Shown here in pieces: positions 1 to 64,000 of a stretch of DNA of 64,000 nucleotides. Position numbers and translations under genes: made by a program. Source of the DNA: Malus domestica (taxonomy: Eukaryota; Streptophyta; Magnoliopsida; Rosales; Rosaceae); NCBI RefSeq assembly GCF_042453785.1, contig NC_091668.1, forward strand, positions 25,391,001 through 25,455,000, in the 5' to 3' direction. Below the pieces are notes generated by a model. The model was not told the origin of the DNA, did no database searches, and was given only the letters and a program-made list of their open reading frames with translations. Each line of letters starts with the position of its first letter. Position 1 is the stretch's first letter.

Positions 1-908
1 TTTGATATTAGTATTCAGTATTAGTTTTGAAAAAAAAAAGAAATTTGAATCAGTTTGCTGCATCATGTCATCATCCTCTGCTACACATCGAAACATCACC
101 GCATCCCGCCGACCGAGATCTTGTGTACTCGCAACATCGACCGCCATTGGTTTTGACGAAGCCCAGACTCGAGAACCACAAACTCGGATCCAGTTCGTCT
201 CCACCTTGGATCACTGCCGTTGTTTCTGACTCGCACGCCGCTGCACCATGAACCAGACCCGCATCGTACCCACACCCCACTGCCTGCCTGAACTTTCCGC
301 TGCATCGTCACCACGCCACCAAGTCCCTCCTGCAACCTCGCTATCTGACCACCACATGCTATAAACCCACATCGCTTGCTGCCTTGCCTTCACACTCTGG
401 AGCCTGCGTGTTTTATTGCTTGTCTTGCTAATCTAAAGGAAAAAAATTCATTTGCTTAAGTCACTGTTATTTAGTTGTTTAAAAAGTGTGATGTTGCACT
501 TGTTCGCCCAGAAGAAAAGAGAAGGAAAGAAAAAAGAATAAGAGAGAAAAAAAAGAGAGAAAAAAGAAGGAAAAAGAAAAAAATTGTTTGGAGTTTTTGA
601 GGCCCACACAAGTTGTTAGCTTGTTTGAGATTGTTTTGTGACTGTCACTCGAGTGTTTGGAATTGTGACCACTCAAGTGATAGTGTTTGTGTTTGTTCGG
701 TCGTAGTTACAATTGAGATATGGAAATCTCGTCCGTTTAGTAACGGGTTCTTTCCATATTCTTAACTCTAGCCAATCAGAACCAGAATCAGTTTGCCATC
801 AAGAATGAAGAATCAGTTTGCCAGTTAAGTCAAGTTTGCATGCCTACCAGTCCGCATCTGCTTGTTTGTAAACTCATGTCGTAACCGTCATGAGTTTGAC
901 GGGGGGGG
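1..908 (+). mobile_element. 3' internal end of an LTR retrotransposon (cut by window edge)
   Basis: No convincing protein is seen here. The stretch leads into a run of eight G (901-908) after a purine-rich TGAGTTTGAC tract, which looks like the polypurine tract that sits directly before a 3' LTR in Ty1/Copia elements. A purine-rich stretch (500-590, AG-rich on the plus strand) lies further upstream. The short overlapping reading frames at 2-400 have no recognisable domain. The element's coding part would lie left of the window, so superfamily and completeness cannot be judged. Confidence 0.5.
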
Positions 909-1130
909 TGTTGGAAAATATTAGTATATTACTATTATTTGAGTTTGTTTGTTAGTTCGTATATGGGTCTAACCCATCCGAATTAGGGTTTCTAGGTTTT
1001 GCTCTCTATAAATAGAGCTTATAGTTTAGCATGAATAATAAGTCATTCACAACGTAGCCTTTCGGCGTTCTCATTAGTTTAATAATATTCTTATTTTATT
1101 AGTCTTGTTCGTTGCGCACTCTGATATTCA
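909..1130 (+). mobile_element. Probable 3' LTR of the element entering from the left
   Basis: The block starts TGTTGGAAAATATTAG directly after the G-rich tract and contains a TATA box (CTCTATAAATAGAG, about 1003-1016), as LTR promoters do. The end at ...GATATTCA (1130) is chosen only because it gives a TG...CA unit. The true end could be as far as about 1270. The matching 5' LTR and target duplication are outside the window. Confidence 0.45.
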
Positions 1131-1367
1131 ACTCTATTTACCCTGCCTGACGAGTTGGCTGATATATTTCGGCATTGGTGTGTTTGGGAAGACAGAGTTC
1201 CAATAACGTTGCGATAGTGGTAAAGGTAAGGTAGCAGCATGGCTTCCCACCATTGTGAGCTGGCATGCAACATTTGAGATCTCAATTAGTACGAGATATT
1301 AAAGAAAGCGATGAACTTAGTAAATTATGAGTTCAATTTGAGATCTCAATTTGTGGAAACTATCAAT

Positions 1368-1393
<26 letters not shown>
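1131..1393. other. Unassigned spacer with a terminal AT microsatellite
   Basis: No gene is seen. A motif TTTGAGATCTCAATT occurs twice (about 1271 and 1339), which suggests a small duplication. The stretch ends in an (AT)n run (about 1369-1393). Confidence 0.4.
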
Positions 1394-1398
<5 letters not shown>

Positions 1399-2926
1399 AA
1401 AATGAAAAGACCCACTTACCTAAGGTCCGCGCTACAACTCCTTAGCACGAATATTGAAGCGTCACAAATGATCAACACCTAGAACAATTATCAAATCACG
1501 TCTCAGAATTCTTATCGATTGAACACGTAACTTATATAAAACACATCCCCAAGGACGTTCTAGAATGATTTGAAACCCATTGACCAAAAAGTCAACCGTC
1601 AGTCAAAGGTCGACGGTAGGGTCCATGATCCTACATAACTCAATTCAGAAGATCCACTCCTCGGATTTCTGATACGTAACTTCCAAAGATACACATTATG
1701 CTTCTAGAACATGATATTAAAGTTTCATTACGATCCAACGGTTAGATGTCCGCCAATTGCAAATTCAAGTGGCGGTCAACGTTTTATTTTACGAACTTAC
1801 AAATCCAATTTGGGAAGATCCGTACATCGGATTCCCAATCCATAAGTTTCTAATATTCTCAAATATTATGTACTAGAATGTATTAAAGTTTAGTGACGAT
1901 CAAACGGTCGAATCGTTGATTGCTATAATATTTGAATGGCGGATCTTAACGAAATTATACTCAAACAATGGAATTCCGCCAATCAGGTATCAAATATGGA
2001 ATCAGGGCATCCAAATTACCCTAGGATAGGCTGGTCAGGTCTCGACCCATGCGCCGCCGCACGTGGTGGTTTCCAGCAACCAGAAACCCACGTTTTTTAC
2101 TAACTCCAAATTCTACCAAAATTACAGGAAGTTAAAGCTCAACAAGAGGAACAAGTTTTATACATGCCACGAAGTCCAGAAGTGGACGGAAGATGGTTAA
2201 TTTCGCCAATAAAGCCAGTGGGTGCCTAAAGCTTCCCGGTGTTGATTTGTCGCCTACGGTAGTCCAACGTGGTCAAATCTAATCGGGATTTACTCCTAGG
2301 ATGATGCGCTACAAAACCCAAGTGGCGGTGTCGGCCATCATTTTTCCGATTCACTAGAAAAATGAAAAGGGTGGCCGAAGCACCATTGGTTTCCATCAGG
2401 TTTTGTGGCCTCGCACCGCCACGCACAGAGGTTAATCAAGGTGGTTCTTGGTTGAGTTTTGTAGAGAGGAGTGAGAGCTTCAAAAGGGTGGTGGTGGTGT
2501 CGAAAAATTCCACTGGAGTTGGCCGAAATCGGCAACGAAAAATGGGAGGTCACGATGGGTAGATAGGAAGAGAAGGCTGGGAGCTTTCTCTCCCCTCTCC
2601 TAATTGGCTATCTCTCTCTTCTCTAATTTCTGATTGGTCCTTCCCCCTTTAATTTGATTGGTTACAATTCCCACATGGTGGGTGGGAGTTTAATTAGTTT
2701 ATAAACTAAAATTTGAGTAAACAGTTTCAAATGTCCATAACTATACCGATGCAATCCGGACTCGCAAACGACTTTCGTCTATCCGTTCGAAGCTTCAAGA
2801 TCTATTCAGAAACATTAATTGTGAGAAACATTAATTGTGACTTCGAACGGTCAACGAAGGTCAAACATTTCATAAAAATTACTATTTTAAAATTTATATA
2901 ACTTAAAATCAAGGACGGGTTGTTGC
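1394..2926 (-). mobile_element. Solo-LTR-like block, reverse orientation
   Basis: Read on the minus strand the block begins TGCAACAACCCGTCCTTG (near 2926), a start typical of plant Ty3/Gypsy LTRs, and ends ...TTTTTACA at about 1394. It is about 1.5 kb, has no coding domain, and contains a C/T-rich promoter-like part (2580-2660). No clear 5-bp target duplication was found, so the limits are approximate. Short reading frames inside (2226-2562, both strands) have no recognisable domain. Confidence 0.35.
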
Positions 2927-2939
2927 AATTAATTTAAAT

Positions 2940-3425
2940 TGTATTTTTGCCTGAAATTTGTCTTCTTTTTAAGTTTCATTTATGTGGGAATAATAGATTA
3001 TTAATAATACTTGCATTTTTCCTTCGGATGAGCTCATTCAACTTGCAAATAACGTATCTTCATAATAGAAATTTCATATCCAGAATTGCTTTTATTTGAA
3101 AATCATCCTTATAAAAAATCATTCAAATTGGAGAGCATTTACTCATTCAAATGCATCAAATAAATCAACAATATTATGGGTGTCAAGTAACATATTAATA
3201 ATGAATTGTCCATTTATTTGATACATTTGAATGACCAAACAATCTCTTATTTTAAATGATTTTTTGCAAGGATAACCTTCAGATGAAGATTAAGAAATTA
3301 AATAGTTCTGATTGAGAAAATTCTACGATAAAGATATATTATTTACAAGTGGAGAAATGACTGCAGGTATTATTCATATAAATGTGAAATTTCATTTATT
3401 TTTCTCTCTTTAATTGGTAGGACCT
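2940..3425. repeat. Diverged foldback (inverted-repeat) element
   Basis: The left arm (about 2960-3170) and right arm (about 3208-3422) are imperfect reverse complements. For example TCATTCAAATGCATCAAATA on the left pairs with TATTTGATACATTTGAATGA on the right, and AAGTTTCATTTATGTGGG pairs with the AAATGAAATTTCAC region. The two arms cover most of the element, leaving a loop of about 40 bp. It resembles an old foldback MITE; the superfamily is not determined. Confidence 0.5.
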
Positions 3426-3675
3426 AAAAAATGTGGAAAAACAAATTTATTTTTTTAGGGTTTTATTAACACCTCGCATATTGTTGAATACACCCCACTT
3501 TTAATTTTTCAATTAAATTTATCTTAATACACCCCACTAATTTTTCTGTATTACCCTCACACCCTACACTTTCTACATACACCCCACATTCTTCACATAC
3601 ATTCAACATTCCCTCATTATTCATTCTCTCCACACCTCCAAATTTCAACACTCTTGCTAAACATGTAAATGCTAA

Positions 3676-4614
3676 GGCCATCTCCAATCAAAGGGTCCAG
3701 AGGGCCAGAGGGCCGAAAATAGCCCTAAAACCGTCTCCAACCGAGGGCTAGGCCAGAGGGCTTGGGAATCTGGGAGGGCCCCACGGGATCGGAGAGGGCT
3801 GGAGGGCTGGCTATTTTTTTTTTTAATGTTTCTTATTTCTGTCGGTTATAACCGACAGAAATAATATAATATATATTATTTCTGTCGGTTACAACCGACA
3901 GAAATAACATTTTGAATTCAAACTTCCAACGGCTAGCGCCACTAGCCGTTGTAAATCCTTTTTTTTTTATGAATTTAAACCTTTTTTTTTATGAATTTAA
4001 ACCTTTTTTTTTCTTTTTTTTTCTATAACTTCCTATAACTTCTATTTTACAAAATTTGTTTCAATTTTTTTTTAATTCTATTTTTTTCCTATAACTTATA
4101 TTTTACAAAATTTGGTTCATATTTTTTTCATATAACTTCTATTTTACAAAATTTGTTTCATATTTTTTTTTTAAATTCCATTTTTTCCTATAACTTCTAT
4201 TTCACAAAATTTGTTTCATATTTTTTTTAAATTCTAATTTTTTCCTATAACTTCCTAAGCCATTATACAACATTAAATTAAATTAAGTAACATGAAACAA
4301 CATTAAACAATATGAAACAACATTAAATAACATTAACCGACATAAAAATTATACAACACTAACCAACATGATTTTTAAATAAGTTGTAGTTTTTAAATAA
4401 TAAATTATGTTTGGCCCTATGGCCCTTTGGCCCTCGGTTGGAGACGGTTTTTTTTTACAGGGCTAAAACGAGCCCTCTGGCCCTCTGGCCCTCGGTTGGA
4501 GACGGAGGCAAATATGACCTTGTACTGTTCATTAAAATATTAATATCTTGGAGAATCTTGGAGGGCCAGAGGGTTAAAACGAGCCATCTGGCCAGCCATC
4601 GGTTGGAGATGGCC
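3676..4614. mobile_element. PIF/Harbinger-type MITE, 939 bp, with TAA target duplication
   Basis: The ends are GGCCATCTCCAA at 3676 and its reverse complement TTGGAGATGGCC ending at 4614, flanked by TAA on both sides (3673-3675 and 4615-4617). A 3-bp TWA duplication with G/C-rich ends is the signature of PIF/Harbinger (Tourist-like) elements. The terminal regions are built from repeated GGCCCTCGGTTGGAGACGG-like units, two of them near the right end (about 4426-4444 and 4486-4505) and one inverted near the left. There is no transposase. The middle (3950-4260) is a run of T-rich repeats with recurring CTATAACTTC motifs. Confidence 0.75.
3833..3908. repeat. Nested perfect palindromes inside the Harbinger MITE
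   Basis: Two near-identical palindromes, each reading TTTCTGTCGGTT + ATAACCGACAGAAA or its one-base variant, lie at about 3835-3863 and 3878-3905. Each can form a hairpin alone, and the two can also pair with each other around an AT-rich loop. Confidence 0.7.
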
Positions 4615-4617
4615 TAA

Positions 4618-5440
4618 TGAGGTCGATTACATGGCATTCAATTGTTGGTTGATATTACTGGGAGAGCACAAATCCACAATTTGCAACCCTCTCTGTTACT
4701 CATTTAGAGTCAATCTCACAAAATTTTGACCCAAAAAAGAATGACACGACATGGTGAACTTTTATCTTTTTGAAAATTATAATGGGTTCAATTCTTTTTA
4801 CTGTAAAAAACTTAAAAGAAAGCTGCCAAGCTTATCACTTGGAGAAAATTTGTTTATATTATAATGGATTTATTCATATTTTTTCAAAATTATAATGGGA
4901 ACAATTACAATGGGTTCAGTTCTTACATTTTTATTTTTATTTTTAGGGTTTAGGTTTTTATCAATTCGGGAGTTTCGGTGAATTAGGGATTTTTAAGATT
5001 TTATGGTTATGGTTTCGACATCTATGTAAGAACGTATAAACATAGGAAAATTTTCATATTAGTAAATAATTTTTGTGTGGTGTGTATTCAATTTTTATTT
5101 TTTTAATTTGGGGTTAAATAGTCATTTCATGTTAAAATACATGAATCATTTAATAATAAATATTTATGTTGGCGAGTCAACAATATGTAGTACTAATAAA
5201 AAAATCATATTTTTACTTCCATTTTTATGCCAAAATAGAAATTCTACATCTCGTCCATTAGAGAGCTTGCCAGCCGAAAATGTAAAATACCCGTTTCAAA
5301 GCATGATAAGAGACTTGGGAAGAAAGAAGATGCTCTTAATAATCCATGGGAGATACGATCGATCTTAGCCACTGAAAGTTTTGGATATTTAATTGTTTAG
5401 AAAGTGTGTAATTGTTAGAGATCTAATATCTATGGGTTTT
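4618..5440. other. AT-rich intergenic DNA, nothing recognised
   Basis: Only short reading frames without domains are present. The longest (5075-5368, +, 97 codons) has no recognisable motif and no splice or promoter context. Confidence 0.5.
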
Positions 5441-5850
5441 AAATTCTAGTTGTTTTTTTTTTTGGTTAACAAGGTAAACGCCAAAAAAATAAAACAATAA
5501 AACAATGCTGTGCTTTGAAAAAAAAATTGTTGTAAGAATAAACGGCTGTGAAATAAATCAGCAGAGTGTTTGGTAAATTTTTTTGTAAAAGTGATTTTGG
5601 AAAGAAAAAAAGCAATTTGATAGTGGGTGTTTTCATTAAAGGAGCACTGTAGCTCCGTGTGCTTTGCAAAAAAAGCCATTTTTCCAAAGCTGCAAATAGC
5701 AGCTTCAACTTTTTCCTTTGATTTCAGCTTATTTTCACAGCAGCTTCTAAAATAAGCTTTTTTTTTTCAGTTTACCAAACACCTAAAACCCTCACAGCTT
5801 TTTTTCATTGGTGCTTTTTTTTTAAGCACCTCACTCTCAAACCACCCCTA
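5440..5850. mobile_element. hAT-like non-autonomous element or remnant
   Basis: The right end reads ...CTCAAACCACCCCTA (about 5836-5850), the reverse of a TAGGGGTGG terminus common in plant hAT elements. The body has homopolymer-broken words such as GTTTGGTAAA, AAAAGCAGCTT and AAGCACC. These occur in both orientations, giving partial self-complementarity (TTTGGTAAA near 5570, TTTACCAAA near 5770). No left terminal repeat or 8-bp duplication was found. Confidence 0.4.
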
Positions 5851-6319
5851 AGAGGTCCCAACCGAGTCCACCTTGTCGAAAAGAGGCAAGAGCTTGATCG
5901 AAATCAAATGAGCCAAGAAAACACAATAAACACAAATTAGTTAGTTCATCCGTCGTAAAATACTTAAAACGATAAACATGACAAAGTTTATAAATCCAAT
6001 TCATGTGTAACAACTCACGACCAGCCTGCACTAATTCACCAAGAAGATAATTGTCACTAATTCACCAAGAAACCCATTTTGCCACGGGATTTCTAATCCC
6101 AAAATTCTTATTGGTTTTTTTAACTTACGATTAGAGGTTAAGTTGCATATTATATCATCAAAATTTATTTTTCTTTCTTTATTTCAAATTGAAAAGCAAA
6201 AGGATATAGTGGTTTGACAATTACTAATATTTGTACAATAAAGCAGCCAAGTAAAAGTTTTGAAATGAACTGCAAACTAGTTTTGAATTTTTACGAGGGG
6301 TAACTAGGGATTTTCAGTA
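5851..6319. other. Intergenic DNA downstream of the SICKLE-like gene
   Basis: Nothing with coding character is seen. A direct repeat, AATTCACCAAGAA (about 6031 and 6059), is the only local structure. The far 3'UTR of the SICKLE-like gene may extend into the right part. Confidence 0.4.
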
Positions 6320-6866
6320 TCATTCATGAAATGAACTGCAAACTTGAACAAAAAATTTCAGCACAAGGAGATCTTTCTTGGGTGAGCATAACAAGCAAAA
6401 TTGAACTTTTCCTGCAAATGGAACTTCTGTAATTGCAACCTTAACTTGGGAAACATACAGACTAATCCCGAGATTACATGTTAAACAAATCCAGAAACCA
6501 GCATCCAGTTGATAATAAAGCCACGCTGGTTTTCGAAAATTATTACAAGCCAACTCATCAAACTTCAGGCGCTTTTAGAAATACATCGATCCAGTTGGTG
6601 CCTATCTAGCACCAGTTTTGTTTTCCGTCTTGCCCGCAAGTGCATTAGTATTGCTTAGTTCTTCCTGGAATCAGGAACAACTGTTGTATACTTGGTGCAC
6701 TGTTGACAGCTTTACTGAATGAGGTAGCCTGAGTGCTCTGTCAAGCTTGGCAGCCAAATGCAGTTGTTTGAACCTTCTGAAAACTTGCTTCCGTGCTCCG
6801 CTTTGCCATCTTTATGACGGGTGCATTGTATCGTGAGAGACTCTCACTAGAACTCAGGAGCAAAGG
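6320..6866 (-). other. Probable 3'UTR of the SICKLE-like gene, carrying a decayed copy of its last coding segment
   Basis: Between about 6660 and 6790 the minus strand repeats the end of the coding exon (6835-6970). Plus-strand TACTTGGTGCACTGTTGACA near 6692 matches TACTTGGTGCATCATTGACA near 6870, followed by matching AATGAGG and GCCAAGCTTGG words. In the coding frame the copy reads SEGSNNCIW-LPSLTEHSGYLIQ and then stops, so it is non-coding now. The offset is about 175 bp, consistent with a local tandem duplication that left one copy in the 3'UTR. Confidence 0.6.
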
Positions 6867-8402
6867 TTATGTACTTGGTGCATCATTGACAGCTTCATTT
6901 AATGAGGCGGCCAAGAACTCTGCCAAGCTTGGCTGCGGCATGGACTTGTTTAACGCTTCTGAAATGCTTGCATTATTTGTGCTACTAGATCTACCAATTG
7001 AGGGTTTTGAAGAGCCATGGGTGTTCAAACATCTCAAGGGAGTATCTACCCCCTTCCAGATTACAGGTTCTAGAAATTTCCATGGGTCTTCAACCATGGA
7101 AGCATTGTAAAACCGCTCTGGCCCTGATTGTCTGTCCATTGCCCGACCATGAGAACCACGCCACCCACCTCTTCCTGAACTTGAACTAGGACTAGGGCTG
7201 CCTCCATGTACTGATTGAGGTCTTGGAGTATGGCTGAACCAGTGCCCCCTGCCTTGCCCAATAATGGAACCAGGGCTTCCTGGTGGCCTAAATCCAGGGC
7301 TTGTCGGTGGTCTAAATCCAGGGCTTCCAGGTGGTTGAAATCTAGGGCTTCCTGGTGGTCTAAATCCCGGGCTTCCTTGTGGCCTAAATCTAGGGCTTCC
7401 TTGTGGTCCATACCCAGGGCTTGCTGGTGGTCTAAATTCAGCTCCATTCCAAACTTCAGGTCGATTCCCGTGATGCATAGGGAAAGGTCTTTCCATTCCT
7501 ATGGGGCTTCTTTGAGGACTAAAATTTTGATAGGAACCTAGTACTTGGTACATTCTCTGGTCAGGCGAATAAATTCTTTGAAACTGATGAGCAGGAGAAG
7601 CAGTCATTTGAGGGTTCCTTGGTCCTCCTAAATCATGATTAAGAGAACCAAAATTAAGACGAAAGAACAACATTAAAAAATAAAATAAAAGGCAGAAAAC
7701 AAAGACGAATTTCAAGTGTTCAACACTTTGGCATAGAGCATCCAAGCATGCATCAACTATTACAATATTACATTTATTTGATAAGAATACGACTCTAACA
7801 ATAAAATGAAATTAAACCAAAAACGACCAATTTTTTCCATCACACGTCAGTGAGAAAGTACTGGTCTAGTGACAAGGAAGCATAGTGTTACCGGTAGTTT
7901 CCAACTCCATACCCTAAGCTTGCAAAAGTTATCCAAGAACAAAGTTTGTGCCTTAGAATACGAGTTATGCAATACATCGCGACATGACTAGAGTGTATGA
8001 AATTTGAAAATAAAGTCAAATGCGAAATCTACGTGTGATCATACGACAACGTCAAAGAAAACTTTGTTAAGATAATTACACATTACCTGAAAGAGGTGAC
8101 GGAAGCCTTGCCCCCGGAAACCCACCAGTATTTGAATGACTAAAATTATCTTGTGCAATCTGGTCGCCGACTTTAATCCTTTTATTGTCGGAAGAGAAGG
8201 CTGCCATAGGATCTGAGTAAAAGTCAAACCTAAAAGGAGCACAGGGCTCCTCCAGGACTGGTATAGCTGTAGTATCTTCGGCCAACGGATTGGAAAGGTA
8301 ACCAGGGACGGCTGAAGTTGTAACATTATGTGAAGCTTCGGTCTCTTCAGCTTCGACGCGCATTGCTCTAAGCCGTTCCTTTCTCTTCTCGGATTCGTCC
8401 AT
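6867..8402 (-). CDS. SIC: SICKLE-like proline-rich protein (2 coding exons, 358 aa)
   Basis: Exons read on the minus strand are 8402-8087 and 7627-6867. The donor TTTCAG|GTAATG and acceptor GATTTAG|GAGGAC join in frame (..PSPLS-G-GPRNPQ..). The N-terminus MDESEKRKERLRAMRVEAEE is a charged helix that I recall as the hallmark of SICKLE (Arabidopsis At4g24500, a nuclear proline-rich protein affecting miRNA biogenesis and splicing). The middle is a repeat of GSPGFRPP-like units, followed by an RG/S-rich part, and the C-terminus has SLAEFLAASLNEAV. A 5'UTR intron is supported by GATTCAG|GTACTC (donor, exon end 8873) and TATCCAG|GTTAA (acceptor, exon start 8407) just before the ATG. Adjacency to the Rab GGTase alpha gene (30.6 kb), as in Arabidopsis, supports the name. 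A generic hydroxyproline-rich protein label is the alternative. Confidence 0.75.
7262..7445 (-). repeat. 24-bp coding minisatellite (GSPGFRPP repeats)
   Basis: Seven imperfect 24-bp units encode variants of GSPGFRPP / GSPRFRPQ / TSPGFRPP within the SICKLE-like protein. Differences between units are mostly single bases. Such arrays can change copy number by slippage, so the protein length may vary between cultivars. Confidence 0.8.
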
Positions 8403-8802
8403 TTAACCTGGATACACAGATTGCGCAAAACCCATTTGAATAAAGTAACGTTCATCAACCTAAACACTAAATTTTTGTCAAATTAATATGAATTGAGGCT
8501 AATTTTGAAACCCTTAGTAAAAAAAATCTTCAAAGCAAGAGCCTTTCGACTAAGCCCTAATTTCACATGAAATTGAAAACCCCAAAACCCTAAAAAAATT
8601 TTATGATTTTAAATTTAACATGGCAATTGTACATGTATCAAATTCTTCAAACGCTGAGTAAAAGTAAGGATTTGTATGAACTGTATTATGAAAGGGGACT
8701 CACAAAAGTTAGATAAAAAAAAAAACAACAATAATTATTCTGGAAATAAAACCAGGGAGAGTCTGCAATTTAGAAAAAGCTATGAGACTGTTATAATATG
8801 AG

Positions 8803-9030
8803 TCTGAAATTAAACGCTAGCAGAGCAGAGAGCGGGAGATGAGGGAGGGAGAGGGAGAGGGAGAGAGAGTACCTGAATCGGAGGCGGTCCGTTTTGTCTT
8901 CTGTTGGGAATACCCGAGTTTGTCTGCCTTGGGCTGGGATGCAGAGGAAGAGACTGGTCACTGGTTGACGAAAAACCAGCGACTTTAATGAAAAGTAACC
9001 TAATTACCAAATATATATATTTTTTACCAA
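8803..9030 (-). promoter_or_regulatory. 5'UTR exon and core promoter region of the SICKLE-like gene
   Basis: On the minus strand an A/T-rich TATA-like word (ATATATATAT, plus positions 9011-9020) lies upstream of a C/T-rich leader whose exon ends at 8873. The intron that follows starts GTACTCTCTCTCC, so the GA tract at 8837-8868 (plus strand) lies just inside the intron's 5' end. Transcription start is inferred at roughly 8950-8990. Confidence 0.4.
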
Positions 9031-9089
9031 CGATATTATCTATGCTAAAATAAGGGATGAGCTCCATAGTCGGTTAAAATTAATATTCT

Positions 9090-9855
9090 TTAAATTTGTC
9101 TTTGGTGGGAATTGAACATAAGAACTCACACTTATAAAGTGAAGTTAATTGTAATTTAAGTGGCAATTACCAAATTATTTCTTTTCACAGGATAATTTTG
9201 TTCTATATTTTACTAAATAAAGTACGGGTTATGTCTTAGGAAAACAAAATACTAGTTTAGGAAGATTTTGCCTTACGTGATTTTAAACTCGGAACGTATA
9301 GATAGAAATTCAACACCGTATCTATTAGGTTATTGGATCAGGTACTTAACTTGTTTTATTGAAGACATATGCTAAACATTTAACAGTGTGATGCTTAACT
9401 AATTCTCTCACATTCTTAATGTAGATAATATCGTTTATTAAAAAAAAAAAACTATGTGTCAACAAATGAGATAGGTCACAAACGGACCAAATGCAATTTT
9501 GAGTGCTGAAAATTTGAAGTCGGATGATGTACGGTTTGGAAGCGTGTTACTCATGACATGCTAACTGGTAATAAAAAGTAGGATAAAAATTGAAAAATTG
9601 TTTCGAATCCAATCCTTTCGAAAAATCAACCCATGAAGTGGTAGAAAAACAGGAGTATTTTGCTCACCAATATAACTGTAGTGTATGATTACTGTATACA
9701 TATTATTTGCTATATGTCTTTTTATTTAACGTTAACTTTTACATTAGATGCTATTTTTTAATTTAAAAAAAATTAAGTAAAATTAAATGAAAATACACTT
9801 AATAAATTATTAAGTATATGATAGGGATGGTGAGTAAAATTGCTTCCTAGAAAAG
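9090..9855. repeat. Copy A of a direct repeat that bounds the 21-kb spacer
   Basis: This segment matches 29711-30350 in the same orientation over most of its length. Examples are CAAAATACTAGTTTAGGAAG, GTCAACAAATGAGATAGGTC and ACGGACCAAATGCAATTTTG. Part also matches 27115-27325. The left end (9090-9180, read on the minus strand) resembles a tRNA-derived SINE with a B-box-like GGTTC...CC word. There is no coding content. Confidence 0.65.
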
Positions 9856-9968
9856 GACAATGATTCACATGCCCGCGGTCTTTGTTTTATAATTTATCTT
9901 TTATTTACTATTGAAATATTCACATGTATTTGATACAATCCCCATACACCGGTCAAATATAATTCATA

Positions 9969-9969
<1 letters not shown>

Positions 9970-10015
<46 letters not shown>

Positions 10016-10100
10016 TGTTAGATTAGCCACCGACAGGATTCAAACTCACTCCGTCATACAAAGGCCCAACTCATTTCCACCACTGTGATAAAGAACCATT

Positions 10101-10138
<38 letters not shown>

Positions 10139-10140
10139 AT
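9970..10140 (-). mobile_element. SINE copy (reverse) flanked by AT microsatellites
   Basis: Positions about 10011-10112 are the reverse complement of the SINE at 39855-39995. On the minus strand both read CACAGTGGTGGAAA..GTTGGGCTTT..TGACG..GGTTCGAATCCTGTCGGTGGCTAATCTAACATCTAA in segments, allowing for a few changes. The GGTTTGAATCC/GGTTCGAGTCC word is the pol III B box. (AT)n tracts lie on both sides (about 9974-10010 and 10104-10134), so target duplications cannot be read. Confidence 0.6.
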
Positions 10141-10564
10141 AAGATTACCATTTGACCATCTTGTATTAAATACTTGTAACTATTGTAGCAGTCCCTAAAA
10201 AAACAAAGAAAAACTAATAAAAAATGCTTCAAATTTTTGAATTTTAACCAAAAACCATATACAAACTTTATTTAATGATAATGACAAGAAATAAAAAACA
10301 ATCCAACCCAACCACATGTAAGCACACACCAACCAATTCAATTATCAAATCAAAACTTTGCTGTGATTGTGAGCAGATATAATTGATAAGAAGACTAACG
10401 TGCAGTGCAAAATAAGTAGTGGAAGTAGTACAATGAATGATGAGATGGAATGGATGGATAAAATAAATTATTTTTAAAATGATGAGATGGAATGGATGGA
10501 TGAAATAAATTATTTTTAAAACATTTCATTGGGAAGGAAAACGTGAGAGTGAAGTTTCAATGGT
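10141..10564. other. Intergenic DNA with a 42-bp tandem duplication
   Basis: The word AATGATGAGATGGAATGGAT starts at 10436 and again at 10478, giving two near-identical 42-bp units (10436-10519). Nothing coding is seen. A word near 10200-10290 resembles the dispersed MITE at 10565 and 24948. Confidence 0.6.
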
Positions 10565-10720
10565 TTTTTTTCTTAGAAAAACTAATCAAAAATAGTTTGA
10601 AATCTTTGAGTTTTAAAAATAAGGACAAAATAAAAGGTAAAATGAATAGTACCAGGTTTGACTTTTAGTGTAAAAATATGATTTTTCGTTAAAGTGAACA
10701 GTACCGCGGATTTTTTGTTA
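10565..10720 (+). mobile_element. Dispersed MITE of the type abundant in Maleae
   Basis: The segment carries AAAACTAATCAAAAATAG, TTGAGTTTTAAAAATAAGGA, GTGAACAGTACC and TTTTTCGTTAAAG in order. The same string of words occurs inverted at 30385-30510 and partly at 24948-25060. I remember this sequence as a very frequent miniature element in apple and pear genomes; that attribution is from memory. Its ends are poorly preserved. Confidence 0.5.
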
Positions 10721-10736
10721 TAACTCTCTTTCTTCT

Positions 10737-10910
10737 TTTAGAGAGGGAGAGAGAGAAATCTGTTTACGTACAGAAAGAAAGAAAAGAAAAGTAGTAATTT
10801 TCAACAAAAAATCAACAGTGCAAAAGCAGCACCCAAATTACTTTTTAAATATTTCATCTGGAAGGAAAAGGCTCACAGAGAGAGAGAGAGAGAGAGAGAG
10901 ATGGAGTGTA
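10737..10910. repeat. GA-rich tracts and (GA)n microsatellite
   Basis: There are short GA runs at 10740-10760 and a longer (AG)n run at about 10877-10901. No gene is attached. Confidence 0.6.
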
Positions 10911-11059
10911 AGGAAGAGATTGTGGGGGTAGAGCCAACCACATCCTTTCAAACTGACATCAACAAACTCCAAAAAAAATGTAAAAAGAGAGAGAAATTTG
11001 AGATTAAAAAAATATATATATTGCTGACATCAATACATGACAGTAATTTGTAAGGAAAT

Positions 11060-11605
11060 AGTTTAAAAAATAGTGATAGTGATAGTGCTAGTGTTCGATT
11101 TTAAGAAATAATCAGTATTTAGTTTCCGAAATAGTTAATTTTTTGTTTAAGAAATAGTCAGTGCTTAGTTTATGAAATAGTGACAGTACTAGTTTACGAA
11201 ACAGTGATAATACTAGTGTTTGGTTTGAAAAATAGTCAGTGCTTAGTTTACGAAATAGCGATAGTACTATTACTTGGTTTAATATATAGTCTATTGTGTT
11301 CAATTTAAGAAATAATCAGTGTTTAGTTTACGAAATAGTAATAGTACTAGAGTTCAGTTTAAGAAATAGTCATTGTTCAGTTTACGAAATAGTCAGTGTT
11401 TAGTTCAAGAAGTAATGATAGTATTAGTGTTCCATTTAAGATATAGTTAGTGTTTAGTTTAAGAAATATTGTTCAGTTTAAAAAGTAGTCAATGTTCAGT
11501 TTAAAAAATAATGTTCAGTTTAAGAAGTAGTCAATATTCAATTTAAGAAATAGTGTTCAGTTTAAGAAGTAGTCAATGTTCTGTTTAATAAATAGTCACA
11601 GTATT
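11060..11605. repeat. Degenerate minisatellite array
   Basis: About 540 bp are built from recurring words AGTTTAAGAAATAGTC, AGTTTACGAAATAG, AGTGTTCAGTTT and GATAGTACTAG, with unit lengths of roughly 25-50 bp. Units near the right end (11465-11600) are most alike. A short reading frame on the minus strand (11112-11303) is only this repeat translated. The Copia element starts 23 bp after the array. Confidence 0.75.
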
Positions 11606-11627
11606 AATGTTCATAAAACTGAATAAT

Positions 11628-11885
11628 TGTTGTGGTCTATTTTATCTGACAGAGGGACTAGGGCCGGCGGCAGAGCGAGAGAGGAGAGAGATGTGTGTTT
11701 GTAGAATTGTAGGGGAATGTGTGTGTTGTTATCCCTCCTACATTGTGCCCTTATTTATAGTAGTAAAGGGAGAGAAGATATTTCTTCTCCTCCAAGTAAT
11801 ACAAGTTGTAATAGGAAAGGATAACTAGAATCAAATCTTATCTAGGATTTACACAATCATACTTAAACTAGGAATGTTTACAACA
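11628..11885 (-). repeat. 3' LTR of the Copia element
   Basis: 258 bp with TG...CA ends, preceded on the element's strand by the polypurine tract at 11886-11901. It differs from the other LTR at three sites (GAGCGAGAG/GAGAGAGAG, GTGCCC/GTGCCT and GAAGAT/GAAAAT on the plus strand). Confidence 0.95.
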
Positions 11886-12302
11886 CTCCCCCTTGAGTGG
11901 GTAAATACTCAAGGTAGATTCAGCATCATGCAGAAGTTGAGGAAGTCGACTCGCCGGCACTGATTCCAAGGAACAACGCTTATTCTCAATAAGGTAGGAA
12001 CTTGCATAAGTAGTAAGTCTCACTAAAAAACCCTAAGGCTATGGCAAAAACCCAAGTAGGGACAAAATCCATAGTCTAAGGAAAAATGCGTGAGAAATGC
12101 AAAGTCAAAAGAAACGTCTACAGGACGTCATCAGGGATATGACCAGCCCAAGGTGGGTGCCTCGTTAAAACCTAGTTAGGTAGCAAAAACCCAGTGGGAA
12201 AAATGCTCCTAATCGTAGGGAAAAAGAGTACATTAAGATCAAGCAAGTATCTAGAAGATACTCCCCCTGAGTTTGACATAATTCCAAAGAGAAATAGCAA
12301 AG

Positions 12303-15300
12303 TTACAACTCAGAAAGTTTACGCATACCAATTCCATGAACAAGCTTCTGAAACGTCGCCTTCGGTAGTGATTTGGTGAGGAGGTCGGCCAGATTGTCTT
12401 GTGATCGGATTTGCGTGACTTCAATCTTCTGATGCTCTTGTTGTTGATGTGTAAAGAAAAACTTCGGCGCAATATGCTTGGTGTTGTCTCCTTTGATGTA
12501 ACCCTTCTTGAGCTGTTCGATGCAAGCTGCGTTGTCTTCAAAAATCGTCGTCGGGGCATTAACGGCGGGATGAAGATCACAGGAGCTTCGAATATGGCCC
12601 ACTACTGCTCTCAACCAAAAGCATTCCCGAGTTGCTTCATGTAAGGCGAGAATTTCAGCATGGTTAGACGAAGTGGCAACTAAGGTCTGTTTAGTTGACC
12701 TCCAAGATATTGCGGTGCCTCCAACGGTAAAGACATAACCCGTTTGAGAACGCGCCTTGTGCGGATCAGATAAGTATCCAGCGTCGGCATAACCAACAAG
12801 GCGAGAATCAACCCGATGAGCATAGGGTGCGGCATCACTCGAGGATTCGTAGGGATAGAATAAGCCCAAATCCGTAGTACCCTTAAGGTAACGGAAGATG
12901 TCTTTCACGCCAGTCCAATGTCTGCGTGTTGGTGCATTGCTGTATCTTGCCAAAAGATTAACAGCGAAGGAGATGTCGGGTCTAGTGCATTGAGCTAAGT
13001 ACAATAAAGCGCCTATCGCACTTAGATAAGGAACTTCAGGCTCCAAAATCTCTTCATCATCCTCCTTCGGACGGAAAGGATCTCGCTTTGCATCTAGCGT
13101 ACGAACGACCATAGGAGTACTCGAAGGCTTCGCTTTATCCTCATTAAAATGGCGCAACACCTTCTGGGTGTAGTTCGATTGATGTACTAAGATTCCATCC
13201 GAACAATGCTCTATCTCGAGACCGAGACAGTATCGAGTCTTACCTAGATCTTTCATCTCAAATTCCAACTTCAGGTGCGAAGCAGTTCTCGCGAGCTCTT
13301 CAGGAGTTCCGATGAGATTCATGTCATCGACATATACTGCAACAATCGCAAATCCGGAATGTGACTTCTTAATGAAAACACAAGGGCATAGTTCGTTATT
13401 CACATATCCCTGACTAGTCAAATACTTACTTAAACGGTTATACCACATTCTTCCGGATTGTTTCAAACCGTATAGTGAACGCCTCAGCCGAATTGAGAGC
13501 GTGTTCCGGGGTTTGGAAATATTTGAACCAGTCAATGTAAGTCATTCGGGAACTTTCATATAAATTTCCGTATCAAGATCCCCATAGAGATACGCGGTTA
13601 CTACGTCCATCAGCTGCATATCCAGTTTTTCGGAAACTACCAAACTGATAAGGTATTGAAAAGTAATCACATCCATAACGGGTGAGTAAGTTTCGTCATA
13701 GTCAATCCCGGGGCGTTGTGAGAAACCTTGTGCTACAAGACGAGCTTTGTAACGCACAATTTCGTTCTTCTCATTACGCTTTCGAACGAAAACCCACTTG
13801 TAGCCAACGGGCTTCACATGTGGAGGAGTAGGAACTACAGGTCCAAACACCTTACGTTTCGCAAGTGAATCAAGTTCGACTTGGATTGCTTGTTTCCAGT
13901 TTGACCAATCAGCTCTACGTCGACATTCATCAACGGAACACGGTTCAATGTCATCGCTCAACATGATCTCAGTAGCTACTGCAAATGCTAATGCATCGTC
14001 GACAATCATCTCATTTCTACGCCACACATCATCTAAGCTAGCATAATAGACCGAAATCTCACGATTTTCGGGAGGAGGATTCGTCTCTTCAAGGACGCTT
14101 CCATAATCTAGAATTTCCTCATGAGTTGGGTAAAATGAGTAAGCGATAGTCGGATTCACGGTAGGCTCTTCAGGACCTTGTGCCGTGGTTTTCCTCTTCC
14201 GAGGGTGTGAATCCTTTGAACCAAGGGGTCTGCCACGCTTTTGTGTAGGGGCAGATGATTGGCTAGCCGCTAATGTACGTGGATCACCAGAATTGGCGTC
14301 CCGGGCTTCTAGGAGGGTAGTCCGTCGTACATTTGGTACATCCATCTTTGCAGGCGTATTCGCAGCTGGAATATGTGATCTTGTCACGCGCGCTAGATCG
14401 GTGAAAGCATCTGGCATACTCTGAGCTATGCTCTGGAGATCTAATATGCGCTGCACTTCAGCTTCAGACTGAGCGGTGCGGGGATCTAAATGAGACAAAG
14501 TGGGAGTCGTCCACGATAATTCGCGTCGTTCATTAGAAACGTTGACGTTCTTATCTCCCCCTAACGACGGGAAAACTGTCTCATAGAAGTGACAATCCAC
14601 GAAACGAGCGGTAAACAGATCGCCTGTCAAAGGTTCTAAGTAACGAATAATCGAAGGAGAATCATATCCGACATAGATTCCCATCCTTCGCTGAGGCCCC
14701 ATTTTTGTACGTAAGGGCGGCGAGATCGGCACATAGACCGCACAACCAAAAACGCGCAGATGCGATATGTCGGGTTCGCATCCGGTGACCAACTGAAGGG
14801 CACTAAATGGTTGTGTCGCAACAGGCCTCAGGCGGACCAACTTTGCTGCGTGCAATATTGCATGGCCCCAAGCAGCGATCGGGAGCTTGGTACGTATGAC
14901 CAACGATCGAGCAATCATTTGTAAACGCTTAATGAAAGCCTCTGCCAGACCGTTCTGGGTGTGAACATGGGGTACAGGATGTTCAACTTCAACCCCAACC
15001 GACATGCAATAGTCATCAAAAGTTTTAGATGTGAATTCTCCAGCATTATCCAATCGAATAGATTTGATCGGATAATCAGGGTGGTGAGCCCTGAGCTTGA
15101 TAACCTGAGCCAACAGTTTGGAGAATGCAACGTTCCTTGTGGACAACAAGCACACGTGTGACCAACGTGTAGAAGCGTCAACCAAAACCATAAAATATCT
15201 AAATGGTCCGCAGGGAGGTTGAATCGGTCCACAAATGTCCCCCTGAATCCGTTGTAGAAAAATGGGAGGATTCGAACGAATCTTGTCATAAGAAGGCTTA

Positions 15301-15887
15301 GTAATAAGCTTTCCCATAGAACATGTTTAACATGCAATTTCATGGATCGAACCTAAGCTTCGGGTTAGTGGATGCCCGTGTGAAGTTTTGAGGATACGGC
15401 GTATCGTTATTCGTCCAGGATGTCCCAAACGATCATGCCAAAGTGTAATTTCGTGCGCGGTCCCTATGGTAGGGCCGGCCACATAGTGGCATTCTATGGG
15501 GCGTATGGTCGTAGTATACAGACCACTCGGGTTACGCTCCATCTTCTCTAGAATACGCTTCTGGCCATATTCGTAGGAAGTTACGCACAGAAATTCAACT
15601 CCGTTTTCTACGTGGGTTTCAGCGTGGTAATTGTTATCTCTAATGTCCTTGAAACTGAGTAACGTTCTTCCGGAACGTGGAGAATAGAGTGCCTCAGCAA
15701 TGGTCAAGATTGTACCATTGGACAACATTATACGTGCCTTACCGTATCCTTCGATCAGGTTGGATGGGCCTGAGAGGGTTGTCAGAGGTGCATTCTTAGG
15801 TACGAAGTTAGTGAAATAGATGCGTTCACGCAAAACAGTATGTGTGGTTGCACTATCTGCCAGACAACTAACTTTCCCACTAGTCAT
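12303..15887 (-). pseudogene. Copia pol (protease, integrase, RT, RNase H) with two in-frame stops
   Basis: One reading frame runs from ATG at 15887 to the stop at 12303, broken by stop codons at 15327-15329 and 13536-13541 (TGA), with no frameshift. Domains in order are: protease with the LADSATTHTV active-site region; GAG-pre-integrase LWHDRLGHPG; integrase core with GDICGPI, RLDNAGEF and NGLAEAFIKR carrying the D, D, E residues; the integrase C-terminal region VFGCAVYVP; reverse transcriptase GYKWVFVRKRN through AVYVDDMNLIG; and RNase H VGYADAGY with TKHIAPKFFF. The first stop falls between the two cysteines of the HHCC zinc-binding region. The second falls in RT just after KVPE. The rest of the frame looks undamaged. 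Confidence 0.9.
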
Positions 15888-16139
15888 ACCTAGAATGAAA
15901 AATTAATTTGAATCGGTCACATGCATAAAAGTTTATACAAACAAGTATCAATTCAAAATAATTTCATTTATTCAAGGATTAAAAACTTAATATCCAAAAT
16001 AAATCGCCAACTAATAATCCAAAACATAAAGGAAAATTGTTCAAAATCAACCAAAAAAACAAGGTGGGGTTCTGCCACAAGGTGGAATTCGGCCCCAATT
16101 GTCTTATTTTAACTGAAAAAGAAGTCTATGTCTAAGATT
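15888..16139 (-). other. Gag-pol spacer that looks like an intron
   Basis: The AT-rich gap between gag and pol ends, on the element's strand, in a pyrimidine tract and TTTTTCATTCTAG directly before GTATGACT, a good 3' splice site. Gag and pol share the same reading frame on either side, but the gap contains several stops. Separately spliced or terminated gag mRNA is known in plant Copia elements. I could not settle a matching donor. Confidence 0.35.
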
Positions 16140-17120
16140 CTAATCTTCCATAGGAGTGGTATCCTCCTGAAAATCAGAAACCTCCATCTTTGTAGTCTCC
16201 GGTTCGTCCACTTGCAGGAAGTTTGATTCAAACTTCGTACGACGAGAATGATATGCATCCACAACCTTCTTGGGAGCACGGCAAATACGGGACCAATGGT
16301 TCTTGGAACCACAACGATAGCACATATCGTCATTCATTGTGGCAGGTGCTTTGCCCTTATTCTTGAAGTTCGGGGCCTTGGGAGCGAGGTTTGGGCACTT
16401 CTGGGCTTTGTTTCCTCCCGTGGATGGGCCTTGGCTCTGTTGACCTTGGTGGGATGGCTTCTGGCCGCCCTTACCATGCCTCTTTTGGCGTTTTGGGTGC
16501 TGATTAGTGCTATAATGTGCTTCAGGCACAGCAGTAGCCCCAGTAGGTCGAGCTTGATGATTCTTCATTAACAGCTGGTTCTGCTTTTCAGCAAGAAGTA
16601 AAACAGAGATCAAATCCAAGAACTTAGTGAACTTCTGAGCTCTATATTGTTGCTGCAGGACAATATTAGAAGCAGAGAAGGTCGAGTAGGTCTTCTCCAG
16701 GAGATCCTCTTCAGTCAAAGTTTCATTGCAAAACTTGAGAAGTGATCGGATTCGACAAACTTCAGAATTATATTCATTCACAGACTTAAAGTCTTGGAAG
16801 CGCAAGTGCTGCCAGTCGTGTCTTGCTTCAGGCAAGAATATGTCCTTTTGGTGATCGAAACGATCAGCCAAAGCGACCCATAATGCACGTGGATCCTCCT
16901 CAGCAAGGTACTCAGTTTGTAGAGCGTCATGGATATGTCTTCGGATGAAGATCATAGCAGTGGCTTTTTCAGCCTCGCCAACAGGTTTATCTGTTGCTTC
17001 TTCAATAGCAGGACGCAAGTTCTTTGCAGTGAGGTGGAGCTTCACATCTTGAACCCACTTGAGGTAGTTCCTTCCAGAAACCTCCAAAGCGGTGAAGTCG
17101 AGTTTGTTCAAGTTCGACAT
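16140..17120 (-). CDS. Copia Gag (nucleocapsid), 326 aa
   Basis: The frame is open from MSNLNKLDFTALEVSGRN to a stop at 16140. The N-terminal half (residues 1-190) matches the UBN2-type retrotransposon Gag pattern, with YLKWVQDVKLHL near the start. A basic Q/G/K-rich linker follows, then the zinc knuckle CYRCGSKNHWSRIC (CX2CX4HX4C, about residue 275), which binds the element's RNA. The protein would assemble virus-like particles in the cytoplasm. The frame is intact, so this copy could still supply Gag in trans. Confidence 0.9.
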   Translation of the reverse strand: MSNLNKLDFTALEVSGRNYLKWVQDVKLHLTAKNLRPAIEEATDKPVGEAEKATAMIFIRRHIHDALQTEYLAEEDPRALWVALADRFDHQKDIFLPEARHDWQHLRFQDFKSVNEYNSEVCRIRSLLKFCNETLTEEDLLEKTYSTFSASNIVLQQQYRAQKFTKFLDLISVLLLAEKQNQLLMKNHQARPTGATAVPEAHYSTNQHPKRQKRHGKGGQKPSHQGQQSQGPSTGGNKAQKCPNLAPKAPNFKNKGKAPATMNDDMCYRCGSKNHWSRICRAPKKVVDAYHSRRTKFESNFLQVDEPETTKMEVSDFQEDTTPMED

Positions 17121-18677
17121 GTTCCTATCACAAAATAGATGGACAAGATGTGGTTAGTATAATGGAGAAAAATCAATCCATTCACATAGGAGTAGAACAT
17201 ACAGGTTCTAATAGACATGTATTGGTTGAATTTTGCATGAAAAACTTCGGGTTTTCATGGGTGATATGTTTAAGTGAAAACTTCGGGTTTTCTAACAAGG
17301 CATGTGTATAAGAAACTTCGGGTTTCAAAATAATTATGAACTTCAGGTTCATATATTCCTGCAGGCAAACACAAATATATATGCAAACAAATATGCAAAG
17401 AATATATGCAGAAATATTGTATAATGATAAGTGAATTAATTTATTTTTGGTCTTCGGGGCCAAATTAAAGTGTGGGTGAAAATATAAAAACCCATATTAT
17501 TTAAAAAAAAATTAAATAATAAAATCTCGGGGCCTAAAAATATAGGCCGAGGACCCCCGGGTGTAGGCTGCAGGCCCACGGGGTGAGAAGGGAATGGGCT
17601 GCTGTGTGCAGCCCTAAAAAAAAATTTTTCGTCAGCCCAAGACAGTGGGCAGAGGAATTGTTCGAGTGGCAAGCCCTAAATGATGGGCTGGATCCAAAGT
17701 GGCCCGTGCAAGGGCAGTGATCCAGTGCTGCGAACAGAACATCAAAGCCCAAAGGGCTGATGTTAAGGCTGTGTGCAGCTAAGCCTTAATGGGCTCGGGT
17801 TGCAGGACCAAAACATCCCAGCCGTAGCTGGGTGTGTCCATCGGGGAAGAAGGCCGGTCTTTGATTGACGGCGCCAGTGCAGGGGACAGTCCATGGTCTG
17901 TGCAAACCATGTGTCGTCGGAGAACCAAGTACTCATCGACGGAGATGAAATCTCGACGTCGGGGCAAAGAGAACCAAAAAAAATTCAACTGAATTCAAAT
18001 GAAAAAACCCATGGAATTCTTCTGGAATTGCACGGAATCGTTATTGAAAACGATGGGTTGTGTCCAAGTTGCATGACTGCCTGTCGTGTTGCGTCGGAAG
18101 ACTCGACGGCAAGGACCTGGGCTTCAGGCCGTAGGTCGGGACAAGGTGCTTCAAACGCACCGTGTGGTTCCATGCTTGCGGGTGTGGGTTCTCGGTTTGG
18201 GTTGGGCCATCGCAGGCTGCGGGCCTAGTGGCTTGCGGCCTTGCATGGTGCAAAGGCACGGGTTCGACTAGAACCCTAATTCCCAAATCGCAAAAAATAT
18301 TTTTTTCAATTTAATTATATTATATGCATGTATAATTTTAATGAATCACATATTTATGTTGATGCATATGCAAATAATAGTTTCAATGCATGTACATATG
18401 TAAGATTCAATTCATGACAAATATCAAATTCACATAATTGTAGCAATTTTGATTATGAAGCATACACAATTTACGTAGAATCTAAAATACGTAAAACGTA
18501 AAGTTGGGTCATGCATCATGGTGAATGTTCATGCTATCAGGGCTTGCAAAATATCGAGTTAAAAACCGTTGTTTGGAAAGAACCTGATTGCGTGATGATA
18601 TGGATGAACTGGTTTGATGCAGAAAAAATTTCCAACGTCAGATTCCTAAGCGCAGCGGTAGGAGCGTGCTGATAACG
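17121..18677 (-). other. Long 5' leader of the Copia element with a G+C-rich core
   Basis: About 1.55 kb separate the 5' LTR from gag. The core (about 17525-18290) is clearly richer in G and C than the rest of the element and than the AT-rich flanks on both sides (17180-17520 and 18290-18560). Open frames in it (for example 17893-18228, +) have no known domain. The first bases after the LTR read, on the element's strand, CGTTATCAGCACGCTCC, where a tRNA primer site is expected. Confidence 0.6.
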
Positions 18678-18935
18678 TGTTGTGGTCTATTTTATCTGAC
18701 AGAGGGACTAGGGCCGGCGGCAGAGAGAGAGAGGAGAGAGATGTGTGTTTGTAGAATTGTAGGGGAATGTGTGTGTTGTTATCCCTCCTACATTGTGCCT
18801 TTATTTATAGTAGTAAAGGGAGAGAAAATATTTCTTCTCCTCCAAGTAATACAAGTTGTAATAGGAAAGGATAACTAGAATCAAATCTTATCTAGGATTT
18901 ACACAATCATACTTAAACTAGGAATGTTTACAACA
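18678..18935 (-). repeat. 5' LTR of the Copia element with promoter
   Basis: 258 bp. On the element's strand a TATA box CTATAAATAA lies near 18801-18811, about 130 bp into the LTR. Followed by target duplication ATAAT at 18936-18940. Confidence 0.95.
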
Positions 18936-19200
18936 ATAATGAAATTTTTCTTTATTTTTGATTTTGTAATATTATTACTTAGTTTGTTCTAAAACAATTG
19001 AAAGAATAGTCAAATAAACAAATAATAAAATAAAAATAAAATGTTTATGGAGTGAGGTGAAAGGAGAGAGAAGAGTGGGGAGAGGTGAAAAAAAAATAAA
19101 AAAGAGAAAAAGTTGATGAGGATGGGTGAGGTGAAATGAGAGAAAAAAATGGATGAGAATATATGAAAGAGGAAGAGAGAGAAAAAGGTTGAACGGCTAA

Positions 19201-19800
19201 GAGCAGTTCCACAGTGGGAACCATACCCCCAGGCAATACACTATGCTATCCACCCAGTGAACAGTAACTGCCGTTAATAAACAGTAACCGTCTTTTGCAT
19301 CTCCACTGTTGCACTTCAATAGCCCTGACAATAGGCAATAAAATATTAGTATTTTTTTTATTTATAAAATAATACAAAATAATTTCATTTGTAATTTCGG
19401 ATAAGATTTTTAATCGTTCTCGTTGCGCTACGTGTCATTATCCGAAAAGTTATAAAATAATACAAAATAATTTTATTTGTAATTTCGAATAAGATTTTAA
19501 ATTGTTCTCGTTGCGTCACGTGTCATATTCCGAAAAAGACAATTATTGGTGATGGATTTCCGATAAGATTTTTAATCATTCTCGTTGCGCCACGTGTCAT
19601 TATCCGAAAATACAATTATTGGTGATGAATTTCCGATAAGATTATTAACCAATCACGTCGCGCCACGTGTCATAATCTGTTTACAATCTTTGAAGATAGA
19701 TTTCCATCATATTTTTAACGAATGACGGCATGCCACGTGACATTATCTACAACCTAATCATTTCTGAATCCTCCATATAATCCACCATCCATCCTCATAA
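19201..19800 (+). mobile_element. Left end of a Harbinger-like element, with tandem G-box repeats
   Basis: TAA followed by GAGCAGTTCCACAGTGGG (19200 on) looks like a PIF/Harbinger terminus after its 3-bp target site. The stretch from 19390 to 19745 then consists of about five diverged units of 70-90 bp. Each has GATTTTTAA..., CGTTGCGCCACGTGTCATTA and often TTCCGATAAG. They carry TACGTG at 19429 and CACGTG at 19517, 19591, 19664 and 19734. No matching right terminus was found, so the element is truncated or its right end has decayed. Confidence 0.5.
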
Positions 19801-19883
19801 ATCTCACACCAATTTTCTCAAGATCTCTATCATTATTCATAGTTTATGCTTCATTCTTCACCAAATTCTCTACCATTTTTGCA

Positions 19884-20099
19884 ATGTCTTCTTCTTCAAG
19901 GATGATGTGGGAAATCGATCAGCAAGAGGAAGAATTGTTTAACCAATCAGAAGGAATGTTTAATCACCAGGTGGTCCAAACTGAAAGGAAAGATGATGAG
20001 AAGCGTAGAAGGAGAGATGACGAAATAAGAATGGCCAAACTTAGACGTGCTAGTTTCAGCCCCAACTTTAAGGCCAAGTATGTTAGTAAATTCTTGTAA
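19884..20099 (+). CDS. Short fragment resembling the N-terminus of a Harbinger-type transposase
   Basis: 71 codons starting MSSSSRMMWEIDQQEEELFN, rich in E and R (KRRRRDDEIRMAKLRRAS). I recall similar leaders in front of the DDE nuclease domain of plant PIF/Harbinger transposases (HARBI1/ALP1-like). No DDE domain follows. A leftover N-terminal exon is the most likely reading. The upstream Harbinger-like terminus at 19201 agrees with this. An unrelated small charged protein cannot be excluded. Confidence 0.35.
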   Translation: MSSSSRMMWEIDQQEEELFNQSEGMFNHQVVQTERKDDEKRRRRDDEIRMAKLRRASFSPNFKAKYVSKFL

Positions 20100-20370
20100 G
20101 CATTTGCAGTTCAACCATAGAGACATTACAGAGTGTGGGCTAATGTTGTAACTGCAGACGGGGGAATGCAAGACTTGTTAATTTTATGATGCCTAATTTG
20201 GTTAGCCTTTTGCGGTCCTTTTATTCCATTTTCTTATGTTGTTAGTAATTTCTTTGTTACACTATCTACGTGGGCATTAATATGCAGAATTATTAACTAT
20301 CATTTTTACAAGAGAATTTATTAACCTTTTAGGATGGGTGGTTTGATGACTTGGCCCTTTATTTTTGCAG

Positions 20371-22208
20371 TGAAGTTGGAGATGAGGCGGTCCTAAACAT
20401 ACTTTGGGATTGATATGAAAAAGCTGTTGATAAGGTATGCTTGGAAGTTTATTAATTTCTCAAATTCTTTCTTCGAAGATTCTTCATTGTTCTTCACAGA
20501 GGCTACTTTAAACTTTTTTTCTTTCTGATGTAATAAAATGAACTATGCCAAAAACAAGGGTTGTGTGTCGACAATTACATTTTGTTGAGCTATTTATAAA
20601 CTTTTCCTCATGCACTATGCTCAAGACTGGCAATGGATTTTCTGTCTTGTGTTAGTTTCTCTAACCATGACAATATATATATTACATGCTCAGACAAAGA
20701 CTTATAACCTAACCTTCATGAAATTAGATATCCTTCAAGGAATTTAATTTACAGGATTTGAGAATAGATACTGTGGAATTGTTTTCTATCTTTGAACACA
20801 ACTGTTTCGGAAGAATACATAATCTTTACAAATGAATTGATATCAAATAATGACAATAATATCTTTTCTTGTTCCTTGTGCGCTCTAGTTGTCTTATGCT
20901 TTAACTTTGTGATATATTGTATGTTATATATAGGTGGAAAAGAGGAGGCTGTTTCATGTTTTTCTTAAGTAGTTTCTGGATGTATACGAGAATTGGGAAC
21001 CAGTAAATACAGGCCAAATGTCAGAGGCTTCTTCAACTACCATTCAATCTACAGAATATTCATCACATTCAGATGATGTTAGTTATTGGCTGCTTTGTTG
21101 GACATCCTGCAGAAGTCATCTTAGCATTGACGGAAGAGATTAGACAATTAACTTCTATGGTTGCTGAATGTAAGTTGAAATTCATGTTTGCTTTTTAGCA
21201 ATTGGCAATTTACTTTGGTGTGCTGTATTAAAAATTTTTGCGAAACATATTTTCTTTTATTTTTATGAGAGAATTTTGGCAGTATGCTTGATACCGCTAT
21301 AAAATCCAACTAAGAATAGTCTGTATGACTAGCCAAATGTTAGCTGCCCGATTTTGGAAATTTTATTGTTTAAATTAATTTATATATTTGACCTTGTACG
21401 TGAAGATAAACATTCTCTACTTGAGTTGAGTAAGAATGGGAATTGGCTCTATAGCTTCCAATCTTCTTTCCAGCCAAAATGTAGGTAGTTAGTTGTTGTG
21501 TCTTTATGTTTTTTTTTTTTTTTATTATTGTTATTGCGTGAGTTTGAGTTTATTTGGGATCTTGTTGTTGATCAACTGCCAGGCATACTCATCATAAATT
21601 GATCTAAAGGAAGGATCTTGGTTTTGTTTTCTTAAATATTTAGAAAAAGAAGTAATTCATTCTGTTGTCATATATTTTATAACTAAGTTGATTTTACTTG
21701 TGCTCATCAGCATGGTAGGTGTGCATGAGGAAATGATAAGCGATTTTGGACAAATTTGTAACTGCACATTATTCATTGGACTTCATCATTGCCATCTAAA
21801 TTGTATCTTGTTCCTTTTCTTTTCACTTTTGGAAGGCGTTTGGTGAACTCTTTTCAGGATTGTGGTCAGGGTACCATACAATCATATTTTAGCTATTCAT
21901 GTTTGGTTGATTAGTTCCTTATGGCCCTTTTGTCCCTCCTTTATTATTTAGTTATGATCTTCGTTCCTTCAAATCGGGTTTTCTTGCATGTAATTTATGG
22001 TTACTTTGTTTCTCCCATGGTTAATACAGTAAACACCAGTACAGTGCAATCGTCAGCAGGCTTCTCTGATCATTCTGCAACCTTAAATATCATTGCAGAA
22101 TGAATGCCACTCGTGGAGGCTCTTATGATTGTTACTGGTTCCTTGCATAATTGCAGAGTTTTTGGATACCACAGTGTGATTCAAAAGCTAACGGCATTAA
22201 TGAAAGGT
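20371..22208 (+). pseudogene. Degenerate exons resembling a BEACH-domain protein (SPIRRIG/BCHA type)
   Basis: Three exon-like blocks keep splice borders. Block 1 is at 20371-20434 (EVGDEAVLNILWD, a stop, YEKAVDK, then GTATGC). Block 2 is at 20934-21170 (VEKRRLFHVFLK, a stop, FLDVYENWEPVNTGQ, and after a frame change VIGCFVGHPAEVILALTEEI, then GTAAGT). Block 3 is at 22029-22206 (TSTVQSSAGFSDHSATLNII, a stop, then MPLVEALMIVTGSLHNCRVF). The string resembles, from memory, the N-terminal part of large plant BEACH proteins. At least three in-frame stops and one frameshift make it non-functional. Introns are retained, so this is a DNA-level copy. Confidence 0.5.
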
Positions 22209-22544
22209 ATTAGTAGTATTACTCTCCTAGTGTAATTTCTCTTTATGATGACATATTTTGAAATGGTGTTCAAATAACTTGAATTGTTGCAATTGTTAAC
22301 TTATTTAAACGACTTTTTTTGAACGGCTTTTGACTTAACTTATTTCAGTTGCTAACATTTTGAACGGCTTGTTTTGTAAATGCATTTTCTAACTGTTATT
22401 AGTTTGGGTATGTTAGTTATATCATGCCATGGTACTTTTGGGTGTTGATCATCAGTTGAAGTTAGACATAATGACTCGTTAGGTTTTGACTGCATTGCGA
22501 TTTTTTTACCCAGGTGAGAAGCCTCTAGCCATGAGGTCCTTCTA

Positions 22545-22748
22545 GGACACAGATGTCAAGCTCCCACAACCCACTACACTTCAAAACAAGACCCCAGCCA
22601 TTGTCCAAATCACTGCAGAGCAAACCCTCCATGAGGCATATGGGCATTAGGAGGCTGATATCCAACTTCCCAAACAGGAGATTACTGATCCCACTGAGCT
22701 TGCAAATCACTGCTCCCAAAATTGCAAGGAATACGAGGACCAAGTACG
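22545..22748 (+). pseudogene. Fragment of a Crooked-neck-like splicing factor (CRN/Clf1 N-terminus)
   Basis: The frame reads VKLPQPTTLQNKTPAIVQIT, AEQTLHEA, one stop (TAG at 22649), then EADIQLPKQEITDPTELANH and NCKEYEDQVR. This is the conserved N-terminal signature of Crooked neck (NKTPAPIQITAEQIL-type region, then PPKQKITDP-type), the HAT-repeat protein of the spliceosome NineTeen complex. Only about 65 codons are present and no HAT repeats follow. It continues without a stop into the proteasome-like segment. Confidence 0.65.
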
Positions 22749-23663
22749 TGTTGCTATCACTGCTTTCCTAGAACATTGCAAAGAAACTGATGGTATACCC
22801 AAAAGAAGGGCCGAGGACTTCCTGGATGCTAGGAAGCTGAACAAAAGGATGCCAATAGTAACTGAAGCCGGCCTTGCTGGGCATGTGGAGTGGCAGAAGC
22901 AACGGGTGAAACAACATGGAACCACCATCATTTTGGTGGCTTTACCCCATCATGTCCTTATCGCAGCAGATTCAAGACTGACTTCTTATACATATGAAAT
23001 CCAGCGCTGACCACAACATTTAAAAATTTGTGAGTTAAGTTTCTCACCATCGGCATTTGGTTGCTTTTGCAGGGATGTCGGTGAAGGGACACAACTATTG
23101 GCTCATTTGGAAGGGATGAACGAGATGTACTTAATAGATAGCGCAAGGCAATATCTGTATCAACTCGTGCATCAAGAATATGGTGCCTTTCTTGGCTTGA
23201 AGCTGCTAGAGTCTGAGGTGTGTTTTATAAATTTTAGCATTTGATTTTTGAAGTTTTAGTTTTAGTTCAAGGAAATTGGCATCCTAATTTATTAAATTTG
23301 ACATGTAGGAACCCCGTAGGATATAGGTTATTCAATACAATTGAGGTCCCCGAACATCGTTTTGGATGTGGATACAAGCTAAATTGGTCGACGGGCAATT
23401 GCCCACGGTCTCAAAATGACAGTGGTTTGAGCAGGATGGAAAGAGGAATTCACTTTATGGGAAGTGGTGCTGAGCATGCAAGGAACTATTGCGATTTTAT
23501 ATGCAGGCAAAACATATTAAGGCCGGAGGAATATCATCGGGCTTACTGTCTTTCGTTGTTAGGCGATATGGATATTGGGGTTAATGAAGCAACGCAGGTT
23601 GCATTTAAAAACTTCTTGATGACTTCTCTTTTTGATCCATCCTCAGGCGGACCATTTAATGGT
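22749..23663 (+). pseudogene. Proteasome beta-subunit-like gene fragment
   Basis: Three blocks are seen. Block 1 ends KQHGTTIILVALPHHVLIAA and DSRLTSY (about 22905-22985), matching the GTT...AADSR start of Ntn-hydrolase beta subunits, with the threonine nucleophile position present. Block 2 (about 23035-23215) has FGCFCRDVGEGTQLLAHLEG and ARQYLYQLVHQEYG. Block 3 (23305-23663) has GYKLNWSTGN, then MERGIHFMGSGAEHA, and VAFKNFLMTSLFDPSSGGPF, resembling the GSG...SGG end of beta subunits. A stop (TGA near 23006) and the absence of a full start make it a pseudogene. Sequence outside the motifs is far from standard subunits, so a plant-specific diverged relative is likely. Confidence 0.5.
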
Positions 23664-24229
23664 TAGTGTCTTTGTTATTATCATTTAGTGGATAGTATTT
23701 TGTTATTATTGATAACATTTACAGTTTCTTGTAACTCTTTTTTTATTTTTCCAAACTTATGACAGTCCATCGCATGAGCAATGGGTAATCAACACTGATG
23801 GAGGAAAGGCAAACTTTTATAGAGGCTGCCAGGACATATTATGACTATCATACATGAGGAAATGAACCTATCAATTTTATTCTGATAGAGTCATAATATG
23901 TTCTGGTAGTCTCTATAAAAGTTTGTCTTTCCTCCATTAGTGTTGATTTGCCATTGTTCATGGGATGGACTGCCATAAGTTTGGAAAATTAAAAAAGAGA
24001 GTTACAAAATACTGCAAATGTTATCAATAATAACAAAATACTATCCACTAAATGGTAATAACAAAGACACTAACCATTAAACGGTCCGCTTGAGGACGGA
24101 TCAAAAAGAGAAGCCATCAACAAGCTTTTAAATGCAACTTGTGTTGCTTCATTAACCTCAACATCCATGTCGCCTAACAACGAAAGACAGTAAGCCTGAT
24201 GATATTCCTCCGGTCTTAATATGTTTTGC
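23508..24229. repeat. Inverted duplication: hairpin with about 342-bp arms and a 33-bp loop
   Basis: The left arm 23508-23849 and right arm 23883-24229 are reverse complements with roughly one mismatch in ten to fifteen bases. For example AGGAATATCATCGGGCTTAC on the left pairs with GTAAGCCTGATGATATTCCT on the right, and AAACTTTTATAGAGGCTGCC pairs with the AGTCTCTATAAAAGTTT region. The left arm includes the end of the proteasome-like frame and its downstream non-coding DNA. A transcript crossing it from either side would fold into a long double-stranded RNA. Confidence 0.9.
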
Positions 24230-24560
24230 TTGTACATACCACAAACCTAACAACATATTACGTAGCCCTTGCCAATCTTCGTTACGCCATCCGGGACACG
24301 ACACAAGTAGGGGCAGAATGACATCCAGTGGCGACCATGAATGTAGTTTGGAGTTGTATCATCTGGATGGATTGGAATTCTCTCCTCTGGAGAAACTGGA
24401 GTTGTATCCTCTGGAGAGATTGGAGTTGTATCCTCTGGAGAAGCTAGAGTTTTATCCTCTGGAGTTTCATCCTCTTGGCATATTGGACTTCTCTCATCTC
24501 AAGAAGCTAGAGTTGTATCCTCCTCCATAAGTTTGAGAATTCCTAGTTTTCGAAACCTAA
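24230..24560 (-). pseudogene. Degenerate minus-strand frame with PEDTT repeats, leading into the right hairpin arm
   Basis: From an ATG near 24531 the minus strand reads MEEDTTLAS, a stop, then repeated PEDTTP / PEDKTLAS units. It then runs GRHWMSFCPYLCRVPDGVTK, a stop, and CGMYKQNILRPEEYHQAYCL inside the hairpin arm. The plus strand shows the same DNA repeat (24318-24530) as LELYPLEK-type units of about 24 bp. It looks like the 5' part of a second, oppositely oriented copy of the proteasome-like gene. Confidence 0.4.
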
Positions 24561-26129
24561 AACAAGTTGCATACCAAGAGGAGTCCGTATCTCACCTTGT
24601 TCCTTCGGTTGGCCTCGATTATACCAATTGATTGATTTTGAGAGCTTGGCCACAGATGGACGATCACTGGCTCTGGGTCAACAACTCATTTTGGATAACT
24701 GTGAGAGAAAGTCCTCTGATCGGCGATCATTGGCTAAGGGTCAGGAGTTCATGTGCTCTGTCTGAAGAGAGATTATTTCGAGTTTAGGTTTAGGGTTATC
24801 TTACAACATTTTGCCTTTATTTATAGAAGTGGGCAAAGTAAATTTCTTATCCCAATAGGATTACAACTCTAATAGGATAATATCTAGTCCAACGGATATG
24901 GTAGAATCTCATAACGATATGCCGGATATGATAAGATTTATATAAAGGAAAACTAATGAAAATAACTTGAAAACTTTGAATGTTAACAAAAAAACCATGC
25001 ACTAACTTTATTTAATGGTTAGGACAAAATCCAACACTAAACTAGTCCAATTAAAATGGCCCAAACAATGCGTTTTCGAATTTGCCCCTAAAGGCAAGTC
25101 TTTGTCCGTCTAATCTTCAGGATCTTTTTACTATGCTGTCTCCCCCTTCTCTCCATGACAGATCAACGACGATCTCCTCTCGAAGAAGATGAGGAGATGA
25201 GAGGAGAGATCGTTGTGTTTTTGAAGAACATTCGGGTACCGCCACCACTGCAACCTCAGACCTGCCCCGGCCCAAAATACCAACCGACGAAAAGCTTAGG
25301 TCCATTGACCTCAATTCAATCTTCCAATCTTTGGGTCCATTGCTACCACAGAGCTACATCAGCGTATACAACGATGACGTTGGAGTTCCTGTCGAGATTC
25401 ACCAGTAGGAGAGGGTCTACGTCCCGAAGTTAATCTTCGGACACCTCCTGACCAGTAGCAATTAGGATTTGGTCTTCTATTTAAAGGCTAGTGCATATAA
25501 ATTTTTGTGTATTTTGGTTTGCCCTTTGGACTTGCAGAACTTTCTGAAATTAGTTGCTGCCCCTCTAAACACTCTTCCATTTGCTAATGAGCCCTTCACC
25601 CTCTCTCCAACATTATGATGATGAAAGGGAGTGAGGAAGAAGCTGAACTTTGAAGCTGCATTGTTTGATCTAATACAAGCCAAAATCAAGTGCAACAAAA
25701 TTGCAATCTTAGCCAATCTCATTAAAATTGAGATAGACCTAGAAGAGAATAAGGAAGACCGAAATATATGTAGGAAAATCCCACAAAAACACATATAAAA
25801 GGACCTTTGAGAGGGGGAGATAGAGAGGCCGAAGGGAATTTGGGGATTTGATATTTTGGAGAGCAAAAACAAAAACAAGGACTAAGAGCTAGATTTATAT
25901 GGGGGTGCATTTTAGCAACAACTTGAAATGGAGAATTGGCCACATCTTACTGTAAAGTTGAGAAAAATTTGTATACATTCAGTTGTTTATTACATACAAT
26001 GTCTCTCTTGCATATTTTTGTATACACCTCTTGAGCATACAATTGTACTTGTGTAAGATCAAGTCACATGCATAGGCATGCATGTGAAGGACAAATGTTC
26101 TCTAGCTTTAAAAATGAAAATATTTTTAA
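24561..26129. other. Intergenic DNA with a promoter-like block and a MITE piece
   Basis: At 24817-24826 the minus strand has CTATAAATAAAGG, a TATA box that could serve the degenerate minus-strand frame at 24230-24560. 24948-25060 matches the left half of the MITE at 10565-10720. 25155-25433 is a 92-codon open frame without domains, preceded by a self-complementary stretch (ACGATCTCCTCTCGAAGAAG paired with AGGAGAGATCGT). The rest shows nothing recognisable. Confidence 0.45.
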
Positions 26130-26470
26130 GGGTAAATTACACTTTACCATCTCAGGTTTGAGGTCTATTGCAACCTCATACAACATTTTCAAAACATTTC
26201 ATTTTCATACCTTAAGTACTATTTTATTTCAATATAATACATCTGTTACATGTTCTATCTATTGTTCCATTAATAGTTGACGTGGCAACTACGTTTTGTG
26301 CCATGTGGCTGCCAAATTTGTGCTGGCAAAAAAATAATTTTTTATACATTAAAAATTAATTAATTAAAAAAAACGCAGAAACTCATCCCTTCCACACAAC
26401 CCCCACCCCTCTCCTCCATTCTGTTCACCTCCCCCAACCAATCCATGCCTCCCATAACCACATAGCACAT
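26130..26470 (+). mobile_element. Possible terminal end of a Mutator-like element
   Basis: GGGTAAATTACACTTTACC followed by CTCAGGTTTGAGG and, further on, GTTGACGTGGCA resembles, from memory, terminal sequence of widespread plant MULEs. The opposite end and a 9-bp duplication were not found. The following CCCC-rich stretch (26395-26450) and the 121-codon frame at 26474-26839 have no recognisable domain. Confidence 0.3.
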
Positions 26471-26740
26471 CAAGTGCAGAGACGCCCCGAGAGCTCTAAA
26501 CTGGTCGGCCAACTGGTACGCTCCCTCGTCGGCGTGACCACCATCGCAAAAACCCCAAAAGGGTTCTCAGGTAGCCGCTACAGAATCGGTAGATCGAACG
26601 CCGCCATCTTGCCACTGCCGATTTGGGCGATGCCCAGCACATCCCGGCCTGCTAGGATTTCAGGGCGAATGTGGCTGCGGAGTCGGGGGTTAGGATTTGT
26701 GGATATTTCGATTTTGAGGTCAGGGGCGGAGGAGGGTACG

Positions 26741-27325
26741 ACAGTTGCGGCGGGAATAAGGTTTTTTGAAGGTTTTGGGGATTTGGGGGCATATTGTGTG
26801 GTAGTGAATATATTTTTAGTCCTCTATGCATCCAATTGAAAGGACAAGGATTGTCTGCCCTCCTTGTTCCCGTGCCCTCCCATGCCCTCTTGTTTGTGTG
26901 GTCACGGTTAAACCACGTCAACATTTTATATTACTATTCATTTTTGTCTTATTATCTCTATAAAAAAAACAATATAAAATATTGACGTGGCTTAACCGTG
27001 ACCACACAAAACAGGAGGTCACGGGAACAAGAAGGGCAGACAATCCTTGTCCCAAGTGAAAAGCCAAAAATGTTAAAGTGCAGAACCAAAAAAGAGAGAG
27101 AGATATATATATATATATATATATATAAATGTCGTTTAAATTCTCCTTGGCGAGAACCGAACCTAAAATATCTCACTTACAGGTGAAGAGGAATACCTCT
27201 AATCATAGTACTAAGTGACAATATAGGTTGTGTCTTAAGAAAACAAAATACTAGTTTAGGAAGATATTGCCTTACGTGACTTTGTACTTTAACTTGTTCT
27301 ATTGAAGACATATGTTGAACATTTA
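26741..27325. repeat. Tandem duplication, copy 1 (585 bp)
   Basis: ACAGTTGCGGCGGGAATAAG at 26741 recurs at 27326, and the match continues through the MITE, a minus-strand SINE-like piece and CAAAATACTAGTTTAGGAAG. The junction lies at the shared word ACAG. Confidence 0.8.
26842..27052. mobile_element. Mutator-type MITE, copy 1 (211 bp)
   Basis: The terminal inverted repeats GGACAAGGATTGTCTGCC... and its complement bound a 211-bp palindromic element. The flanks are CAATTGAAA (26833-26841) and CAAGTGAAA (27053-27061), a 9-bp target duplication with one mismatch. Nine-base duplications define Mutator-superfamily insertions. Confidence 0.8.
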
Positions 27326-27441
27326 ACAGTTGCGGCGGGAATAAGGTTTTTTAAGGGTTTTGGGGATTTGGGGGCGGAGGATTTGGGGGCATATTGTGTG
27401 GCAGTGAATATCATTTTAGTCCTCTATGCATCCAATTGAAA

Positions 27442-27652
27442 GGACAAGGATTGTCTGCCTCCTTGTTCCTGTGCCCTCCCATGCCCTTCTGTTTGTGTGG
27501 GTAAGGTTAAACTACGTCAACATTTTATATTAATATTCATTTTTGTCTTATTATCTCTATAAAAAAAATATATATAAAATATTGACGTGGCTTAACCGTG
27601 ACCATACAAAACAGAAGGGCACAGGAACAAGGAGGGCAGACAATCCTTGTCC
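27442..27652. mobile_element. Mutator-type MITE, copy 2 (211 bp), perfect 9-bp duplication
   Basis: Same element as at 26842. Here both flanks read CAATTGAAA (27433-27441 and 27653-27661) exactly. It was duplicated with its surroundings, not inserted twice, because both copies have the same target sequence. Confidence 0.85.
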
Positions 27653-27764
27653 CAATTGAAAAGCCAAAACTGTTAAAGTGCAGAACCAAAATAGATATAT
27701 ATATATATATGTCGTTTAAATTCGCCTTGGTGAGAATCGAACCTAAAACATCTCACTTATAGGT

Positions 27765-29700
27765 AGGGGTGGTTCGGTATGGGATCCCATACCGAAACCC
27801 TTGTCCCGATTCCCAAACCAAAATTTTCGGGAATCCCAATTTCAATACCGATCCCAAACCAAATTTTCGGGAATCCCGAAATAGTTTCGGGATTTCAGGA
27901 CAAATCGGGAATCCCGAAATGGTTTTGGGCTTTTGGACAAAAATTTGACATATTATGCTTTTGGGCTAAAATTCAACATTTTATATTGAAAATTTGACAT
28001 ATAGGCAAGCCCAATCTGCCAATTTGTTTCTACTAATCTGTGCACAAATCTGCCAATTCAAAAGCATCTGTGCACAATCTGCCTATTCAAAAGCAATCTG
28101 CCAATCTGCCTAATCTGTGCACAAATCTGCCTATTCAAAAGCAATCTGCCAATCTGTGCACAAATCTGTGCACAATAGCATCTGCCTATTCAATTTCTAC
28201 TACACATGCATGCAATAACAATGCACATTAATATATCACAACCACAGTTCAACATATATCCAAATTCCAATAAATAAATAAAATAAATGGTTCAAAAACC
28301 TGAGTATTCAACATAGAAATATATGGTTGTGAGAAAAAGAACTCAAATATATCACAACCACAGTTCACCTTGGTGTTGCTGCCACTTAAGAGCCTGACCA
28401 ATTAGAGCTGTTAATCTTGATGGTGGGACCACACTAACTTCCGCAACAAGTGCTGAGAAATTCAAAAGAAAATAAAACTCGTCAAAGACCACAAACTTCA
28501 AAGAAAAAACTTCAACAACTACAAAGATTTTTTCATTTGCTATCTACAATTTTTGTCAAATTTCAATGTCAGACACCTCTGACTGTATATCACATTTAAA
28601 CTCTCCATATCCAAGGCCTGGTCTAAATCCATAAACAGGAACAAGTAAAACAAATTAAAGGAAATACTAAACGGAAAACTGGCATACATTGATACAACAC
28701 CTATTACAAATAGCATACATACAGATACAGAGGCGGATACAATCATACAATTAGCATACATACATACATACAAAACAAATAGCATACAGAATCAGAGAAT
28801 CCCCAATTTGGCAATTTCAGATGGAGTCATGGAACTATATAAAAACCCCAATTTCAAAATCGGAGAATCAACTATTTCATAATCCAAACCCCTAATTTCG
28901 AAACCCCATTTCCGAATCCCAATCCCTAATCCCCAATCCCCAATTTCGGAATCCCAATCCCTAATTTCGAAACCCAGGTCCCCAATTTCAGAATCCAATT
29001 CCAATTCCAATTCAAATTTTCAATCAAAAAATTCCTAAGTTCGAAATCACAAAATCCCTAAGTTTAATACAAATCAGAAACCCCAAACTCCAATTTCAGA
29101 AGCCCTAATCCCAATTTGAATTCAAACCAAAGTTGGCAAATGAAAAGTATGAAATGATTCAGGAAGGAAGGTCGCAATTTCTTACCTTCAGCCTTGTGCA
29201 GTGTAATGCAGACCAAATCGAACGAGAGAGAGACACCGATAGAAGTCTCCAGGGAGAGAGAGAGAGAAAGAGAACCGAGACTGACAGAGGAGTCTCTAGA
29301 GATCGAAGATGGTGTGGTGTAGGTGTGATCATTGGTGCGGCCGGATTCAAAGACGGAGAAAGAATAGGGAGGAGAGGTCGAGACTTAAAGCAGAGTGGGT
29401 GAGGTGAGTAACGGAAGTGAAATGGGAGATCAGATCATCAGACCTAAAAACAAATGAACGGAATAGATTAAATCCAAAATAATGAACGGTTGAAATAATT
29501 TTCTTATAATTAAAAAATAATATATATATATATAATATTTATTTTCGGTTCGATATGGGAATACCGAAAAAATGGAGATGCAAAACCAAATCCCATACCA
29601 AAAATTTCGGTTTGGTTCGGGATGTTATACTGAAAATTTCGGGAATTTTGGTTTGGGATCGGGATTTTTTCGGTTTGGTTTGGGATTTTTTTCCAACCCT
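27765..29700. mobile_element. Non-autonomous DNA transposon (hAT- or MULE-like), 1.94 kb
   Basis: The ends AGGGGTGGTTCGGTATGGG (27765) and ...TTTTTTTCCAACCCT (29700) are roughly inverted. The flank ACTTATAGGT occurs on both sides (27755-27764 and 29701-29710), a 9-10-bp duplication. The sub-terminal DNA is full of CGGGAATCCC / TTTTCGGTTTGG words. The middle contains a tandem array of ATCTGTGCACAAATCTGCC-like units (28030-28185), an AATTTCGGAATCCC-type array (28790-29000), and a GA-rich part near 29215-29290. On the minus strand that GA-rich part ends in a good donor (CTGAAG|GTAAGAAA), possibly a leftover transposase leader exon. No transposase domain is seen. Confidence 0.6.
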
Positions 29701-29710
29701 ACTTATAGGT

Positions 29711-30350
29711 AAAGAGGAATACCTCTAATCATAGTACTAAGTGACAATAGAGGTTGTGTCTTAAGAAAGCAAAATACTAGTTTAGGAAGATATTGCCTTA
29801 CGTGACTTTGTACTTTAACTTGTTCTATTGAAGACATATGTTGAACACAATGTGAAGCTTAACGCACTTTCCCACACTCTTAGTATAGATAATATTATTT
29901 GTTAAAAAATTAATTAATTAATTAATTAATGATCGTATGTCAACAAATGAGATAGGTCACAAACGGACCAAATGCAATTTTGAGTGCTAAAAATTTGAAG
30001 TCGGGATATGTGAGGTTTGGAAGCGTGTTATTCATGACACACTAACGGGTAATAAAAAGTTGGATAAAAATTGAAAACTTGTTTCGAATCCAATCCTGCG
30101 AAAATCAGCCCACAATTGCTAGCATAGTAGAAAAACGAAAGCATTTTTGCTCACTAATATAACTATGGGGTATATTTACTATATATCTAATTATTTGCTA
30201 TTTATCGTTTCATCTAATGTTAACTTTCACATAAATGTGTTTTTTTTTTTCAATTTAAAAAAATAACTAAAATTAATTGAAAAGACAGTAACAAATTATT
30301 AAGTATACAATGAGGATACACCAAAATTAAGGGGTGGTGAGCAAAATTGC
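29711..30350. repeat. Copy C of the direct repeat bounding the spacer
   Basis: Matches 9090-9855 in direct orientation, including GTCAACAAATGAGATAGGTC, ACGGACCAAATGCAATTTTG and GTTTCGAATCCAATCC. It ends in GGGGTGGTGAGCAAAATTGC, corresponding to GGGATGGTGAGTAAAATTGC in copy A. A run of ATTA repeats (29906-29930) is private to this copy. Confidence 0.65.
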
Positions 30351-30384
30351 CCGCTATAAAAAATAAAATTTTAACAAAATATTT

Positions 30385-30510
30385 TTAGTTCTATTTATTT
30401 CAACGAAAAATCACATTTTCATACAAAAAGTCAATGCTATGATTATTCACTTTACACTCCTATATTTTGTGCTTATTAAAACTCAAAGTTTCTTTAGTTT
30501 TCTTAGAAAA
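30385..30510 (-). mobile_element. Inverted MITE copy in the Rab GGTase alpha promoter
   Basis: Read on the minus strand it carries the same ordered words as 10565-10720 (AGAAAACTAAAGAAA, TTTGAGTTTTAATAAG, AAAGTGAATAATCATAG, TTTTTCGTTGAAA). It ends about 110 bp before the ATG of the next gene, so it must contribute to that gene's promoter or 5'UTR. Confidence 0.5.
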
Positions 30511-30622
30511 ACGCTAGTACATGAAAAGTCCCAATTCCCAGACGATCTGATCTTATTGCCCCGCAAATTTCAAATCGCGAAAGCAATTCGATCCTTCGCC
30601 CCCGCCGGAAAGCAGAAGCAAA

Positions 30623-33600
30623 ATGCACGGACGACCTCGCAAGCCCGCGAAGCCGGAAGACGAATCGGCTTCTGCCGCCAGAGCCGAAGCGCTCCGAGCT
30701 CTCCAGTCGCAATTCTTCTCCAACCACCACAACAAGGTTTACACCGACGAAGCCCTACAGTTGAGCGGCAGACTCATCGAGCAAAACCCCGAGTTTTACA
30801 CTGCTTGGAACTACAGAAAACTCGTCGTCCAGCAAAACCTCGATCGGTGCTCCGAGTCCGATCCCGACGCGCTCAAGTCCATCATTGACCAAGAACTCAG
30901 ACTCGTATGCACGCATTTACTTATTCGATTGTGGAATGTCGAAATCGTGTTTTGTTTTGTTGAGATGAAGTTCGAATTCATTAAATTGTTGAATTGATTG
31001 GGGTTTGCTGTGTGTGTAGGTAGAAATTGCTCTGAGACAAAATTTTAAGTCCTACGGAGCTTGGCATCATCGAAAATGGGTGCTAAGCAAGGGGCATTCG
31101 GTTTTGGACCGCGAAATGAAGCTTCTCAAACAGTTCCAGCTGCTGGATCCCCGGAATTTTCATGCTTGGAACTACCGCAGGTACAAGTTAGTTACAACTC
31201 CTGTTTTAGGAATGAGGGGTCTGCTATTTCATATCTGCGTTGGATGATATTTTTTTTATGTTGCTACATTTGCAGATTTGTAGCTGCATTGTTGAACCGA
31301 TCGGACGAGGAAGAGTTGGAGTATACTAGGGAAATGGTAGAAAACAATTTCAGCAATTACTCGGCCTGGCATAATCGTAGGTACGGTACAGTGGGGTTTG
31401 GTTTTAGTTTTGAGCACTCTGATACTCTTTTGTCAACTAAAAGTTTAGATTGGATTGAAAACATTGTGAAACATGTGGTTTATTTTCCATTTGCAATTTT
31501 TGATATTATGAATGCTACTTGTTTTATTTAATTAGTGCATTTTAAACATTTCATGCATGCTGTATTGCGACAAGCAATCATACAGATGATACATGAGCAA
31601 GTCTTAAGCCCCGTTGTAGAAAGAATAAATGGTGTAATTGGTTACCAATCACTGCAAGACAAAATATAGCAGAAAAAAAGAAAAAGGAAATGTGGATTGA
31701 ATATTGAAACAAATAATCTAAATATGGGAAGTATCTCTGTGTTACAGCTAACCCCTTTTCAGATTCACTTAGCGCATGTTTACTTAACAGATATTGGAGC
31801 AGGAAGGAATGGAAGAACTTAGAAATAGGGGAAGTAAGGAAAGTGATTCAGATCACCTAGACCTTCCTAGTTGATCCATTTTTTAGGTATTTGATTATGG
31901 ATTGCAGAGAAGACTTGCAGTTAGTAACTGCAGGAAACTAAAGTAAAGATCCCCTTAGTTGAAGAGAAATACAGTCATTTGGTTACATTTCTCAATAATC
32001 TTTAGATAAATGTTTTGTTTCTCTCTCCTTGGTTATTTCCAAGAATGTGGAGAGAATGTATAAAGAAAATTTTACATATCTTTGTCACTAATTGCTTTTT
32101 TTCTTCTATATGTATATAAAAACGACTTTCTTTCCTCTGCTTATTTACAAGCCAAATGAATGTAGTAGTCTCTTCAAATGTTGAACTGAATATGCTGCCT
32201 GTTATATTCTGTCTCCAGGCTAAGTCAAATTGAAAAGATAATTGTGTAATTGCATCAAATAATTATATCTTCTTAAGGATTCTTTCCACTCTTCCCGAGT
32301 TGCACTATATCTACTCATTGGTTATATTACAAAAAAATTGCAACATTGCGAAAAGCTAAATTTTTTATTTTATGTTTTATCTCACGAAACATGTCTATTA
32401 ACTGATTGAATATATTGGGAAAATTGCAGTGTACTCCTGTCTAATTTGATGAAGAAAAAGGCTGAAGGGTTTTTCCCAAAAGCGAAGGTTCTGAACAATG
32501 AGTATGAACATGTACACGATGCTATTTTTACGGATCCAGATGATCAAAGTGGTTGGTTTTATTATACTTGGCTTCTTGATCAAACGGTGAAGACAGATGC
32601 TCCTCTTCTTGTTTCTTCTTGGCCGGCCCATGGATCTTCCGTAATTTTGTCGAGAAATAGGCACTCAAGTGACTGTTCTTCATCTCCATTTGATAGTTTC
32701 CGTTCTGATTCCGGAACAGTGCCACTGCTTATTTATTTCAATCAAGCAGTTGAAGGTGTAAATTCATCCAGTATAACCATTGAATCTTCATTTTGCACAA
32801 AAGATCTTATTTGGAAACCAGTCTTACAAAATAACTCCCAGCTCTCTCAAGTTTGGGTTACTCATATTAAATTTCCAAATGCAAAGTCTCATTCTTCAGA
32901 AGCGTATCAGCTGAAAGTTAGTGTTGGGCCGATTCAGGGTATCATTTCTGCAAGTGGCTTTGATTATAGTCATCCTACACAGTTTGCATTCAAAGTGTGT
33001 GTACGCCCTATTGAAACTGAACCAGCTGAAAAGCAGGGCGAGGACATAATTTTATGGACAGATGAAAATTTTCATGCGTTCCAAACACAATATCAGGAGC
33101 TACATGAAGTAGTTCCTGTTGATCAACAAAGTGTTAATGATGTACATGAGCCAACGGCTTCAAATTGGCGTGCAGAGACTATTGCTAAGGAAATAGCTCT
33201 CTTCCGAGAATTGGTGTCAGAGATAAATTGGTAGGCTTCTTATACTTTATGGGAACCTTTAAGGCTCGAAATTTCTAAAATCTTTTAATAATCCTCTTTT
33301 GATATTCCTTTTGCAGTAAAATTGGAAAGCTTACACTAGCAAGGCTATTAACAGCTCATGATGTTATCTTGTCTCCATGTACAAGCAAAATGTTCCACTC
33401 TGACGAAGTTCTTCAACTATATATCGACTTAATAAAGTTGGACCCATCACATTCTCAGTATTACAAAGATGAGCACAGCTTAGTATTCCTGCAGAAGGTA
33501 ATTATCTCTTCTCCACCTCTTGTAGCAATTTATGATCCTTTATTCTATCAGTATGCCATTGCATGTGCATCTGGATTTGTATTCTTCTTCTGTGACTATC

Positions 33601-34910
33601 AGTGGCTGAAGGTCCTTACCTTTTTATGGATTACACCGACTCATAGATTCTAATTAAATAATCTAATTTCTTCAGCAAAAAAAGTTTATGTATATGGTAA
33701 TGCCGCACATGTTTTGTCATTGCTTTTGACTGAGTACGACCAAATTGGGTACTATGGGATCCTGGCTGATAGAATGGATTACACTTATGCTCGATTGTTT
33801 AATTTATGACTGTTATATAAGTGGTCCCTTGCTGAGACTGGTCCAATATAATGTAGGTATTTGTTTATAGAAGCCTCATTTGAATTTTGGTAGGCAACTA
33901 CTTTTGTGTTCTGGTGTTCATCAAATGAGAACTTCTTAGAACTTTCATTTACTTTAGGCTTCCCATTTTGAAGTTTTGCAGTTTGTTACATGTTTATAAC
34001 TATTGCAGGTAACTTCCAATAGGGAGTCTCTGCTCAGGCATTGCTTTAGCCATAAAAACTTGGCTTCTTCGAGCATTGGTAATCATATATGCCTACGACT
34101 AAACAACTTATCATTATCGCGGATGGGGTCTGTTGAGAAATTACTGTGGGTCCGAATGCTGGACCTCAGCCATAATGAACTTCATTCAATTGAAGGTATG
34201 CTTCTTTTGCTCACGTTGTGCATCTTTTATGACTCTGTGGTGTCCACATATTTTTATTCAATTATTTTCCTCAGATTTATTTAAAAGTTGTATAGTTGGA
34301 GTTGCATATGTGGTTGACTCAATATGAGGAATTTGAACAGTCCTATTCATATATAAAGGGGTTGTCTTATGGTTTTCACCTCATCCGAAGGCACCTAAGC
34401 CCTAAGTCTCTAATTTAATGAGGCTTTGACTGTACATTATGCATCATTGTACTCAATAAACTTTGTGGTTGATTGTTTCTCGTTAAAGAGGAAAATGTCT
34501 TACACTTGGGCCTTTGGACAGGATTGGAGGCCATGCAGCTTCTATCTCGCTTAAATCTGAGTAACAACAAGCTCGGCAGTTTTACTGCTCTGGGTCCTTT
34601 GAAACAGTTGAAGTTACTGCAAGTGTTGGATATCTCATACAATGAGATAGGTGCACACTCTATCGACACAACACGGTATCAATGTTCTACTCCTCTTTCT
34701 CATACAGAAGAAGCTAGTTGGAACAGTGAAGAAATTGGGACTGGGGGTGCCGGTGTGAAAGGTTATTGGGAAGCTTTTCTGATATTTAAAAGCATGAGCT
34801 TGACGCAGTTAGTCACTCTAGGAAATGCAATTCCTGGCGAAAACTTCAAGTCATTTGTGGTCATGTTTGTTCCTACACTCGAGTGGCTGGATGGCGATAA
34901 GTTGCATTGA
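30623..34910 (+). CDS. RGTA1: Rab geranylgeranyl transferase (GGTase II) alpha subunit, 7 exons, 701 aa
   Basis: Exons: 30623-30904, 31020-31180, 31276-31380, 32430-33230, 33317-33497, 34009-34195, 34522-34910. All introns are GT-AG and the joined frame is open. The enzyme's alpha-beta dimer attaches geranylgeranyl groups to Rab GTPases in the cytosol, working with Rab escort protein. PPTA repeats are visible as TAWNYRKLVV (exon 1), YGAWHHRKWVL and FHAWNYRRFVA (exon 2/3), and YSAWHNRS (exon 3/4), followed by WFYYTWLL. Residues about 230-400 form the inserted Ig-like region. Leucine-rich repeats follow in exons 6-7 (LWVRMLDLSHNELHSIE, LSRLNLSNNKLGSF), and the C-terminus is PTLEWLDGDKLH. Plant members are about this long. 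The start was chosen at MHGRPRK, the usual beginning of the family. Confidence 0.93.
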
Positions 34911-35149
34911 CCTTTAATTCTGTTTATTTTTACAGTTAGCAAAAGAGAACTACTTTGTTCGATACACTGGTCCTCAATACATGATACATTGTCCAGTTTT
35001 AACCCAGATTATTAACTTGTCGGTAGAGAATAGACTGCAGAATCTAAAAGTTTGAATGCAAGTTTTACATTGTCGTATATTCTGGTGAAAATGGGTGTGT
35101 TTTGATGAATGTGCATTCTTTTGCCTAGTTTTGACTGAAATTATTATCT

Positions 35150-35839
35150 TATCACAAGGGGAGGTCCGTTGCCGGACATGGAAGAAACCGATCGAATAAA
35201 TGCTTCCCAGGATAGCATTGAAGTAGAAAACGGCGGTGGCTGCAGCGGCGACAAACATCGGAACTGTAGAGACCTTGAAAGGAAGAAATGGAGGAATTTA
35301 ACTGGCAGGGCGACCAAGCCATCTTGTATTCTTCTCGCTGCAGTGTCGGATTGCAGAATAATATCACAACACTAAACAAATGTTTTCACTAAAACGCAAC
35401 TTTTTCATTTTAAAAGGTTAACATGTTTGTTTTATTTTATTAAAAAAAAAAACGGGAGAAAAAGATATTTTATTTCAACGTTAAGAAAAGATGTACTGTT
35501 AAACTAAAAATTAGCCGACACATGAGGTAGACAACGATTGCGAAGATGATTTAGAACTCACCAAACATTGTGCAAGACTGACGCTGTTATGTTGTTCCTC
35601 AAAATGAATCGGAATCCCATGAAAGCAGGAGCTGAAAACAACACCTGCAAAAATACCTAATAAGGCATAAAGATAAAGGGAAGTGTTATTGACACTCCAA
35701 AAATTTCATTCTACACTCTTTACAAGTGTATTTTTCTTTCTAAATATAGAACGTTTGAAGTGTAGAATAGGAATTTTGGAGTGCCAATAACAATTCCCAA
35801 GATAAATAGCCTTGTTCTTTTTGTTCGACTTGAAGCCAT
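35150..35839 (-). pseudogene. Broken copy of the small two-membrane-segment gene
   Basis: Homologous to 41107-41575. The start region (ATG at 35839) lacks one base relative to the intact copy within the first ten codons, giving MASSRTKRTR instead of MASESKKKNK. A 121-bp MITE sits in exon 1. The second exon still reads PMFVAAAATAVFYFNAILGS with IYSIGFFHVRQRTS. Both lesions would prevent a normal product. Confidence 0.7.
35678..35798. mobile_element. hAT-type MITE (121 bp) with perfect 8-bp target duplication
   Basis: The ends GGGAAGTGTTATTGACACTC and its near complement GAGTGCCAATAACAATTCCC are flanked by AAGATAAA on both sides (35670-35677 and 35799-35806). The paralogous site in copy 2 (about 41533-41540) reads CAAAGATAAACAGCC with no insertion, an empty-site confirmation. 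The 8-bp duplication points to hAT. Confidence 0.9.
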
Positions 35840-35892
35840 TCTCTCGCTCTCTAGATCCCTGTGGCTGCTAATTAGCTCAGAGGCAATCACTC

Positions 35893-35914
35893 TCCTCTCT
35901 CTCTCTCTCTCTAG
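35893..35914. repeat. (CT)n microsatellite
   Basis: A short CT run, the counterpart of a longer one in copy 2 (41612-41647). Confidence 0.8.
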
Positions 35915-36061
35915 ATTTCTGTGGCTACATTTGAATTAGCTCAGAGGCACTCCTTTTGTGTAACAAGAGACTTGACGCCCCCAAGTCATGTATTCTCACT
36001 AGTTTGGCCCCAAGTCATGTATTTTCACTAGTTTGGCCTGCTGTCGAATTTCAAGCGTTTT

Positions 36062-36322
36062 TGTTATGACCGAAGTTATTACTGAGGTTTTATGCTTTAT
36101 TACTGTGAGGAATTTGTTAATATGCCAGCTAGCATTTAAAAGTGTAGAGGCTGTATAAAAGGAGCGCAGCTCCCTCAAATGTATTAGATCAAAATTTACA
36201 AAAAGAAATTAAACACAAAAATATTTGGAGTTGTGCTTCTTCTTCTCTCCTTCTCTCTTCTTCCATAGCTTTCTTGTGCTACTTACAGGTTGATTAAGGG
36301 AATTGAGAATTGGATCATATCA
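36062..36322 (+). repeat. 5' LTR of the gene-carrying element
   Basis: 261 bp. It differs from the 3' LTR (39319-39566) by roughly twenty substitutions plus small indels, so the element is considerably older than the Copia element at 11628. Confidence 0.85.
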
Positions 36323-36331
36323 ATGGTATCA

Positions 36332-36979
36332 TCCTTCTCGAATCCTGGTTTCCCTCCTGTGCACACCCACCCGACCCGTCTTCCTACCATGGATGCACAC
36401 CTCTCTGCTGCAATCGACTCATTTGAAGCTTCGATGCGTGCTGCGATCCGTGATGCGATCCGCGAAGCTATGGATTCTGCACTCACAGCCATTCACAAGG
36501 CTGTGAATCTTGTACTCGTCGAAATCCGCAATGACCTTGCTCAGTTACACCGTGACTTGGCTCTCGACGTTGCGGGAGATTCTGATCCAGCCTCGACGTG
36601 TTCTGAGGAAGCTGCATCGATCGAGGTCGGTCACCAAAAACCTCACAACGGAGACGGCAACCCACTCCGAATTTCGTCGACAATCCACGACCATTCCATT
36701 CCACCATTGCTCTCATCTTCACCGATGTTGCGAGCACTAGCAAATTCAACCGTCAAGCCACACTCGAACAAGTTTGCTGCATCTACAGTCTTGCTTCCGG
36801 AATCGAAGACGATGATCTCTGCTCCGCAGCTACTCCATAAGCACTTGTTCTCCGATAGTACGAAAACTAGACTTGAGGTAGTTCTTAATTTAAGTATCAT
36901 TTCAGCAACTCCGAAGGCTAAGGTCCCTTCTCTTATGACTGATAACTATGGTGCATACGTAAAAGATAAATTTGGATGA
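36332..36979 (+). pseudogene. Leader-region frame of the retroelement, function unknown
   Basis: The open frame around 36290-36979 has an alanine-rich helical part (MDAHLSAAIDSFEASMRAAI, then RDAIREAMDSALTAIHKAV). A low-complexity S/P-rich part follows, ending VKDKFG and a stop. The helical part may be a rudimentary Gag-like or coiled-coil region, but no known Gag motif or zinc knuckle is seen. Its start overlaps the LTR edge, so the most natural start is the Met at about 36392. Confidence 0.4.
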
Positions 36980-37766
36980 GTTAATTGGTATCTTGTGGGT
37001 AAGTCTGTGAAGAAGGATCTGTGTGCATCGACCCTGTTTGATGAAATGTCTAACAGACAGGGTGACGAAAATATGGGAACACTCTTCAATTTCATTTACT
37101 ATCTCATACATCACCTGCAAAGGCTTATTCCTTGTCATATCACCTCCAATCTTAATAGTGCTTGTGCAAATCAGTTGACTATATATGAGCCATCCCTCTA
37201 CGTCTATGTTGCATCTCAATCATTGTGGAGCAATCTGGATGCCTTGGTATATTTGAAGCTCTTGATATATGGTTATTTAGCTCTTTACTTGTTAGGGTCC
37301 TGCATCAATAACAGTATTATGAATACTCTTAGTGGAACAGTAATTGAATATAGTTGTGAATCATGTCCAAGGGTTCAGGTCATCCCTAACCAGTGGGTTG
37401 CATATGTGCAACTTCGCTAGCATGTTTCTCACAGATGTCGGTTTTCCTATCTGGAGCAGCTGATCTTGAAACTTAGTTTTGCTGCTAGTGCCATATGGAT
37501 TAAACAAATGGTTAAAGAAATTTCTTATGAAGAAAAAGCTAATGTATCCCACGTTGAGATCAAGATGATTGAAAGCAAAGGCTTAGATGAAAAATATTCC
37601 CCTGTAGACATTGTGATGTTTCGATTAGCTAAAAGCACGGTTGGCATAAATCAAACTACACACTCTGTTGGTTTGGATGATATTGAGTTAGATGCCCAGG
37701 GTGATTTGAGTGGGCATCCTAGCAGCAAAGTACCCATAGAAGAAAACCTTGTTTAAGTACCTATTA
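36980..37766 (+). other. Unidentified retroelement interior, several short frames
   Basis: The frames at 36995-37420 and 37466-37756 show coding-like composition (for example YEEKANVSHVEIKMIESKGL and NQTTHSVGLDDIELDAQG) but no recognised family. They may be further captured host sequence, because the next segment is. Confidence 0.4.
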
Positions 37767-38260
37767 ACTTGGTTTATGATGCTGGTTTATTTTACTTGGG
37801 AAACACCTATTATATGAACTCCACCATACATTTTCTGCATTCTGTTCCAGAGTTGAAATCAGCTTTGATCAAGTATTCTCATTTTGAAAGAAATGATGGG
37901 GGGGATCAAACTTCTCATAGGCTGAATATTACAGCTTGTGCTTTAATTAGTGAATTGGATAAAGGTATCAAGGCTATGGCACCTGTGCAATTTTGGATGG
38001 TATTGCTCAACAAGTACCCTCATTTTGGTCAGCAATATAACAATATCTTCATGCAACAGGATGTGAAAGAATGTTGGTCACAACTTTTATACACCCTTTC
38101 TCATTCTCTACGATAGTCAGGTTCTAGTGAAAGTCCAAACTCTGTTAAAGCCCTTTTCGGCATTGAACTTGTTAGCATGGTGTATTGCATAGAAAGTGGG
38201 GAAAATGGCTCAGGGTTAGTTCAATCTTTTGAGGGCCACATATCACATGAAGTGAAACAT
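37767..38260 (+). pseudogene. Captured, intron-less fragment of a UBP6/7-type ubiquitin-specific protease
   Basis: The frame reads AGLFYLGNTYYMNSTIHFLH, then SVPELKSALIKYSH, SELDKGIKAMAPVQFWMVLL, QQDVKECWSQLLYTLSHSLR, a stop, and VKALFGIELVSMVYC. It follows the catalytic start of plant UBP6/UBP7 (proteasome-associated deubiquitinases) residue by residue in my memory. The Cys box is changed: the codon at 37808-37810 is TAT (Tyr) where the nucleophilic Cys is expected. The following QQD.EECW-type box is largely kept. About 150 codons run without introns although UBP6/7 genes have many, so the source was probably an mRNA. It is catalytically dead. Confidence 0.8.
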
Positions 38261-38545
38261 TTACAATGTCCATATTCTTGTGAATTTTTGCTTGAGTCAA
38301 TTATGGCTTGCACTTTAACGAAGCTTGTTTTGAGATTGGAGGAGATTTAGCCTTCAAAGGTTGAAGTGAACAAGGTTGAACTTATAGAAATAGATTGGAC
38401 CTTCAAATTTGATAAGAAAATCATGCCAAAAAAGGGTAGCGGTCATGTTGTGCTAATTGTTCAGAGACATCACTTTGCTTCCTACTTGGAAAGGGAATGG
38501 CAGTGCTTAACCTATGATATTCAAGTAGCAAATGTGTTGATTGGA
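38261..38545 (+). other. Unassigned captured segment between the UBP and ATPase parts
   Basis: It includes frames HISHEVKHLQCPYSCEFLLE and, from 38366, ELIEIDWTFKFDKKIMPKKG with VVLIVQRHHFASYLEREWQC. The first words resemble a UBP6 region (ISHEVNHL-type); the rest was not recognised. Stops at 38348 and elsewhere. Confidence 0.4.
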
Positions 38546-39300
38546 GCTTATGATAAAACATGGACCATGACTACAAACCAGATGGCAGTGGCAAAACTTG
38601 TAGCTTGGAGTCCTAGGCCTATTATACTACTGAAGTTTAGGGTGGATGGAATTATATGCAATCCACATGATGGTGAAATTCTTAACTAGCCAACTAGTCA
38701 AATGGATGCTAATCTTCAAATGATCGCAAAGGTAGCTACTTTCTACAATAATCCTAGCATTAAACAAGCAGAAAAGAAGTATGTTGCCCATGGAATGCCT
38801 ACTGAGGCAGCTCCAAAGTTTTTAGTTGAGAAGATGGTCGTCCTTTCTGAAGAGTCCAAGGGTGTGGAATCATCAAATGGAAGGGATTTTTTTGGTTGTT
38901 GCCATAAGTGGAGTGAATTTGAACGCCGAATTGCAACCCTTGAGTTTGATCGCGATAAGAAATCCACGGGTGTAATTGTCAACTCTGTTTTAGGGGAGGA
39001 GTCATTGCTAGTGAAGGGTGTTGTAGAGAATTTGCTTGAGAAAAGCACTAAGGTTCAGTTGCTTGATGGCACTGTTGTACCACTGGATGATAGCTCAAGG
39101 AACTATATCGTGCAAGCCCTTCATGAGATGTCAACTAGTGCTTTGAAACCACTAAATGATTCACCTGTTTTGAAACTTGCTGATACTGGGATTGCAATGG
39201 GCATATCTAGAATTGAGAACATGACCATCACAAGGGAACGTGTTGCTGCTTTCAAACAAGTTCCCACATCCAAATTTTTTAGCCTTGTGGACAAGGCTAA
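38546..39300 (+). pseudogene. Captured, intron-less fragment of an ER-type Ca2+-ATPase (ECA type)
   Basis: YDKTWTMTTNQMAVAKLVAW at 38549 on corresponds to the P-type ATPase phosphorylation motif DKTGTLT. The Asp codon (38552-38554) is kept, but Gly is Trp and Leu is Met. Next come DANLQMIAKVATFYNNPSIK, MPTEAAPKFLVEKM, ATLEFDRDKKSTGVIVNS, VKGVVENLLEKSTKVQLLDG and LHEMSTSALKPL, all matching the nucleotide-binding loop of plant P2A ATPases. It then jumps directly to NDSPVLKLADTGIAMGIS, the hinge motif that normally lies far downstream, so a large internal piece is missing. Stop at 38687. Not a functional pump. Confidence 0.8.
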
Positions 39301-39854
39301 TTTTCAAGGGGGAAGTATTGTTATGACCGAAGTTATTATTGAGGTTTTATGCTTTATTACTGTGAGGAATTTGTTAATATGCCAGCTGACGTTTAAAAGT
39401 ATAGAGGCTGTATAAAAGGAGTGCAGCTCCCTCAAATGTATCAAATCAGAATTTACAAAAAGAAATTAAACACAAAAATAATTGGAGCTTTGCTCCTTCT
39501 CTCCTTCCCTCTTCTTCCGTAGCTTTCTTGTGCTACTTGCAAGTTATTGAGAATTGGATCGTATCAGTTTTATTTGTTTATTTGAATTTGGAGGTAATTA
39601 TATTTCTTCTCTGTCATGCATGGCGCCCAAGTTCTCCAAACCCTCTAAATATGGGTTGTTTGTAATAGTTTAGCATAATTTAGGTAACTTTGATTTTTAA
39701 TTTATTTAGATTAATTTGGTTGTAATTTAGGTAACTTAATTTGGGGGATTGTTAAATTTTTGTTAATTAATTCGAACCATCTCTGCAATTAACTCATTTA
39801 TTATAGGAATGCAGTTTTTGAATTGTAGTTAGGGTTGAATACCTACTATAATGG

Positions 39855-39995
39855 CAAGTGGCTTTTTACCACAGTGATGGAAAAGAGTTGAGCTTTGCAT
39901 GACAGCGTGGGTTCGAGTCCTGTCGGTGACTAATCTAACATCTAATCTAACAAAATGTATCGTTTGACAAAAAAAAAAAAAATAAATAAATAAAT
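39855..39995 (+). mobile_element. SINE (141 bp) with 17-bp target duplication
   Basis: Flanked by AATACCTACTATAATGG on both sides (39838-39854 and 39996-40012). The body contains a pol III B box (GGTTCGAGTCC, about 39908-39920) and ends in an A-rich tail with AAAT repeats. Long exact duplications plus an A-rich tail are diagnostic of LINE-assisted retroposition. The corresponding site in copy 2 (about 42262-42285) is empty. The reverse copy at 10011-10112 belongs to the same family. Confidence 0.9.
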
Positions 39996-40012
39996 AATAC
40001 CTACTATAATGG

Positions 40013-40435
40013 GCCAACAATACCCATATATAGAATATAATATACCATATACACTTTTAGTAATTAAGTAATCATATTTCTAGAGTCACATTTTTTAGAA
40101 AGTTGTAGAGAAAATTGCCCCACAACATTTTTTGAGCTTGATTGAGTTCGCTACAAGAACTTGAAATGCATAAATGTTTGACTACCAGAATGATCCTTCC
40201 CCGAATAAGAGACCCTTGACAACGCTTTCAGTTTTTAAAATGGGCATGGATCCCCCATCAAGAGTATTTTGCACACAATTGGGTTGCATCGCATTCTAAA
40301 GGAGGATGTGTCCGGGACCTCCCACAATTTTTTTTTTTTTTTGAGGAGTTGCAGTATGTACCCTTACCACTAAACTAGTTGCTGTGGTTTTAATTTGTCA
40401 TTTACTTTAGTTCTTTATTTACTTTTCAGGCGTTA
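40013..40435. other. Extra DNA in copy 1, with a SINE-like remnant
   Basis: This stretch has no counterpart in copy 2. Positions about 40310-40395, read on the minus strand, show AGTTTAGTGGTAAGGGT and GGGAGGTCCCGG, similar to the A-box and pre-B-box words of the SINE at 54640-54820. Confidence 0.4.
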
Positions 40436-41106
40436 GAGCATTATATAGAGATATATTGTAATTGTATATTGATATTAGACATTAAAATTTTAGTAATCGA
40501 TATTAATCGATTTATAAACTATAAAGATAGGTTCACCAATTACAAATTTAACTAAAGGTCCTTAACATAGGTTCGTTAACATTATTAACCACATCAAATG
40601 AGTTTGAAAATCATCACAAATATATATAGAAATGATAGGTTGATTAACATTGTAAACCACATGGATAGGTCTGATAAATCATCAAGTTTGTTGCTACAAC
40701 TCGAGTCCCTGGATGGCGATAAGTTGCATTGACCAGTGATTCTGTATATTTTTACAGTTTCGATGAGGATGTTAGGGATCCTCACATCCTATCTGTACAT
40801 CGTACGGCCTGCTTTCGTTAGGTACTGTTTGTATTTAATTTTAAATAATAAAAAATTTAAAAAGGTTTCTAACCACACGATGTACACTGAACGGAAGTTT
40901 TACCCCAGATTATTAACTCGTCCGTAGAAAATAGACTGCAGAATAAAAAAAGTTTGAAAGTTTTCCGTTGTCGTATTTTCTGGTGAAAGTGGGTGTTTTG
41001 ATAAATATGTACTGTATGGAGTGACATTTACTTTCCAGTCACGGTAGTTTACATGCCAAAACAACAGAGGGGAAAACAACAACGCATTGTTTTGCCAAGT
41101 TTTGAA

Positions 41107-41575
41107 TTAAATTATTATCTTATTACATAGAGAGGTCCATCGTCGGACATGGAAGAAACCGATCGAGTAAATGCTACCCAGAATAGCATTGAAGTAGAAA
41201 ACGGCGGTGGCTGCAGCGCGGACAAATGACGGAACTGTAGAGACCTTGAAAGGAAGAAATGGAGGAATTTAACTGGCAGGGCGATCAAGCCATCTTGTAT
41301 TCTTCTTGCTACGGTGTCTTGTATTTGGACTGCACAGTCAGATTGCGGAATAATATTAGAACACTAAATAAACGTTGAGAAGAGATGTATCACTAGACCA
41401 AGAATTTGTTGCGATAAATAACTTAGAACTCACCAAAACCTTGTGTAAGATGGGCACTGTTAAGTTGTTCCTCAAAATTCATTGGAAAGCAGGAGCTGAA
41501 AACAACACCTGCAAACATCCCTAATAAGGCACAAAGATAAACAGCCTTGTTCTTTTTCTTTGACTCTGATGCCAT
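41107..41575 (-). CDS. Small two-exon gene, 89-aa protein with two membrane segments
   Basis: Exons are 41575-41434 and 41234-41107. Donor GGTTTTG|GTGAGT and acceptor CTCTACAG|TTCCG join in frame. The product starts MASESKKKNK, then a hydrophobic segment AVYLCALLGMFAGVVFSSCF, a polar loop (NFEEQLNSAHLTQ), and a second hydrophobic segment RAAATAVFYFNAILGSIYSI. It ends in a basic tail (FFHVRRWTSLCNK). I do not recognise the family. Conservation of the exon structure between this copy and the older broken one at 35150-35839 is the main argument that it is real. Just upstream of the ATG is a CT tract (41612-41647), a common 5'UTR feature. Confidence 0.6.
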
Positions 41576-41611
41576 TCTCTCTCTCTCTGGCTGCTTCTAA
41601 ATGAGCTCAGT

Positions 41612-41647
<36 letters not shown>
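41612..41647. repeat. (CT)n microsatellite in the small gene's 5' region
   Basis: About 18 CT units, longer than the equivalent in copy 1 (35893-35914). Confidence 0.85.
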
Positions 41648-41648
<1 letters not shown>

Positions 41649-42965
41649 GATTTCTGTGGCTGCATTTAAATTAGTTCAGAGGCACTACTTTTATATAACA
41701 AAAGACTTGACGCCCAAGTCATGAATTTCACTAATTTGGCCTGGTGTCGAATTTCAAGTGTTTTATTTCTTTTCTGTTTGGGATTTAATATCTTTGATAA
41801 TTTTGGTAGCTAAGATTTTATTTATTTATTTAAATTTGGATGGTTCGCAATTATATTTCTTCAGGTATGCTTGGCGCCCAAGTTTTATAAACCCTCTAAA
41901 TATGGATTCTTTGTAATAGTTTAGGATCAGTTAGGAAACTTAGATTTTTAATTTATTTAAATTTGGTTGTAGTTATATTTCTTTTCTATCAAGTATGGTT
42001 GGTGCCCGAGTTCTCTAAACCCACTAAATTTGGGTTCTTTGATAATAGTTTCATTTATTTGGTTTCTATTTTTAATACATTTATTGTATCAGGTTCCTTT
42101 AATATAAACCTACCTCCAGTTTTTTATTGTTGCACCGAAGAAGATTGTCAAATTTGTAGGGGTACGCAAATCGATAAACGTTAATGTGAGATCAGAGTTA
42201 ATTAATTCAGAATTATCTCCGTTATTAACTCATGTATTGTATGGATTTAAATTTTCCATTGTAGTTAGTGTAGGATTCCCATTATAATTGTGTAGATTTG
42301 TTTGTATGCATTATATAGAGATATATTGTTGTTGACCCTAAAAACTAGCCTACGTGTCGCACATACCGAATAGTTGATGAGCTAACTACGTCCTTATGGT
42401 AACTGTAGGCATGCCAACTCAACGACTGGACTCGGTCGGTGAGTAGATTGAATGTAATGGAGGTGTCAAACACGCTGTTGACTTATGTTATCCAAGTAAT
42501 CACGGCCGAGGAAGGAACTTGTCTCAGCCTTTGAGTTTTAGAGCCTAAGGGCAAGGCTACTAGTCACTGCGAAGTTCAGCATCGTCAGCACCTACTTCGA
42601 TTGTTTCAATTATATTTGTGAAAACATAAGTGCACCGAATTGGGATGAAATTATATGAACACAAATACTTAGAAGAGATAAGTGTCTTGATTGTAATTGT
42701 GTTTCGGCACTCAGAATGCCGAACTCTGAAATTAATGCACTTGAGAATATCCATTCATAAAAAAGGCTCGGTTTTCAATGTGTCAAACACTGTAATCTGG
42801 TAACACCCAAACTTGCCAAGAGGCTAAGAGATGACGTCTTCCAACAATGACTCAAGGACTCCTTGTTAACAGAGACTTGGATAAATAACCAACTGAATTC
42901 GAAGTAGTGTTGTTACTCCAAATTGAAGGTGCTCATCAGTCGCTTGATTCTACGACTCCAGTGTT

Positions 42966-44326
42966 GTTAATTGATGAGTCGATTTTATACTATATATTAT
43001 TCCCTAGTCTTAGTATATTTTGGTTATCATTTTGGTGAGATTTTGATGCTTTGCTATGTGTTTTTAATGTAGGACATGTGAACTTGTTTGGAGCATAAAG
43101 TAATCAAACGGTGGAATTTTTGAGTGAATCCAATTGGAGCAGGTTCGTGAATCTGTCAAGAAGGTTGTGTCAAAATTTCATACTTTTATCCCGAAGTATC
43201 TGATCGTGGTGAATTAATTTATACCTAGCGTGCAGTGCTGGCAGATTGGGCTGCATAGCTTATTTGTGATTTTTGGGCTCGAAGATGATGGATTCTGGAT
43301 TTGGGCTCTTCTTGGAACTTGAAGAGGAGGTCCTAATCTTTAATTTGAGTCATTTTAGACCTGTTTTGGAGCCATGAAGGTCCAGAAACGCAGCTATTTC
43401 TTTGCTGGGCAGATTTCCTAGTCATAATGGGAATGTAATTCCTAGTTATCATTTTATTATTTTATTTCCTAATTTTTAGAAAAACATTTTCTATGGGGGT
43501 TTTAATTTGGAGTAGTATAAATAAGGTTTTTAGCCATTAGGGTTCTCTACGCAACATTGATAGAATTTAGCAAGCTTTGGAGAATTTCAGACTTTTTACC
43601 TACAAGGTGTTTTCATTCTTTTTCTAGTTAATGATATTTTCTTCGATTTTTATTATGAGTATGCGTAACTAAATCCTTTTGCTAGGGTTAGGCCATGAAC
43701 CTTAGTATGAATATGTAATTTTATTAATTTGCTTATGAATGGATGCATGCTTACTTTGAATTATTAATCACTGCGATTAAAACTATCTATATATTTTAAT
43801 TATTGATCACCATTAGGATATTTAAACAAGTATTTTAATGCAATTTCTGTTGGAACATCACCCTGAAATTGAGGAGGGCTTAGTAATTGTAAGTTCACTT
43901 AAGGCGAATATCACGCTCTTAAGGGTTGCATGGTTTTTCAAAGGGTTTTCACAAAGCTTAATGAGTCTTGCATGTTTATATTTGATCTGAACATTACATA
44001 TGGGTTGCATGTTAAATATAAGTTTTTGTTTGAACATCATGAGGAAAATATGCATTAGGAAAACCTAACCTTCAAAGCATGTATGTGGAAATCCACAAGT
44101 AATTAGTAGAATTGCATAGGATTGTAACGGTGACGGTTAAACCCTAGATTTATCTAAATTGTTAATTTTAAAACGTTTTTTTCTTTGCTACCATTATTTC
44201 CAAATTTCCAATTTCTTTTATTGTTTATCTACTCTTTTCAAATTCATAAATCTCAAATTCTTTATAAATTCTGTTTTAATAATTAATTAAGAGTTAAGTT
44301 AATTACAAATTAGACAAACAATCTTC
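42966..44326 (+). mobile_element. AT-rich Gypsy-LTR-like sequence nested in the block
   Basis: It begins TGTTGTTAATTGATGAGTCG and has a TATA-like word (AGTATAAATAAGG, near 43515). It ends TTAATTACAAATTAGACAAA, patterns I associate with large plant Ty3/Gypsy LTRs. No gag or pol follows, because the LINE's tail begins at 44327. Confidence 0.4.
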
Positions 44327-47300
44327 TTTTTTTTTTTGTCTAAATTTGAATATTATTAAATACGAATCGAAATGTTTACGTCAGATGCTAGAGTGTTAAA
44401 CAACCACTGTGGTTCAAAACCATCCCAATAATGACTATCCCCATCCCCCACACGCATGACCTAAGAAGCCATAAGATGCGCAACCTCATTACAGGCACGA
44501 TGAGCATATAAGAACTCAATAACGTCAAATTGTTGCTTAAGAAGACTAATATCCCTTAAGATATCATCTAGAACTGCCTCCGGTTGTAAACGGCCATGAA
44601 TCATGTCGACTAGAACCTGAGAGTCATTCTCCAACTGTATAGACTCAAAACCTCTCTCCACACAAGCCAACAAAGCCACTCACATTGCTTCCGCTTCTAC
44701 CATAATACTCGAGACACAAAGAATTTTTCCAACAGCTCTAGCACCTTTGAAGTGCCCACAAAATCCTTCGCCACCCACCCAACACCACCTATACCAGTTT
44801 GACTGCACCATGCTCCATCATAATTAATTTTAAAAGTTCCAAAAGGTGGCTTGATCCACCCTCGAAGACCCACTCTACTCACTTGCCGCCCACAGGGTAG
44901 CAGATGCACCTGTGCTTCTTCACAAACCTTCAACTCCTCCCATTGTTGTTTAAGTAATTGTATTGCAACAAGGGGCTCTAACGCAACCTTCTCAAAAACC
45001 AAACTATTCCGACATTTCCATATCCCCCATAAACCACCAACCACCCATCGCATAAGGTCACAAGCCTCCCATTCCTTACCATATTTTGCACATAACCACT
45101 TCCAACATTCCAAAAAATCCACACCTACCACCATGGTCACATCTAATTGAAGCGGGAACCAAACCAAAAAACATGAGCAAATGGGCAACAAAAAAAAATA
45201 TGTACCTGTGTTTCCACCTCACCTTCACAAAAAGGGCAACTAGTCTCCAGACGTATCCCCCGCCGCTGCAAGTTTGGATGCACTACCAAAATGTTCCTGC
45301 ACCCCTTCCAAACAAAATGACATAATTTGGGTGGAACCTTCAATCTCCAAATATCCCTTCACACTGAATCCCATTATCCGCCATGCTCGATTGACCCACA
45401 CATTTCCGTCCGAGCTTCCCATTTCTACTCATTTATTGCGCCACCATATACCCAGACTTCACCGAATAAACTCCATTTTGTGTATAATGCCACATCATAC
45501 TATCCAAGCATCCAAATCGACTAAGTAGGATACTTAAAATAGTATGAGCTTCCTCTTCATTAAAACACAACTCAATGACCTCACGCTTCCAATGACCCCC
45601 CAGATCCACCAAGTTGGCAACCAATGTAAACATCTCCTGATGATGTGAATTAGATTGAAACGTCCTTGGTATAGGTAGCCACGAGTCCGTTGCAATTTGA
45701 ATACACCTCCCATCCCCTACCCGTCACCGTACACCAGCCTTTAGGATTTTCCTTCCCTGTAAAATCCCCTTCCAACCCCAAGATGTGCTTCTACCCACCG
45801 GTGCATCCATGAATGATAAAGAAGGATAATATTTAGCTTGCAGTACTCTAGCCAAAAGTGAGTCTGAATTACATATGAGCCGCCACCCCACCTTAGCCAA
45901 CATAGCTAAGTTAAAATCAATAATCTCCTTGAACCCAAGACCCCCAGAATCCTTTTTTGCAACTTTGTTCCAAGCCATCCAATGAATTTCCTTTTTTGTC
46001 TTCTGATCCCTCCACCAAAATCTTGCAATAACTTGTTCAATTTCCTTTGCCAATTGGATGGACAATTGAAAACATGACATAGTATATATAGGTAAAGTAG
46101 CCGCAACACTCTTAATCAACACCTCATTCCCGGCTACTGACAAAAATTGTTCCGCCCACCCATTAATTCTCTCATCCAATCTATTCCATACTTCTTCGAA
46201 CACTCTCCTCTTCAATGCTCCAAAATCTGCTTGAATGCCCAAATACTTCCCAAAACCTTCCTGGTGTTTAATGCCCAAAATCTGTGACAAGTGAGCTTTC
46301 AATCCCTGCAAACACCCTACACTAAAATGTATCGAACTTTTATCCAAATTAATGAATTGTCCAAACCCCTCAACATACTATTAGAGCAAACCTTTAACAT
46401 TCAGAGAGTCAATCTCTGTAGCTCGACAAAAAAGCATTGAGTCATCCGGAGAAAAAAAAGACATATGATAGAGGGTCGGCACAAGCACTTACCGACATGC
46501 CACGGATACATCCCATTCTTGCTTCATTATGGATTAACGATGAGAACCCTTCTGCACAAATAAGGAAAAAAAAAGCGATAACGGATCTCCTTGCCGAATT
46601 CCCCTTCGAGGCATGATATAGCCCATTGTCTCACCATTAATACACTATAAGAAACCGTTTGCACACACTCCATCACCCATTGGCAAAACATATCATTGAA
46701 ACCCAACTTATGCAACATTGCATTCAAAAAATGACCATTCAACCCGATCATAAGCTTTTGCCATGTCTAATTTCATTGTCATATAATCAATACCCTCCTC
46801 ATTCCCATGTTGCATAGAATGTAGAAGTTCATGCACCACTATAATATTATTAGAAATTTGCCTTCCCACCACAAATGCTGATTGATTATGACTAATGACT
46901 TTAGGAAGAATTTTCTTCAATCTATCATTAGAACTTTGGAAATAATTTTGTACACCACATTGCAAAGCAAAATCGAATGAAATTGGGATATTTTCGTGGG
47001 ATTATCCACTTTAGGGATAAGCACAATATTAGTATGATTCAACTCATTCAACATTCCTCCAGAAACAAAGAAAGATTTTACCATAGCAATAACCACACCC
47101 CCAATCGTCTCCCAATGATGATGGTAAAAGCCTGCATAAAACCGCCTGAACCCGGTGATTTCATTGGGTGCATATGATAAATAGCAGTTTCAATCTCCAC
47201 ATTAGTCACTGAGGCAATCAATATAACATTATCCATCTCACCCACCCTAGTCGGCACACATTGCAAAATCTCCAAGAAATCAGTAGGCCTATCAGTGGTA

Positions 47301-48055
47301 AATAGAGATGTAAAATAATCAATGGCAATGCCATAAATTCGATTCCCATCAATACACCATGTCCCATCCTCCGCCTCTAGTCCCCGAATCATATTCCTCT
47401 TACGGCGTTTCAAAGTTTGCGCATGAAAGAAACGAGTATTTTTATCACCTTCTCATAACCACTGTACTCGAGACTTCGTATGCCAATAGATTTCTTCCCT
47501 TCAAACTGCCCGTGTAAGCTCTTCTTCCAAACCTTGAATCCGGTGACCATCAACACTGGTTGCTAATACGCATCAAGGATTACTTCCTTCAAATGACAAA
47601 TCTCCCTTTGTTTATTACGCCCCTCATTTTTCCGCCACGTCACCAACCCATGCTTGACCTTGCAAAGATTATGCATGAGATGTTGTGCATGAGTTCCACC
47701 GTATGCACCACCCCAGCAATCACGCACCACCTCATCACATTTTGGATCCTAATTGTACCGAGGATTGTACATGAACTGTTTCTTACGCTTAGGTTGATTC
47801 ACTTCCGTTGATAGCACTAACATAGCATGATCTGAGCCCTCCAACACCACGTGTTTCACTACTGCTTGTTGATAACTTTGAACCCAATTATGCGTGGCCA
47901 ACACATGATCTAGTATTTCCTGGATAAACCCCTCATCCCGTCTATTCCTCCATATATAAGGGTATCCTTCAAATCCTAAGTCTAACAAACTTGCTTGAGC
48001 CATAAAAGTTTGAAAAGCTCTCATGCTTGCAGTGGTTCTTCCATTCAATGACCTT
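44327..48055 (-). mobile_element. 5'-truncated, decayed L1-type LINE
   Basis: On the minus strand, from 48048: endonuclease C-terminal part (LDLGFEGYPYIWRNRRDEGF, DHAMLVLS); linker (47413-47078); and reverse transcriptase with ISHNQSAFVVGRQISNNIIV and MKLDMAKAYDRVEWSF (46965-46708). Next come the RT thumb/connection (46347-45724, FGKYLGIQADFGALKRRVFE), the zinc-binding domain (45343-45143, PPKLCHFVWKGC, CPFCEGEVET), and a plant-type RNase H (WIKPPFGTFKINYDGAWC, then IQLENDSQVLVDMIHG). The element ends in a poly(A) seen as T's at 44327-44337. Many stops and frameshifts make every piece non-functional. The first half of the endonuclease and any ORF1 are missing. Confidence 0.85.
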
Positions 48056-49069
48056 GCATGAGCGATTATACTACAATTACCTTATATTCTTGTAAGTATT
48101 TTCAGTGATTTTAACCCTATTTGCGCAGGTGCTAAAAATCCCATCATTAATGTTGCCGGTTCTCAACGCATTGTTGTTAATCTAAACTGAAGGTGTGTTG
48201 ACGAAGTTAGGAAGGTTGGTGTTTTCTCAAAGGTTTGATGAAAGGGTTTCATGTAGAGCGAGATTGCAGGGCATTTTTGTATGTTGAATTAAAGGTCTTT
48301 TGAATGTTGCATAACTTCTTCTATTTATAGGAGTGATTTTTCGTGCTAATCACTTCATATCGAAGTAGAGTCCTACTTGGATTATACCTCTTCAGCATTC
48401 CTTGATCCAATATCAAACCATCATGATCTCTGCATGGAACTCGGTCACTCCTACTGGACTTGGGACTCTGAATCCAGTCCCTTTTTTATATTCAAATCAC
48501 TCATGATCATGATGAACCATGAACCTTGATTCTTGGAATATCACAAATCCTACCAATGTTCATCTTGATCTTTAAAACAAAATCAGTCATATTAGGACTT
48601 AGCCTAATCATTCCAACCTGACTCCTTAAGAGGCCTTCACCTATTAGGATTCAGCCATCCTACGTTGGGCTGGACTTAACGTTTCAAAAACACGACATGG
48701 GCCAAAGATCTCTGTTATGTGTCAAGCCCACAGTTATAGTTGGCCCACACCTAATATTTTGGGTCCAAACAATTGTACATTGATATTTGACATTAAAATT
48801 TTAGTCGTTGATATCATAGATTTATAAACTACATGGATAGGTTCCTCAAATTACAAATTTAACCAAAGGTCCTTAACATAGGTTCATTAACAATATAAAT
48901 CACATTAAATGAGTTTGAAAAATCATCACAAATACAAAAACGACAGGTTGATTAACATTATAAACAACATGGATAGGTTTGATAAATCATCTAATTAACC
49001 TGCTGAAGAGGTTGATTAGCATTATAAAGTAATAAACCAAATGATAGGTTTGATAAATCATCACAAATA

Positions 49070-51300
49070 TTGACATGGAGAACAATTAAGGGTCGCTAAA
49101 CCAGCCAACCAATCATTCTTATTCCAAATCGTCTCCCGAAACAGAAATAAATATGGAATTAAGGTATAGCAACAAAGTCTGAATGAATTATGAGATGAAA
49201 ATAAGGGAGACTTTGAACGCGGTTCTTAACCACTAATATTTTTTTTACTGAAATCTTATTAGTTTTCAAATTTTTATCAACGTTCTTTGATTTTGTACAC
49301 CTCAGCATGTTAGTAATAATAGATTTCCATCAACTTTTTTATTTTCTAAATTAAAAATTGTACTTTTTCAAGGTAATTAATTTTTTTTCACAATTGGCAT
49401 AATTAATTGTCTGAATCAATGTAATCCTAGAAATTCAAAATTCTTATCTTTATCACCTAAATTCAAAGAAAACCAAATTGTAAACAAATAAGATTTGCAA
49501 TGTACCAATGTAAATAAGAGTATTAAGGAAACAAACACAAAACAATATTGTACCCATTAACTACAAAATGTGCCCTGATTACCTTCCTCAACCATGATTA
49601 AATGTACCACTGGTTGCAAGCTGTGCTTATATTTTTTTAGAACGTTTTGTTGTTTTGAACATGGTTTGTACTAATTTACCAAATAATCTTTTCTCTCGTC
49701 ATTTTTATGTTGGAAAATATACCATTACTGAAATCTAAATCTAATACACCACAGAATAGTGTACCCATATACTCATATAGACGGACCCAATTGCAAAATC
49801 AATAAAAAAAATTTTGCAATAGAAATGTACCCTTATGACAGAAAAATACATTCACCTCATAAAAAAGCGCATAAAGAAGACAGAAAAATTAACAAAGAAT
49901 ATAAACATGTGTACAATATTTAAATACTATGGATACACACGTATAAATATTAATTTGTGGGTACAAATTCAACCAACAACAAAAATTGTGCCATTACATA
50001 CACTTGGAAAACATTTTACCCATCATATATGTAATCCTTAAAAAAATAAAAAAAATGTATCAGCTGAGAATGAAAAAGTTATCTTTTTATTTTTTTGGCA
50101 ACGAAAAGTTTAGAGGGGGATTGGATACTCTCACCATTAGGACATACCTACAACCTCGAGTTGGAATGACTTACGTGTAGCATCTAACTGCCAACTACTA
50201 CCGATAGGAATTCACATATCACACACCAACGATGACTGTTGACAGCAGAACTCGACCAAGGCGACATACAAAGTATGGACCTTACCAACTGATCCAATCC
50301 TCGTTGGCATAATTATGCTTTTTTTGTTAAACAAAATCAAGGGCATGTACCCATATTACGAGTTCCTGAACCAGACAACAAAAGGCTCCGTCCATATTAA
50401 ACTGACTAGCCCACAAAAAGAAAAAGAAACAGATTACAAAAGCTAAGTATGTATGTACCGTGGATGGAGAGACAGGGAGAAGTGATCCTTTTGGATGAGA
50501 GCTTAAAAGCATAGGTGAGGCATGTGGTCATGGAGAAAAAAATGACAGCAAGGAAGAGTCTGACTTACACAAAAGAGGGACATTAGGTTTCAATTGGACT
50601 TTCTGGTTTTAACTTAATCATAATTTGTTTTGCCTAAAATGTAAGAAGAGATGAGATCTTAATTCATGGTACGAAAATCCGAAAATTAATATGCATATAT
50701 GAGCCAATTATAATAATATATTTGATGGGTTGTTTAGGTTAACAAAAACTTAAGCAAAATGGTATAATGTTTTAAATGCAAAAATGCTGATGTGGACAAA
50801 GTCAAGAGACTTATGTCAAAAACTGAAAACAAATAAAACAAATAAAGTTTGAATAAAAAAAATGTTGTGAACAAGGGATAGATTGTAATTTTACCTTAAG
50901 ATAATAATAAGTCAGCATGATGGCATATGAGGTAAATATGGTCAAAACTCAAACCCCATTACCAATCTACATGGCATGTGTTTCAACCTAATGGTTTGTG
51001 ACTGGAGTTGGAGAGATTTTTCAATTTGTCTGGAATACGAATCGGTACAGCATATATAATTATATAACTAGAGAATTTTCTATTTTTCAAATATTTTCAT
51101 ACTTGTATAATGATATATGACATTGTGTTCGTATTTCAAGCCAACTAAAAATTCTATCATGGAGTTGATCCTAAATGATATGGAGCAGAACCGCATTTCA
51201 TAGATTATTAAAAGTTGAAAACATCATTTGATGTGGTCTAACTTTATTACATAAGATTAATCAAAGGGTGAACAACACGCAATGTTTGCAAGCCTCGACA
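49070..51300. other. Intergenic DNA without recognised genes
   Basis: AT-rich. 48820-49070 has a loose repeat of CATGGATAGGTTTGATAAATC. Short frames at 49835-50180 have no domains. Nothing else stands out apart from runs of A/T and a possible distal 3' region of the MADS gene near 51300. Confidence 0.5.
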
Positions 51301-51364
51301 CTAAAACCCTACCATATGGTTCGAGGCTGAATCATAAAAACAAACCATAATACAGAAGCAAATT

Positions 51365-52132
51365 TCAAGGGTAAAATGAACTATTGGACCAAATAGCATT
51401 AATTTGGCTCTGATCCGCCGCAAACGGCAGCATATTCATCTCGTATCCACCACCAATCCCTACCATTTGCTGCTGCTGATGATCTTGTGGGACGTTCATC
51501 ATGTCCATGAAAAACGGCTGCTGCTGCCTTTGAACCGCCGTGCCCACATTATTGTTAAGCTCAAAACCCTGCTGCCTCTCCACTCCACACTCCGCCACAG
51601 TTGCGGCAGCTACAGGCAGCGCCGTTGGTTGTAGTTGCACTTGGCTCTTAGAATCCTGTTCATTCAGATTCTTCATCCGGTTGTCGATCTCCTTCAAATT
51701 CTGGTCAATCAGCCACCCCAAATCGTTCAAATCAACCATGCTCAAACCGTGGAGCTGGGACTTCCCCATCAGACTCTGGAACATCACTCTCGTCATCTCC
51801 TTCTCGCGGTTCTCCTTCCTCTGTTTCTTCAATTGCTCGTTGGCCTTGGTAATCCGCTGCCGCAGGAAACTCTCTTGGTTCACCATTTTTTTGCTCTGCT
51901 CCATCTCCGGCATGGTCTTGAACTGTGCGAGAACCAGCTGGACTCCCAACGGCGATGGCCAGAGCTCCGGCTGGGAGTCATACGGGCTGTAAATAATCGC
52001 GCACGCCTTAACATCACAAAGGGTGCTGAGTTCACTCACCTTCTTCATCAAACCCTTCTTTCTCTTCTTGAACGTGGCCTTTCGCGCCGAGTCGTTGCTG
52101 ATGTAGGTCAGTTTCACTTTCGTTCTAGTCAT
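51365..52132 (-). CDS. Type I (M-gamma, AGL80-like) MADS-box transcription factor, single exon, 255 aa
   Basis: MTRTKVKLTYISNDSARKAT begins the MADS (SRF-type) DNA-binding domain, which continues FKKRKKGLMKKVSELSTLCD and ACAIIYSPYD (residues 1-60). This spelling is characteristic of the M-gamma subclass (AGL80, PHERES1 relatives), acting in the nucleus of female gametophyte and endosperm. Residues 60-180 form a charged helical region (QRITKANEQLKKQRKENREK) with LSMVDLNDLGWLID, for dimerisation. The C-terminus is Q/M-rich. The frame is open upstream, but the start at 52132 gives the standard N-terminus. Intron-less, as usual for type I. A TATA box (CTATATATATA on the minus strand) lies at 52217-52228, about 90 bp upstream. 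Confidence 0.9.
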   Translation of the reverse strand: MTRTKVKLTYISNDSARKATFKKRKKGLMKKVSELSTLCDVKACAIIYSPYDSQPELWPSPLGVQLVLAQFKTMPEMEQSKKMVNQESFLRQRITKANEQLKKQRKENREKEMTRVMFQSLMGKSQLHGLSMVDLNDLGWLIDQNLKEIDNRMKNLNEQDSKSQVQLQPTALPVAAATVAECGVERQQGFELNNNVGTAVQRQQQPFFMDMMNVPQDHQQQQMVGIGGGYEMNMLPFAADQSQINAIWSNSSFYP

Positions 52133-52216
52133 GGTTCGTCGGAGATGAGACGAAAGCACAGACTGGAGAAGAAGGAAGCTTTTGAGGGATGTGATATACC
52201 ACAAACAGCCTATGCT

Positions 52217-52228
52217 CTATATATATAG
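52217..52228 (-). promoter_or_regulatory. TATA box of the MADS-box gene
   Basis: TATATATATAG-type word 85-95 bp before the ATG, at the right distance for a short 5'UTR. Confidence 0.5.
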
Positions 52229-52239
52229 CAAGAAAAGAG

Positions 52240-53110
52240 CTACATACTTACCCAGGAGATACGGTTTTGAACGAGAATTTAATGCAGGAGATTTTCTGTT
52301 GTACGGTACATTGGATGCACAATCATCAATCTACTATATCAGACAAGATTTGTTGAGTTATATATATTTGTAGGATAATATCATATCTGGGGCAGATTTT
52401 ATTGGCAAAAGAAAATTTGTAATTTGATTCAGAAACTTATAACGTGAGTTGGTTGTGATTTTTTATTTTATTTTTGTTAATATTCATGGGACTTGTTCTT
52501 TATATGGATTGATATTGTCTGTTAATTTTCATACATGCATGCATGCAAGCGCGCCAAAGATAGGGATATCTCTGTATTTGGTGATAGATTTTTCAGTGTG
52601 ATCGTCACACGAGGTGATACATCACGTGTTCCTGGTGTTTCTATATAAATGGTGGATTACGTGGGTTAAAAGTTTAATAACTTAAAAATTAAAATTTTTC
52701 ACCACTTGCATAAAAACACGGTGTATTTGGTAGTCACTTTTAAGGGAATCCAACCTCAGTCTTGTTTTCGAGTTTTCCCATTTTTATTTTTATTTTTTAA
52801 TTTCCTTTTGTGCAAATTCTTGTTTAGGAGGATAAGATACTATCCTAATAATTCATATTCTATATCTTGAAAAATTTCTTACGATATTAGCACGTTTACT
52901 AAAAAAAAAAAACTTTCAGACGAAGTCCTAATGTTAATTCTCGTATTTTCAAAGTTGTAAGTAGCGTTAAATTCGAATCTAAGTTCTCGTTGTTTAAATT
53001 GAAAACACTCTCGTATTATGAAATATCCTGATGATTATCATAAACGAAATACCACAAATTTGAAACTACAAAACAAAAATAAAAATGGGAATCCGAAATT
53101 AACCCGGGCC
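52240..53110. other. Intergenic DNA between MADS and TPR genes
   Basis: No gene. GCATGCATGCAAGCGCGCC at 52535-52552 is a local G+C-rich palindromic word, and TCACACGAGGTGATACATCACGTG (in parts, 52604-52630) carries a CACGTG G-box at 52624. The right end is 3' flank of the TPR gene. Confidence 0.4.
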
Positions 53111-53122
53111 GAGCCCACGCGC

Positions 53123-53950
53123 CTAACTCGAACCGAGTCGTTCGAGAGCGTCCATGGCGGCTTTCAATCTGGGCTGTACCCTCAGCGCCGCCTCGTAAGC
53201 CTTCCTGGCCTCCTCCGTCATCTTCTTCCCCTCGTAGCACTCTCCCAACGTACAAAATGCCTTCACATTCTCCGGACTCAGCTCCACAGCCCGATTCAAA
53301 TCCTCGATCACCGGGTCAACCTGAGCTTTCCGGTTCATCGACAGCATGATCTCCGCCCTCTTGACGACCGCATCGCCGCGCTCCTCGTCGGTCAGGCTTT
53401 TGCGGCAGAGAGGGGACAGCGCGACCTCGATGGCGTCGAGTGCGGAGGTCTTGAATCCCTGGGCGTCGAGGGCGAGGGATTTGAGGATGTGGGCTGCGGC
53501 GTCCTTGGGGACGAGCGCGATGGCCTTTTCGGCCTCGTCGAGGGCCTGCTGGGAGAGGGAGGCGGAGGAGGCGAGGGAGTCGGCGGATCGGGACTGGGCG
53601 AGGAGCTGGGCCCCGAGGACGAAGTGGCGCTTGGCCCGGGCGGCGGTTTTGTTACGGAAGCGGTACCGGAGTTTAGCGAAGAGCTTCTGGGGGATGTTGT
53701 GGATGGTGAGGAAGGCGACGACGACGAAGAGGATTAGGCCGGCTTGGAGAAGAATGTCCTTGGCTATTCGGGACTTGTCGATCGGAGCCGATTCCTCTGT
53801 TTGGGAATTGATGTATCGGAGTTGGGATTGAAGGAAATCCATGAGTGGGTGTTTGGGAATTGGGTTTAGGGAGGATTGGTAGATATGGGGAAATTGAGAA
53901 GGGAGAGAGGGAAGGGGGAGACCGATGACGGGGTCGACTATTTTGACCAT
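53123..53950 (-). CDS. Membrane-anchored TPR-domain protein, single exon
   Basis: 275 codons from 53950, or 239 codons from the in-frame Met at 53842 (MDFLQSQLRYINSQTEE), which I think the more likely start because upstream residues are P/L-rich. A hydrophobic segment ILLQAGLILFVVVAFLTI is followed by a basic stretch (KLRYRFRNKTAARAKRH), suggesting a tail facing the cytosol or stroma. TPR-like helices follow: LDEAEKAIALVPKDAAAHIL, KTSALDAIEVAL, DLNRAVELSPENVKAFCTLG and ARKAYEAALRVQPRLKAAMD. It probably acts as a protein-binding adaptor; partner unknown. The coding strand is markedly G+C-rich compared with its flanks. Antisense open frames (53018-53831, +) are by-products of that composition. 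Confidence 0.8.
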   Translation of the reverse strand: MVKIVDPVIGLPLPSLPSQFPHIYQSSLNPIPKHPLMDFLQSQLRYINSQTEESAPIDKSRIAKDILLQAGLILFVVVAFLTIHNIPQKLFAKLRYRFRNKTAARAKRHFVLGAQLLAQSRSADSLASSASLSQQALDEAEKAIALVPKDAAAHILKSLALDAQGFKTSALDAIEVALSPLCRKSLTDEERGDAVVKRAEIMLSMNRKAQVDPVIEDLNRAVELSPENVKAFCTLGECYEGKKMTEEARKAYEAALRVQPRLKAAMDALERLGSS

Positions 53951-53959
53951 CTAGAAATT

Positions 53960-55460
53960 GCGACTTGGCTTTTGGGATATTAATGAAGCCGCCTTCTTAT
54001 TGGTGTTTGCATTGCCTGCCTTACTTGCTTCAACCTTTCCACCGACGAATGACTATTCTTTAAATAACTGAAAATTTAACCTTACCCCTCAATACTCCCC
54101 TGTTTTTTGCCTATAACACATTATATTATATTTATCCAAATAAAACGCAATGGTTAGAATCTAACTAAGCAACTTATCAAATTAAGTTTGTGTGTTAATT
54201 TTTTAATTTTTTGAATTCCTAAAATACCCCCATTTAAGCTAGTATGAAAATGCCTTGTAATTTCGTTTTAATTTACGTGCATTGAATTCGGCAAGGTCTT
54301 CTAGCCATGAAATTTCAATTTGAACATACCTAAATTAGTGTTTAGTTTCAACAATATCTATTTTTTAATTTTATGAAAATAATTTACCTGTTGTATAATT
54401 ATATGAAAATAATTTACCTACTATAAAAATAACTTACCTATGGTTTAATTTCTAATTTCTATGAAAATAATGTACCTATTTTTCAATTTTTACAAAGTTA
54501 ATGTACCTACTTTTATAATTTTTAACAAAATTAATTTACCTACTTCTTTTTTATGGTACTAGTATACATAATATGTGGAAGATGGTTTTTTTTTTCTTTT
54601 TCTTTTTTCTTAAAAATGAGGACAACTAGTGACAAGCCATGGTTTTCTACTTCTTTCGGCCCGAATAGGCTATGGAGAAATTTACCATATCCATGACCAC
54701 AATCAGGTAGACTCATGACTCACCAGCTCGGAGCATCAAACCCGAGACCTCCCACATTTATTTATTTAGCGAAGAGCCGCAATCCGCACCCTTACCGCTG
54801 GGTTACTTGGTGAGAGGTTTGGTGGCATAAAATTAAGTTATATTAAACAAATTAAATGTCCGAAGAAAAAGTATAAGAGGTTTGCTAGCATGATTTTGTA
54901 AATAAATACAAATTCATGGACATCTTTTATCCAACATGACAACATATTTAAAATCTGGGTTTTATTTAAAGTTTAAGAGCTCCAAGGGCCTAAATGTAAA
55001 GAAACTAAATATAAATAACTCTTTAAGTCATTTGATTACCATGTGAGTAATTTGTAGCTCACATTCTCTTTTTATTTTGACAGGATAACCGTCAGTTTCT
55101 TTGATTCATATAAACATAGCTAAAATATGAACCAATAAAAACATGAATAAAAGGAAGGAGGACGGATTAATTTGGATAATAATAATACATCAACAGCACG
55201 CTTTGATAATTTATCTAGTAAATCCCTCTTCCTTTCCTTCAGCACAATATACCCTTTGATATTTCGGGTACATTGTTAAACCATATGCTATACTGGCACT
55301 AGAAACTCAAATTAACGCGGAAGGAAATGTATTTAACTTCGGCTTATTTGACGGTCATCGGGTTAAGCAAGAAACGCGTATATATAATTGCCAAGAACCA
55401 AAGAAGCTCGGTCAGTTGTAGAAATTCGACTGCCGAAGTATAACGGTCTCAGGTATAACG
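53960..55460. other. Intergenic DNA, including one SINE
   Basis: Apart from the SINE at 54640-54820 nothing coding is seen. 54340-54560 has a loose repeat of AATTTACCTACT / AAAATAATTTACC words. Confidence 0.5.
54640..54820 (-). mobile_element. tRNA-derived SINE, reverse orientation
   Basis: On the minus strand it begins with AGTAACCCAGCGGTAAGGG (A-box-like) and contains GGTCTCGGGTTTGATGCTCC (B-box-like) about 50 bp later, after an AAATAAATAAAT insertion. It then continues GAGCTGGTGAGTCATGAGTC and ends in a pyrimidine-rich or T-rich area. Target duplications were not found. The remnant at 40310-40395 seems related. Confidence 0.55.
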
Positions 55461-55463
55461 GTC

Positions 55464-56590
55464 TCAGGTCCGGGCAGAGGGGGATGTTCCGCCCACCGGT
55501 ACCAACTGCAGAGGAGACTTTAGCAACCTCTTTAGCGACTCAACTATGCTAGCAAAAGACGGGCGCTGGGCTGGATCACTGCGAAGAAAATAGACAAACA
55601 TCACGAACTAAACATGTAAACGAACAAGATTCCACAGGTGCTACTATTTTGACGTCCCAAAGATCGTTTTTGTTGTATGTCTACATAAGTACGCAAGGAG
55701 ATGTAAGGGCCAGTTAGTCGCATTCTATGTTCGACACTACGTGTGGAAAAGAGAGTAGTGTCTTGGCTCCCAGCATACACTTTCCGATCAGGTTATCCGT
55801 AATGTATATTATGACAACGAGTGGGAAGATATCGGGTAGACTTACTCAGCCCAGCAGGATTCCATAAGCGAAGCCAACACTGGGGGAGTATTAGCCGGGA
55901 TAGCAAGCCTTCTGTTCTGGAAAGCAACGGCTCCAACTACCTGAGAGATTGAACGACGTCTTTTACCATAGTTAATAGGAGGGAAAACAAAGAAAATAGA
56001 GAATGAATGTGCAGGACAAGGCTGGAAGAAAGGAGATGCTGATCACGACATGTACCTGGGCGGGGCTAAGACCGTTCCAAGGTTGTTCCATGGTTACAAG
56101 TTCCCATAGGATCACTCCGAAACTGTAAACATCAGACTTCTCATTTGAGGGCTCTCCGCGAAGGAATTCTGGAGCCATCCACTCAGGCTGAAAACTAAAT
56201 TGAGTGAGTTACATGTTGATTGATGCACTGCGAACTAAAATTTAAACCTGCAGAAATATTGATGGAAATACCCGACTTTACATGGGGGTACATACAAAAG
56301 AGTTCAGGGTAACTTGCACACAGCATTCATAACGTATATACCAATCCATCGAAACAACTACAACTAATTTGTGAGACAAAACACCAAACAAACATTTCAA
56401 GGCGTACATCTCAATCCTAATTCTTGGAAACAATGAATTCGACTACCAGATTATTCATTCACATAATGAAGATTCATCATTGGCTTTAATAAAAGACGAT
56501 AATGCCTCGTTTGGCACCAGTACTACATTGGGGGCTAAATGTGCAACTGATATTATGTGAATCTGTGCACGATGACACACTCATGTACAT

Positions 56591-56635
<45 letters not shown>

Positions 56636-59600
56636 CTTACTGTTCCAGCAACGGACTTGGATGATATGAAAGTGTTCGCCTTAAATCTGGACAACCCAAA
56701 ATCGCATACCTAGGAATAAATGAAACAAATTAAGTCCACAAACACCCAACCGGAGAACTCAAGACACAATGGCAACCTCTTTCTTTATCTAAATATACCT
56801 TCGCTGTCCAATTTTTATCAACCAACAAATTTGGAGACTTAAGATCCCAATGGACAATAGGAGGGTTAAGACAATGGAGGTAATTGATACCCTTGGCCTG
56901 CAGGGAAGATGACGTATATAGTTAACTAACAGAAAACGTAGTTGCCATGTAAGAAGGAAAATGATGATGCTAAATTGCACAAACCACATCTAGTGCCATT
57001 CGCAACCGCCTCCTCTGATCCATAAGTTCCCCGGAAGCTGGCCTGTGAATGAGGCGATAAAGACTACCCCTGCTCCACGAATACCAGGATACCAATGGGT
57101 TCAGACATAAAAAGGGCTCCAGTATTTGTACACATTTAATTAACTGTCTATAAATAAAATTGGAAAAAAAAAATAGCCGATTACCTTGGCAGATATTCAG
57201 TCACTATAGATAGATGAGGACGCTTTGTAACCGCACCCATGAAAAGAACTACGTTTGGATGACGAACACGTTTCATAATTGCAACCTGAATACAATGTGA
57301 AGATCAACTTCAGCTAAGAGGCTTCAATGTAAAATGTACATATTTCTGATACGCATAAAAAGGAAACCTACCTCTCGTAAAAAGTCTTTCAATTGATCAT
57401 CATGGAAATCCTGAACAGTTAGAACCTTAACAGCAACATCCTGTATTGTACCAAAATTAAACTCAATTAGAAGATGAAAAAAAGAACTAGGTTCAAGTAC
57501 AGAAAACTACGATGGTATATTGCAAAGACAGATGTTCAGCATCCAACTCAAGACATCATGAGAAGAAGGAACAAATTAAGCAGAAAGTTAAATTCTGTTT
57601 GATCATCTAAATTGATAAATTGCTTAAGTTCTTCCCCTGAAACACAAATAGTTACTAGACCTGTCCCGAAGATGGAATGAGAAAAAGAAAAGGCACACGG
57701 TCCAAACTTTGCAGCCATATGATATTAAGCAATATACCACTCATCAAATTTGTCCTCGTGATCAGACCACACAGATACAGCATATGAAAAGTATGCACGT
57801 CATAACCAGCCCACTATTTCTCACATACACAAACAGTCGCCGCCCAATCACAAAAAAGAAAAAACTTACCGATCCATTCCATTCAGCACGATGCACTGTC
57901 CCAAATGAGCCTGGAAAGTAGCGAAGTATGAGATTTCAGGTAGAAGGGAAGAGTAGTGATTGATCAAATAAAACCAAGTAAATTTGCATCTGGTTAAAAA
58001 TAGGGGAGGATAAATACCAGCACCAACACGCTCTTTGATATTCAACTCGTCCCATGAGATCTCAAGCCAGTCCATTGCGAGAGACGGTTCAAGATTCAAG
58101 TACCTTGGGGTAGTCACAGCAGTAATTCTACCTTGTTTCACAAGTTCACTATGAACGCCCTCTAGATCTGATTGGCTGTACAAAGTTACTTTAGGTTGCT
58201 CAACACTGTTGCTTATAACCTGATTTCTTGATACAACAATCTCCTTTCTGTAAGCTTGTTGTACAACAACATTTTCTTCGCTAAGTCTAGCACATTCCTC
58301 TAATGATGCCACAGCAGCAGTAGCAGTAACATCAAGAGCTTCTGAAGCTTCACCCTGGACACAAGGTGGGATGTCACTCTGAACAAGGCAATGCGGAGCG
58401 TTTCCTGTCAATTCCAATCGCATCAGAGAAGATTCCAACCCAAATCTAGTTTGATCACCTGGAAGCAAACTGGTTTCCTTGATGATTTGACCTCCCTCCC
58501 CACCGTCTGTAAGAGATTGATCTATAAAGATTGAAGAAGCTATCGAGAAAGGATAAAAACGGTACCACATGGATTATGCAAATCATCAAAAGTACAATCA
58601 GGTAGCATAATAAACGTTTTCTTCTCCGTATCAATGCACAAAACAAAACAAAAAAACAAAAATCTAACGGTTGTCAGTTTATAATTAGACAAAAATATAA
58701 TCGTTGTAGCAATAGCACTGCCTCTACCTTGTAGTTCATTCAGATTCCCTTCAATTTCTAGTACTCCAAAATAATTGGAACATGTATTTTCAAGGCTACA
58801 AAACATACCTGCATAAAAGGGATCTTCAGGAGGAGCACCCGTGTGCTTTGAGTTTGTGATTTGGCAATATAATTCACTATCCCTGTAAGGTTGTTTGGAT
58901 TCTTTTAGATGAGAAATTTGAAGTGGTGAAGGTATAGAAGAAAGAGTTCCTCCGTTAATCGAGGAATCTGGACCATGAAGGTTTCCTGGTTCCCCAACTA
59001 GATCAACCACATATTCCCTGTTAAAAAAATATATGTATAACCATCATGAAAAACATACGTTAAATTCTGAATTAAACGAACAGTTGGAAACGATAACGTT
59101 CTCTTCAACCATGCATGACATGGTACTCAGAATCAAATGCATATTTACACCATAAAAACAACGGGGTGTGACAGGGGGGTAATGTGAACTTATCTGACAA
59201 CAATCAAGTTAGTTATGAGCCATGGCTAAATCTTTTCAACACCAAAAGTTAAAAAAACAGTGAGACTGAGAAACGGCAGAGTGTTGACCAAGAATTCAGC
59301 AAAGATTTAACGCTGCAGAGTGTATAGATGAAAGAAAAAAGATCGATGCCCTTAGATCAAATGAACATAAACTCTAGAAGTAACATTATGGCTAAATATC
59401 CGCTCGGGAAATAGATACTACCAAAGCCTAAACAAGGAACTAATTGTCAATATCTACATTTCAGAATGAATTTATATGCTGGATCATGTTTTTAAAAAAT
59501 AGGAAATAAAATAAAATCTGCCAGCAACAATACTCCGCAACAATTAAAGTTTCTAACCTCAAAACCTTCCTGTTATCTTCAATTTTAACAAGACAAGAGG

Positions 59601-62403
59601 ACCGGTGATCTGCCACACAATACTTGCAACCACGAGCTATGCGACAAGGCAAACCTATGTGGTCTGCCAATTTCTGCACGTTGGAAATATAGAATTGAGT
59701 TATAAAGAATAAGAAAACAATAATATCTCATATGGACTTAAAACACCACCAGTCGACAGCACACAAGCACAAATGAAAACAAATTCTGTATCCATTCATT
59801 CCGCTTGAAACGACATAAGCAACCCAGTAGGTTCCGATATAACATTATAAAAAGATCGAATATTATGATTTGTACACGATATGCTCAAAGAGTAGATAAT
59901 GAAGCAAGAAATAACTGAATTCTCGAATGTGTTGCCTTATTTGCAAAGCATTTAAATAGGTGTATGTGCAAAAGGATAGGAATAGGCATGGTCTTCCCCT
60001 ATAAACCCCATAAAAATTACATCGCCAAGAATTGTGCTAGTACACCTCAAAAGCTACATATACCTTACCGAATGATCAAAGGACGAAAACTCATAGCTCT
60101 ATATAGTTTAGTTGCATTCTCATGTAAAACGGATGCACCCTGACCACATATTCATATATGTTGAAATATTTGTTGTACAATTAACATGAGTCCTAAATTT
60201 TACAACTAAGAGAGTGCCTTCAGAAAACATTAAGGGTGCGTTTGTTGCACCGGACTGTCTCGGACTGGACTAGTTGCAGGGACTAAGCTGGACTGGCTTA
60301 GATTAAACTAAGCTGTACTAGCTTAGTGAACCGTTTGGTGCAGTGTCGGACTAAGAAGCAGATAACTAAAAGATTCAAATATTATATTATTTAATCTATA
60401 TTTATTAATAATTTATTATTAATTTATCATTTTTTTTTGTTTCTATAATCATCTCTCTGTCTGCCAATATTTTTTCATGTTTTTTCATCTTAACCCATTC
60501 CTCTTTTTCTCCGCCAATCTCTCCCTCTCCTCTCTGTATCCTGTTTCACCATTTTTTTAGAATTCTCTTCCTCTCCGTATACCTCTTTCTATTTTCCTCT
60601 ACCCACTCTCTCCCTCCCCTCTTCCACTTTTCCTCATCCACTCTCCCCCTCTTTTCCTTATGCAGAGATTCGCGCAGAGGATTTATCGGAGCTCTCCACC
60701 CAGTGCCTTCACCGACTTTCTAGGAAAATGTCAAAACTTTCTGGTGATTTTGCCTTTATATTTTGAATTTGTGTGGGGGTCTGCAGGTGCTTAAATCTGG
60801 GGGTTTTGCATTTTTTTGTTTTGAATTTTAGGTTTTGATTTTGAGATTTAGGTAGTGGGTTTGAGATCTGGGCATGGGTAAGGGAGTCGGAGTTGCAGAC
60901 GGCAAAGGCGTGCAAACGATGTTGGAGACGGGATTAGGAATCCCATGCTTTTTGAGGGGGTCTCACTAGGACGACCTAGCGAAGCACTTAGTCAGAACGA
61001 GTCCGACTTAGTCTCATTCAAGTTTAGTCCAACTTGCATCAAACACGGGATTAGTAGTCTTAGCAAAGTAATCCAGTCCAGTGAACTCTAACGAGGGCAA
61101 ACAAACACGCCCTAAATAAATAAGATATCAACTAACCGGCCCAATGTAAATGAAACTAATTGACAATAGCTTTCAGACAACACTCGTATTTTCTTTTACA
61201 GTCATTCAGAACGAAAAGGAGCAGACTATAAACATAAATAGGCAAAAAATGAGGTACAAGTTGTCACCTTGAAAAGAATGGCACGATGCCTGCAAAGCCC
61301 CATTGATAGGCTGCCTATGGGGAGCACAATACACTTGTGAAAATCCCTCAATCGCTTGCTAACCACCTTCCAACGCATGTGTAGATCTCCTTGCTCCGCG
61401 GGATAATTACCCCTTCAAGTTTAAGCGACTCAGAAACAATATAATTAACGAACCAAACATTGTTCAAGTTAAAAGGGGGGAAAATTGAAACCCACCCCAT
61501 ATAGATTGCGACAAGCTTGCCAAGTTTCTCCACCAACACTAAAGTACTCTCTGTAGTGCAAGATAGTCGCTGTGCTTTATCTTGAAGCTCCTTGAGGCGA
61601 ACGTCATCATTTTTATCGACAAGAAGCACCTCCATTGATGTCTCACCAGGTTTAACTTCTTTAAGTGACATCAAGGACGGTATTTTTTTACCTTCCTCAA
61701 CATCATTGCACATCACCCAAAGATATGGATTCATCCCTAAAATGTTGTAGAAACCATCTGATATCTTGTCATTGTAAGACAAGCAGCCACTGACCTGGAA
61801 AATGTATGTGAAATTCATACTCACTAAAAATGATCTACAAGGTTAGAAATGTACAAATTCCTTACAGAAGATTGGAATTTAGAAAAATTTCCAATCAAAG
61901 TTCCGACCTTCAAGTTCAGAACCAATTCACCAAGATCTTAGTGGCATAAATCAAAGACATAGGTATATAATTTATTGCGCTTTGACAACATAAGTCCCGC
62001 AAGTATGCATTTCTCTCTACATACTCGAGTTTATGTACGAATTTTACAAGCGCAGCTGCGCAGCAGAATTGGAAATACTCTATATATTTTTAATTAACTA
62101 ATTAAGTGATACAAACATCTATTTTCTCTCCCTGGAGCATACAAAGGCTGATTTTGGAATGGACCACAAAATTCTTGGACATATTAGCAATAGAACCATT
62201 TTATCAAACAAAAACAACAACAAAGCTGTATCCCACTAATTAAGTGGGGTTGGCCGTCTGAAAATTGAGCTTAGTTTGCACCAAGTCTTTCGTTAGCTCC
62301 AAGTAATATATGTCTATTAATGGCCTTATCCAAGAACAAAAATATACAAATAGGATATCCATCCGCAGTTCATGCAAAATTAACCCACATAGGATAAATA
62401 GGG

Positions 62404-62476
<73 letters not shown>

Positions 62477-63416
62477 GAGAGAGAGAGAGTAAACGTACCC
62501 AGAGCCGATACGACACCGTCTCAGCATCAGTAACCTCAAGTTGAGTAGTAGTCTCGTGCAAAAGCATTGTTTCAGCACCAAGAGTAGCTTGAGAACAAAG
62601 CCTCTTGGCCAAAAGAAGCTGCAAATAATAACTTTGCTTAGACCTCTGAGACAAGCTCACTTTAGCACTCTCCTGTTCCACCTCCTCTTCCTCCACTTCC
62701 AAATGCCTCGTCGTCGCTGACGAGTCCTTAACATCCCCAGAGAAGTTCCCATCCAACGTCGTCGTTCCTGAGAACAAGCTCCCTGCGTAGCTACTCCCGC
62801 TCGAAACCCTCGGCAGGGACACCTGCCGGTCAAAGCTCTGGTCAACACTCCGGTCTTTGAGCATAGCAGTCGTGGTGGACTCCGGCGCCATCTGCGGTGG
62901 GCCAGCCTCAGCCACATGATTATCGTGATCATCATCATGATGATGATGACGACGAGGCAGCAACAGCTCGCGATCCTCGTCAACAAGGTGGCACGAAGAG
63001 GACAACCTCCCTGTTACCCTAACGTGACGAGGACGGTGGCCACTACTCGATGGTTTGGATCGAGTACTGGTCCCCTTCTTGTCATGAAGGAACCAGTTGA
63101 GAAAGTCGGCCAACTGCGGTGGCTTCCTTTCATCGATGTGGCCCGTGAAGTACTGAACATCGGAAGACAGAGAAGAAGTGGTAGTGGCTGAGGATTTGTC
63201 CAAGTTGCTGGTGGCGGTTTTGGGCACCTTTTGTTGGTAATCATCTCTATCTCTGGCCGCAGTTGTGGTGGTGGTGGTAGTGGCAGTGGCAGTGTCGCTG
63301 TCTTTGGTTACTTTCTCGTGATCGTGATGATCTTCTTGCAACAGCTGTTTGGACGACGAATCGAACCTTCGATCCGGGAATTGCCTCGGGAAGAAGTAAG
63401 TCGTTCTGTGAGGCAT
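55464..63416 (-). CDS. Raf-like MAPKKK (CTR1/EDR1 type), 15 exons, 998 aa
   Basis: Exons (minus strand): 63416-62499, 61794-61496, 61412-61268, 59673-59558, 59017-58809, 58521-58018, 57910-57870, 57440-57372, 57285-57185, 57069-56985, 56897-56799, 56709-56641, 56187-56056, 55940-55846, 55578-55464. All are GT-AG and the frame stays open. Residues 1-300 are low-complexity. About 300-560 form the EDR1/CTR1 regulatory domain ([51 protein letters not shown]). The kinase domain spans about 722-985: GAGSFGTVH, DVAVKVL (Lys), [42 protein letters not shown]. The catalytic loop has HWD instead of HRD; I believe this is normal in the clade of Arabidopsis At4g24480. A cytoplasmic Ser/Thr kinase; its pathway is not shown by the sequence. 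Confidence 0.93.
56593..56631. repeat. (AG)n microsatellite in kinase intron 12
   Basis: About 19 AG units end 10 bp before exon 12's donor site (exon end 56641). On the transcript strand this is a CT tract right after GTAAGTCTCC. Confidence 0.85.
60234..61112. mobile_element. PIF/Harbinger-like MITE (879 bp) in kinase intron 3
   Basis: The ends GGGTGCGTTTGTTGC and (reverse) GGGCGTGTTTGTTTGC are flanked by TAA (60231-60233 and 61113-61115). Subterminal DNA has repeated GGACTGGACT / GACTAAGCTGGACTGG words, mirrored at the right by AGTCCGACTTAGTC and ATCCAGTCCAGTG. The middle is CT-rich (60480-60660). No transposase. Confidence 0.7.
62404..62491. repeat. (AT)n(AG)n compound microsatellite at the start of kinase intron 1
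   Basis: (AT)n at 62404-62426 and (AG)n at 62426-62490, directly behind the donor GG|GTACGTTTA (62498). In the transcript the first about 70 intron bases are an almost pure CU tract. Confidence 0.9.
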
Positions 63417-64000
63417 TCTTCACGGACCTCCCGACACCCCAACCCAACCAAACCAAATAAAACTAACACACCCCAGAAGTTCAACAGGTCACGTGCCACC
63501 TCACGTGCGCAACGCTGACTTTTCCTCCGTCCACACTTTCCGGGCGGCGTCGTTTCTCAATCTCTCAGAAAACACCGAGAAGCAGAAGAAGGATCACAAT
63601 ATATATAGATAAATAAGTGTGTGTGTATATATATATATATATATATTGCTTAAACAACAAAAACAAAAACCCTTCTGACCGTACAATTTCTGCAAATCGC
63701 TTCGCATTCAGCTGATGAAGAAATAGCTAATGCTTCTGAATTGAACTGAGCTTTTACAATTAAAGCTGTGTTTTCTGAATTTTGATGAGAAAGATTTGGA
63801 AGAGGAATAGCAATGGTGATTTTAGAGAGAGAGAGAGGATGTTGGAGAGTTGGGTGAGTATTTTGCAGCAAATGAGAGAGCAAGTAGGTGATGATGAAGG
63901 GTGGGAAATTGAACAAATAATAACAATGATTTGCGATTCTGAGGAGGAAGGCAGATGCTAAAAAGCGCACTTTGGTTGCTTGCACACCTTTTCTAATATG
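63417..64000 (-). promoter_or_regulatory. 5'UTR and promoter of the Raf-like kinase gene
   Basis: The minus strand upstream of the ATG (63416) contains an AT tract (63627-63648), a CT-rich leader (TCTCTCTCTCTCT, about 63823-63836) and no competing gene. A 111-codon frame at 63985-63650 (-) has no domain and probably lies in the 5'UTR or promoter. The true transcription start is not visible and may lie outside the window. Confidence 0.35.

What the first reader, a model, noticed from the sequence alone, without database searches (positions are those of the whole stretch)
36062..39566. LTR retroelement carrying pieces of two or more host genes (Bs1-like transduction)
Seen: two LTRs, 5-bp target duplication GTTTT, primer-site-like TGGTATCA, polypurine tract, and no pol. 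Between them lie a UBP6/7-like frame (37767-38260) and an ECA-type Ca2+-ATPase frame (38546-39300), both free of introns, plus unidentified coding-like stretches (36980-37766, 38261-38545). Known: maize Bs1 captured parts of a proton ATPase and other genes in this way. Inference: template switching during reverse transcription packaged host mRNAs. The ATPase part has lost an internal segment, which also fits template switching.
Basis: partly seen in the sequence, partly recalled or inferred. Interest (0 to 1): 0.88.

Follow-up and report, generated by a model that had tools for sequence, protein, structure and literature searches.

The report
Jumping gene built from host messages
This stretch of an apple-like genome is a defective retrotransposon whose inside is a patchwork of pieces of at least six host genes, all fused in one reading frame; it belongs to a family whose members carry different patchworks, which may turn host genes into new combined genes.

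Summary
Window 36062-39566 is a non-autonomous LTR element (LTRs 261/248 bp, 5-bp duplication, PBS-like site, polypurine tract, no pol domain found). Its interior holds not two but at least six host-gene pieces: NMD3, an unnamed gene B, UBP6/7, coatomer-beta, a probable P5A ATPase and ECA. Donors were located; where donor exons are adjacent, introns are mostly gone at exact GT-AG borders. Three further copies carry the same cargo. Sister elements with the same LTRs and leader carry other mosaics (IST1, kinesin, ARMT1-like, PPR, ankyrin, HEAT, DUF1664, DUF7798); some LTR pairs are about 99% identical. Public Malus and Pyrus proteins show the same architecture. New here: 25 gene-to-gene jumps scored in four elements are all sense and in the leader's frame (22 in the reference copy, 2 in a sister copy, 1 with a caveat). 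In 1,154 codons of three families, changes shared by all copies include no real stop (290 changes; 14.8 expected); private changes include 23 in 275. Amino-acid change was near neutral. So the ORF was kept open while mobile, almost regardless of its sequence. Best reading: Bs1-like capture of spliced host mRNAs, then a filter passing only frame-preserving recombinants; the filter's cause is inferred.

The parts
36057..36061 (.). target site duplication GTTTT, left copy
   Evidence: sequence
36062..36322 (+). 5' LTR, 261 bp, TG...CA
36323..36331 (+). start codon ATG (36323-36325) overlapping the primer-site-like TGGTATCA (36324-36331); the same ATG overlap was found in 9 of 9 elements examined (TGGTACCA in C15b)
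   Evidence: complementarity to initiator tRNA-Met is recalled
36323..37079 (+). 5' leader shared with sister elements (MVSSFSNPGFP...), presumably the gag side of the ancestor; frame 0
37110..37246 (+). weak host match (C2:828637-828761, 69%), same frame; not scored
37347..37512 (+). NMD3 piece (donor C4:664935-665091; also matches on C3 that look like decayed copies)
   Evidence: (Pfam on the C11 copy)
37507..37746 (+). gene B piece (C4:2376028-2376372), with an internal in-frame jump of 108 nt; gene unnamed
37771..38265 (+). UBP6/7 (USP14-like) piece, six exon segments joined; donors C9:17217.4-17218.8 kb(-), C17:20030.1-20031.5 kb(-)
38280..38375 (+). coatomer-beta piece (C9:12359434-12359529(-), C17:13327199-13327292(-))
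   Evidence: named from its 74% match to the beta-COP piece of the C9 element
38367..38504 (+). probable P5A-type ATPase piece, two exons joined (C15:52278.7-52279.6 kb(-), C8:28277.2-28278.2 kb(-))
   Evidence: name rests on recall plus a weak PDB hit, E 0.0095
38552..39217 (+). ECA-type Ca2+-ATPase piece, five exon segments joined, with an internal in-frame jump near 39145 (C4:19660.8-19663.1 kb(-), C12:19626-19627.8 kb(-))
39276..39318 (+). conserved tail (..SLVDKANFQGGSIVM..) and polypurine tract AAGGGGGAAG (39306-39315); the frame runs on into the 3' LTR
39319..39566 (+). 3' LTR, 248 bp
39567..39571 (.). target site duplication GTTTT, right copy

Best explanation
The window holds one copy (LTR K80 0.078) of a non-autonomous LTR retroelement family of the apple/pear lineage. 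Shown: its interior joins pieces of several spliced host mRNAs, sense strand, in one reading frame that starts at the LTR/PBS edge and runs into the 3' LTR; sister elements hold other mosaics; some insertions are recent; changes made before the copies inserted avoid stop codons but hardly avoid amino-acid change. Inferred: pieces entered by template switching between co-packaged host mRNA and element RNA during reverse transcription driven in trans by an autonomous element (perhaps Ty3/gypsy, not identified). Only recombinants whose frame stayed open went on amplifying, because the element RNA had to be translated to its end, either to escape RNA surveillance that attacks early stops followed by a long untranslated tail, or because the leader-fusion product is used. 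The filter thus makes the element an in-frame joiner of host gene pieces.
For: Two LTRs in 9 of 9 and exact 5-bp duplications in 8 of 9 elements. Donors located (exon maps 37, 48, 55, 59). Of 28 same-donor joins tested in four elements, 21 fit removal of a GT-AG intron within one base of the best break (20 distinct introns); 3 are internal jumps and 4 are unresolved. Native frame equals element frame at 25 scored jumps: 22 in the reference copy, 2 in a sister copy, 1 with a caveat; about 1e-11 by chance if frames were random and jumps independent. Matches fitting both donors at four gene-gene junctions: ATGG, AAGG, CGAAAA, GACGC. Stops: shared 0 real of 290 (2 nominal, both sense in the actual two-hit codons), expected 14.8, lowest of 2000 simulations 5; private 23 of 275, expected 15.0. 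Shared replacement/silent ratio 2.27 against 2.66 expected. Scored internal indels: shared 2 of 2 multiples of three, private 7 of 9 frameshifts. LTR K80 0.0077 (C16) and 0.0076 (C9). Malus and Pyrus proteins with the same leader, pieces and tail.
Against: The autonomous partner was not found, and Pfam gives no gag match for the leader. Frame caveats: a shared 2-nt insertion near the end of the P5A piece puts its last few codons out of native frame before ECA resumes in frame; three C9-type copies share a +1 in a T run in the last ~15 codons before the tail; the C10 copy is out of frame from DUF1664 to DUF7798, by one base that C16 and the C7 copy lack. The shared replacement/silent ratio is lower than the private one (2.27 v 3.42, Fisher p 0.041), so some protein-level constraint, on the element or the donor side, is not excluded. 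Stops are also barred in donor-side changes, and the private class is not purely post-insertion. No expression data. The window copy is broken: six in-frame stops.
Confidence: 0.82

Rival explanations
1. The open frame is kept because the element itself uses the fusion protein (gag-like leader with a tolerated tail), for instance for packaging in cis, rather than because stops destroy the RNA.
For: The nine elements share the leader and its ATG at the LTR edge; a gag-like stretch survives in the C1 element and two relatives.
Against: Leader dN/dS between families is near 1 (median 0.95 over 41 pairs, range 0.39-1.86, about 110 codons, pairs not independent), and a leader-only function would not need several hundred codons of cargo to stay open.
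Confidence: 0.3
2. The elements carry domesticated chimeric host genes under protein-level selection.
For: Long open frames; public gene models of about 460-1,100 aa in Malus and Pyrus; shared replacement/silent ratio slightly below the private one.
Against: Differences among the four window-family copies are nearly flat over codon positions; 23 private stops and 7 private frameshifts; near-neutral replacement rate even before insertion; cargo differs between sister elements.
Confidence: 0.06
3. Ordinary Bs1-type transduction, the shared frame being chance or a by-product of host coding sequence.
For: Captured coding sequence is stop-free in its own frame at capture, so long open stretches are expected within a piece.
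Against: It does not explain why the scored jumps between pieces keep the frame, nor the missing stops among 290 shared changes.
Confidence: 0.05
4. A processed pseudogene cluster or assembly artefact that only looks like an LTR element.
For: Exon-only host sequence resembles processed pseudogenes.
Against: LTR pairs with exact 5-bp duplications at 8 of 9 sites, four copies on four chromosomes, and relatives in independent Malus and Pyrus records.
Confidence: 0.01

Closest known systems
Bs1 of maize (LTR element with pieces of a proton ATPase, a xylan endohydrolase and a beta-1,3-glucanase gene)
   Same: LTR element with pieces of several host genes, exons only, chimeric ORF (passages of PMC13317346, and PMC4717578).
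   Different: Bs1 is described there as three transductions in one element; here several sister elements hold different mosaics from about fifteen donor families, with frame and stop statistics showing that the ORF was kept open while mobile. Homology to Bs1 was not tested.
Oncogene-transducing retroviruses (gag-onc fusions)
   Same: Host mRNA joined in sense to a gag-side leader by recombination during reverse transcription, often in frame (recalled).
   Different: Plant, no evidence that the cargo benefits the element; several genes per element.
TRIM elements with gene pieces (e.g. soybean, PMC4717578)
   Same: Small non-autonomous LTR elements that took up exons (passages).
   Different: Here the interior is one long ORF, the LTRs are about 250-290 bp and the nine elements 3,451-4,637 bp.
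Pack-MULEs and gene-carrying Helitrons
   Same: Gene pieces of several origins in one mobile element (recalled, and PMC4717578 passages).
   Different: DNA transposons that capture genomic DNA with introns; here introns are removed and LTRs are present.

Membership tests
LTR retrotransposon | Two direct terminal repeats beginning TG and ending CA | tested here: met
   9 of 9 elements examined
LTR retrotransposon | Target site duplication of 4-6 bp | tested here: met
   exact 5 bp in 8 of 9; C11 matches at 3 of 5 bases only
LTR retrotransposon | Primer binding site after the 5' LTR and polypurine tract before the 3' LTR | tested here: inconclusive
   TGGTATCA one base after the LTR in 8 of 9, TGGTACCA in C15b; purine tract in the window copy and at most of the other 3' LTRs printed; tRNA complementarity is recalled, not tested
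Autonomous LTR retrotransposon | Reverse transcriptase and integrase domains | tested here: not met
   none in the 7 plus-strand ORFs of the window element nor in the 14 sister-element ORFs given
Ty3/gypsy group | RT/integrase order and phylogeny | not testable with these tools
   no pol in the element; helper not identified
Ty3/gypsy group | Gag related to Ty3/gypsy gag | tested here: inconclusive
   a 78-aa stretch of the C1 element matches 150 listed places (319 candidates, 150 scored): itself, two relatives at 1.9e-32 and 2.8e-30, then 147 others from 1.1e-21, several in open frames of about 1,500 aa; but Pfam gives no hit for it and the gag ORF in L023 does not match
Bs1-type gene-transducing element | Exon-only pieces of several host genes inside the LTRs | tested here: met
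Bs1-type gene-transducing element | Sequence homology to maize Bs1 | not tested
   Bs1 sequence not at hand
TRIM | Short (usually under 1.5 kb), non-coding interior | tested here: not met
   3.5 kb, with ORFs up to 811 codons in sister copies; the size limit is recalled
Pack-MULE / Helitron | Terminal inverted repeats or Helitron ends, introns retained | tested here: not met
   LTRs present and introns absent; Helitron ends were not searched for

The most novel reading that the evidence does not exclude
RNA surveillance or translation dependence acts as a frame filter on a retroelement. Only host pieces joined in frame survive mobilisation, so a parasite that has no need of its own protein sequence becomes a continuing generator of in-frame, multi-gene chimeric proteins, and this signature (no stops, neutral amino acids) would mark such a filter in any genome.
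Probability: 0.45. Interest if true: 0.85.

Novelty: new variant of a known kind. Interest (0 to 1): 0.72.

Why it matters
LTR elements that take up host genes are described in plants, in the passages read, mainly as single cases or as genome-wide counts. Here one family offers many captures with located donors, so the mechanism can be measured: junction matches, frame, orientation, intron removal. The separation of stop avoidance from amino-acid constraint is a test of whether mobile RNAs must be translated through. It also bears on annotation: Pyrus records named chaperonin 60, coatomer-beta-like, RanGAP2-like or beta-amylase look like element mosaics.

Tried and rejected
Codon-position counts over the four window-family copies were nearly flat, so they gave no sign of protein-level selection after insertion; the shared/private split was made because of this. 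A first version of that split used wrong or ambiguous frames for U3, U5 and D2 and was replaced; there U3, U5 and U6 of UBP were left out, bCOPa was dropped for having only two copies, the last part of the P5A piece (with its shared 2-nt insertion) was trimmed, C15b was not used for lack of copies, sites with other patterns (such as two against two) were ignored and 5 private changes away from a stop were set aside. Two indels in neither class (one frameshift, one multiple of three) were not counted. PDB search with the C16 ORF found nothing. Pfam found no gag match for the leader or the C1 gag-like stretch. The gag ORF in L023 proved unrelated to that stretch. The autonomous helper was therefore not identified. 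A 37-nt NMD3 match in C16 was dropped as probable DUF1664 sequence; a weak ECH_2 hit in C15b (below its cut-off) was not used; pieces A, E and F, with weak matches or ambiguous frames, were not scored. One search gave no open frame for the PPR donor L049; one search showed that this donor copy itself has a frameshift, and a sister copy (L062) showed that the C15b mismatch from PPR to HEAT is private. The place list (70 places, 65 loci) was typed by hand from search tables, is incomplete and may include donor paralogues, so it is not used as a count of elements. No control was run for the junction matches. Literature: the eight searches listed no paper that names this family; only passages of PMC13317346, PMC4717578, PMC3726574 and PMC7264820 were read, otherwise listings. 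The Bs1 paper PMC2899935 is not held.
Full report
What was checked. The window is G000:C8:25391001-25455000 of a 651-Mb plant assembly of 19 contigs. Pfam finds UCH and Cation_ATPase in the ORFs named, and no RT or integrase domain in the seven ORFs given.

The interior. Searches of the own genome found donor genes for most of the cargo (exon maps). From left to right after the leader: a weak match to C2 (69%); NMD3; a gene B on C4 without a convincing domain; UBP6/7 in six exon segments; coatomer-beta; a probable P5A ATPase in two exons; ECA in five exon segments with an internal jump; then a tail shared with sister elements. Several stretches remain unassigned (for example 37247-37346, 38505-38551 and 39218-39275). 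The name P5A is recalled, with one weak PDB hit in support.

From spliced RNA. In four elements (window, C9, C15b, C16), 28 joins between segments of one donor were tested. In 21 the join fits removal of an intron with GT and AG in the donor, within one base of the best break (8, 4, 6 and 3; one intron occurs in two elements, so 20 distinct). Three of the other seven are internal jumps within a gene (two in the window element, one in C15b) and four were not resolved. Gene-to-gene junctions that could be aligned lie within exons. Four carry 4-6 nt that fit both donors and the element (ATGG, AAGG, CGAAAA, GACGC), and CATG and TGTG occur at two joins within a gene; others show none. This is what template switching between RNAs could leave, but no control was run for such matches.

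A family with changing cargo. Three other copies carry the window's cargo: C15a, C11 and C5, the last with an insertion of about 1.1 kb. C16, C1, C9, C15b and C10 share LTRs and leader but hold other pieces: coatomer-beta, PPR, ankyrin, HEAT (C9); IST1, kinesin, an ARMT1-like gene, PPR, HEAT (C15b; the ARMT1 name from Pfam on L013); gene B, RanGAP, DUF1664, DUF7798 (C16, C1). Further loci hold pyruvate kinase or Sec7/BIG pieces. Modules recur in different combinations: the locus L012, for instance, has IST1 and ECA. Public proteins from Malus and Pyrus show parts of the same architecture with yet other pieces such as cyclin, SHMT, ribosomal protein L3 and beta-amylase; these are gene models, so their openness is not used as evidence. 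One Malus record, P0126, of 1,020 aa runs from a leader-like start to the tail. A Pyrus record, P0024, has the mosaic of C9 and ends at the same place. LTR K80 values run from 0.0076 to 0.083 over nine elements; with assumed rates of 4e-9 to 1.3e-8 per site and year the window copy is about 3-10 million years old and C16 and C9 under 1 million.

One reading frame. The ORF starts at an ATG formed where the LTR meets the PBS-like site in 9 of 9 elements; in the window copy, C16 and others it runs into the 3' LTR. For each donor piece the native frame (the open frame of the donor exons, supported by Pfam/PDB hits where present) was carried onto the element. In the window copy, NMD3, both B pieces, the UBP exons scored, coatomer-beta, P5A, five ECA segments, leader and tail all lie in frame 0; the copy has six in-frame stops. 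Scored jumps between different donors, or between non-adjacent parts of one donor: 9 in the window element, 4 in C9, 8 in C15b, 4 in C16. All 25 are sense. In 22 the frame is kept in the reference copy itself; PPR to ankyrin (C9) and PPR to HEAT (C15b) need a sister copy, in which they are in frame without a gap (L046; L062); P5A to ECA has a caveat, a shared 2-nt insertion near the end of the P5A piece, so that its last few codons are out of native frame before ECA resumes in frame. If frames were random and jumps independent the chance would be about 1e-11; some leader and tail junctions may share history, so this is a guide only.

Results against a strict frame rule. The three C9-type copies share a +1 in a T run just before the tail, which moves the stop to a few codons before the purine tract, while C15b, which has the same junction, is in frame; it lies where a late stop would cost little. 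C10 is out of frame from DUF1664 to DUF7798; it has one base there that C16 and the C7 copy lack, so it is probably private, but C1 is deleted at that spot and C10 was not scored. All frameshifts seen in the coatomer-beta piece of the C9 family are private.

Open but not conserved. For three families with three or four copies each, 1,154 donor-aligned codons were scored. A change was called shared if all copies agree against the donor or donors, private if one copy differs from the rest. Shared: 200 replacement, 88 silent, 2 nominal stops; both of these are codons with two changes that are sense in every copy, and no codon is a stop in all copies. Expected stops for the same base changes placed at random: 14.8; the lowest of 2000 simulations gave 5. 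Private: 195 replacement, 57 silent, 23 stops (expected 15.0). Fisher test on stops 4.5e-6 with the 2 nominal stops counted. The replacement/silent ratio of shared changes is 2.27 against 2.66 expected, so amino-acid constraint was weak at most; it is, however, lower than the private ratio of 3.42 (Fisher p 0.041), which may reflect donor-side changes or some constraint. Leader comparisons between families give a median dN/dS of 0.95 (41 pairs, range 0.39-1.86, about 110 codons). Of the internal indels scored, both shared ones are multiples of three and 7 of 9 private ones are not; two were in neither class. Limits: some shared differences arose in the donors; pieces and pairs are not independent; private changes include some made before insertion; the P5A end with its 2-nt insertion was trimmed from this count.

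Mechanism. Shown: exon-only cargo, sense strand, common frame, absence of stops before insertion, near-neutral amino-acid change, recent insertions. Inferred: template switching on co-packaged host mRNA; mobilisation in trans, perhaps by a Ty3/gypsy element, since a 78-aa stretch of the C1 element resembles regions in many long ORFs of the genome that look like gag-pol, though Pfam did not confirm it and the leader has no match. Inferred too: a filter that keeps the frame open. The likeliest cause is that RNAs with an early stop and a long untranslated tail are destroyed or silenced (plant NMD senses long 3' UTRs; recalled). The alternative is that the fusion protein itself is used.

Comparison. 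Bs1 is the closest known case; the review PMC13317346 (passages) describes three transductions in it and discusses abnormal template switching in other elements. [quoted passage not shown] 'in-frame' does not occur in its main text. No listed paper named this family in eight literature searches of an open-access library, which is not proof that it is unpublished.

Verdict. The finding is real. It is a new variant of a known kind, interesting because one family allows both the capture mechanism and a proposed translation filter to be tested with many replicates.

Noticed in passing
window 35678-35798: Inverted repeat with 40-nt arms, 85% complementary, 41 nt apart, just upstream of the element (MITE-like hairpin).
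   Followed up: no
L014 about 4179-5299: The C5 copy holds an insertion of about 1.1 kb flanked by an 8-bp repeat of element sequence, suggesting a DNA transposon.
   Followed up: no
L017 and L018 (C7:31.69-31.71 Mb): A copy of the C16-type element appears split by other LTR elements; its right part has a 728-codon open frame running into the 3' LTR.
   Followed up: partly
L049 (C14:23110700-23111300): The PPR gene taken as donor has a frameshift of its own, so the real donor may be a homeologue such as that on C6.
   Followed up: partly
P0020, P0022, P0023, P0024, P0033, P0129 (Pyrus records): Public proteins named after one host gene (RanGAP2-like, beta-amylase, coatomer-beta-like, chaperonin 60, CHD1-like) look like element mosaics, that is, misnamed annotations; P0020 and P0129 were seen only in the listings.
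   Followed up: partly
window 38280-38375 and the C9 element: Coatomer-beta was apparently taken up twice, from different paralogues (C9/C17 and C4/C13).
   Followed up: partly
L026 4826-6004: ORF with a reverse transcriptase domain (PF00078) near an element match, probably another retroelement.
   Followed up: no
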